Source: an uncultured Pseudomonadota bacterium (lineage in GTDB: Bacteria > Pseudomonadota > Alphaproteobacteria > Rs-D84). Taken from it: a DNA stretch of 39,931 nucleotides. Below are positions 1 to 39,931 of this stretch, piece by piece. Positions within the stretch are counted from its first letter, which is position 1. The number at the start of each line of letters is the position of its first letter. The stretch spans positions 1 to 39,931 of the forward strand of contig CADCAA010000012.1 in assembly GCA_902799285.1 (NCBI GenBank), given 5' to 3'. The position numbers and the translations under genes are program-made. The notes under the pieces were generated by a model that was not told the origin of the DNA, did not search any database, and worked only from the letters and a program-made list of their open reading frames with translations.

Positions 1-257
1 TGGCCAGCAAGATGGGCGAAATCATGCTTCAGATGGCCTCCGGAAGGCAGATTATTGCTATCACGCACTTGCCTCAGATTGCAGCTAAAGGTGAGCAGCA
101 GTACAGCGTGTACAAAGAAGACAGCGCAGTTCGCACCGAGACGAAGATTCGCCAACTCGACGAAAACGAACGCGTTACAGCTATTGCGAAACTGCTGAGC
201 GGCGAAGGTGTAAGTGAGGCTGCGTTGGAGAACGCCAAGACATTGTTAAGGAAATAG
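1..257 (+). CDS. recN: RecN C-terminal fragment (Bacteroidales-like)
   Basis: This is the last ~84 codons of the DNA repair ATPase RecN, an SMC-like protein acting in double-strand-break repair. The reading frame is open from base 3, so the gene begins upstream of the window. The C-terminal ATPase head is recognisable: after the Walker B region comes the conserved THLPQIAAKG segment (H-loop/switch) followed by a typical short C-terminal helix ending in KTLLRK. The wording of the sequence is closest to Bacteroidales RecN from memory. It lies 3 bases before rarA on the same strand. Base composition and flavour differ from everything after ~450, so I regard it as foreign to the rest of the window. 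Confidence 0.85.
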   Translation, partial: ASKMGEIMLQMASGRQIIAITHLPQIAAKGEQQYSVYKEDSAVRTETKIRQLDENERVTAIAKLLSGEGVSEAALENAKTLLRK

Positions 258-260
258 GAT

Positions 261-449
261 ATGCTACCGTTAGCAGAAAGGATGCGTCCGCGGACGTTGG
301 ACGACTACATAGGACAAAAGCACCTGGTTGGTGAAGGTGCCATTCTCAGACAAATGATTGAGAGTGGCAATCTGTCGTCGTTCATCCTGTGGGGTCCTCC
401 GGGTGTAGGTAAGACTACATTGGCGAGGATTATTGCGCATCAGTTGCAA
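261..449 (+). CDS. rarA: RarA/MgsA N-terminal fragment, cut by chimeric junction
   Basis: This is the N-terminus of the replication-associated recombination protein RarA (MgsA), a clamp-loader-like AAA+ ATPase active at stalled forks. It starts [19 protein letters not shown] and has a Walker A motif GPPGVGKTT near residues 45-53. The family is about 420 residues long, but this frame dies after 65 codons. The last residue that fits the family is about residue 63, and the sequence then becomes that of an antiporter gene on the opposite strand. The truncation coincides with the truncation of that antiporter. A contig misjoin is the simplest reading. Confidence 0.82.
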
Positions 450-1466
450 CATCAGTAATCCGAATTCGCCGCCCTGGGCCAGCAGTAATGAAATAAATGC
501 GGATTCAGGGGCCGGGTTATGGCGCACACGTGCAGTCATAAATATTGCAAAAAACTTTAACGTCATTAAGCCCGCCAAGCCAATCAGCACCACGTACCAT
601 TTCGAATATAATAAATCCAAATTTAATCCCATGCCCAAAACGATAAAGAATATCGCCAGGAACAATGTGGTATACGGACTGATTTCTGCGGTGATTTGGT
701 GGCGATAGATTGTTTCACTCATTAACATACCGCACAAAAATCCGCCCAGGCCCGATGGCAATCCAAACCAATCAAACAGCACCGCCCACAATATTATATT
801 CAACATTATGAACAACAAAAACAATTCTTTGCTTTTGGTTTTGGACACCGCGCGCATTACCGGATTCAGCACAAAGCGACCAACCACAACAACACCTGCA
901 ATCAATATCAATGACAGCACAGCAACATCAATTAATGTCGCGCCCAAATTAAACGATTTACCCGATAACACCGGCAACATCGCCAATAATGGTATCGAAA
1001 GCAAATCTTGAAATAACAATACCGAGAAAATCTGGCGACCTATATTTGAATTTAGTTGGTTGCGATCGCCCAGCAACTGTAAATCTTCGGATGTGGATGA
1101 CATTGCCAACAGCAGTGCCACCATTATCGCGCCCATAACGGTCCAGCCCGTGAATTCAAATAAAAATGGAAATAGCACAACCGCGACCAATAAAACCTGG
1201 GCCGCGCCAAAGCCGAATATTGTGTTGCGCATTGTCCATAATTTTGAAAAATTTATTTCCAAACCAATTGTGAACCACAAAAATAATATGCCCAGATCAC
1301 CCAGTGTTTGCCACGCGCCGGTTAATTCAAACAAATTCAACATATATGGGCCGGACAATAATCCAGCAAATAAAAACGCCACCAATGCGCCGATTTTCGC
1401 CATGCGCAGAAAATATATTAAACAACAAATAATTGCGAAAAATGATAACACCTGAATCGATATCAT
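450..1466 (-). CDS. CPA2-family cation:proton antiporter, 3' end missing
   Basis: This is a KefB/YbaL-like monovalent cation:proton antiporter of the inner membrane. It is a polytopic Na_H_Exchanger domain with about ten or more hydrophobic helices. Family motifs are present: a GLEINF segment near residue 70, [16 protein letters not shown] near 120, a [21 protein letters not shown] block near 145-165, and AQGGEFGLL near residues 330-338. After that segment the frame runs into the foreign RarA sequence, so the remaining helices and any TrkA-N/TrkA-C regulatory domains are lost. The start at 1466 has a strong GAGGAGGAG Shine-Dalgarno. It follows rsmA on the same strand, 53 bases downstream. The transported ion cannot be told from sequence. 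Confidence 0.85.
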
Positions 1467-1519
1467 GGTGGGTTCCCTCCTCCTCTGGATACAAATTGAC
1501 TATACTAAATCAGTGAAAG

Positions 1520-2347
1520 TTATAGCAATACTTTTTTTGTTTTTTTTACAAATTTTTCTGGACTCAGGTTTTCCGCGCGTTCTGTGCCGGTAAGTCCGAA
1601 CGATGACCAATCGACGTCCGGCATTATGCCGCGTATCATCTTGCGGCGCATACCGAATAATTTCGCGGTTAATTTTTCAATGTTTTCAATGTCGCCAATG
1701 CGTGCGATTTTGTCGGCGTTTGGAATTATCTGGACAACAGCAGACGTGACCCTGGGCGCAGGTGTAAATGCAGTTCGCGGAACATTGAATAAAATTTTTG
1801 CATCCGCAACCAATGATACCAGCACCGACAATCGACCGTATGCGTCGTCGCCGGGGCGCGCGATTATACGTTCGGCCACTTCGCGCTGAAACATTAATGT
1901 TAATGATTTTATTTTTTCGCCATTTGCAATTTTATGCAGCCATTGAATCAATAATTCTGTGCCGACATTGTATGGTAAATTAGAGCAAATTGAGTATTCG
2001 CAGAACCCCAATTTTGAAAAATCAACCTTTAATGCGTCGCCGAAAATCACGTTCAATCGGCCATCTGATGCGGCCATCACGCGCGATAAAATCGGTTCTG
2101 TGGTCCTATCCATTTCAATTGCAACCACGTGTTTTGCGCCCGCCATCAATAATGCACGCGTCAGTCCGGCGGGGCCGGGTCCAACCTCCACCACGGGATA
2201 TTTACCAATATCTGGGACAGAACGAGCAATCCGACCGGTTAAATTCAAATCAAACAGAAAGTTTTGGCCAAACTGTTTCTTCGCCGTCATTTTAGCATCG
2301 CGCATCATTTGTGACACGGGTGGCAAAGATGCAATATTATCCGTCAT
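1520..2347 (-). CDS. rsmA: 16S rRNA (adenine1518/1519-N6)-dimethyltransferase
   Basis: RsmA (KsgA) dimethylates two adjacent adenines in the 3'-terminal hairpin of 16S rRNA late in 30S assembly. The protein is 275 residues, normal length. Residues 21-35 (KKQFGQNFL) match the family N-terminus. The SAM-binding motif I is VVEVGPGPAGLTRALL (about 52-67), and the catalytic N6-adenine motif NLPY is at 123-126. The C-terminal domain carries the expected FTPAPRVTSAVV and LFGMRRK segments. It overlaps recR by 4 bases (ATGA), so the two are probably translationally coupled. RecR-RsmA-antiporter appear to form one transcript. Confidence 0.97.
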   Translation of the reverse strand: MTDNIASLPPVSQMMRDAKMTAKKQFGQNFLFDLNLTGRIARSVPDIGKYPVVEVGPGPAGLTRALLMAGAKHVVAIEMDRTTEPILSRVMAASDGRLNVIFGDALKVDFSKLGFCEYSICSNLPYNVGTELLIQWLHKIANGEKIKSLTLMFQREVAERIIARPGDDAYGRLSVLVSLVADAKILFNVPRTAFTPAPRVTSAVVQIIPNADKIARIGDIENIEKLTAKLFGMRRKMIRGIMPDVDWSSFGLTGTERAENLSPEKFVKKTKKVLL

Positions 2348-2934
2348 AACTTTTTACGCCCCCCGAATGCCAATGTCAATGTGCCGTCGTCAATGTAATC
2401 CAGTTCACCACCCAATGGCACACCAGATGCCAATTCCGTGTATGTTATGTTTTCGTCGTTAATTGTCGACATTATATAGTTTGCGGTGGTTTTACCCTCA
2501 ATCGTATTTGGTAATGCGAAAATAATTTCGTGTATATTTTCGTTTTTTATGCGCGACTGGATTCCCGCGATATTCAAATCGGCCGGGGTTGTGCCACTGA
2601 TGCCGGACAGTACACCACCAATGATATGATAACGGCCGTGAAACACAGACGATTTTTCGAAAACAATCACGTCCGACATATCGCGAACAACGCACAACGT
2701 GCCATTTGCGCGCGATGTATCACGACAAAATTCACATATATCGCCGTCTGTTAAAATTCCACAAATTGGGCAGGGGTGAATTGTTGATGATACCGTATTC
2801 AAAGTTTCGGCCAACGCGGTGGCACGACCGGTTTTATCGGCCAATAAAGACAGGACTATGCGCGTGGCCGCACGATTTCCAACACGGGGCAATCGCGCAA
2901 ACATTTTAATCAATTTTTCAATTTGTGGGTTCAT
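2344..2934 (-). CDS. recR: Recombination mediator RecR
   Basis: RecR works with RecF/RecO to load RecA at gaps. The protein is 196 residues, the usual size. A helix-hairpin-helix region lies at about 5-30 (LPRVGNRAATRIVLSLL). It is followed by the C4 zinc finger with Cys55, Cys58, Cys67 and Cys70, then a Toprim domain from about residue 78 and the C-terminal FGGRKKL. The TGA stop overlaps the rsmA start (ATGA), which also shows that TGA is a normal stop in this genome. No convincing Shine-Dalgarno precedes the ATG. A TACAAT box sits 9 bases upstream, so a leaderless or near-leaderless message is possible. Confidence 0.97.
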   Translation of the reverse strand: MNPQIEKLIKMFARLPRVGNRAATRIVLSLLADKTGRATALAETLNTVSSTIHPCPICGILTDGDICEFCRDTSRANGTLCVVRDMSDVIVFEKSSVFHGRYHIIGGVLSGISGTTPADLNIAGIQSRIKNENIHEIIFALPNTIEGKTTANYIMSTINDENITYTELASGVPLGGELDYIDDGTLTLAFGGRKKL

Positions 2935-2949
2935 AACAATTGCATTGTA

Positions 2950-4056
2950 TTAATGAAAAACATAACTGTCAATACCGGCGGCGGTTGCAGAATTACGCAG
3001 GTTTTGCGCCTGAGTTTCACTGATATTATTTAACCGCACGCGATACAATCCGCCCGATGCGCGTTCAATTACCGGCGTCACGCCCAATGATTGTTCGACA
3101 TTTTTAACCTGATGCGTGGCGGCATCGTATGAGGAAAACGCACCAAACTGGACACCGGATGCACCGGACGATAATTTTGTGTTTGTTGTTTTGGCGGGCG
3201 CGGGTGTCGGCGCAGCGTCCGCAACGGGGGTATTTACCATTATCGGTGCAGTGCCATTTTCCAACATTTTAAACCCACGGTTCAACAAACTGGTTGCGAC
3301 AGAGGCACGGATATCCTTGTTATCAGCCCCCAGCACCACCGCAATTAAATGGTGACCGTCGCGTTTCGCCGTCGCAACAAGCGAATATTTTGATTTATTT
3401 GTAAATCCGGTTTTCATACCGTCGCATCCCTCGTACGAGGTCAGCAAACGATTTCCATTTGTATATGTTTGACCGTTGTAATTCCAACTTTTTATTCCGA
3501 AATATTTCCAATATTGTGGAAAATGTTTATACACCGCAACCGCCAACAATGCGATGTCACGCGCGGTTGATAAATGGTCATCGTCCGGCAGTCCCGATGA
3601 ATTTTCAAAATTCGTATTCGACAGACCAATTTCGGTTGCAACCTGGGTCATGAGCGATGCAAAATTACCCTCTTTACCGCCCTTTAAATTTTCGGCCAGC
3701 ACGCGTGCAACGTCGTTCGCACTGTGTACAGCAACAGCCTTAATCGCATCTTCGACCTTAATCTTGGACCCCGCGGGCAGACCCAGTTTCATAGGTTCGG
3801 CCGCAGCCGCAGATTTTGATACAATCAAATAATCATCCAAATGCAAACGCCCGTGTTCCAGCGCATTAAATGTCAAATATAACGTCATAATCTTGGTAAG
3901 ACTCGCCGGGTAATTTGGAACATTTGCGTTTTCAGAATACAACACGCGACCAGAATCCATATCGGCAACCAATGCCGCACGATATGACGCCGCATTTGCC
4001 AAATTGCACACCAGCAATATCGGCAAAACAAATAAAAACTTTATTATTTTTTTCAT
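2950..4056 (-). CDS. dacA: D-alanyl-D-alanine carboxypeptidase with SPOR domain (PBP5-like)
   Basis: This is a periplasmic S11-family low-molecular-weight penicillin-binding protein that trims the terminal D-Ala from peptidoglycan stem peptides. A signal peptide covers residues 1-22 (cleavage after NANA). The active-site motifs are in order: SLTK at Ser52-Lys55, SAN at 112-114 and KTG at 215-217. A Pro/Ala-rich linker (about 275-295) leads to a C-terminal SPOR domain (about 300-365), which in other proteins binds denuded glycan at the division site. That suggests septal localisation. This S11+SPOR architecture is common in alphaproteobacteria. There is no clear Shine-Dalgarno, and a promoter ends 7 bases before the ATG. 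Confidence 0.95.
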   Translation of the reverse strand: MKKIIKFLFVLPILLVCNLANAASYRAALVADMDSGRVLYSENANVPNYPASLTKIMTLYLTFNALEHGRLHLDDYLIVSKSAAAAEPMKLGLPAGSKIKVEDAIKAVAVHSANDVARVLAENLKGGKEGNFASLMTQVATEIGLSNTNFENSSGLPDDDHLSTARDIALLAVAVYKHFPQYWKYFGIKSWNYNGQTYTNGNRLLTSYEGCDGMKTGFTNKSKYSLVATAKRDGHHLIAVVLGADNKDIRASVATSLLNRGFKMLENGTAPIMVNTPVADAAPTPAPAKTTNTKLSSGASGVQFGAFSSYDAATHQVKNVEQSLGVTPVIERASGGLYRVRLNNISETQAQNLRNSATAAGIDSYVFH

Positions 4057-4063
4057 GATACAA

Positions 4064-4093
4064 ATGTTAGTAAAAATGTCGTTGCTCGGTCAA
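4064..4093 (-). promoter_or_regulatory. Promoter of dacA, leaderless geometry
   Basis: On the minus strand a TTGACC -35 box (4088-4093) and a TAACAT -10 box (4064-4069) are separated by 18 bases. The ATG of dacA follows only 7 bases after the -10. Transcription would therefore start at or next to the start codon. Confidence 0.6.
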
Positions 4094-4104
4094 TAGTAAA
4101 AATA

Positions 4105-4133
4105 TTGACATAAATAATGATTGCTGATAAAAA
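4105..4133 (+). promoter_or_regulatory. Promoter of the small membrane protein pair
   Basis: A perfect TTGACA (4105-4110) is followed after 17 bases by TAAAAA (4128-4133). The downstream gene has an AAAGGGG Shine-Dalgarno at 4141-4147. The promoter is divergent from the dacA promoter, only 11 bases away. Confidence 0.6.
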
Positions 4134-4155
4134 TAATTGCAAAGGGGCGTAAATT

Positions 4156-4467
4156 ATGGATAAACCAACAGAATCCGATTTGAATCTGCTGATAGATGAT
4201 AAAAAAGTAGATTTATATGGCGCAAAGGCAACTATTTTTACTGGTGCTGTTGGAACTGTAATAATGTTAATAATCGCCGCAGGCCTTTATACCGATACAA
4301 AAAAGGACGCTGTGCCAAATCAATTGGAACTCTTTACGATTGCCGCGTGTTGTCTTATCGCTTTTGTGAGCAGTATAGGTGGTATGAAAGGCGTAAAGAA
4401 TTATTGCAAAACAAAACGCGAAATATCAAAATTAAAAAAAGAAAAAGGCTTATACTATGGCAGATAA
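4156..4467 (+). CDS. Small two-helix membrane protein, first of a duplicated pair
   Basis: This is an unrecognised 103-residue protein. It has a short acidic/polar N-terminus, two hydrophobic helices (about 27-48 and 63-82) and a Lys-rich cytoplasmic-looking tail (KTKREISKLKKEKG). The start is supported by AAAGGGG 8 bases upstream and by a good promoter. Its last 11 bases overlap the next gene, so the two are probably translationally coupled. The layout (K-rich start, helix, D/K/D-containing loop with a Pro, second helix, NY/DY, K-rich tail) is repeated in the next gene, suggesting tandem duplication. The function is unknown. Confidence 0.75.
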   Translation: MDKPTESDLNLLIDDKKVDLYGAKATIFTGAVGTVIMLIIAAGLYTDTKKDAVPNQLELFTIAACCLIAFVSSIGGMKGVKNYCKTKREISKLKKEKGLYYGR

Positions 4468-4732
4468 TAAAAAAGTTCCGACAAGAAAAGATTTAAGAGA
4501 TAAAAAAATTGATATTGTTTTTTTAGTTATCACTACGTTGGGAATGTTAGGGTTGGCGATTGATTTTTGTGTTGAAGCAAAATCTGATTCACATCCACGT
4601 GTAATGAAGGCATTGGCAATTACCTGTGCTTTTGGGACCGCGGTTGGTGCCGCCAATACTGCTAAATGTTTATATGATTATAATGATATCAAGACTCAAT
4701 TAGCCAACAAAGCAAACGAAAAACAAAAATAA
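4457..4732 (+). CDS. Small two-helix membrane protein, second of a duplicated pair
   Basis: This is an unrecognised 91-residue protein. Two hydrophobic helices (about 16-36 and 52-72) are joined by a polar loop containing Asp and Pro, and a charged tail with a run of Lys and Asn follows. It aligns by eye with its upstream neighbour along most of its length. The start codon lies inside the 3' end of that gene (11-base overlap). It ends 2 bases before a strong terminator shared with the convergent pyk gene. The function is unknown; a two-component membrane module is one possibility. Confidence 0.75.
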   Translation: MADNKKVPTRKDLRDKKIDIVFLVITTLGMLGLAIDFCVEAKSDSHPRVMKALAITCAFGTAVGAANTAKCLYDYNDIKTQLANKANEKQK

Positions 4733-4734
4733 TT

Positions 4735-4768
4735 AAAAAGGTCGAAAAATTTCGACCTTTTGTTTTTT
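4735..4768. terminator. Bidirectional Rho-independent terminator
   Basis: A 12-base stem (AAAAGGTCGAAA / TTTCGACCTTTT) is flanked by A- and T-runs. It lies between the + strand small-protein pair and the convergent pyk gene, and overlaps the pyk stop codon. It can serve both directions. Confidence 0.85.
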
Positions 4769-6137
4769 AATTCAATCCGCGCAGGCTGATGTTTCCGTCG
4801 TCGACAACGACCACCGCACCGATATTTATATTCAATGTGCGGGCGGCGGCAAAGCCATCGCGCCGACCAAACATTTCCGTATCAAATACCGGGAACACAC
4901 CGCGACACAGACACAAATGATTTGCAACCGTTTCATCATTACACACCGCGATAATCGGCATGTCGGGCCGACGACAAGAAATTTCAGTTGTGGCGACACC
5001 ATCATTATCGAACACAATTATTGCCGATGCGTTATTTAAATGCGCCATAGAACACACTGAACGCGACCAATTGTTTTCGGGTATATGTTCAATGCGCAAC
5101 CAATCGTTTGGATTTGCAATCGCATCCATATCTGCATAGGTTAAAATGCGCGACATAACATCAATTGTATTCACAGGATTTGCACCTATGGTGGTTTCTT
5201 CACTTGTCATACATGAATCCGCGCGCAGGTATGCCGCATTGGCAACATCACTGATTTCTGCGCGGGTTGGAAATTCGGAATCGACCAGTGACGCCAACAT
5301 TTGTGTTGCCATAATCACGGGCTTATTCATTTGGCGACAGGTGCGGATAATATGACGCGAAATCGCGGGGACCTGTTCATACGGCATTTCGACCGCCAAA
5401 TCGCCGCGCGCAATCATTATTCCATCGGCCGCGGTCACAATGTTTTCAATGTCGCGGACCGCGTGCGGACGTTCAATTTTAGCAATTATTTTTATTTTGT
5501 GTGATGTGCGCGCGTTGATAAAATCACGAACATATGCAATATCGTCGGCACTTTGCACAAAAGACACCGCGACAAAATCAGGATTTTTTGTGATTGCATA
5601 TTCCAAATCCGATTTATCTTTATCCGTCAGCACATCGCCCGACACAAAAGTATCCGGTAAATTAAATCCGCGACGCGACCAAATTTCATTTCCGCGTGTG
5701 ACAGTTGTCACGATTTTTGTCGGTTCAACCCGATCAACACGCATTTCAATCTTGCCATCATTCAGCAAAATTCGGTCACCGATATGCATTGATGCAATTA
5801 CATCCGGATGCGGCAAATACACGCGTTCGGAATTGCCGGGGGTATCATTACTGTCGAAAGTAAATTTTTGGCCGACCGTTAGTTTATATTTATCCTCGGT
5901 CGCGAAATTACCGATTCTGTGTTTGGGTCCCTGTAAATCAACCATTACTGCAACGGGTGTTTTTAATTCGCGTGCGACGGCACGAATCGTATCGATTTTT
6001 TTCCCTTGGGTATCGCCGGTATCGTGACTGAAATTTATACGGAATAAATTTGCACCACGACGCACCATTTTTGTTAAAACAGCGTGACTTTCAGACTTTG
6101 GACCGATTGATGCCGTGATTTTAGTGTATTTGTACAT
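4767..6137 (-). CDS. pyk: Pyruvate kinase
   Basis: Pyruvate kinase catalyses PEP + ADP to pyruvate + ATP, the last glycolytic step, in the cytosol. The protein has 456 residues, within the normal range. Recognisable segments are the N-terminal KITASIGPKS, the active-site Arg/Asn/Ser in NLFRINFSHD (about 31-40), VDLQGPKHRIG, the IIAKIERP catalytic Lys segment, GIMIARGDLAVEM, and NKPVIMATQML. The segment that is usually LSGETA reads TSEETT here, a modest departure. AGAGAGAG precedes the ATG at 6137. With the pyruvate phosphate dikinase in this window, the PEP-pyruvate node has a forward enzyme and a reversible one. Confidence 0.96.
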   Translation of the reverse strand: MYKYTKITASIGPKSESHAVLTKMVRRGANLFRINFSHDTGDTQGKKIDTIRAVARELKTPVAVMVDLQGPKHRIGNFATEDKYKLTVGQKFTFDSNDTPGNSERVYLPHPDVIASMHIGDRILLNDGKIEMRVDRVEPTKIVTTVTRGNEIWSRRGFNLPDTFVSGDVLTDKDKSDLEYAITKNPDFVAVSFVQSADDIAYVRDFINARTSHKIKIIAKIERPHAVRDIENIVTAADGIMIARGDLAVEMPYEQVPAISRHIIRTCRQMNKPVIMATQMLASLVDSEFPTRAEISDVANAAYLRADSCMTSEETTIGANPVNTIDVMSRILTYADMDAIANPNDWLRIEHIPENNWSRSVCSMAHLNNASAIIVFDNDGVATTEISCRRPDMPIIAVCNDETVANHLCLCRGVFPVFDTEMFGRRDGFAAARTLNINIGAVVVVDDGNISLRGLN

Positions 6138-6212
6138 TACTCTCTCTTTATCTTGATTTTTATCAATAATAATATATTATATTGTTATAAATTAAACAAG
6201 GGGAAAACAAAC

Positions 6213-6461
6213 ATGAAAAATGCAAATCATGGTGCTTTTGATAACCAACAATTAATGTCTATTATTGAAAGAATTGAAAAGTTGAACGAGGATGCGGCAA
6301 ACATCGCGGCCGATATCAAAGAGATTTATTCCGAGGCTAAATCCGCCGGATACGATCCAAAATATATTCGTCAAATGATACGTTTACGTAAAATGGACCC
6401 AGACGAAATTGACGAGGTTGATGAATTAACCAAAATGTATCGTGATGCGTTGGGAATTTAA
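6213..6461 (+). CDS. gapR: GapR-family (DUF2312) DNA-binding protein
   Basis: This is an 82-residue protein of the GapR family. These alphaproteobacterial nucleoid-associated proteins bind overtwisted AT-rich DNA as coiled-coil tetramers ahead of replication and transcription forks. The family core is visible: an N-terminal heptad-rich helix (LMSIIERIEKLNEDAANIAADIKEIYSEAKSAG), then GYDPKYIRQMIRLRKMD and an acidic helix ending in MYRDALG. I chose the ATG at 6213, because it has AAGGGG 9 bases upstream, over the in-frame ATG at 6153. The RNHCP gene starts 3 bases after its stop, so they form a two-gene operon. Confidence 0.92.
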   Translation: MKNANHGAFDNQQLMSIIERIEKLNEDAANIAADIKEIYSEAKSAGYDPKYIRQMIRLRKMDPDEIDEVDELTKMYRDALGI

Positions 6462-6464
6462 TTT

Positions 6465-6779
6465 ATGAAGCAATTTACAAAATGTGTTGAAGATTTTAAC
6501 TGCGCCCATTGTGGCGCAGTTGTACGTGGTAATGGATACACCAATCATTGTCCAAAATGCCTGTGGTCACGCCATGTCGATAATAACCCTGGCGACCGCG
6601 CAAGCGATTGTGGTGGTATGATGGAACCGATATCGATTGAACAACGCGGTGGCGAATTTATTATCACGCATAAATGCACAGTCTGTGGCAAGGTTATTCG
6701 CCAGCATGCGTCGGTCGATGACGATATGGACGCTATTATTTCCATATCAACAAATCCAGACTTTATTTTCGGCAAATAA
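6465..6779 (+). CDS. RNHCP-domain zinc-ribbon protein
   Basis: This 104-residue protein belongs to the RNHCP family, named after its motif. Here the motif reads TNHCPKCLWS (Arg replaced by Thr). Four CxxC-type knuckles (CAHC near 13, CPKC near 30, Cys46, and CTVC near 68) suggest zinc binding, followed by a GDRASDCGGMMEPI segment typical of the family. The biochemical role is not established as far as I know. It is cotranscribed with gapR (3-base gap), which could mean a nucleic-acid-related function, but that is inference. Confidence 0.88.
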   Translation: MKQFTKCVEDFNCAHCGAVVRGNGYTNHCPKCLWSRHVDNNPGDRASDCGGMMEPISIEQRGGEFIITHKCTVCGKVIRQHASVDDDMDAIISISTNPDFIFGK

Positions 6780-6826
6780 TTTTATTTTTTCGTTGCGCAT
6801 TGGGAATTTGCACCTATAATTTCAAT

Positions 6827-8804
6827 ATGCGTGATTTTTTATTTCATCAGATTCAAAATAAATTTCTGTTGGTGCCATTTTTAATGGCATTTGGGGCGGC
6901 GTTATATTTTATGATGCCGGGTGAGCCCATGATTACGCATCCGCGTTTTAGCGTTTATCGCGTGTGCAATTATTTTATTATTTGGCAAAATAAATTTATT
7001 ATTACGTGGCGCAGTATTATTTTTATTCGGATTTTTATATGCCGCTTTTTATACGCAGACAATCGTCACAACCCCAATATTAAAATATGATTTACGCAAT
7101 ACTGAAATTGTGGCAAATGTCCGCGATATTGATATTTCTGATGATAAAACACGGGTTGTATTATCGGTTCCGGCGGCCGATTTACGATTAAATGCGACGC
7201 GTGATGCAAATATAAAGTTAACCGTCACAGATGACAATATTCCACAAATTGGCGATGTAATTCGCGCGACAGCATCGCTGTTTCCGCCCGCACCGTGCGA
7301 AGCACCGGAATCTTTTGATTATGCACGTTGGGCGTATTTTAACAATTTAACGGCGACGGGTTATATTGCTGATTATGAAATTTTGAATCATAAAAACACA
7401 ATTGGCATAAACAGTATGCGCAATAGCATACACGAAAAATCCGATTCTTTTTTAACCGATGGTTTGGTGTTGGGATACAAAAATGCCGTGCCAAAAATCG
7501 ATAAAGATATTTGGACGACTGCCGGCGTTGGGCACATTTGGTCGATTAGTGGTTTTCATATGACGCTAATTGGCGGATGGTTGTTTGCGTTTTTCTATTT
7601 GATATGTCGCAGTATCGGATTTATCACAAAACGCGTACCAGCACGAATTATTGCGACGATTATTGCATGGATTTTATTGTTCGGGTATGTTTGTGTGTCT
7701 GGTTTTGGAATTGCAACATGGCGCGCGTTTTTGATGACTTCGCTTTTGTTTTTAGCCCTGCTGTTTGGACGTAATGCAATATCAATGCGAAATATTTGTA
7801 TTGCATTTTTAATTTTGTTTTTTGTAAATCCGCATTTTATAACGCAAAGCGGATTTCAATTATCTTTTGCCGCGATATTTGGACTTGTTTGGTTTTTTGG
7901 TGATAAAAAATTTGATACATCCGATGCGCCATGGTATGCAAAAGTGAAAGTTTGGCTGTATGTTGCAGCCATGACATCGGTTGTGGCAACTGTATTTACT
8001 TTGCCGTTTATCGCGACGCATTTCAGTTCTGTGCCGTTATACAGTTTGATTGGAAATTTAGTTTTGTTGCCGATATTTTCTTTTGCCATTATGCCATTGG
8101 TTATCATCGGCACGATTTGCGCAATGTTTGGCGGGCATCTGTTTCTGTATTGGGCGACACGCATTTATGATATGGCGTTAAATATTGCGCAACAGATTGC
8201 AGAAATGCCGATGTCTAATATTTATATGCCGCACATTCCGGATGTCGCGTTTATGTTTTTTATTATTGGATTGATATGTTTGATTTTTGTGCGGCCGATG
8301 CGCGATTCAACGCGTTGGATTTATCGTCGTATGAATTATGTTTTGTGCGTGCTGTGTGCAATTGTTGGAATTTTTATTGTTGCAACACAATCGCGGCCGG
8401 TATTTTATGTGACTGGCGACCACGAATTGATTGGTATGGTATATGATGGCAAGTTAGAATTTAACAAAGCACGTGCATCAAATCATTATTTTGCTTTTAA
8501 TGCATTTCGAAAATTAAATGGCGAACCACCCGCCGACACCAATATTCGTCATAAATGCGATGATGGTGTCTGTATTTATAAATCAAAAAAATTCACGGTC
8601 GCATATATTCAGAAATTCAAATCCATTGCAAAACATTTTGCGAAAATTTGTCGTGATGATAGCACAGATTTTATTGTGTCGTATTTTGATATATCCGCGC
8701 CACTATGCAATCACAAAATTTTGCATGGCGGGTTTGTGATTTATGAATCAGGAAAAATTAAACACACACCGATTAATCGTTGGTGGAATAATCCGCACGA
8801 ATAA
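6827..8804 (+). CDS. comEC: ComEC/Rec2 DNA-uptake channel, frameshifted near N-terminus
   Basis: ComEC is the inner-membrane channel that takes up single-stranded DNA in natural transformation. The N-terminal part reads from ATG 6827 (FLFHQIQNKFLLVPFLMAFG...) in one frame up to about MMPGEPM. The family-like continuation LRIRVLAFIACAIILLFG...FGFLYAAFYTQTI lies in the next frame from about 6933 and stays open to 8804. One extra base around 6929-6934 explains this. The Competence domain follows, with GVGHIWSISGFHMT and many helices. Restored length is about 659 residues with no metallo-beta-lactamase-like C-terminal domain, as in many alphaproteobacteria. Its 3' end overlaps convergent truA by 32 bases. 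It may be a pseudogene or a sequencing error. Confidence 0.85.
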
Positions 8805-9516
8805 AATATAAACCGGACGCCGGTGCGGTTGGGCCGGCCACACGACGATCGCGTGCATTTAATATTTCATCAATATCATATGGTTTGCCCAGGCCGATTT
8901 CAATCAAAGTACCCACAATGTTTCGCACCATATGATGCAAAAATGAACGCGCAGATAATTCAAAAATAATTTTATCGCCGTCCACAGTTATATCCAATTT
9001 ATCCAATGTTTTGATTGGACTTTTCGCCTGGCACTGGGACGCACGGAACGAAGTAAAATCATGATTGCCCAATAATTTTTTTGCAGCATCACGCATTGCA
9101 TCAACATTTAATTTTTGTGGCACCCAATAAACACGATTTTTTTCCAACACTGGTTTGGCCGCACGATTCAAAACAACATATTTATAATGACGCGCGACAC
9201 ATGAAAAACGCGCACTGAAATCATCGTCAACGCGTTCGCAACTTAATACAGACACAGGTTCATCCATCAGGGAAAAATTCAATGCGCGTTTTACCACTTC
9301 GGCATCAAAATCTTTGTCCAAATCAAAATGTGCGGTCATTGATACGGCATGCACACCTGCGTCTGTGCGCCCCGCGCCAAATACGGTTGGACGTGTACCG
9401 GCAAATTTTTCAATCGCATCCATCATGATTGATTGCACAGATGGACCGTCCAGGTTTTCCTGCCACCCTATTAAATTTGTTCCGTCGTATTCAAGTTCAA
9501 CTTTGTATCGTGTCAT
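8773..9516 (-). CDS. truA: tRNA pseudouridine(38-40) synthase
   Basis: TruA converts uridines 38-40 of the tRNA anticodon arm to pseudouridine. With the start at 9516 the protein is 247 residues and begins MTRYKVELEYDGTNLIGWQ, the standard TruA N-terminus. The in-frame ATGs upstream lie within the preceding gene and are rejected. The catalytic Asp52 sits in FGAGRTDAGVHA. The C-terminal RSFLHHMVRNIVGTLIEIG block is present. It is the last gene of a def-fmt-(small Cys protein)-truA operon, starting 4 bases after the previous stop. The 3' end overlaps comEC in the convergent direction by 32 bases. Confidence 0.96.
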   Translation of the reverse strand: MTRYKVELEYDGTNLIGWQENLDGPSVQSIMMDAIEKFAGTRPTVFGAGRTDAGVHAVSMTAHFDLDKDFDAEVVKRALNFSLMDEPVSVLSCERVDDDFSARFSCVARHYKYVVLNRAAKPVLEKNRVYWVPQKLNVDAMRDAAKKLLGNHDFTSFRASQCQAKSPIKTLDKLDITVDGDKIIFELSARSFLHHMVRNIVGTLIEIGLGKPYDIDEILNARDRRVAGPTAPASGLYFIRADYSTND

Positions 9517-9520
9517 TGTT

Positions 9521-9763
9521 TTATCTTTGTTGTTGGCCTTCGTGTGCGCGGGTTGCGGCGATACAGTTTTGACACACAACCGCCTGGATATCATCATCGG
9601 TGCACGGATTTGTTTGCAACACATATTTCCATTGGCATTTAGAATCGTCCGTTTTACAGTCCGCACAATTCAGGCATGGGCATTTGAAATTATACTTTGA
9701 TACAATCACAGATTCGCCATTTACACCACATGTTGCCGTTTTACCAAAATCCCGTTTATCCAT
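9521..9763 (-). CDS. Small cysteine-rich protein between fmt and truA
   Basis: This is an 80-residue hypothetical protein. I chose ATG 9763 because AAAGG lies upstream; the longer frame to 9859 would run back into fmt. Cysteines cluster as Cys14, then CPCLNCADC near 27-35, another Cys near 41, a single Cys near 53, and CQNC near 63-66. This pattern fits metal binding, and no signal peptide is evident. It is inserted in the otherwise standard def-fmt-truA operon, 41 bases after fmt and 4 bases before truA. I do not recognise a family. A zinc-ribbon-like accessory protein is possible. Confidence 0.72.
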   Translation of the reverse strand: MDKRDFGKTATCGVNGESVIVSKYNFKCPCLNCADCKTDDSKCQWKYVLQTNPCTDDDIQAVVCQNCIAATRAHEGQQQR

Positions 9764-9804
9764 TTCGTTTCCTTTTATGCTTTTCTCTCTCGCATAAAAA
9801 TTTT

Positions 9805-10611
9805 TTATTCCCCATATTTTATTTCTGCACCGTGCAAGCCGTTTGTAAAACTTTTCCAATCCATCGGTTTTTTGCCGGCGGGTTGAATTTGTAAAATTTT
9901 TAATTCGTTGTTATTGATTTCTGTTTTCAAAATTTTAACATCCACGCCGTTTATTTTTGTGCGGCCCGCGCCCAGGCTGCGTACCAGGTTATGAATTTCA
10001 ATTGGCGATTTTTTCCAATCGATTATTTCATCGGTACCCGAAAATTTATGCGATATAATCGGCGTACCAACCTGGGGCATTGGTGTATATTGTTCGGTAT
10101 TCGCCAAAAATTCGTCCAACATATCGATTGCGATTTTGCCGACCCTGTTTTCCACAATTTCATTTGTGTCGTTTATATCAACATCAAATTCACGACGCAT
10201 ATAAATATCGCCTGCATCACATTCGGAAACCATACGCATTAAACAGACCGCAGATTTTTCATCGCCGTTTTTTAACGCACTGCGGATTGGTGATGGGCCA
10301 CGATATTTTGGCAAATCGCTTGGGTGAATATTGATAAAATTGCCACGTGCCAAAACATCATCGGGTAAAATTACGCCGTATGACATCACGACGACAAAAT
10401 CTGCACCATTGTTTTCAAATTCTTTGATTGAATTGTGCACCGGAATTTTGTGCGATTCAGCCCAGGTTTGCACCGGCGATTTTGTTAAAATTTGTTTACG
10501 CCCCGTGGGTTTTGGTGCGCGCGTAAAGACCGATAAAATATCGTTTTTCTGGCGCAAAGATTCAAATACAGGAACAACAAATTCATTTGTCCCCATTAAA
10601 ATCAGTTTCAT
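9805..10611 (-). CDS. fmt: Methionyl-tRNA formyltransferase
   Basis: Fmt formylates Met-tRNAi with 10-formyl-THF to start translation. The protein has 268 residues, shorter than the usual ~310, with a compact C-terminal tRNA-binding domain. The catalytic residues Asn94, His96 and Asp135 lie in FINIHPSDLPKYRGPSPIR and SECDAGDIYMRR. The start region MKLILMGTNEFVVPVFESL is typical. It overlaps def by 4 bases (ATGA) and is probably translationally coupled to it. The pairing with def is functionally natural: Fmt adds the formyl group and Def removes it. Confidence 0.95.
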   Translation of the reverse strand: MKLILMGTNEFVVPVFESLRQKNDILSVFTRAPKPTGRKQILTKSPVQTWAESHKIPVHNSIKEFENNGADFVVVMSYGVILPDDVLARGNFINIHPSDLPKYRGPSPIRSALKNGDEKSAVCLMRMVSECDAGDIYMRREFDVDINDTNEIVENRVGKIAIDMLDEFLANTEQYTPMPQVGTPIISHKFSGTDEIIDWKKSPIEIHNLVRSLGAGRTKINGVDVKILKTEINNNELKILQIQPAGKKPMDWKSFTNGLHGAEIKYGE

Positions 10612-11111
10612 TTTTTATGCCTCCGCACCTTGCGCATAACCATTTCGCGACGCGCGCCAGATAGATAATCAATGAACAATTTGCCGTCCAGGTGATCTGT
10701 TTCATGTTGCACAATTCGTGCGGGCACGCCCGACATTTCGGCCGATAATTGTTTGCCGTTTTCATCCGTCCATTCGACAACCACAGATTCAGGACGTGTG
10801 ACATTTGCATAAACCGGCAAATTATCACCACCCAGAACGGACAGGCATCCTTCCTCCATCACAACGGTTTTTTCACTGTGCGATAAAATGCGCGGATTTA
10901 TCATTTTGAATATTTTTTCATCGTCGGGGGTCATCATAACCAAGAAACGTTGTGTGATGCCAACCTGGGGCGCGGCGAGACCAACGCCACTTTGTTCGCG
11001 CATCATTTCGACCATTGTGTCCAATGTGTGCAACAGTCCATCGTCGATTTTTTCAACCGGCGTACACTGGGTCCGCAATATTGGGTCACCACAAAGTTTC
11101 ATTTGCAACAT
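10608..11111 (-). CDS. def: Peptide deformylase
   Basis: This metalloenzyme removes the N-formyl group from nascent proteins. It has 167 residues. All three PDF motifs are present: GVGLAAPQVG (42-51), EEGCLSV with metal ligand Cys89, and QHETDH with His136, Glu137 and His140. The start at 11111 has AAAGGA about 8 bases upstream. It is first in the def-fmt-small Cys protein-truA operon and divergent from the damaged rmuC gene. Confidence 0.97.
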   Translation of the reverse strand: MLQMKLCGDPILRTQCTPVEKIDDGLLHTLDTMVEMMREQSGVGLAAPQVGITQRFLVMMTPDDEKIFKMINPRILSHSEKTVVMEEGCLSVLGGDNLPVYANVTRPESVVVEWTDENGKQLSAEMSGVPARIVQHETDHLDGKLFIDYLSGARREMVMRKVRRHKK

Positions 11112-11165
11112 ATATAAAATCCTTTATAATCTGTTTATATCTGGATTTTAGCAAAGGATTTTCAA

Positions 11166-12021
11166 ATGACAACCTATATTTTTGCGCTGATGGTCGTGGC
11201 CGTATGTTTGTTATTGGTGTTGGTTTTTCGTAAAAATACGGTTGATTTGTCCGCCCTGCGCGAAGATAACGCCCGTCTGCGCGAACGGTTGGCCGAACGG
11301 TTGGGGACCCTGTGACAAAATGCGATGGAATTGAAAAATATCAGTTCGGATATCGCCAATTTCAAAGATATTTTAATGGGTCGGCGAAAAACAGCTGGAA
11401 GATTTGGTTCGCGACATTATGCCCCCCGAAACATATGCATTCCAAAGTGTTTTATCAACCGGCGTCAGACCTGACTGTATAATCCGCCTGCCCTATCCGC
11501 CAGGGGACATGATTATTGACAGCAAATTTCCATTGGAAAGTTATAATCGCATTTTGGTTGATAAAAACGACGGTATGGCGCGCAAGCAATTCGAACTGGA
11601 CGTGCGTAAACATATTGATGCGATTGCCGAAAAATACATTATTCCAGGTGTGACCGCGGAAAGCGCCATGATGTTTATCGCATCGGAATCTATATTCGAA
11701 GAATTACATACCGCATTTCCAAACACAATTGACTATGCTGCGCGCAAAAAGGTGTTTATTGTGTCACCGGCGACACTGTGGGCGACATTAAACACCATCC
11801 GTGCAGTCTTGTCCGACATCAAAATAAAGCGCGTGGCAACGCAAATTAAGCGCGAATTAGATATGTTGTTGGTTGACCTGAATCGTTTGGGCGACCGGAC
11901 GGGGAATCTGGCACGGCATTTTGCGCAAACAACGACAGATTTGGAACAAATTCAGACAACGATTGGGAAAATATCGCCACGTGCGGAAAAACTTCGCGAT
12001 ATGGACTTTGGGGAAAATTAA
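11166..12021 (+). pseudogene. rmuC: rmuC, broken by an in-frame TGA and a frameshift
   Basis: RmuC is a predicted nuclease-like protein that limits DNA inversions and rearrangements. A start at 11166 (with AAAGGA upstream) gives a membrane anchor and coiled coil that stops at TGA 11313-11315. The same frame continues with family-like QNAMELKNISSDIANFKDILMG. A shift around 11380-11385 then moves to the frame that encodes GEKQLEDLVRDIMPPETYAFQ and the RmuC core (IIDSKFPLESY, VSPATLWATLNTIRAV), ending at 12021. A few residues appear missing at the shift. TGA is a normal stop elsewhere, so recoding is unlikely. Either the gene is decaying or the assembly has errors here. Confidence 0.8.
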
Positions 12022-12048
12022 TGTTTTTGTCCATAGGATAAAAACAAA

Positions 12049-12070
12049 AGTTCAAAGCGCAAAGTTCAAT
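12049..12070. repeat. Short AAGTTCAAAG-type tandem repeat
   Basis: Two copies of a TTCAAAG/AAAGTTCAA unit sit just after rmuC. A similar array (AAAGTTCAGAGTTCAAAGTTCAGAG) is present at 28797-28822, so this is a dispersed intergenic motif. Confidence 0.5.
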
Positions 12071-12076
12071 TAATGC

Positions 12077-12105
12077 AAAAACCGCCCAAATGGGCGGGAT
12101 TTTTA
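12077..12105. terminator. Terminator between rmuC and tdk
   Basis: A CCGCCCA / TGGGCGG stem with a two-base loop is flanked by A5 and T5 runs. It can terminate both the + strand rmuC transcript and the convergent tdk transcript, and it overlaps the tdk stop codon. Confidence 0.82.
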
Positions 12106-12690
12106 TCTGTGGTGTCCAAGTGCCTTGTCATAACACGTCCTGCATACGGACATATATTTAACACGACCGTCATCAACACATATCGCGTCGCCATTGCGAA
12201 TTACCGTCCCGTTCGAATCATAGCGCAAATGATGATTGGCCAAATTCTGGCATCCAGGCATTTGGCAAGATACCGGTAATTCATGCAATTTTGCACCAAC
12301 CTCTATTAAATGTTTTGATGCAGGAAAAAGTTTTTCGTTCACATCCACCATTAAACCATAACAAAATACCCGTAGTTTATAAGTATCCGCCAATGTGACC
12401 AAGGCATCTATGTCTGGGGCCGAAAAAAACTGAACCTCGTCCACGAGTACAACGGCCGAAATGGCGAAGTCTGGTATTTCCCGCAATTTGTCGACATTTA
12501 ACTTTTCATGTATTGCCGCAGGACATTCCAACCCAATTCTGGTTGTGATTTTTGGTTCGGGGTGTCTGTCGGTTTTGGGTTTTATAACGTATACACGAGT
12601 GCCGTTTTGAATAAAATTATACCTGTCTTGAATCAGTTTGGTTGATTTGGCCGCACCCATGGTGCCATAAAAGAAATGCAAATTCGCCAT
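12103..12690 (-). CDS. tdk: Thymidine kinase
   Basis: This TK1-type enzyme phosphorylates thymidine to dTMP for nucleotide salvage. The start at 12690 gives 195 residues beginning MANLHFFYGTMGAAKST; the in-frame ATG at 12735 lies inside the upstream HAD gene and is rejected. The P-loop has Ala in place of the last Gly (GTMGAAKS), a variant I recall from other TK1-type enzymes. The Walker B-like VVLVDEVQFF, the lasso-domain Tyr/Gly region and the zinc-ribbon cysteines (CQMPGC, CRTC) are present. It follows the HAD phosphatase by 11 bases, so they are cotranscribed. Confidence 0.94.
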   Translation of the reverse strand: MANLHFFYGTMGAAKSTKLIQDRYNFIQNGTRVYVIKPKTDRHPEPKITTRIGLECPAAIHEKLNVDKLREIPDFAISAVVLVDEVQFFSAPDIDALVTLADTYKLRVFCYGLMVDVNEKLFPASKHLIEVGAKLHELPVSCQMPGCQNLANHHLRYDSNGTVIRNGDAICVDDGRVKYMSVCRTCYDKALGHHR

Positions 12691-12701
12691 TTTATACCCC
12701 T

Positions 12702-13298
12702 TTATTTTGGCAGGCCGGTTTTGCGGTTTATCCAAATCTCTGTATCGGCCAATTCCATTATGTATTTATCAGATTTGCTGTCGCCATAGGCACGCACAAC
12801 ATGTGGGATGATTTTATTTTTTTTCGCCCACGTGTTTAATGCCGTGACCTTGTCCGGCCCCCAGCACATAAATTTATAACGCCATGGGTGCGCTTTATCC
12901 ATTTTTGACGTTATTACCGCGTCAAATTTCATATCACGAACCAATTCAGGCACCAAATAATCCGGTCCCGCGGAAATCAGCAAGCAAATATTACCCGACG
13001 CGCGTTCGTGGGCAACCATTTCCGCCGCCCAACCAAATCGTCGTAATTTATGTTGCTTTATAACAATTGGCGCAAATTTTTTAACCATCTGTTTAGTCAG
13101 AAAGCACCGCATCAATTCACGGGAAATGCGACTGTGTTTATTAAAATAATACATAATCAGGCCAACCAGAAACAATGGCGCAAAAATCCATGGTCGAATC
13201 GAATGTGCAAAACAATAACGACCGAATTCCAGATTCGAATCGGATGCAGATAATGTTCCATCAAAATCAAAAACAACCAATTTTTCTTTTTTTGCCAT
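12702..13298 (-). CDS. HAD-superfamily phosphatase (HAD-IB, SerB-like)
   Basis: This is a 198-residue HAD phosphohydrolase. Motif I is VVFDFDGTL (nucleophile Asp and general acid Asp at about 10 and 12). Motif II is the Ser in LLISAGPDYL, a Lys follows further on, and motif III is YGDSKSDKYIM. A hydrophobic alpha-helical cap segment (about 33-52) includes a possible membrane-associated stretch, as in the HAD-IB group that acts on phosphoserine or lipid-linked phosphates. The substrate cannot be assigned. It is upstream of tdk and probably in the same operon. Confidence 0.88.
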   Translation of the reverse strand: MAKKEKLVVFDFDGTLSASDSNLEFGRYCFAHSIRPWIFAPLFLVGLIMYYFNKHSRISRELMRCFLTKQMVKKFAPIVIKQHKLRRFGWAAEMVAHERASGNICLLISAGPDYLVPELVRDMKFDAVITSKMDKAHPWRYKFMCWGPDKVTALNTWAKKNKIIPHVVRAYGDSKSDKYIMELADTEIWINRKTGLPK

Positions 13299-13393
13299 AT
13301 TTTATCCTTTGGAAATATAATAGGCAGATTTGGAAATCCTTGCAATATTTTTATAAAAAAATCGGCTTTCGCCGTTCATATTGCCAAATTCTT

Positions 13394-13903
13394 TTAATAT
13401 CGTCCGATGCACCCAAGATATGAATTGCCGGTCGATTCCAAAATGTTTACAAACTTGCTTTGGTTGCGGCCGGAAAACAGCGCTAAAATTGTGCCTGCAT
13501 CTGTTGCCAACATATCGGCCACAGTCGCAATTGATGAATTCATTTTCTTGAAAAATCCACTGGTTGGGTAAATTTCGGCCGCCAACAACTGATTCGCACC
13601 ATGTGAATTTGCATTTTGATCGGATTGAATCACCATCAACTGACATTCAGGGGAAATTATCAATTTATCGACGACAACCGCACTGGCCCCCAATAATTCG
13701 CCCCACCAACCGGTCGAACCACAGAATATCGGGTAATATACCACCGCGTCCGGATTTTCGTTCATTATTGCGTCCAAATCCAGGTTATCTGTGATAACGG
13801 TCGGCATTGTGCCGGTCGCCCCGTTTATAACCTTGCGCGACAATTGATATTCGGCATCATCCGTCGTTTTGCGTGGCCAATAAAGAATCGGAAATTGTTT
13901 CAT
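13394..13903 (-). CDS. Orphan protein of unknown function
   Basis: This 169-residue protein starts MKQFPILYWPRK if the ATG at 13903 is used; an in-frame ATG at 13936 would add 11 residues. No signal peptide or transmembrane helix is evident. It contains GSTGWWGELLGASAVVVDKL near the middle and a Ser/Ala-rich C-terminal half. I do not recognise a family. A TATACT box lies about 11 bases before ATG 13903 and no Shine-Dalgarno is visible, so leaderless translation is possible. It lies between the HAD-tdk operon and the VirB6-like block, on the same strand as both. Confidence 0.65.
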   Translation of the reverse strand: MKQFPILYWPRKTTDDAEYQLSRKVINGATGTMPTVITDNLDLDAIMNENPDAVVYYPIFCGSTGWWGELLGASAVVVDKLIISPECQLMVIQSDQNANSHGANQLLAAEIYPTSGFFKKMNSSIATVADMLATDAGTILALFSGRNQSKFVNILESTGNSYLGCIGRY

Positions 13904-13972
13904 CACGATATACAGTATACCAGATTCGGACGACATAAAAAAGGGGGTGCAAGCAAATAAAGCACTTGATTT

Positions 13973-15289
13973 TTATTTTTTTGCAGATTGCCACCAGTTT
14001 TTCGCGCCATTCCACACTTTTTTAATATCATTTTTAGCCGTTTTATAATAATCATCCGATATTGTTATACTGAATAACGACTTTATCAGGGCCGGAATCA
14101 TTACCATAAACATCGTCATAAAGATGCCCAGCAAGATTATTGTTATCAATGATGTATTTTTTGATGTTTCCATCAAGCCGTCTATTAAAAGTTTCGAATC
14201 GTTTTGGGTTATGGCCTCTTGGATAACAGATGCACCACCCCAATCGCTGAATATAGATGTCAGCACGATAATGGAAAATGTGATAAATATTCCCGTCAAT
14301 GCCAACCCCAATGTGCCAGATATAACATCATCAATTGTTTGCTTTATATTACCCTTGCCGGACGGAAATATTTTCCAGCCATCAAACAACCAACTGAGCA
14401 TGGTCAAAGGCAGCAAAATTAAGTCAATCGATAGTTTTACGAATATTTCCAAGAAATACAATGGTATCGGCAATAATGCCGCCAAATACAGGCCCAAAAT
14501 CAATAATCCTGTCAATAACAATGGTAAATTCGGAAAGATTGGTATATCAAATACCAGTTTATGCATATAATCGTTATTAAACGCCATATTTAACATAGTC
14601 CAACCGATTGTCATTCCCAGTCCCGTCATTTGGTGAACATTGGCAATTTGGCACGTCAAATTATGACGAAAACGTGGTGAAAACGCGTTGATAGATGATT
14701 GCTGGTTATCCGCATCGATGCTTTGCCTGTCGGCAACGGCCGTCGCAATTATACAATTTGCATAATTTTTACGCGCGTCGGATACGGACATTGTATAATT
14801 CATAGAAAGTCCGACATCAAATATGGGTTCAATCACAATACTGGAAATCATTCGTGGCAAAGGCACGGCCAATAATGCGATGACAAATAAAACCTTGGCA
14901 ATATGGGTTCCAAATTTGCCACCGATATCCCAACCGTTTGTCAATCCCTTGGCCGATGGTCCGATATAGGTCGACAATAATTGCCATGCAAACCATATTG
15001 CCGTTAACGCAATCGCAAATGGAATTATTACAGTCCCCAGATAATGATATGTTTTTGGCAATATTCCAGACATTGTGGCAACGATATCTGAAAATAATTT
15101 ACATGACCAACATGTTGAAAAAAAACTCATCGCATCAGATAAATTTACCGGTGATACACTGCGAAAAATGGAATAGCCGATTATTCCGCCGCCAAACACA
15201 ATACCACCAACCGCAAGTGCAGAAAATGCGCCAGCGGAAAGCGGTAAAAACGATACAAATACTATCCAAAATTTTTTTAGCCAATTCAT
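13973..15289 (-). CDS. VirB6/TrbL-like membrane protein 1
   Basis: This is a 438-residue polytopic inner-membrane protein of VirB6/TrbL character, the family that forms the translocation platform of type IV secretion systems. It has a hydrophobic N-terminal segment (about 7-40), then a CWSC pair (Cys60, Cys63), several helices, a central loop with further cysteines (about 178 and 213), and a family-like LLPLTMLSWLFDGW segment. The C-terminal tail is basic and Trp-rich (VWNGAKNWWQSAKK). The same CWSC motif occurs in VirB6-like protein 3. It is divergent from the other four copies across 49 bases. The family assignment rests on topology and motif flavour, not an alignment. Confidence 0.75.
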   Translation of the reverse strand: MNWLKKFWIVFVSFLPLSAGAFSALAVGGIVFGGGIIGYSIFRSVSPVNLSDAMSFFSTCWSCKLFSDIVATMSGILPKTYHYLGTVIIPFAIALTAIWFAWQLLSTYIGPSAKGLTNGWDIGGKFGTHIAKVLFVIALLAVPLPRMISSIVIEPIFDVGLSMNYTMSVSDARKNYANCIIATAVADRQSIDADNQQSSINAFSPRFRHNLTCQIANVHQMTGLGMTIGWTMLNMAFNNDYMHKLVFDIPIFPNLPLLLTGLLILGLYLAALLPIPLYFLEIFVKLSIDLILLPLTMLSWLFDGWKIFPSGKGNIKQTIDDVISGTLGLALTGIFITFSIIVLTSIFSDWGGASVIQEAITQNDSKLLIDGLMETSKNTSLITIILLGIFMTMFMVMIPALIKSLFSITISDDYYKTAKNDIKKVWNGAKNWWQSAKK

Positions 15290-15296
15290 GATTTTA

Positions 15297-15330
15297 ATTA
15301 TAACATATTTTTATTGAAATATGGTATAAT
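15297..15330. promoter_or_regulatory. Divergent leaderless promoters of the VirB6-like block
   Basis: The 49-base gap holds two perfect TATAAT boxes, one per strand: 15297-15302 on the minus strand and 15325-15330 on the plus strand. They are 7 and 8 bases from their respective ATGs. The -35 regions are weak. No Shine-Dalgarno fits in the gap, so both mRNAs are probably leaderless and may need an activator. Confidence 0.55.
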
Positions 15331-15338
15331 TATCAAGT

Positions 15339-16610
15339 ATGAAATTTATTAAACGATTTTTGTGCGGATTATGTTTGATATTTGGGGCTTTTGCGCCAGA
15401 TATTGCTTTTGCTGGATGGGGGCTGATTGATATTGATTCTTTGGATATTTCAAAGTTAGTTCCAATCGTGTTGGATTCTTTTATGTTTGTGGCAAATGGG
15501 ACGTATGCGTATTTCGTTGGCGAACATCATGACGGAATTATTTATTTATTGGTGTGGGGATTTTTACTGTTTTATATCGCGTTATATTTAATCAAACTGT
15601 ATATACCAAAATTTTGGACAACGACATTCGGTTTCAAATCTGGCGATACCATTGACAAAGTCGGCGGAATGAAAATTGCTGAAAACATTGTCAAACCATC
15701 TATTCGCGCATTGGTTGCGGTTATTGTATTATTACCATTGCGCCCAACATTTATTACGGAAAATTTAATCAATCCTGTATTAAAATTTGGTTCGATTTAT
15801 ACAACTGAAATTATCAATGTATCAACGGGTATGGGTATTGGTGGTGGTCGCGAAATTAGTTGTCCGCGTGATTTGCTGGACCAAGGATGGTTAAGTCGCG
15901 AATCTTGCAATTATTTAATCCAACCTGTGCATATTTTATCCCAGGCAAATAATACGGTTATCAAACGCGGGTTCAGATATTTATCCAGCGGGCTTTCTTC
16001 GTTGGCAACATTGATGGTTCACAACAGTGGCCAAGGTTTTATGAATATCATTACGGGAATTTTGCTGATTACAACATTTATTGGATGCAATGTATTTATG
16101 GCGTTATTGATTATCCAGGCAATATTTAATTTTGGGATGGCTGTGATTTTATATCCGTTTAATGTGGCGGCGTGGGTCGCAAAAAAAAGTGATGCTTGGT
16201 GTGATTTGTGGCCGGCTTTTTCAGGAATTATCGAAGGATTAAAACAAATTGTTATTACCATGATTGCGTGTGCGTTTATATTGTGTGTCAATATGGCATT
16301 GGTGCGCGCAATATTCCAGTGGAACAATTCTATGTTTGTTGCGGCGGCTGGGGGTGTGGCGTATTCTAATTTGCCGAATATGGGCGCGAACGCCAGTGGT
16401 TTTGGCGGACATTCTATGGTGTGGTTATCGTGCATACTGACATTTTTCTTGATGAACAAGATGTTTGCAATCACACGCGAAAAGTTGGTCGGATATGTTG
16501 GCAAAGATGCGACAGCGTTATTTGAATCGACCAAGACCAATGCCAAAGATTTGTGGGGCGGCGCAAAATCTACGTTCAGTGGCGTTAAAAAGATATTCAA
16601 AGGGAAATAA
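15339..16610 (+). CDS. VirB6/TrbL-like membrane protein 2
   Basis: This is a 423-residue polytopic protein. A signal peptide or first helix covers residues 1-25 (cleavage after DIAFA). Several hydrophobic helices follow, then a loop with a paired Cys (EISCPRD...SRESCNYL, about 172-193) and a Gly/Asn-rich extracytoplasmic loop near 340. The C-terminal tail is LWGGAKSTFSGVKKIFKGK, of the same basic type as in the other copies. The stop overlaps the next start by one base (TAATG). I call it VirB6-like because of size, topology and position in a run of similar genes. Confidence 0.75.
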   Translation: MKFIKRFLCGLCLIFGAFAPDIAFAGWGLIDIDSLDISKLVPIVLDSFMFVANGTYAYFVGEHHDGIIYLLVWGFLLFYIALYLIKLYIPKFWTTTFGFKSGDTIDKVGGMKIAENIVKPSIRALVAVIVLLPLRPTFITENLINPVLKFGSIYTTEIINVSTGMGIGGGREISCPRDLLDQGWLSRESCNYLIQPVHILSQANNTVIKRGFRYLSSGLSSLATLMVHNSGQGFMNIITGILLITTFIGCNVFMALLIIQAIFNFGMAVILYPFNVAAWVAKKSDAWCDLWPAFSGIIEGLKQIVITMIACAFILCVNMALVRAIFQWNNSMFVAAAGGVAYSNLPNMGANASGFGGHSMVWLSCILTFFLMNKMFAITREKLVGYVGKDATALFESTKTNAKDLWGGAKSTFSGVKKIFKGK

Positions 16611-17809
16611 TGACAGATTTGGGACAATCTTTTATAAACAGTACGGCGCAATGTTGGTCTTGCCCGGTGTTTGACCGATTGTTCCAGGTTGTGTCAAATG
16701 CGGCGGCCGCGGCATATGAAAAGTTTGTACCATTATGCACTGTTTTATTCTGTGTGATATTTGCATTTTATGTTTTTGGTGCGGTGTGGAAAAATTTAAC
16801 CACAGGATTTCAGGATGGTTGGTTTGCAAAATCTTTGCGGCCTGTATTTATCAATTCTATATTCGTTTTGGCGTTTTTGGGGCTGGGGGTTGCATTACCA
16901 CGTTTTATTACGACCGTCACTTTTGAACCCGTGGCATACGTGACACAAACCTATGCAACCGCCATGGTGAAAATGACGCCCGAGGCGGTGGCGGAACATG
17001 TGACATATGAACCGTTGGATATACAGGATGAAAAAGGTATTTTCCGCGCACAACTGCGTGATGCAATTATCAATACCGCCAAGGTGACAATTACACAATT
17101 TCAAGGTTTTATGAAATTGGGTGTGGCTATTATGGACGCTGGACTTTCGTGGGGGATGTTTTTCGGTATTGGGGCGTTTTTCAAACATTTGATATTGATT
17201 GCGATTGGCGCATATTTGTTTTGGGCATTTTTTAAAATGTTTTTCAGATTTTTATGTTATTTCGCAGATGTGATTATTGCGATGGCGATGTTTGCGTTTT
17301 TCTTTCCGTTGTCTTTGGTGACATCTGCATTCAAAGAGGCCGCGGATTTGCCTTCGTGGTTATCGTGGATAAAAAGTTTAGGCAAAGGTGTTGGTGTTGA
17401 ACAAATTAAAAATTTAATTAGTTCAATTATTTCGTTGGGCGCAGCCGTTATTACTTATACCGTTATTTTGGTTATTATCGTAAAGTTCTTTGCCGATCCG
17501 GATGGCGGAATAAATAATTTTGAAACACTGATGGCGTCGGTTATGGACGGGACCATATTTGAAATGGATTTGGATACAACCGGCATCGATGATTTAAGTT
17601 TAACCAGTGTTATCGTTTTGGTATTCGTTTTAACATTTATCTATGAAAACATACCAAAAGTGACTAATATGATTTTGGGTATGTTTGAAGTTTCAGCAGA
17701 TAAAAACGAGGCAGGTAAAAAATTGGGCGATGAGTTTATGACAACAACCAAGGGATTTTACAATTTAGGTAAAAATGTTGTAAAAACTATTGCAGGTAAA
17801 AAGGCATAA
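16610..17809 (+). CDS. VirB6/TrbL-like membrane protein 3
   Basis: This is a 399-residue polytopic protein. It begins with a soluble segment carrying CWSCPVF (Cys15, Cys18), the same motif as in protein 1. A long first helix (about 40-65), a FEPVAYVTQTYA segment, and a cluster of aromatic-rich helices around 180-245 follow; a further helix is at about 330-355. It ends in a Lys-rich tail (GKNVVKTIAGKKA). The start codon overlaps the stop of the previous gene and the next gene begins 5 bases after its stop. The layout matches VirB6/TrbL family proteins. The substrate or partner cannot be told. Confidence 0.77.
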   Translation: MTDLGQSFINSTAQCWSCPVFDRLFQVVSNAAAAAYEKFVPLCTVLFCVIFAFYVFGAVWKNLTTGFQDGWFAKSLRPVFINSIFVLAFLGLGVALPRFITTVTFEPVAYVTQTYATAMVKMTPEAVAEHVTYEPLDIQDEKGIFRAQLRDAIINTAKVTITQFQGFMKLGVAIMDAGLSWGMFFGIGAFFKHLILIAIGAYLFWAFFKMFFRFLCYFADVIIAMAMFAFFFPLSLVTSAFKEAADLPSWLSWIKSLGKGVGVEQIKNLISSIISLGAAVITYTVILVIIVKFFADPDGGINNFETLMASVMDGTIFEMDLDTTGIDDLSLTSVIVLVFVLTFIYENIPKVTNMILGMFEVSADKNEAGKKLGDEFMTTTKGFYNLGKNVVKTIAGKKA

Positions 17810-17814
17810 AAAGC

Positions 17815-19341
17815 ATGGGCAAATTTCGGTGGATTTCTATATTACTGAAAATTTTGATGATAATCGCCGCATTATCGTTGGGTATTTGGTATTTGTCTTC
17901 ATCGATTGGCGGGGCGGCATTGACATATACTTCTGTTGATAATTTTGTTTTGGCAATTGGGGCACGGGGCGGCGTTGAAAATGTCGGCACTATGTTTTTG
18001 GGTAAATATGTTGTTGATTTGCTGAATATGTTGGGCCAGGCATCCGAAATATTTTGGGCAGGTATTGTTAAAAATTTGTGGATTTTGATGGCCGCTGGAT
18101 TTGCGATTTATATGTTTATATCGGCAATAAAATATGTGTGGGAAAAATCAAAACAAAATGCGTCGTATACTGATAAAGCAAACGATATTGATTTCAAAAC
18201 TTGGTTTAATCCGGTGTGGAAATTGGGTTTGCGTATCGCTATTGCCGGTGTGGCAATTGGCGCATTGGGTGCCGGCGGCGCGGAATCTTTGAAGGTTGTA
18301 TCCGAAATTTTGATTTCACCGATATTGTATATTGGCTCGGCTTTGTCTATGGCGGCAACGGGCATAAATTCGGCCACAGATTGTAATGCAATTTTGGGTG
18401 CGACCGAGTTATCGGGTGCTATGGCGCCCGTATCGGGTTCGTTTATGTGCGTGCTGGGGAATTTATATTCAATTATGTTGGCCGGGGCCGCGGGCGGGTT
18501 TGCGTTAATGAACTATGCTTGGTTGGGTATGGGTGGCGGTTTATTGACGTGGATATCGGGTCTGTTGTTAGTGTTGGCATTTTTGGTTGTGGGATTTGAT
18601 TTATTTTTTCAAATATTTTCTGTGCTATTCAAGGTTGTGTTTGTTATCATATTCTTGCCAATTTTAATTGCGGCGGCCGCATATGAAAAAGTTTGGAAAG
18701 TGGCGTCCGGATTATTCAGAAAATCATTAGAAATTGTTATCAAGGCCGCGATTTCTATATTATCAATTACACTGAAAATTGTGTTATTGTTTTCGATATT
18801 ATATTATTCTGCGGACGCGATGTTTCCGGGTCCGGTTGATGGATATACCGCCATTTTGCCGCCATTGTTCGAGGCACCACAACATGAAAACGTTAATGTT
18901 TGCAGTATCACACAAAATATTACACCGGAAACAGAATCCGTTATGCATGCTTTTGCCGTGTGCGAGGCACAATCCAAAGACGCCGATGGTTTGGTTGATG
19001 CGGATTTATTCAAACCGTGTTTTGACCAACAAAAACAAATTATTGAATCAATACATCCGGGAGCATTTAATTTCTTGGGGGATACTTGGTCGTTTTTGAT
19101 AACTATGTTTGGATTATTTTTATTATATTATTTCGTGCTGAGTCCGAAAATCGATAAATTGATACCGGCGGGCAAGGTTAAATTGCCACTGACACATGGT
19201 GAAGATACAGATATGTCAACCGGCGAAGAATTTGATATCGGTAAATGGACATACGATTTGGGACAAAAGGTTTGGCGCGCGCCAAAGAAAATCTTCGATG
19301 GAACGGTTAAAACATTAAAGGACAATGGGTTTATTAAATGA
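17815..19341 (+). CDS. VirB6/TrbL-like membrane protein 4
   Basis: At 508 residues this is the longest of the five. The N-terminal helix (about 10-32) is followed by helices near 80-105, 140-165 and 220-270, and a long hydrophobic stretch around 225-330 includes VVFVIIFLPILIAAAAYEK, which resembles the conserved VirB6 core. An extracytoplasmic loop (about 340-410) has three cysteines. A late helix (about 420-440) leads to a soluble basic C-terminus (KVWRAPKKIFDGTVKTLKDNG). The stop overlaps the next ATG (ATGA). It is presumably an inner-membrane channel component. Confidence 0.75.
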   Translation: MGKFRWISILLKILMIIAALSLGIWYLSSSIGGAALTYTSVDNFVLAIGARGGVENVGTMFLGKYVVDLLNMLGQASEIFWAGIVKNLWILMAAGFAIYMFISAIKYVWEKSKQNASYTDKANDIDFKTWFNPVWKLGLRIAIAGVAIGALGAGGAESLKVVSEILISPILYIGSALSMAATGINSATDCNAILGATELSGAMAPVSGSFMCVLGNLYSIMLAGAAGGFALMNYAWLGMGGGLLTWISGLLLVLAFLVVGFDLFFQIFSVLFKVVFVIIFLPILIAAAAYEKVWKVASGLFRKSLEIVIKAAISILSITLKIVLLFSILYYSADAMFPGPVDGYTAILPPLFEAPQHENVNVCSITQNITPETESVMHAFAVCEAQSKDADGLVDADLFKPCFDQQKQIIESIHPGAFNFLGDTWSFLITMFGLFLLYYFVLSPKIDKLIPAGKVKLPLTHGEDTDMSTGEEFDIGKWTYDLGQKVWRAPKKIFDGTVKTLKDNGFIK

Positions 19342-20636
19342 TAAAACTGCGCGACATTTGTCGAAAGATTTTAATTGTTATATTCGCATTGTTTATTACG
19401 ATGCCGGTGTTCGCCGCCGACGAGGTCGGTGGTTTGCAGTCTGCCCTGCCCGACCAAATCATTGGCGATTATGGTATGTGGGCAACCGAACACAATAGAC
19501 GTGAAGTGACGGCGCGCATTACCGAAGAATTAAGTCATTTTGGTCCAACAGCAACAACCGTATCAAATGCATATGTTCCGATTGAGGCAAAAATAGGTTT
19601 GGCATTTATGGGCGGTATGGCCAAGGTTGGCCAGGCACTGGATTCGTCATTGGTTTCATTTGCAATAATGTTTATGTTGATTGCGTATGCTTTCTGGGTC
19701 GCTTTCGAGGCATATAATTTAATTGGCAGTGGGGCTGACGCAAAAAAAGTTGTAAAAGATATTATCATCAAAGGCATTTGGATTTCTGTGTGGTTGATTA
19801 TATTGCGTATTGGAATTGCGGAAACATTTGCGATGATTATGATGCCGATTGTGTCGTTTGGCGCATTTATATCAAATACTATTTGGGATTCGATGACGCA
19901 TATTGCCGGTATTTCTTTGCCTAATACTTGCGAGGCTATCAAAATTTATGCCGAACAAAATACGCCAGAATGTTTAAATATAACCGCCGAATCTGCCGCA
20001 AATTTATTGTGTATTCCGACACAGATGTCTGGATTTTTTGTGACAACAATTGGTATCGGTTGGAAATGGGTTGTCGGCAGTGTCGGGTTCAGTTTCTTTG
20101 CCGCGGTGATTGGATTGTACATCACATATTTATCATTAAAATGTATTTGGAAATATTTATTCTTTGCGTTGGGCGTAATTGCGGATTTGTTTTTAGCATT
20201 ATTATTATTGCCTTTTACCGCAATCGCAGAAACAACCGCAAAAACACAATATAAAGGTGTTGCGGGCGATATATTTAATTCTTTTTTGGGCATATTCAAA
20301 ACCGAAAGTTTAGAAGTGCAAATAAATCGTTTTATCCAGGCGGCATTATATTTTATTTGTTTGGCAATATCGGTTGGCGTATCAATATCTTTGTTATCGT
20401 TTATTATCGATCCAAATACGGGCGCATTATTGGGTGGTTATAGTGGTTTTACCGGTGCGGTTATTTTGGTTTTGACTCTGTTGTTAGTTATATATATGGC
20501 TGACAAATCCAAATCTTTGGCCGAAAATTGGGGTGGAAAAATTGATTCTGGATTGGGCGACAAATTGCAAGGCGAAGTTAAAAAACTTTGGGGCGGCACG
20601 AAAAATCTGTGGAAACAGGTACGTGGTAAAAAATAA
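19338..20636 (+). CDS. VirB6/TrbL-like membrane protein 5
   Basis: This is a 432-residue protein with a signal peptide (residues 1-26, cleavage after VFA). Helices lie near 105-130 and 145-170. A cysteine-containing extracytoplasmic loop (TCEAI...PECLN...LLCIPTQ, about 196-228) is followed by more helices, and the conserved-looking DLFLALLLLPFTAIAET segment lies around 290-306. The C-terminal tail KKLWGGTKNLWKQVRGKK closely resembles that of protein 2. It ends 3 bases before the convergent uvrD stop, leaving no room for a terminator between them. Confidence 0.75.
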   Translation: MIKLRDICRKILIVIFALFITMPVFAADEVGGLQSALPDQIIGDYGMWATEHNRREVTARITEELSHFGPTATTVSNAYVPIEAKIGLAFMGGMAKVGQALDSSLVSFAIMFMLIAYAFWVAFEAYNLIGSGADAKKVVKDIIIKGIWISVWLIILRIGIAETFAMIMMPIVSFGAFISNTIWDSMTHIAGISLPNTCEAIKIYAEQNTPECLNITAESAANLLCIPTQMSGFFVTTIGIGWKWVVGSVGFSFFAAVIGLYITYLSLKCIWKYLFFALGVIADLFLALLLLPFTAIAETTAKTQYKGVAGDIFNSFLGIFKTESLEVQINRFIQAALYFICLAISVGVSISLLSFIIDPNTGALLGGYSGFTGAVILVLTLLLVIYMADKSKSLAENWGGKIDSGLGDKLQGEVKKLWGGTKNLWKQVRGKK

Positions 20637-20639
20637 TTT

Positions 20640-22706
20640 TTATAAAATTTCTACGAAATCTTTGGCTATCTTTTTAATTCCACGCGAACCAAATGCGATT
20701 GTTAAAATGCCGGTTCCTTGTTCAATAATGACACCGGTGCCGTATTCACTGTGACGCGCCTGGCGTCCGACAAGTGTTTCACGCGGACGTGCGAATGTTT
20801 TTTTCGTATAATGTGTGTGTTGGTATGGTTTGGGTTGCGACACAGGTTGATTGTTGCCAAAACAAACAAATGACGGGTCCAGTTCAGATATAAAACGACT
20901 TTGGCCATTATATTGGCGCGTGCCGTACATTAAACGTGACACAGCGTTTGTGATTACCGCAAATTTTTTTGCACGTGTTAATGCAACATAAGCCAGTCGG
21001 CGTTCTTCCTCGATTGATCCTTCCTGTATAGATTTTTCATTGGGGAAAATACCTTCCTCGGCTGCGGGCAAAAATACATTATCGAATTCCAATCCTTTGG
21101 CCGCGTGTATTGTCATAATGTTGACAGCGTTATTATTTATCATATCCGGTTCGTCATTATCGTCCGTCATCATCAATGCCGCCTGTTCCAAGAAATCGTG
21201 CAGAGAATCGTATTTGGCAATCACACTGTTTAATAATTCGCGGACATTACCAATTCTGTCGTTGGCATCGGGGTCGCGGGATTCTTGCCACATTTTTATA
21301 TATCCGGAATCATCCAATAATTTTTGTGCGGCGTCCCGTGGTGCCATATTTTCCCAATCAAAATTAAATGCAGATAAAAATTCATCGGCCGCGGCTTTCT
21401 GTTTGCCGGATAATGGTGCGGCGCGTAATCCCGCCATTAAATTCGGGCCAAACCCGCGCAACTTTTCAATTGCAGATGGGCCAAATCCACGGCGTGGCTT
21501 TGCAATTACCCGTAAAAAAGACATATCATCAAATGGATGAACCAGCAACCGAATATACGCAATCGCATCACGAATTTCCATACGGTCATAAAACTTTGTC
21601 GCACCAATCAAACGGTATGGAATTTGGCGACGCGCAAATTCTTCTTCGAATAAACGCGACAGAGAACCCGAACGAATCAAAATCGTTTTATTATTATAAA
21701 TCGGTCCGTCACGTGTAATCGCATCCGCGATGAATTTAGCCTCGTCTAAATCAGACGCCAATGTGAATACATAAACGCGTTCGCCGGTATCGTTCGCATT
21801 TACCGTTCGCAAATCTTTGCCCAAACGCCCCGTGTTATGGCGTATCAATGAATTTGCTGCGCCCAAGATATTTCCCGTACTGCGGTAATTTATTTCCAAT
21901 CGGATTATTTCAGTGCCGGGAAAATTTTTTTCAAAGTCCAATATGTTTTTGATTTCTGCGCCACGCCAAGAATATATAGATTGGTCATCATCGCCAACAC
22001 AGCATATATTCGGGCGTTCAGTGTCACGCGTTAAAAATGTTAATAATTGCATTTGCGCAGCGTTGGTATCCTGGAATTCATCAACCAATATGTATTTGAA
22101 TTGCCTTTGATAGCGGGCCAAGATTTCCGGATTTTTATCAAACAATTTTAATGTCAGCAAAATAATATCGCCAAAATCAACCGCCCCCAGTCGCCGCAAT
22201 TCATCATTATACGCGTTAAAAACACGGTCAGATGACGCGTTTTGGGTCAGTCCCCGGTCCTTTATCCTGGAAAAATCCTCAACATATTCAGCGGGCTTTT
22301 TCGTTGTTGTGATATTTAATTCACCCAATACCTTTTTTATCACAGCTTTTTGATCGTCGTCGCCATAGATTAAAAAATCCGGACGCAATCCGGCGGATGC
22401 ATAATTCGAACGCAAAATACGCAAACAAATCGAATGAAATGTGCCGCACCAAATGTCACGCGCATAAAAAGCACCATCGCCCATTATATCCAGGCGATTT
22501 TTCATTTCATTTGCCGCCTTGTTCGTAAAGGTCAATGCTAAAATTTGCCATGGATTGGCCAGGTTTTGCGACAAAATATAACCAATACGCGCGGTCAACA
22601 CCCGTGTTTTGCCGGTTCCGGCACCCGCCAGCACCAAAAGCGGGCCCGTCGTTTTTTGGACGGCACGCAATTGTTCGGGATTAAGATTTTCTAGATTTAA
22701 TTTCAC
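20640..22706 (-). CDS. uvrD: UvrD/PcrA-type DNA helicase
   Basis: This SF1A 3'-5' helicase acts in nucleotide-excision and mismatch repair and in removing proteins from DNA. Motif I is LAGAGTGKTR and motif II is VDEFQDTNAAQ. Motif III is GDDDQSIYSWRGA, and the C-terminal LTRAKK motif is present. It has about 688 residues, slightly short for the family, with a compact C-terminus. I prefer the GTG start at 22706 because a TTGAGA/TATAAT promoter ends 6 bases before it. The in-frame TTG at 22724 would lie between the promoter elements. Confidence 0.95.
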   Translation of the reverse strand: MKLNLENLNPEQLRAVQKTTGPLLVLAGAGTGKTRVLTARIGYILSQNLANPWQILALTFTNKAANEMKNRLDIMGDGAFYARDIWCGTFHSICLRILRSNYASAGLRPDFLIYGDDDQKAVIKKVLGELNITTTKKPAEYVEDFSRIKDRGLTQNASSDRVFNAYNDELRRLGAVDFGDIILLTLKLFDKNPEILARYQRQFKYILVDEFQDTNAAQMQLLTFLTRDTERPNICCVGDDDQSIYSWRGAEIKNILDFEKNFPGTEIIRLEINYRSTGNILGAANSLIRHNTGRLGKDLRTVNANDTGERVYVFTLASDLDEAKFIADAITRDGPIYNNKTILIRSGSLSRLFEEEFARRQIPYRLIGATKFYDRMEIRDAIAYIRLLVHPFDDMSFLRVIAKPRRGFGPSAIEKLRGFGPNLMAGLRAAPLSGKQKAAADEFLSAFNFDWENMAPRDAAQKLLDDSGYIKMWQESRDPDANDRIGNVRELLNSVIAKYDSLHDFLEQAALMMTDDNDEPDMINNNAVNIMTIHAAKGLEFDNVFLPAAEEGIFPNEKSIQEGSIEEERRLAYVALTRAKKFAVITNAVSRLMYGTRQYNGQSRFISELDPSFVCFGNNQPVSQPKPYQHTHYTKKTFARPRETLVGRQARHSEYGTGVIIEQGTGILTIAFGSRGIKKIAKDFVEIL

Positions 22707-22712
22707 GGCTTT

Positions 22713-22742
22713 ATTATAATACAAAAAAATTGACTATCTCAA
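22713..22742 (-). promoter_or_regulatory. Promoter of uvrD, leaderless
   Basis: On the minus strand TTGAGA (22737-22742) and TATAAT (22713-22718) are separated by 18 bases. The GTG start follows after 6 bases. It overlaps the divergent dnaQ promoter. Confidence 0.6.
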
Positions 22743-22757
22743 TCACATTTTTATAAG
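22730..22757 (+). promoter_or_regulatory. Promoter of dnaQ
   Basis: TTGACT (22730-22735) and TATAAG (22752-22757) are separated by 16 bases. The dnaQ ATG is 8 bases downstream. An AAGGG motif that could act as Shine-Dalgarno overlaps the -10 box. Confidence 0.55.
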
Positions 22758-22765
22758 GGTTAAAT

Positions 22766-23446
22766 ATGGCACGCATTATTTGTTTTGATATTGAAACGAC
22801 CGGATTTGAATGGACACGTGGCGACCGTTGCATTGAAATTGGCGCGGTAGAATTGGTGGATGGTAAACTTACCGACAATACTTTTCACGAATATATAAAC
22901 CCCGAGGGGAAAATTATTCCGCCCGAAACATATATGGTGCATAAAATTTCAAATGCCTTTTTGGAAGACAAACCCAAAATGAGTGAGATTGCCCCAAAAT
23001 TTTTAGACTTTATCCAGGACAGTCCCGTTGTCGCGCACAATGGTTTTGATTTCGACTTTCCATTTATGAATTTTGAATTGGCTAAATTAGGATTGCGCCA
23101 GATTTCACGCGACCAACAGCGCGATTCAATTGTAATTGCGCGCAACCGTGTTTTCGGACCCAAGGCATATACTTTGGATGCATTGGCGAAATGGTTTGGT
23201 GTATCATTGACCGCGCGTGCGGATGCACACGGCGCGTTAATCGACGCGGAAATTTTGGCCAAGGTGTTTTTGGAATTGGAAAATACTGCGCCCGCGCCGG
23301 ATATTCACGACACAATCGCCGAACAACATCAGGCCTTTTTGAAACATCCAAAAATTGGTGCAAACTTTCCGCGGCGCAATTTCCCAGCGCACCAGGATGA
23401 ATTAGACAATCACAACGCATTTATGGAAAAATTATTGGCGAATTAA
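22766..23446 (+). CDS. dnaQ: DNA polymerase III epsilon subunit (proofreading exonuclease)
   Basis: This 226-residue DEDDh 3'-5' exonuclease proofreads for the replicative polymerase. Exo I is FDIETTGFE (Asp8, Glu10), Exo II is VVAHNGFDFDFPF, and Exo III is DAHGALIDAE with the catalytic His and Asp. The C-terminal tail that would bind the alpha subunit is short and hydrophilic. The stop codon shares the palindromic TTAA with the convergent Cys-rich gene (4-base overlap). Confidence 0.93.
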   Translation: MARIICFDIETTGFEWTRGDRCIEIGAVELVDGKLTDNTFHEYINPEGKIIPPETYMVHKISNAFLEDKPKMSEIAPKFLDFIQDSPVVAHNGFDFDFPFMNFELAKLGLRQISRDQQRDSIVIARNRVFGPKAYTLDALAKWFGVSLTARADAHGALIDAEILAKVFLELENTAPAPDIHDTIAEQHQAFLKHPKIGANFPRRNFPAHQDELDNHNAFMEKLLAN

Positions 23447-25626
23447 GAACACGTATTGTGTTCCGATGTACCGGATGTGCCACCAGATGGGGTTTCGCCT
23501 GTGTCACATGCCTTGCAAGTGCCGTATTCATCGCGGTATTTATCGGTCGGACATATTGCCAGGCATGAACCGTTCCACGCACTGTATCCGTCATTACATC
23601 TGCATTGGGTATTCACGCAACCACCAATTGTGCGGTTTGCGATTGTTGCCGTACTGCACGAATTTGATGCACTAACCGGTGTATATGTTGAATTATCCGG
23701 GCACAACAATGATTGATAGAATATTTCGGAAATACCTTCGATACACGTTGATTGATGTTCTGCGTCACATGGCGTGCAATTGGATGGCGTATTATCCAAT
23801 TGTGTTGGGTTTTCAACATGCATAACCCAATTCATTGCGTTCGCAGCACCAGTTGAGCACATATTTGCAAATACCGCATAAGAACAAGTCAATGCAACAT
23901 TACGGCATGCGCCGGTCATTACGCCTTTGATACTGGATACAGATGCCACCGACGACCAAGAATTAACCTGGGTCACCTGTTGATTATAACATGCGGCAAC
24001 ATCAGTCATACAGGTTGATGCATAATCCGCAATAATTTGCTGTTGCGCGGATTTAATATTGACCATTGCGCGTTGAACGTAATTCAACACAACATCGTTA
24101 TATGGATTATATGTTTCGCCAGACGCGTTGTATGTGAACTGTTGACATTTGTCCAACACGGCACGACATAATCCACCATCTTTGACGGTTGCGCCCGTTC
24201 CAATTTTGGTCAGCAAATGTTTGATAATGCATGTGCCATCGCGATTGTCTGTGGCTTTGCAATTTGTTTCGTTGATTGTGACGGTGTTTGCCGATGACAA
24301 TTTCGCAGAATCAATTGCGGCATTAAAGTTTTCCATAAAATCTGTGATATTTGTAATATCCTGGCCCAGGACGACATTGCCATTTTCATCGATATAACGT
24401 TTGGTCGGATCCAGGCATTTTGAATAATCTGAACCACACACCATATCATCAGTCATACAGGATTCCAACGCACCAATGCAACCTTTGGCATCGTATTGAT
24501 TTTTGTTTTGCAATACGGCCAGGCGCGCCTTTTGCAGCATCAGGCCCGCGCTGCGCACATTGGATTGCAGCGTTTCGTTCATTTTTTTCAGGCCTTGTTC
24601 ATACGCGATACAATCTTTATCAATTGCCAAATCGTAATTGCCGGTAATCTGGGTCGATGTTGCGCCGACATCCACGCAATTATTCAAAATTGTTTTGCAA
24701 CGTTTTTTCGCCGCGTTATACAGCGCAGTGCCACGTTTGCTGGAAATACTGGAATTATCACTGTTCAGGAAATCCAGACTGAAAATATCGGCACTGTCGT
24801 CAGAAAAATCCAATTCCAAATCCAAACCAAATTCATTATCGGCAATGGACGATGTTTGGGTAGTCGGGTCTTTGATTAAAGCCTCGATTTTTGATAACAT
24901 ATTGCGCGTTTCGGACGTGTCGCGTTTGCCACTCAGTTCGGCTTCGGCCTCGGTTTCTGTCATAATGGCACGGATTTCATCCGCAGACAGACCGACATAA
25001 CGAATACGTTGCGCAACGGTATTTAATTCGTCGTTTGCTTTGGTGACTGCATCCTGGACAGACGAATATTTAGATAAATTTGCGGAACAACTGCATCGTT
25101 TTTGATTGCTGTCGACAACCGCGCAAAATTGGTCCATACATTCGTTATACTGTTCCTGGCACGATTTGTTCAGGCTTGCGTTTTGTTCCAATAATTCTTT
25201 GGCTGCGTTGACATCAGCCGCAGTGACGGGTTTGGCCGCCGCACGGCCGGTCACATTACGTTCGATATTGGCAAAACGCGTGGCCACATTTATTGGCGTA
25301 TAGTCCAAACTTTCGGATTGTTTGCGCGATTTAATGGTGTTGTTGCGTGTTTCTTTTGAACGCGATGCAACTCTGGACACTGTACCAGCATCAGCCGTGC
25401 GTGATGCCACACGTGGCGCAGTATCGGTCGACCGTGTCGGTGTTTTTTCAGTACGCGTTGTAGTATTTGTTGTGGCACGGACTGTACCATTGCGTACAGG
25501 CGCAGCCGCACGCGCATTTTCAGTGGACGCATCATTTTTTGCGGTTGCGCGCGAACCATCCAATGCCGCCATGGCATTGGGCGCAAACATTATCGCCGCC
25601 AAAAAGCATAAAACTACATTCCTCAT
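23443..25626 (-). CDS. Exported cysteine-rich protein A
   Basis: This 727-residue protein has a signal peptide (cleavage after NAMA, residue 20). A basic Arg/Thr/Ser-rich low-complexity region (about 25-100) contains two VASR repeats. A cysteine motif at 156-180 has the form C-x6-C-x4-C-x9-C-x-C, with MD after the second Cys and KANxEL 16 residues after the last. A middle part with an acidic stretch and dispersed cysteines follows. The C-terminal EGF-like segment (about 670-715: CRCNDGYSAWNGSC, CKAC) ends in a Gly/Ser/Thr-rich tail. Exported protein B has the same motif at the same spacing. There is no Shine-Dalgarno; a TATAAT lies 10 bases before ATG. The function is unknown; surface or secretion-associated is inferred. 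Confidence 0.82.
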   Translation of the reverse strand: MRNVVLCFLAAIMFAPNAMAALDGSRATAKNDASTENARAAAPVRNGTVRATTNTTTRTEKTPTRSTDTAPRVASRTADAGTVSRVASRSKETRNNTIKSRKQSESLDYTPINVATRFANIERNVTGRAAAKPVTAADVNAAKELLEQNASLNKSCQEQYNECMDQFCAVVDSNQKRCSCSANLSKYSSVQDAVTKANDELNTVAQRIRYVGLSADEIRAIMTETEAEAELSGKRDTSETRNMLSKIEALIKDPTTQTSSIADNEFGLDLELDFSDDSADIFSLDFLNSDNSSISSKRGTALYNAAKKRCKTILNNCVDVGATSTQITGNYDLAIDKDCIAYEQGLKKMNETLQSNVRSAGLMLQKARLAVLQNKNQYDAKGCIGALESCMTDDMVCGSDYSKCLDPTKRYIDENGNVVLGQDITNITDFMENFNAAIDSAKLSSANTVTINETNCKATDNRDGTCIIKHLLTKIGTGATVKDGGLCRAVLDKCQQFTYNASGETYNPYNDVVLNYVQRAMVNIKSAQQQIIADYASTCMTDVAACYNQQVTQVNSWSSVASVSSIKGVMTGACRNVALTCSYAVFANMCSTGAANAMNWVMHVENPTQLDNTPSNCTPCDAEHQSTCIEGISEIFYQSLLCPDNSTYTPVSASNSCSTATIANRTIGGCVNTQCRCNDGYSAWNGSCLAICPTDKYRDEYGTCKACDTGETPSGGTSGTSEHNTCS

Positions 25627-25679
25627 ATTTCATTTAATTATATCACAAACACAAGGCATATAAAAGTGCAAAAAATAAA

Positions 25680-25779
25680 AAAGCCGTCAGCTTTGCTGAC
25701 ACTCTAATTGACCTGGATCCTTCGACTTCGCTCAGGATGACACAGCGATGCTGTGTCCGGTTTGGCATTAAAAAAACCG
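25680..25779. repeat. Dispersed repeat element, copy 1
   Basis: It starts with a hairpin (GTCAGC TTT GCTGAC). The core at 25711-25779 begins ACCTGGATCCTTCGACTTCG, continues with CTCAGGATGACA and the perfect hairpin GACACAGC-GAT-GCTGTGTC, and ends GGTTTGGCAT plus an A-run. A second copy at 28910-29005 shares this core with a few substitutions and one indel. Both copies lie next to a terminator. Confidence 0.8.
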
Positions 25780-25796
25780 GCAAACGCCGGTTTTTT
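25771..25796. terminator. Terminator of rplU-rpmA
   Basis: An AAAACCGGC / GCCGGTTTT stem with T- and A-runs on both sides lies just after the rpmA stop on the minus strand. It is fused to the edge of the dispersed repeat. Confidence 0.82.
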
Positions 25797-25810
25797 GAAT
25801 AAATTTCGCA

Positions 25811-26077
25811 TTATTTTGCTTCGTCAGCAGGGATAACCGAAACAGTTTTACGATCATTCAAACCACGTTTGAATTTCACGATACCTGCGATTTTTGCAAA
25901 CAATGTGTGGTCTTTACCCATACCAACATTTAATCCAGGATGGACCGCAGTGCCACGTTGGCGAATAATAATATTCCCAGGAATAACACGTGCACCACCG
26001 GATTTTTTAACGCCCAATCTGCGTCCCGCAGAGTCGCGTCCATTCGAAGTAGAGGTACCAGCTTTCTTGTGTGCCAT
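25811..26077 (-). CDS. rpmA: 50S ribosomal protein L27
   Basis: This is an 88-residue bL27 of the large subunit, whose N-terminus reaches the peptidyl-transferase centre. It begins [28 protein letters not shown], the typical unprocessed form with no Firmicutes-type N-terminal extension. [13 protein letters not shown] and the AGIVKF segment match the family. It follows rplU by 23 bases, the usual L21-L27 pair. Confidence 0.98.
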
Positions 26078-26100
26078 TTTTCACTCCTTTAACGGGACAT

Positions 26101-26400
26101 TTAGCCCTTGATTTCTTTAATCTTTAATACCGTCAAGTATTGACGATGACCACGTGTGCGACGATAGTTTTGACGACGTTTTTTCTTGAAAACCAAAACC
26201 TTGTCATCGCGTTTTTGTTCGACAACCGTTGCAATAACACGTGCACCATCGACGTATGGATTGCCGATTTTATCGCCGACCATCAAGACATGATCAAATT
26301 CAACATCGCCATCGGCAACGATTTTTTCGACCTTGATTGTGTCGCCAGCCTGCACACGGTATTGTTTGCCACCGGTTTGAAAGATTGCAAAATTTGCCAT
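26101..26400 (-). CDS. rplU: 50S ribosomal protein L21
   Basis: This is a 99-residue bL21. It starts [27 protein letters not shown] and contains [15 protein letters not shown] near its end, both characteristic. AAAGG precedes the ATG. The promoter upstream (TTGACA, 16 bases, TAATCT at 26466-26493) lies inside the read-through tail of the Cys-rich protein B frame. Confidence 0.98.
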
Positions 26401-26449
26401 TTTTTAACCTTTACACTTTATTGTTCTTGTTTTGTTTTTGACATTTTGT

Positions 26450-28690
26450 CTAAAACTTTATGCAAAGATTAACATTTTTTTGGCAATTGTCAAGTATTTT
26501 GTAGAAAACTTTGTGCAAAGAGCATCCTATTGCCAGAAGATTAGCTACCACACCCCGCCCTACGGACCCTCCCCTCTCTAGAGGGGAACTAAAAAACGCC
26601 CGGGCGGGCGTTTTTGTTTGTTTTTGATTAAATTTACGCAGACACGCCTCGCGCAGTTCCGCCGAACTGGCGTTACGGACGATACCACTTAACATATTTT
26701 GCATATCGGTACGATTTGTTGTAAATGTCGTCGAAACGGCCGCACCGTGCAAAATTTCGTTCAATGTCACAATATTGCGACATGTATTTGTGCCAGCATC
26801 CGCGTTATACGTACAACTATTTGTATCCTTCTCGTCTACAATTGCCATTGTAATTTGTGTCGGATTGCAAATCATTGTTTCATAACAATGCGGAACGTTG
26901 GCAACCTGGGCACAGTATGTTTTTATGCGTGCCGTTGTCCAATTTTCTTCGTTTGCATTTTCGTTATAGCAATCCCAGATTTCACTGATGCACTCGTTAA
27001 AGTTCGAAATTGCGGCGGTTGCCTCAGACTTGTTGGTTTCTTGTTCTTCGTTATAGAATTCCAGACGTTTTTGACGCAATGCCTGTTCGGCCGCAATTTT
27101 TTGATAATTAATATTTTGCGCTGTATTCTTTAATGCCGTGCCGTATGTATCACATGCAGCGTTCGCATCCAGCAAATATTTTTGCATAATGCTGCGACGG
27201 GCATCAGCCACCGGCCCACGCAAAGATGCGTACGGGTCGCCAGAGCTGGACGAATAGCCAAAGCAAGTTGCAGATGTTGATGTTGTCGAACCGGTCGAAC
27301 CGCGTTCGTTCAACTGAACCTCGCCCGCGCCGTCGCCAGATGTTGTGACGGAAATCGCGCTGTTATAATTATACGGGCATGAAGACGACGCGCCATTTGC
27401 GCATTTGCCGATTTTGTTGCCAGAAGAATCTGTGCCGGATGGCGGGGTTCCGCAAGCCTCGTATATTCCGTTAAAGCAAGAATCCAATACGCGGCCACAA
27501 ACATTGTTATGGGCATATTCAAATAATTCATAGCCCCATTTGTTTGCCAAACCGTCCAATGCCGCAGATGATGTATCAACAGTTTCCGTAATCCCAGACA
27601 AACCGTTTACGACACCCGCGATTGTTGTATATTGATTCAACAAACTGTTCGTGTCATCGGTTGTATATTGTTTTGCCAAATCCTTGGCATCGGCCCACGC
27701 CTTTAACGACGCCAAAATATCAGAACCAGAACCATTGATTTCTTTCAGGTCAAATCCATCAATACTGTTATCGCTGCAATAGTATGGAATGCCACTTGTT
27801 TGTTTGGAATTACCATTCCATGTTGGATGTTCGGCATACCAATCAGCATCAGATTCATCGCCTAACTGAACATTATCCTTGTAAGACACACAATTCATAA
27901 CCTTTTCAGCGTCGGTCAGTTTGAAAGCCTCGCTAACATCTTTGCCCTTGGTCGAAATCAACAAAGACAATTGACCGGACAGGCTGATTAATTCCTCGTT
28001 CGCCTTTTCCAATGCGGTTTCGGCGGCCAAGAAATTCGTGGCACGGCCGGCACAAGAACAACGACCCTTGGTATCACTGCGCGCAGTACAAATTTCATCC
28101 ATACAGGTATAATATCCCTCGAGACACGTGCTGTACGCATCGGCAGAAATCAGACCAGTTGTAGAATCGATGATATTCGAATAATTTCCTGTATACAATT
28201 TATTCGTCAAATAAGAAACCGTGACCCCAGAACCACTGGACGCGCGAATTCCGGTACCAACCATACTGACGCGTGATGGCGTTGTTGCCGTGCGCGCGAT
28301 TACGCGACTGTTATTACGGGATGCCACGCCACGCATTGTTGCATTGTTTGTGCGCGATGCCACGGAACGGGTTGCAGCCTGAACATCCTGGACCGTGCCG
28401 GTGTTTGTGTTGCGGACACTGACGCTGCGGGTGCGGATATTGCGCGGTGCATTATTTACACGGGATGACGTTGTTGCACGCGACACCGTTGAACGCGCCG
28501 CAGATGCACGGGAATTCGTCGTTGCACGTGCAGAATTTGTGCGGTTTGCCGTCGCCGTCGCAGCCGGTGCAATTGGATCACCGTATGCCCGCATATCGGA
28601 AAAAACCGACCACATCAGCAAACCACCGATTAATAAAAATACGGTGCCTGCAGCATTTTTGCACGCATTTGTAATTTTTTGGTTTGTCAT
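26450..28690 (-). CDS. Exported cysteine-rich protein B, read-through C-terminus
   Basis: This 746-residue frame has an N-terminal hydrophobic helix (about 14-30) as signal or anchor. A long basic Arg/Ser/Thr/Asn low-complexity region (about 45-145) contains VASR repeats. A cysteine motif at 189-213 has exactly the spacing of protein A (C-x6-C-x4-C-x9-C-x-C, then KANEEL 16 residues later). A Cys-containing middle region, a heptad-like helix around 510-570 and further cysteines follow. The last ~54 residues are encoded by a terminator hairpin, a dispersed repeat and the rplU promoter region, so the natural C-terminus is probably near residue 690. AGGGAG precedes the ATG. The function is unknown. 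Confidence 0.8.
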   Translation of the reverse strand: MTNQKITNACKNAAGTVFLLIGGLLMWSVFSDMRAYGDPIAPAATATANRTNSARATTNSRASAARSTVSRATTSSRVNNAPRNIRTRSVSVRNTNTGTVQDVQAATRSVASRTNNATMRGVASRNNSRVIARTATTPSRVSMVGTGIRASSGSGVTVSYLTNKLYTGNYSNIIDSTTGLISADAYSTCLEGYYTCMDEICTARSDTKGRCSCAGRATNFLAAETALEKANEELISLSGQLSLLISTKGKDVSEAFKLTDAEKVMNCVSYKDNVQLGDESDADWYAEHPTWNGNSKQTSGIPYYCSDNSIDGFDLKEINGSGSDILASLKAWADAKDLAKQYTTDDTNSLLNQYTTIAGVVNGLSGITETVDTSSAALDGLANKWGYELFEYAHNNVCGRVLDSCFNGIYEACGTPPSGTDSSGNKIGKCANGASSSCPYNYNSAISVTTSGDGAGEVQLNERGSTGSTTSTSATCFGYSSSSGDPYASLRGPVADARRSIMQKYLLDANAACDTYGTALKNTAQNINYQKIAAEQALRQKRLEFYNEEQETNKSEATAAISNFNECISEIWDCYNENANEENWTTARIKTYCAQVANVPHCYETMICNPTQITMAIVDEKDTNSCTYNADAGTNTCRNIVTLNEILHGAAVSTTFTTNRTDMQNMLSGIVRNASSAELREACLRKFNQKQTKTPARAFFSSPLERGGSVGRGVVANLLAIGCSLHKVFYKILDNCQKNVNLCIKF
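26466..26493 (-). promoter_or_regulatory. Promoter of rplU-rpmA
   Basis: On the minus strand a perfect TTGACA (26488-26493) and TAATCT (26466-26471) are separated by 16 bases, about 65 bases before the rplU start. It falls within the last codons of the frame of Cys-rich protein B. Confidence 0.6.
26530..26590. repeat. Dispersed repeat with CCCCTC hairpin
   Basis: The sequence CACACCCCGCCCTACGGACC leads into a hairpin (CCCCTC TCTA GAGGGG, 26571-26586). I recognise this type of intergenic repeat from many bacterial genomes, where it is often translated as SSPLERGG...GRGVV. Here it is read as the tail of protein B. Confidence 0.6.
26591..26616 (-). terminator. Terminator inside the 3' end of Cys-rich protein B
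   Basis: An AACGCCCG / CGGGCGTT stem is followed on the minus strand by a T6 run. Its codons read KTPARAFF in the frame of protein B, so it marks the probable ancestral end of the gene. Confidence 0.75.
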
Positions 28691-28796
28691 AGAGCTCTCC
28701 CTAGAAACGGCATTTTTCAGCCATTTTTTAATGTTTAAACCTTCACTTACTGTAATTATAGCATTTTTGTTTCAATCGTGTAAAGAGCAAAAAATA

Positions 28797-28822
28797 AAGT
28801 TCAGAGTTCAAAGTTCAGAGTT
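28797..28822. repeat. AAAGTTCAGAG tandem array
   Basis: Three to four degenerate units of AGTTCAGAG/AGTTCAAAG occur in tandem. They resemble the shorter array at 12049-12070. Confidence 0.55.
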
Positions 28823-28909
28823 TCCCACTTCGCCAATCCCACCCACGAAAATTTTATTTTCGTTGGGTCCAGAGGCTTCGTGGGACAAGCAATGCACATT
28901 TGTAAAAAA

Positions 28910-29005
28910 GTGTCGGCAAAGCCGACAACTTTATATTACCTGGATCCTTCACTTTGTTCAGGATGACACAGCGATGCTGTGTCTGGTTTGGCATTGAAAA
29001 AACCG
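28910..29005. repeat. Dispersed repeat element, copy 2
   Basis: It has the same order as copy 1 at 25680: a small hairpin with a changed but compensated stem (GTCGGC AAA GCCGAC), then ACCTGGATCCTTC, CAGGATGACA, the hairpin GACACAGC-GAT-GCTGTGTC, GGTTTGGCATTG and an A-run that merges with a terminator. Confidence 0.8.
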
Positions 29006-29023
29006 CCCGATTGGGCGGTTTGA
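28995..29023 (-). terminator. Terminator of the small exported Cys/Lys/Ala gene
   Basis: A CCGCCCAATCGGGCGG hairpin is followed on the minus strand by T6. It lies immediately after the stop codon at 29025 and is fused to repeat copy 2. Confidence 0.8.
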
Positions 29024-29024
29024 A

Positions 29025-29504
29025 TTATTTTGCGATTTCTTTCAATGATTTGCCGGTGGCAACCGCATCATCCTTTACCGCTTTGGCCGCGGATTTTAAT
29101 TCTTTACCTGCGGCTTTGGCTTCTGATTTTATTGCAGTCTTTTTTTCTTTGAAGTTTTTCTTGGCGGTGGCTGCATTTTCTTTGGCCGCGTTCATTTGTT
29201 CGCCAGCCACGGTTGTTGCAGAATCAGTTTCACCCAAAACCAATTCTTTGTTTTCCTTGATTGATTTTTTCACAAATTTAGAACATTTTTTGGACAAAGA
29301 TTTTACGTTTTCAGATAAACATTCGGTCAATGTTTTTTCGCCCAATGCAATTTCAGGACAAATTGATGTGATTTCGTCGGTATTGCATGCCTCGCTAAGA
29401 GTTTGTGGTTCAGCAGATTTTTTGAACAAGTCGCCAAACCAACCCGCATTTGCAGTTGATGCAGACATTACGCATACCAATCCAAATAAAACGATTTTTT
29501 TCAT
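29025..29504 (-). CDS. Small exported protein: Cys-rich-repeat head, Lys/Ala tail
   Basis: This 159-residue protein has a signal peptide (cleavage after TANA, residue 20). Residues about 35-78 have four cysteines in the pattern C...EITSIC...GEKTLTECL...LSKKC. The pattern resembles the bacterial cysteine-rich-repeat family (similar to PF00839). The C-terminal half (about 100-159) is an Ala/Lys-rich helix, similar to histone H1 or LEA-like tails. AAGGGG precedes the ATG. A periplasmic or surface location is likely, but the role is unknown. Confidence 0.82.
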   Translation of the reverse strand: MKKIVLFGLVCVMSASTANAGWFGDLFKKSAEPQTLSEACNTDEITSICPEIALGEKTLTECLSENVKSLSKKCSKFVKKSIKENKELVLGETDSATTVAGEQMNAAKENAATAKKNFKEKKTAIKSEAKAAGKELKSAAKAVKDDAVATGKSLKEIAK

Positions 29505-29576
29505 AATTTTCCCCTTTGGTTAAAAGATTTGTTTCCTATGATTTCATTATGAAAGTTTTTTATGTGGCGGGTCAAT

Positions 29577-29608
29577 AAAAAACTCTCGCATTTATGCGAG
29601 AGTTTTTT
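29577..29608. terminator. Terminator after ppdK
   Basis: A 13-base stem (AAAAACTCTCGCA / TGCGAGAGTTTTT) with short loop and flanking A/T runs lies just after the ppdK stop on the minus strand. It is symmetrical enough to work in both directions. Confidence 0.88.
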
Positions 29609-29629
29609 CGATTTGCATTCCCAGCGCAA

Positions 29630-32290
29630 TTATTTTTTGCGGGGGAATTTGACCGCTGCTTGCGCCGCCGCCAATCTTGCGATTGGTACACGGAACGGAC
29701 TGCATGATACTGAATTAAATCCGCAATTGTGGAAAAATTCAATTGATGCAGGGTCGCCACCATGTTCGCCGCAAACACCCAAGTGGATTTTGTCGCCCTT
29801 GGTCTTGCGTGCCTTGGCAACCGCGTCTTTAATCAACAGACCAACGCCCAATTGATCGACGGATGCAAATGGGTCGGCAACGTAAACACCGCGCGCACGA
29901 TATTCATCCAAAATCTTGCCTGTGTCATCACGTGACATACCCAATGTTGTTTGTGTTAAATCGTTTGTTCCAAATTCAAAGAATTCGCAACTTTCTGCAA
30001 TTTCGTCGGCCAAAACCGCGGCACGTGGCAATTCAATCATGGAACCAACGGTGTATTCGACACTGTCGCCGATTTCTGCGAACAAAGCCGCCGCCGTTGC
30101 ATCGATAACAGTTTTAACGATATCGACTTCTTTTTTAGAACCGACCAATGGAACCTCAATCTCTGGGAACACACGGACGCCTGCGCGTTTGCATTCGATA
30201 GCCGCAGACAAAATCGCGCGCGTTTGCATTTCGCAGATTTCTGGATATGTAATCGCCAAACGGCAACCACGATGACCCAACATCGGGTTGGATTCACGCA
30301 AAGCCTCGGACCGCGCCTTTACAAATTCCAATGGTTTGCCAATGTGATTTGCCAATTCTTGCATTTCGGCATCGGTATGTGGCAAGAATTCATGTAGTGG
30401 TGGGTCAATCAAACGAACCGTGACCGGCAGACCATCCATAATCTTGAACAATTCGACAAAGTCTGCTTTCTGGTATGGCAACAACTTATCCAATGCCGCA
30501 CGACGACCCGCCTCGTCATCGGCCAAAATCATTTCGCGCATATCTTGGATTCTGGATGGGTCAAAGAACATGTGTTCTGTACGTGCCAAACCGATACCTT
30601 GGGCGCCAAAGTCGCGTGCCTGTTTTGCATCCTTTGGTGTTTCGGCGTTTGCCTTGACGGTTAAATCTTTGATTTCATCAACCCATTGCATCAATGTTCC
30701 GAAATTACCGGTCAATTGTGCAGATACGGTTGGAACGGCGCCCTGGATAATTTCGCCACGCGCACCATCGATAGACACCCAATCACCTTCGTGAATCACA
30801 ACACCGCATGCGCATGTCATTGTTTTGGACGCATAATCAATTTTGATATCTGTTGATCCAGATACGCATGGTGTCCCCATACCACGTGCAACCACGGCTG
30901 CGTGCGATGTCATACCACCACGTGCGGTAATCACACCCTGGGCGGCATTCATACCGGCGATATCCTCGGGTGATGTTTCCAAACGGATTAACATAACCTT
31001 TTTGCCTTCGGATGCCCATTTTTCAGCATCTTCGGCATTAAATACGGCCATACCCACCGCGGCACCTGGGGATGCCGGCAAACCGTTGGCGATAACCTTT
31101 TTGTCCGCCTTGGGGTCCAACATTGGGTGCAACAAGTGATTCAATTGATCGGCACCAACGCGCAAAATCGCTTCCTCTTTGGTGAGAAGTCCTTCGTTCA
31201 CCATTTCAACCGCCATACGGACAGCGGCCGCCGCGGTACGTTTACCATTACGGCATTGCAGCATCCAAAGTTTTCCGTGTTCGATTGTGAATTCCATATC
31301 CTGCATATCTTTGTAATGCTTTTCCAATTTTTCACGAACATCGCACAATTCACGATACACGTTTGGCATTGCTTCCTCTAAGGACACACGGCCGGAATCA
31401 TCGCGGCTCATTGGTTGTGGGGTGCGAATACCTGCCACCACATCTTCGCCTTGGGCGTTAATCAAATATTCACCATAGTATTTATTTTCACCGGTGGCCG
31501 GGTCACGAGAGAAACACACACCAGTTGCAGAATCATCACCAGAATTTCCAAACACCATCGCCTGGACATTCACAGCGGTTCCCCAATCACCAGGAATATT
31601 GTTTAATTTACGATATGTAATTGCCTTTTTGGACATCCATGAACCAAATACCGCGCCGATACCCAATTTCAATTGTTCCCATGGATCCTGGGGGAATACT
31701 TTGCCGATTTCGTTACCGATTTGTTTGAATTGTTCGACCAATTCTTTCAAATCATCGGCAGTCAATTCTGTATCGACTTTGTAACCACGTGTCTCTTTCA
31801 TTTCTTCCAATTTGTGTTCAAACAAATTGATATCTGCACCCAACACAACGTCCGAAAACATCATAATAAAACGACGATAAGAATCATATGCAAAACGTTC
31901 GTTGTTCGCAGCCTTGGCCAATGCTTTTACAGTTTCATCGTTCAAACCCAAATTCAAAACCGTATCCATCATACCCGGCATAGAAACACGAGCGCCCGAA
32001 CGCACAGACACCAACAATGGGTTTTCCATATCGGCAAATTTTTTGCCCATAATATCTTCGATATGTTTAACGCCGGCACGGACCTGGTCCATTAAATCGG
32101 ATGGATATGTTTGTCCGTTTTCATAATAATATGTGCAAACATCGGTTGTGACTGTGAATCCCGCAGGTACAGGCAAACCAACCAAGTTCATTTCGGCCAA
32201 ATTCGCACCCTTGCCACCAAGCAAATTGCGCATATCGGCACGGCCTTCGGCGGCACCATTACCGAAAGTATAAACCCATTTTTGACTCAT
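29630..32290 (-). CDS. ppdK: Pyruvate, phosphate dikinase
   Basis: PPDK interconverts pyruvate + ATP + Pi and PEP + AMP + PPi, working in gluconeogenic or PPi-dependent glycolytic flux. The protein has 886 residues, the typical length. The N-terminal ATP-grasp domain begins KWVYTFGNGAAEGRADMRNLLGGKGANLAEM. The phosphorylated His lies in GGMTSHAAVVARGMG (about 450). The C-terminal PEP-binding barrel includes FFEFGTNDLTQTTLG and the catalytic Cys in LGVCGEHGGDP. AAAGGAG precedes the ATG. With pyk, it makes the PEP-pyruvate step reversible in this organism. Confidence 0.97.
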   Translation of the reverse strand: MSQKWVYTFGNGAAEGRADMRNLLGGKGANLAEMNLVGLPVPAGFTVTTDVCTYYYENGQTYPSDLMDQVRAGVKHIEDIMGKKFADMENPLLVSVRSGARVSMPGMMDTVLNLGLNDETVKALAKAANNERFAYDSYRRFIMMFSDVVLGADINLFEHKLEEMKETRGYKVDTELTADDLKELVEQFKQIGNEIGKVFPQDPWEQLKLGIGAVFGSWMSKKAITYRKLNNIPGDWGTAVNVQAMVFGNSGDDSATGVCFSRDPATGENKYYGEYLINAQGEDVVAGIRTPQPMSRDDSGRVSLEEAMPNVYRELCDVREKLEKHYKDMQDMEFTIEHGKLWMLQCRNGKRTAAAAVRMAVEMVNEGLLTKEEAILRVGADQLNHLLHPMLDPKADKKVIANGLPASPGAAVGMAVFNAEDAEKWASEGKKVMLIRLETSPEDIAGMNAAQGVITARGGMTSHAAVVARGMGTPCVSGSTDIKIDYASKTMTCACGVVIHEGDWVSIDGARGEIIQGAVPTVSAQLTGNFGTLMQWVDEIKDLTVKANAETPKDAKQARDFGAQGIGLARTEHMFFDPSRIQDMREMILADDEAGRRAALDKLLPYQKADFVELFKIMDGLPVTVRLIDPPLHEFLPHTDAEMQELANHIGKPLEFVKARSEALRESNPMLGHRGCRLAITYPEICEMQTRAILSAAIECKRAGVRVFPEIEVPLVGSKKEVDIVKTVIDATAAALFAEIGDSVEYTVGSMIELPRAAVLADEIAESCEFFEFGTNDLTQTTLGMSRDDTGKILDEYRARGVYVADPFASVDQLGVGLLIKDAVAKARKTKGDKIHLGVCGEHGGDPASIEFFHNCGFNSVSCSPFRVPIARLAAAQAAVKFPRKK

Positions 32291-32436
32291 GGTTACTCCT
32301 TTTTATGTTGATTATTTTTGCCAAAAAATTATGCAGGTCGAAATGCCATTTTGCAAGTATTTTTTTGTGCAAATTCAAATTTTTTCCCCGGTATATTTTG
32401 ATTCGTTTTTGCCGAGGATTTCGATTCGCAAAATAT

Positions 32437-32461
32437 AAAAAAATGCCGGCAAATGCCGGTC
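32437..32461 (-). terminator. Terminator after the 68-residue membrane gene
   Basis: A CCGGCA TT TGCCGG hairpin is followed on the minus strand by CA and a T8 run. It lies directly after the stop at 32466. Confidence 0.78.
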
Positions 32462-32465
32462 ATAA

Positions 32466-32672
32466 CTATCTTGTTTTTGGGACGTTGGTGTATACGCCGT
32501 GTTCGGGTTTTATTGGTTGGGATTTTTTTGTATCGTCGCTAAACCGGCCTTTGGCACGGTTTAGTGTATCACGCGCACCGAACACAGCCATAAAAGAACA
32601 AATTGCAATAATAGAGGCACAATATGCAAAAACCTTGATTCCGTGTAATACTGGATTTTTGGTTTTTTGCAT
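32466..32672 (-). CDS. Small single-helix membrane protein
   Basis: This 68-residue protein has one hydrophobic helix (about 13-33) followed by a basic, then polar and Pro-containing tail (GRFSDDTKKSQPIKPEHG). AAAGG precedes the ATG, and a terminator follows the stop. I do not recognise a family. The RBS, terminator and signal-anchor character support a real gene. Confidence 0.6.
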   Translation of the reverse strand: MQKTKNPVLHGIKVFAYCASIIAICSFMAVFGARDTLNRAKGRFSDDTKKSQPIKPEHGVYTNVPKTR

Positions 32673-32705
32673 ATTGTGCCTTTTTGATGTTTAGCAAATT
32701 TTATG

Positions 32706-33092
32706 TTAACAACCGCAGGTCATGCAATCACAATATTCTTGTTCTGTGATTACCGTGATTGTTGGAACGATGATAACCGGTTCTGGTTCACATACCGTTT
32801 CGGTCACAACTGTTTCATAGACAATCTGTGGTGCAACATGTTTTGGTGTCGGCTTTGGCATTGGACGTGGCATTGGTTTTGGTTTCGCAACGAACGATGG
32901 CGCAGGACGCGTTGGCACGGTATATTCGCAATCAATTTCCGTGACCACGGCGCGATGCAAAGCGGTCGCACGATCCAATTCGGCCAGCATATTCGCCGTG
33001 CCACATGCATTTGTTGATGTTTTGTAATATGTAGCAAAAGCCGAGTTTGAAATTAAACCAAAAACAATCGAGAACAATATAATTTTTTTCAT
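32706..33092 (-). CDS. Small exported Pro-rich protein with CDCxxCGC C-terminus
   Basis: This 128-residue protein uses the ATG at 33092; the upstream in-frame ATG at 33128 would put charged residues before the signal peptide. The signal peptide is residues 1-20 (cleavage after SAFA). A Pro/Lys-rich segment (about 64-81, PKPMPRPMPKPTPK) resembles the spacer of TonB-like or envelope-spanning proteins. Two Val/Thr-rich strands follow, and the protein ends YCDCMTCGC. Isolated Cys residues also occur at about 30, 55 and 100. It is exported and probably disulphide-bonded or metal-binding, with unknown role. Confidence 0.75.
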   Translation of the reverse strand: MKKIILFSIVFGLISNSAFATYYKTSTNACGTANMLAELDRATALHRAVVTEIDCEYTVPTRPAPSFVAKPKPMPRPMPKPTPKHVAPQIVYETVVTETVCEPEPVIIVPTITVITEQEYCDCMTCGC

Positions 33093-33220
33093 ACTTAAAT
33101 ACCTTTTTATGTCTGTTCTCTCTCGCACGCGTATGGATTATAGAATACATTTTTCTAATTGCAATAAAAAAGAAAACGTCCCTATGGCCGCGGGCGCAAA
33201 AATAGTACATAATATAAATG

Positions 33221-33380
33221 TCTTTTGATACCGCAGCAAACCCAATGATTTTATCAAGGGTTTGGGGTCATAAGGCCGGCAGCACTCCGTTAACCCAAGT
33301 GTTGGGGTGTTGCGACACCGCCCGAGAAAACGCCTTGCTTTCATTAAATTTTAGAAAGTGAGGCCCCGGGCGGGGTTTTT
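33221..33380 (+). ncRNA. Candidate structured RNA with terminator (unknown class)
   Basis: This stretch between two minus-strand genes folds into consecutive hairpins on the plus strand. These are CAAACCC...GGGTTTG with an inner TGAT/ATCA (33237-33264), ACCCAA-GTG-TTGGGG, GGTGT-TGCG-ACACC, and an 11-base stem GCCTTGCTTTC/GAAAGTGAGGC (33332-33364). A GC-rich CCCCG/CGGGG terminator and T-run end it. I looked for SRP, RNase P, tmRNA and 6S hallmarks and found none I could defend. The minus-strand frame 33138-33344 over it has no coding character I recognise. The 5' end is a guess. Confidence 0.45.
33362..33380 (+). terminator. Terminator of the candidate RNA
   Basis: A CCCCGGGCGGGG hairpin with a very small loop is followed by T5 and more T-rich sequence on the plus strand. 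Confidence 0.55.
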
Positions 33381-33400
33381 ATTTTGATTTTTTTTGTGAT

Positions 33401-33424
33401 AAAAAACCGCCATGTGGGCGGTTG
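33401..33424 (-). terminator. Terminator of the 91-residue membrane gene
   Basis: A CCGCCCACATGGCGG hairpin is followed on the minus strand by T6, just after the stop at 33429. Confidence 0.8.
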
Positions 33425-33428
33425 ATTA

Positions 33429-33704
33429 TTATCTTTGAATTCCTTGCTTTTCCAGATAAAAATATGTGGTATTATTCGCTAGTTTGGTTTGTGGTGTTTT
33501 CTTTATTTCAATTGTTAGGGTCATATTATTTTTTTGAAACTTTCTTATACCGACATACAATACTGTACAGCATAATAAAAATACCAACACACCTATTATT
33601 ATTTCTTTGTCATTTTCGCGCCATGTGCCGATTTTTTTTAATTCTTTATCAACATCTTTCATTTTCATGATTCTGTTATTATACAAATACACATTGTCTG
33701 ACAT
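33429..33704 (-). CDS. Small membrane protein directly downstream of truncated 5S
   Basis: This 91-residue protein is taken from ATG 33704, which has AAAGGAG 6 bases upstream. The longer frame to 33800 would translate the 5S rRNA remnant and is rejected. A polar N-terminus (MSDNVYLYNN) is followed by a charged helix, one hydrophobic segment (about 39-58, IIIGVLVFLLCCTVLYVGI) and a polar tail. The family is not recognised. Its Shine-Dalgarno is built from the bases immediately following the surviving 5S sequence, so it would be transcribed with the rRNA operon if the join is real. Confidence 0.6.
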   Translation of the reverse strand: MSDNVYLYNNRIMKMKDVDKELKKIGTWRENDKEIIIGVLVFLLCCTVLYVGIRKFQKNNMTLTIEIKKTPQTKLANNTTYFYLEKQGIQR

Positions 33705-33715
33705 TTGTTCTCCTT

Positions 33716-33788
33716 TCGGCGATACGGAGTTTCCCTGTCTGGTTCGGAATGGAACAGAGGGTGACTTCCGCTCTATAATCACCAGAAT
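33716..33788 (-). rRNA. rrf: 5S rRNA, 3' third missing
   Basis: The first ~73 nucleotides of 5S rRNA are recognisable on the minus strand: TCTGGTGATTATAGAG, TCACCCTCTGTTCCATTCCGAACC, GGGAAACTCCGTATCGCCGA. This matches 5S up to about E. coli position 74. The remaining ~42 nt (helices IV/V and the 3' strand of helix I) are absent, replaced by an RBS and a small ORF. It is either a truncated copy or an assembly break inside a repeated rRNA locus. Confidence 0.8.
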
Positions 33789-33859
33789 TAAATCCAGCAC
33801 ATCGTAAACTTATCAACAATCTCTTCAAGCATATCGTCTGTTAAAAACAAACGATAAGA

Positions 33860-36575
<2,716 letters not shown>

Positions 36576-36850
36576 ATCTTATGCTTGAAGAGAAAGTCTT
36601 CAAACGTAAGCAAAGAACACTTGAATGAGTTATTTTAAGCTTAGTTGATTCTTGCTATCTTTATTGAATTATCACAAAAGTTGTGATTACTCGTTAGAAA
36701 GATATTTTTTGAGATTACGATGTACATTCGTCTACGCTTCGCTCCGTCGCAATCGCTTGCGCGAACAAATGCGTTGACGATGACATAAAAACCGATTAAC
36801 AATGTATTGCTATAAAAGCAGATTCCATTGGATATTCATTGGAATATTTG

Positions 36851-36880
36851 GAATCAAAAATGATTTTTCATTTTTGATTC
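36851..36880. repeat. Perfect hairpin in the rRNA spacer
   Basis: GAATCAAAAATGA / TCATTTTTGATTC form a 13-base stem with a TTTT loop. A related perfect hairpin (GATTTTTGAT TCGC ATCAAAAATC) lies in the 16S leader at 38881-38904. Confidence 0.75.
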
Positions 36881-36906
36881 TAACCTCATCAAATATTTTT
36901 GGACTG

Positions 36907-36936
36907 GTCCGCCTACGCCAAGGCTACGGCGGGACA
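36907..36936. repeat. Palindromic GTCCGCC...GGCGGGAC repeat
   Basis: GTCCGCC-TAC-GCC-AA-GGC-TAC-GGCGGGAC folds into a nested hairpin. I recognise this type of element as a widespread intergenic repeat. Here it is inserted in the rRNA spacer. Confidence 0.6.
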
Positions 36937-36982
36937 CTGAATTTTCTTAATTGTGCGTCATACGCGCAATAACGAAAATTCG

Positions 36983-37059
36983 TGGTGGGTCAGGAAGAAC
37001 TCGAATCTTCGACCTTCGCTGTATCAGAGCGACATTCTAACCAACTGAACTACTGACCC
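36983..37059 (-). tRNA. tRNA-Ile (GAT anticodon)
   Basis: The cloverleaf is visible on the minus strand. The acceptor stem is GGGTCAG/CTGACCC with discriminator A and encoded CCA. The anticodon stem TCGCT/AGCGA has loop CTGATAC (GAT), and the T-arm loop TTCGAGT is close to standard. It sits in the 16S-23S spacer as usual. Confidence 0.95.
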
Positions 37060-37112
37060 ATTATCATATTCTGATTTCAAGCCATTAGTTCTGCTGATAC
37101 CAGAATTCATCA

Positions 37113-37141
37113 AAAAGAGATATTCAGACAGTCGCATTTGG
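37113..37141 (-). other. 16S processing stem, 3' strand
   Basis: AAGAGATATTCAGACAGT here is complementary, with a few mismatches, to ACTGTCTGCATATCTCTT at 38858-38875 upstream of 16S. The ~25-base duplex brackets the 16S rRNA and is a typical RNase III precursor stem. Confidence 0.75.
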
Positions 37142-37174
37142 GTTGACCGTTTTCGTGAAAACGGTATTCTCTAT

Positions 37175-38678
<1,504 letters not shown>

Positions 38679-39020
38679 AATAAAACTTGTGGTTTAAGTC
38701 CCGTGCATATATAAACAAAGCTGACTTTTAATTTCAGTTCGTCTTTACATATATAATATTCGCAAGACAAGTTTTAACGAGGTTTAATATGTAAACCTAC
38801 TACCTGTCTAGGATATGCACTGACTAATGTCAAAGTTTGGATAATTCCAAATTCAACTGTCTGCATATCTCTTCTTGAACGATTTTTGATTCGCATCAAA
38901 AATCATATTTGATGAGCTGCTTTTATTCACAATGTTGCGATTTTCCACGGAATTTATTGCTATTTCGTTCCGGTTATCGCGAAATTTCATAGGTTGGGAA
39001 ATTTTGTCTCAACTTGAAAG
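38679..39020 (-). other. 16S leader
   Basis: About 340 bases between the likely transcription start and 16S. It contains the 5' strand of the 16S processing stem (about 38848-38875) and a perfect 10-base hairpin (38881-38904). I see no ORF worth calling and did not find a clear boxA. Confidence 0.65.
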
Positions 39021-39027
39021 CCCGCTT

Positions 39028-39056
39028 ATTATGTGGTTGAAATGTCAAAATGTCAA
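39028..39056 (-). promoter_or_regulatory. rRNA operon promoter
   Basis: On the minus strand a perfect TTGACA (39051-39056) and CATAAT (39028-39033) are separated by 17 bases. The sequence after the -10 is GC-rich (AAGCGGGC), the discriminator type associated with stringent control of rRNA promoters. Confidence 0.75.
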
Positions 39057-39173
39057 GTAATTTTTGGAAAGTTTTTTTGATTTATTATAAAAAGCAGTAA
39101 AAAGCGCAGAAATCAGCCAAAAAATTTTTTGCAAAATTTTCCGATATTTCTTTATATAAAATCATTTTATACG

Positions 39174-39211
39174 GTGACGAATCGTTTTTGTTGCGTTATA
39201 CGATTCGTCAC
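39174..39211. repeat. Inverted repeat upstream of the rRNA promoter
   Basis: GTGACGAATCG (39174-39184) and CGATTCGTCAC (39201-39211) are perfect 11-base complements around a 16-base loop. It lies about 120 bases upstream of the rRNA -35 and next to the terminator of the beta-barrel gene. It is either a second terminator-like hairpin or a protein site. Confidence 0.7.
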
Positions 39212-39214
39212 ACT

Positions 39215-39246
39215 AAAAAAATCAGGGCAAAAAGCACCCCGATTTT
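39215..39246 (-). terminator. Terminator of the outer-membrane beta-barrel gene
   Basis: An AATCGGGG / CCCTGATT stem is followed on the minus strand by T7. It lies just after the stop at 39251. Confidence 0.8.
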
Positions 39247-39250
39247 ACTT

Positions 39251-39931
39251 TTAGAATCGATACATAAATCCAAGTTTCACGATTGGATAATAATCAACCT
39301 TGTCCAATTCGTGTTGGGCATCGGCCAGTGCAGCCGCCTTGGCCGTATTAAATTCATCCAAAACCGCGCCGGTGATAGCCTGGGGCACATTTGGATTATC
39401 TGTGATATCGGACAAGCCATCCAATGGCACAATCAGGTCAATTTTGGCGTGATTGTCAGTAAATACGACGCCGGCATCCATATAAATCTTGAACCCATAG
39501 AACAGTCCCAAATCAAATCCGGTCCCAAGGTATGGGCCACTGTATTTCCAATCCAATGTTGCCTTGCCATGCATTTGGGTTCCATCGTATGAATATTTAC
39601 GTCCACCCAATTCAAAGTCGATACGGCCAATTTCACGTGTACCACGAATATCCGCATTCAAATCCAATTTACCGGTCATATAACCGCCAGATATGCGCCA
39701 CCCGCCTAAAAACCAAGTATCACCGAACGGGTAAAAGTCAACAAATGCGCCCATATGCTTTGCATCCATATCGACATTGTTTAATTTCAAATTATCGTCT
39801 ATTTCAATACCTTCGTCACCGATATAACTGTTTATTCTGGAATTCATTTTGTTTTTAATTGGCGAATAACTGGCATATCCAAGGCGGATTCCCAAACGTT
39901 TCCACCAAAATGAATCAAACTTTTTATTATT
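39251..39931 (-). CDS. Outer-membrane beta-barrel protein, C-terminal part
   Basis: The frame is open to the window edge, so at least 226 codons of a longer gene are present. Alternating amphipathic strands separated by polar turns (AFVDFYPFGDTWFLGGWRISGGYM, GPYLGTGFDLGLFYGFKIYMDAGVVF, YPIVKLGFMYRF) are typical of outer-membrane porin-like barrels. The protein ends in the YxF-type C-terminal Phe signature recognised by the BAM complex. A charged/Ala-rich loop (LDEFNTAKAAALADAQHELDK) precedes the last strand. I cannot name the family. Confidence 0.82.
   Translation of the reverse strand, partial: NNKKFDSFWWKRLGIRLGYASYSPIKNKMNSRINSYIGDEGIEIDDNLKLNNVDMDAKHMGAFVDFYPFGDTWFLGGWRISGGYMTGKLDLNADIRGTREIGRIDFELGGRKYSYDGTQMHGKATLDWKYSGPYLGTGFDLGLFYGFKIYMDAGVVFTDNHAKIDLIVPLDGLSDITDNPNVPQAITGAVLDEFNTAKAAALADAQHELDKVDYYPIVKLGFMYRF

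Follow-up and report, generated by a model that had tools for sequence, protein, structure and literature searches.

The window analysed here is a stretch of 39,931 nt from the genome of a bacterium of the Candidatus Enterousia group (order Rs-D84), which comprises gut bacteria with reduced genomes. Between positions 13973 and 20636, ORF calling on the window finds exactly five open reading frames for polytopic proteins, here named P1 to P5, of which P1 is encoded on the minus strand and P2 to P5 on the plus strand (Table 1). Each protein contains many hydrophobic segments and ends in a 40-residue tail that is net basic (8–9 K+R versus 3–6 D+E). The plus-strand genes are closely packed, with overlaps of 1 nt (TAATG) between P2 and P3 and 4 nt (ATGA) between P4 and P5, and a gap of 5 nt between P3 and P4, and the short divergent stretch ahead of P2 probably contains the promoters for both the P1 and P2 transcripts. 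An earlier, sequence-only reading of this DNA had described five consecutive polytopic proteins of 399–508 residues in a divergent 1+4 arrangement, with TAATG and ATGA overlaps and basic tails, and the ORF calls agree with it on each of these points.

Table 1. Features of the five-gene block and its immediate surroundings (positions within the window).
Feature	Position	Strand	Description
orf180	13394..13936	-	Soluble conserved protein, directly downstream of P1
P1	13973..15289	-	VirB6-type, 438 aa; conserved CWSC box C60/C63, loop cysteines C179/C213
P1–P2 intergenic	15290..15338	.	49-bp AT-rich divergent stretch
P2	15339..16610	+	VirB6-type, 423 aa; loop cysteines C175/C190
P3	16610..17809	+	VirB6-type, 399 aa; CWSC box C15/C18
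P4	17815..19341	+	VirB6-type, 508 aa; loop cysteines C190/C212, C383/C402
P5	19338..20636	+	VirB6-type, 432 aa; loop cysteines C198/C225

P1–P5 are real, conserved genes. A scan of named genomes traces the relatives (Candidatus Enterousia and 'Alphaproteobacteria/Rickettsiales bacterium') to rumen, chicken, horse and termite gut, and P1–P5 share 23–76% identity with their orthologs in the relatives examined. In the named genome collection the full set of five is present at 75 of 80 loci of the family Enterousiaceae, the other five being interrupted by contig or stretch ends, so that all five genes are found at every uncut locus (75/75). Matches to P3 are present in 55 of 60 family genomes, and P1 and P3 are absent from three MAGs of the same genus, which may reflect either missing contigs or true loss. 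The divergent 1+4 order is near-universal in the family, with a P1–P2 gap of 44–49 bp (median 44 bp over 80 loci), the exception being genus g4 (L062, L063), where all five genes lie on one strand. The adjoining orf180, a possible accessory gene without a Pfam match, neighbours P1 on the same strand in all 94 loci where it was found, usually at a distance of 64–69 bp. Two further families of the order, f4 and f6, also have five tandem genes, which are co-oriented; uvrD had been expected as a neighbour there as well, but it does not flank the block in these families. The f4 proteins are longer than P1–P5 and two of the three P5 orthologs (L203, L206, position 5) carry an M23 peptidase domain, while those of the Enterousiaceae are near core size and free of large extensions.

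The sequence-only reading assigned the five proteins to the VirB6/TrbL family and suggested an HMM search against PF04610 as a check. No direct PF04610 match was obtained for any of the five, and searches of P1–P5 against Pfam, NCBIfam and PADLOC HMMs gave nothing useful; a TIGR03758 match of P1 (0.038) was dismissed as noise, and the profiles of P1 and P4 found no match among PDB sequences. When P1–P5 were compared with a set of roughly twelve canonical VirB6 proteins taken from larger genomes, their profiles scored no better than reversed controls; some of the rows were wrongly framed ORFs, so the comparison counts neither for nor against the assignment. The connection emerges through intermediates: within the ORF set searched, the P1 profile matches proteins of another alphaproteobacterial family (best 3e-23), and it reaches L242:1801-3567 at 1.6e-22, a protein that exceeds the PF04610 curated cut-off (G226:C32:2881-3252, 36.7 bits; 2.7e-5). 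Sequence comparison thus establishes homology with PF04610 proteins by way of these intermediates. Positions 1 and 4 of f4 give weak PF04610 matches of their own (1.7e-4 and 3e-4), a size that chance hits also reach, and since orthologs of P3, P4 and P5 show low-scoring hits spread over other membrane families in Pfam, including FAM70 at 3.5e-6 in 20 P5 orthologs, matches of about 1e-4 are insufficient as proof alone. These other-family matches were judged to be compositional.

Structure prediction, the second check that had been suggested, returned TrwI, the VirB6 of R388, as the best solved structure for both of the proteins modelled. The AF2 models, made from ortholog alignments, have a pLDDT of 76 and pTM of 0.69 for P1, and 75 and 0.72 for P4, and the top three PDB matches of each are TrwI/VirB6 chains. 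The best of these has Z 14.7 and rmsd 4.0 over 257/261 residues for P1, and Z 12.7 and rmsd 4.7 over 264/268 residues for P4, to be read with the VIA-align warning that Z below about 13 is possibly chance for helical proteins. For P1, DotA of the Dot/Icm system comes fourth (Z 9.9) and the best non-T4SS chain reaches Z 8.4; for P4 the next chain has 7.4, and in both cases the TrwI rows stand 5–6 Z units above the non-T4SS rows. The Foldseek E-values are only about 0.01. The models therefore predict a VirB6 fold like that of TrwI for P1 and P4, and P2, P3 and P5 are assigned through their paralogy with them. That P1–P5 could instead be unrelated polytopic transporters (ComEC-like, an exporter or another type) merely resembling VirB6 is very improbable: the lack of a direct PF04610 match and the scattered hits to other membrane families would suit such proteins, but those hits differ inconsistently from one ortholog to the next, and the structural matches, the homology bridge and the presence of T4SS genes in the same genomes all speak against it. 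Membership of P1–P5 in the VirB6/TrbL family is accordingly supported, as had been proposed, by the intermediates, by the P1 and P4 models and by the T4SS genes elsewhere in the genome.

The window itself holds no T4SS gene beyond the block. Its MAG (857,750 bases in 47 contigs, 94% complete), covered by family searches and by reading chosen stretches, has virB3–virB4 and virD4 on contig C3 and virB8–virB9–virB10 on contig C25; the virB6 block lies within C12, a contig of 40 kb. The matches are 1.1e-9 for VirB4, 2.8e-9 for VirB8, 1.2e-22 for VirB9/CagX, 9.5e-14 for VirB10 and 3.9e-51 for VirD4; that of VirB3 (3.8e-4) is just under the Pfam cut-off, and the VirB9 ends in a SPOR-like stretch. 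Equivalent parts are found in relatives from six families of the order. The sequence-only reading, having seen no other T4SS genes in the window, offered a dispersed T4SS as one possibility and proposed a search of the genome for them; the window is indeed empty of them, and virB4, virB8–10 and virD4 turn up on other contigs of the same MAG, scattered over the chromosome. Neither VirB2 nor VirB11 was found in this 94% complete MAG. VirB2-type pilins are barely detectable, and a second T2SSE ATPase (~320–390 aa), read as VirB11-like, is present in 25 of 30 relatives. Contig C3 also encodes homologs of PilO (PF06864, 4.9e-15), PilQ (PF00437, 2.6e-64) and PilR (PF00482, 1.6e-21) side by side, and its strong T2SSE ATPase was rejected as a VirB11 candidate because it is PilQ-like and lies within this operon, which is of the R64 IncI1-type thin pilus. 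Both virB4 and virB9 are single: 26 of 30 relatives have one match to PF03135 and none has two, and 21/21 have one match to PF03524. A second, weak PF04335 (VirB8) match occurs in 10 of 21 relatives, and the window's own MAG has one. We consider it highly likely (probability of about 0.92) that the block supplies the VirB6 proteins for a chromosomally encoded VirB/D4-type T4SS, the remaining genes of which lie on other contigs.

The closest resemblance is to the rvh system of the Rickettsiales, which likewise has five tandem divergent VirB6 paralogs (rvhB6a-e) in a reduced alphaproteobacterial genome and T4SS genes dispersed in islets (PMC2653234), and whose VirB11-like ATPase has a counterpart in most Rs-D84 relatives. 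In rvh, however, virB3-virB4-virB6a-e form one islet, whereas the Rs-D84 virB6 block is unlinked from virB3–virB4; rvh duplicates VirB4, VirB8 and VirB9 (PMC11077975), whereas virB4 and virB9 of Rs-D84 are single; and the rvh VirB6 proteins have about 670–1150 residues, compared with 399–508 in Rs-D84, where a direct PF04610 match is also lacking. The Rs-D84 machine would work like rvh, and in view of its single VirB4, single VirB9 and unlinked virB6 it is not classed as rvh (PMC11077975, PMC2653234). With the R388 Trw system it shares the TrwI fold of P1 and P4 and the partners VirB3, VirB4, VirB8, VirB9, VirB10 and VirD4, but R388 is a conjugative plasmid with its genes at a single locus and one virB6 gene, whose product TrwI forms a homopentamer. 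The Dot/Icm system offers DotA, a VirB6-equivalent pentamer (PMC12857230) and a structural match of P1; DotA is, however, one much larger protein of a type IVB system, whereas the Rs-D84 parts match VirB/CagX-type models. The suggestion that the block belongs to an undescribed system holds only in part: the T4SS is of the VirB/D4 type and multiplies VirB6 in an rvh-like manner, and no T4SS has been reported for the order Rs-D84 in the open-access literature examined.

Profile–profile comparison shows that P1–P5 are paralogs of one another, with E-values of 5e-13 for P1–P3, 6e-11 for P2–P5, 2e-9 for P1–P5, 4e-8 for P1–P4 and 8e-7 for P4–P5, against 0.018 to about 0.7 for reversed-profile controls; P2 is linked to P5 and P1, P2–P3 and P2–P4 are connected solely via the remaining paralogs, and even the closest pair, P1/P3, has only about 20% identity. 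In the tree, P4 joins position 4 of f4 and f6 (bootstrap/SH-aLRT 100/98), giving orthologs in three Rs-D84 families, P5 joins position 5 of f4 (96/90), and P2 joins position 2 of f4 weakly (90/46), from which it follows that at least part of the set is older than the families; for P1 and P3 the tree singles out no partner. Another alphaproteobacterial family, f27 (L240, L242, L243), resembles Rs-D84 in having five VirB6-type genes in a row, with a CxxC box. The 15 f27 proteins differ in grouping together as a distinct clade (100/99), which suggests that f27 arrived at five copies by a radiation of its own, although a tree of such highly divergent sequences calls for the customary caution. Elsewhere, VirB6 clusters of four are common, and the literature describes five VirB6 proteins in Rickettsia (PMC2653234) and four paralogs in Anaplasma, two of them reported as surface-exposed (PMC7648143).

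The cysteines of the five proteins follow a regular pattern. A CWxC-like box just ahead of the first VirB6 core helix is invariant in P1 and P3, and an N-terminal CxxC is present in 89% of P4 orthologs, having been lost from P4 in the window's lineage; P2 and P5 are without the box, which recurs in most f4, f6 and f27 copies. The P1 cysteines are kept in 48 of 48 orthologs. In P1, P2, P4 and P5 the central loop contains a further pair of invariant cysteines, which would fit disulfides formed in the periplasm.

By analogy with R388 and Dot/Icm, P1–P5 would have their anchor in the inner membrane, the bulk of each protein lying on the periplasmic side, and above VirB3/VirB4 they would make up a pentameric base for the stalk, or protochannel, through which substrates selected by VirD4 would pass towards the outer-membrane core of VirB9 and VirB10 and probably on into a neighbouring cell. 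The rings of R388 VirB6 and DotA are pentamers of one protein that form a central stalk or protochannel (PMC9259494, PMC12857230). Since the solved rings are pentameric, the Rs-D84 lineage may build its ring from five different subunits, each paralog perhaps holding a fixed place. An obligate hetero-pentamer with one copy each of P1–P5, in place of the homopentamer that R388 and Dot/Icm have, is favoured by the fixed number, the overlaps within P2–P5, the orthology across the order and the solved pentamers; lineages with four copies count against a strict rule of one gene to one seat, and this arrangement is put forward tentatively, as a rather doubtful proposal. The title of a 2009 paper cited in PMC12857230 states that four Ehrlichia VirB6 paralogs and VirB9 are expressed and interact.

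The same precedent of rings made of one protein (PMC9259494, PMC12857230), together with the distance between the paralogs, would also fit P1–P5 as alternatives that each form their own homopentamer, giving channel variants for different substrates or conditions of use. Interchangeable genes would be expected to come and go freely, especially in genomes of 0.7–1.1 Mb, but every one of the 75 uncut loci has the full five, P2–P5 overlap tightly, orthologs of P4, and probably also of P5 and P2, occur in more than one family, and there is one copy each of VirB4 and VirB9; such variants are conceivable, with the odds somewhat against them. A ring formed by one or two of the paralogs only (e.g. P4), the others being VirB6-derived accessory proteins of the envelope or surface, is in our view unlikely. 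The surface-exposed VirB6 paralogs of Anaplasma (PMC7648143), the missing N-terminal CxxC of P2 and P5, as opposed to P1, P3 and most P4, and the M23 peptidase on the f4 orthologs of P5 could be accommodated by it, but the P1 and P4 alignments each cover almost all of TrwI, and all five Enterousiaceae proteins are near core size.

If the hetero-pentameric ring were correct, the stalk would have an asymmetric base with fixed positions, three of its five subunits bearing an N-terminal CxxC in most of the family, and the same number would have been reached separately by f27 at least, and perhaps also by Rickettsia. The five-gene block also makes the multiplication of VirB6 in the Rickettsiales, long a puzzle, a testable matter of five ring subunits and five fixed paralogs, arrived at more than once. 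Candidatus Enterousia, placed in the order Rs-D84, has genomes of about 1 Mb or smaller and is predicted to live as an obligate symbiont or parasite (PMC12306168); a text search of that paper for secretion or T4SS found no mention of either. The present analysis assigns to these uncultured sub-megabase gut bacteria a VirB/D4-type T4SS that is conserved throughout the order, and the proposed obligate symbionts or parasites (PMC12306168) thereby gain a concrete machine for cell contact and, presumably, secretion.

In each of the 94 loci where the small gene orf180 was found, it lies immediately downstream of P1, one of the five VirB6-type paralogs (P1–P5), and shares its strand. Its identity across those loci is 51–90%, and an accessory role in the T4SS, so far unrecognised, is possible.

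The VirB9/CagX protein is long and closes with a SPOR-like stretch, which scored 8e-4, slightly under the cut-off, and suggests that the outer-membrane core may bind peptidoglycan. Family f4, another Rs-D84 family with five tandem VirB6-type genes, has an M23 domain in two of its three position-5 proteins, which group with P5, and this domain perhaps replaces VirB1 in opening the wall. Contig C3 of the window's own genome carries both an R64-like thin pilus operon and virB3–virB4; in the published description of this order, type IV pili are mentioned for another lineage only (PMC12306168). Two large proteins of the window, 25% identical across 194 aa, are candidate surface proteins, and the first is present in 47 of the loci fetched for comparison.

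Features in the window and in other DNA stretches (L-numbers)
Feature	Position	Strand	Description
orf180	window 13394-13936	-	soluble, 180 aa; no Pfam match
Large protein 1	window 23443-25626	-	signal peptide, Cys-rich C-terminus; no Pfam match
Large protein 2	window 26450-28690	-	related to large protein 1; no Pfam match
VirB9/CagX protein	L046:11394-12899		long, 501 aa; SPOR-like end
f4 position-5 VirB6-type protein	L206:10499-13213		M23 peptidase domain
f4 position-5 VirB6-type protein	L203:2540-5500		M23 peptidase domain
R64-like thin pilus operon	L032:3491-8171 (own genome, C3)		PilO, PilP-like, PilQ ATPase, PilR
CWxC box	P1 residues 60-63; P3 residues 15-18; homologs in L200-L251		precedes first VirB6 core helix

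Many alphaproteobacterial VirB6 copies share the CWxC box, which P2 and P5 lack; it could be useful as a motif for searches.
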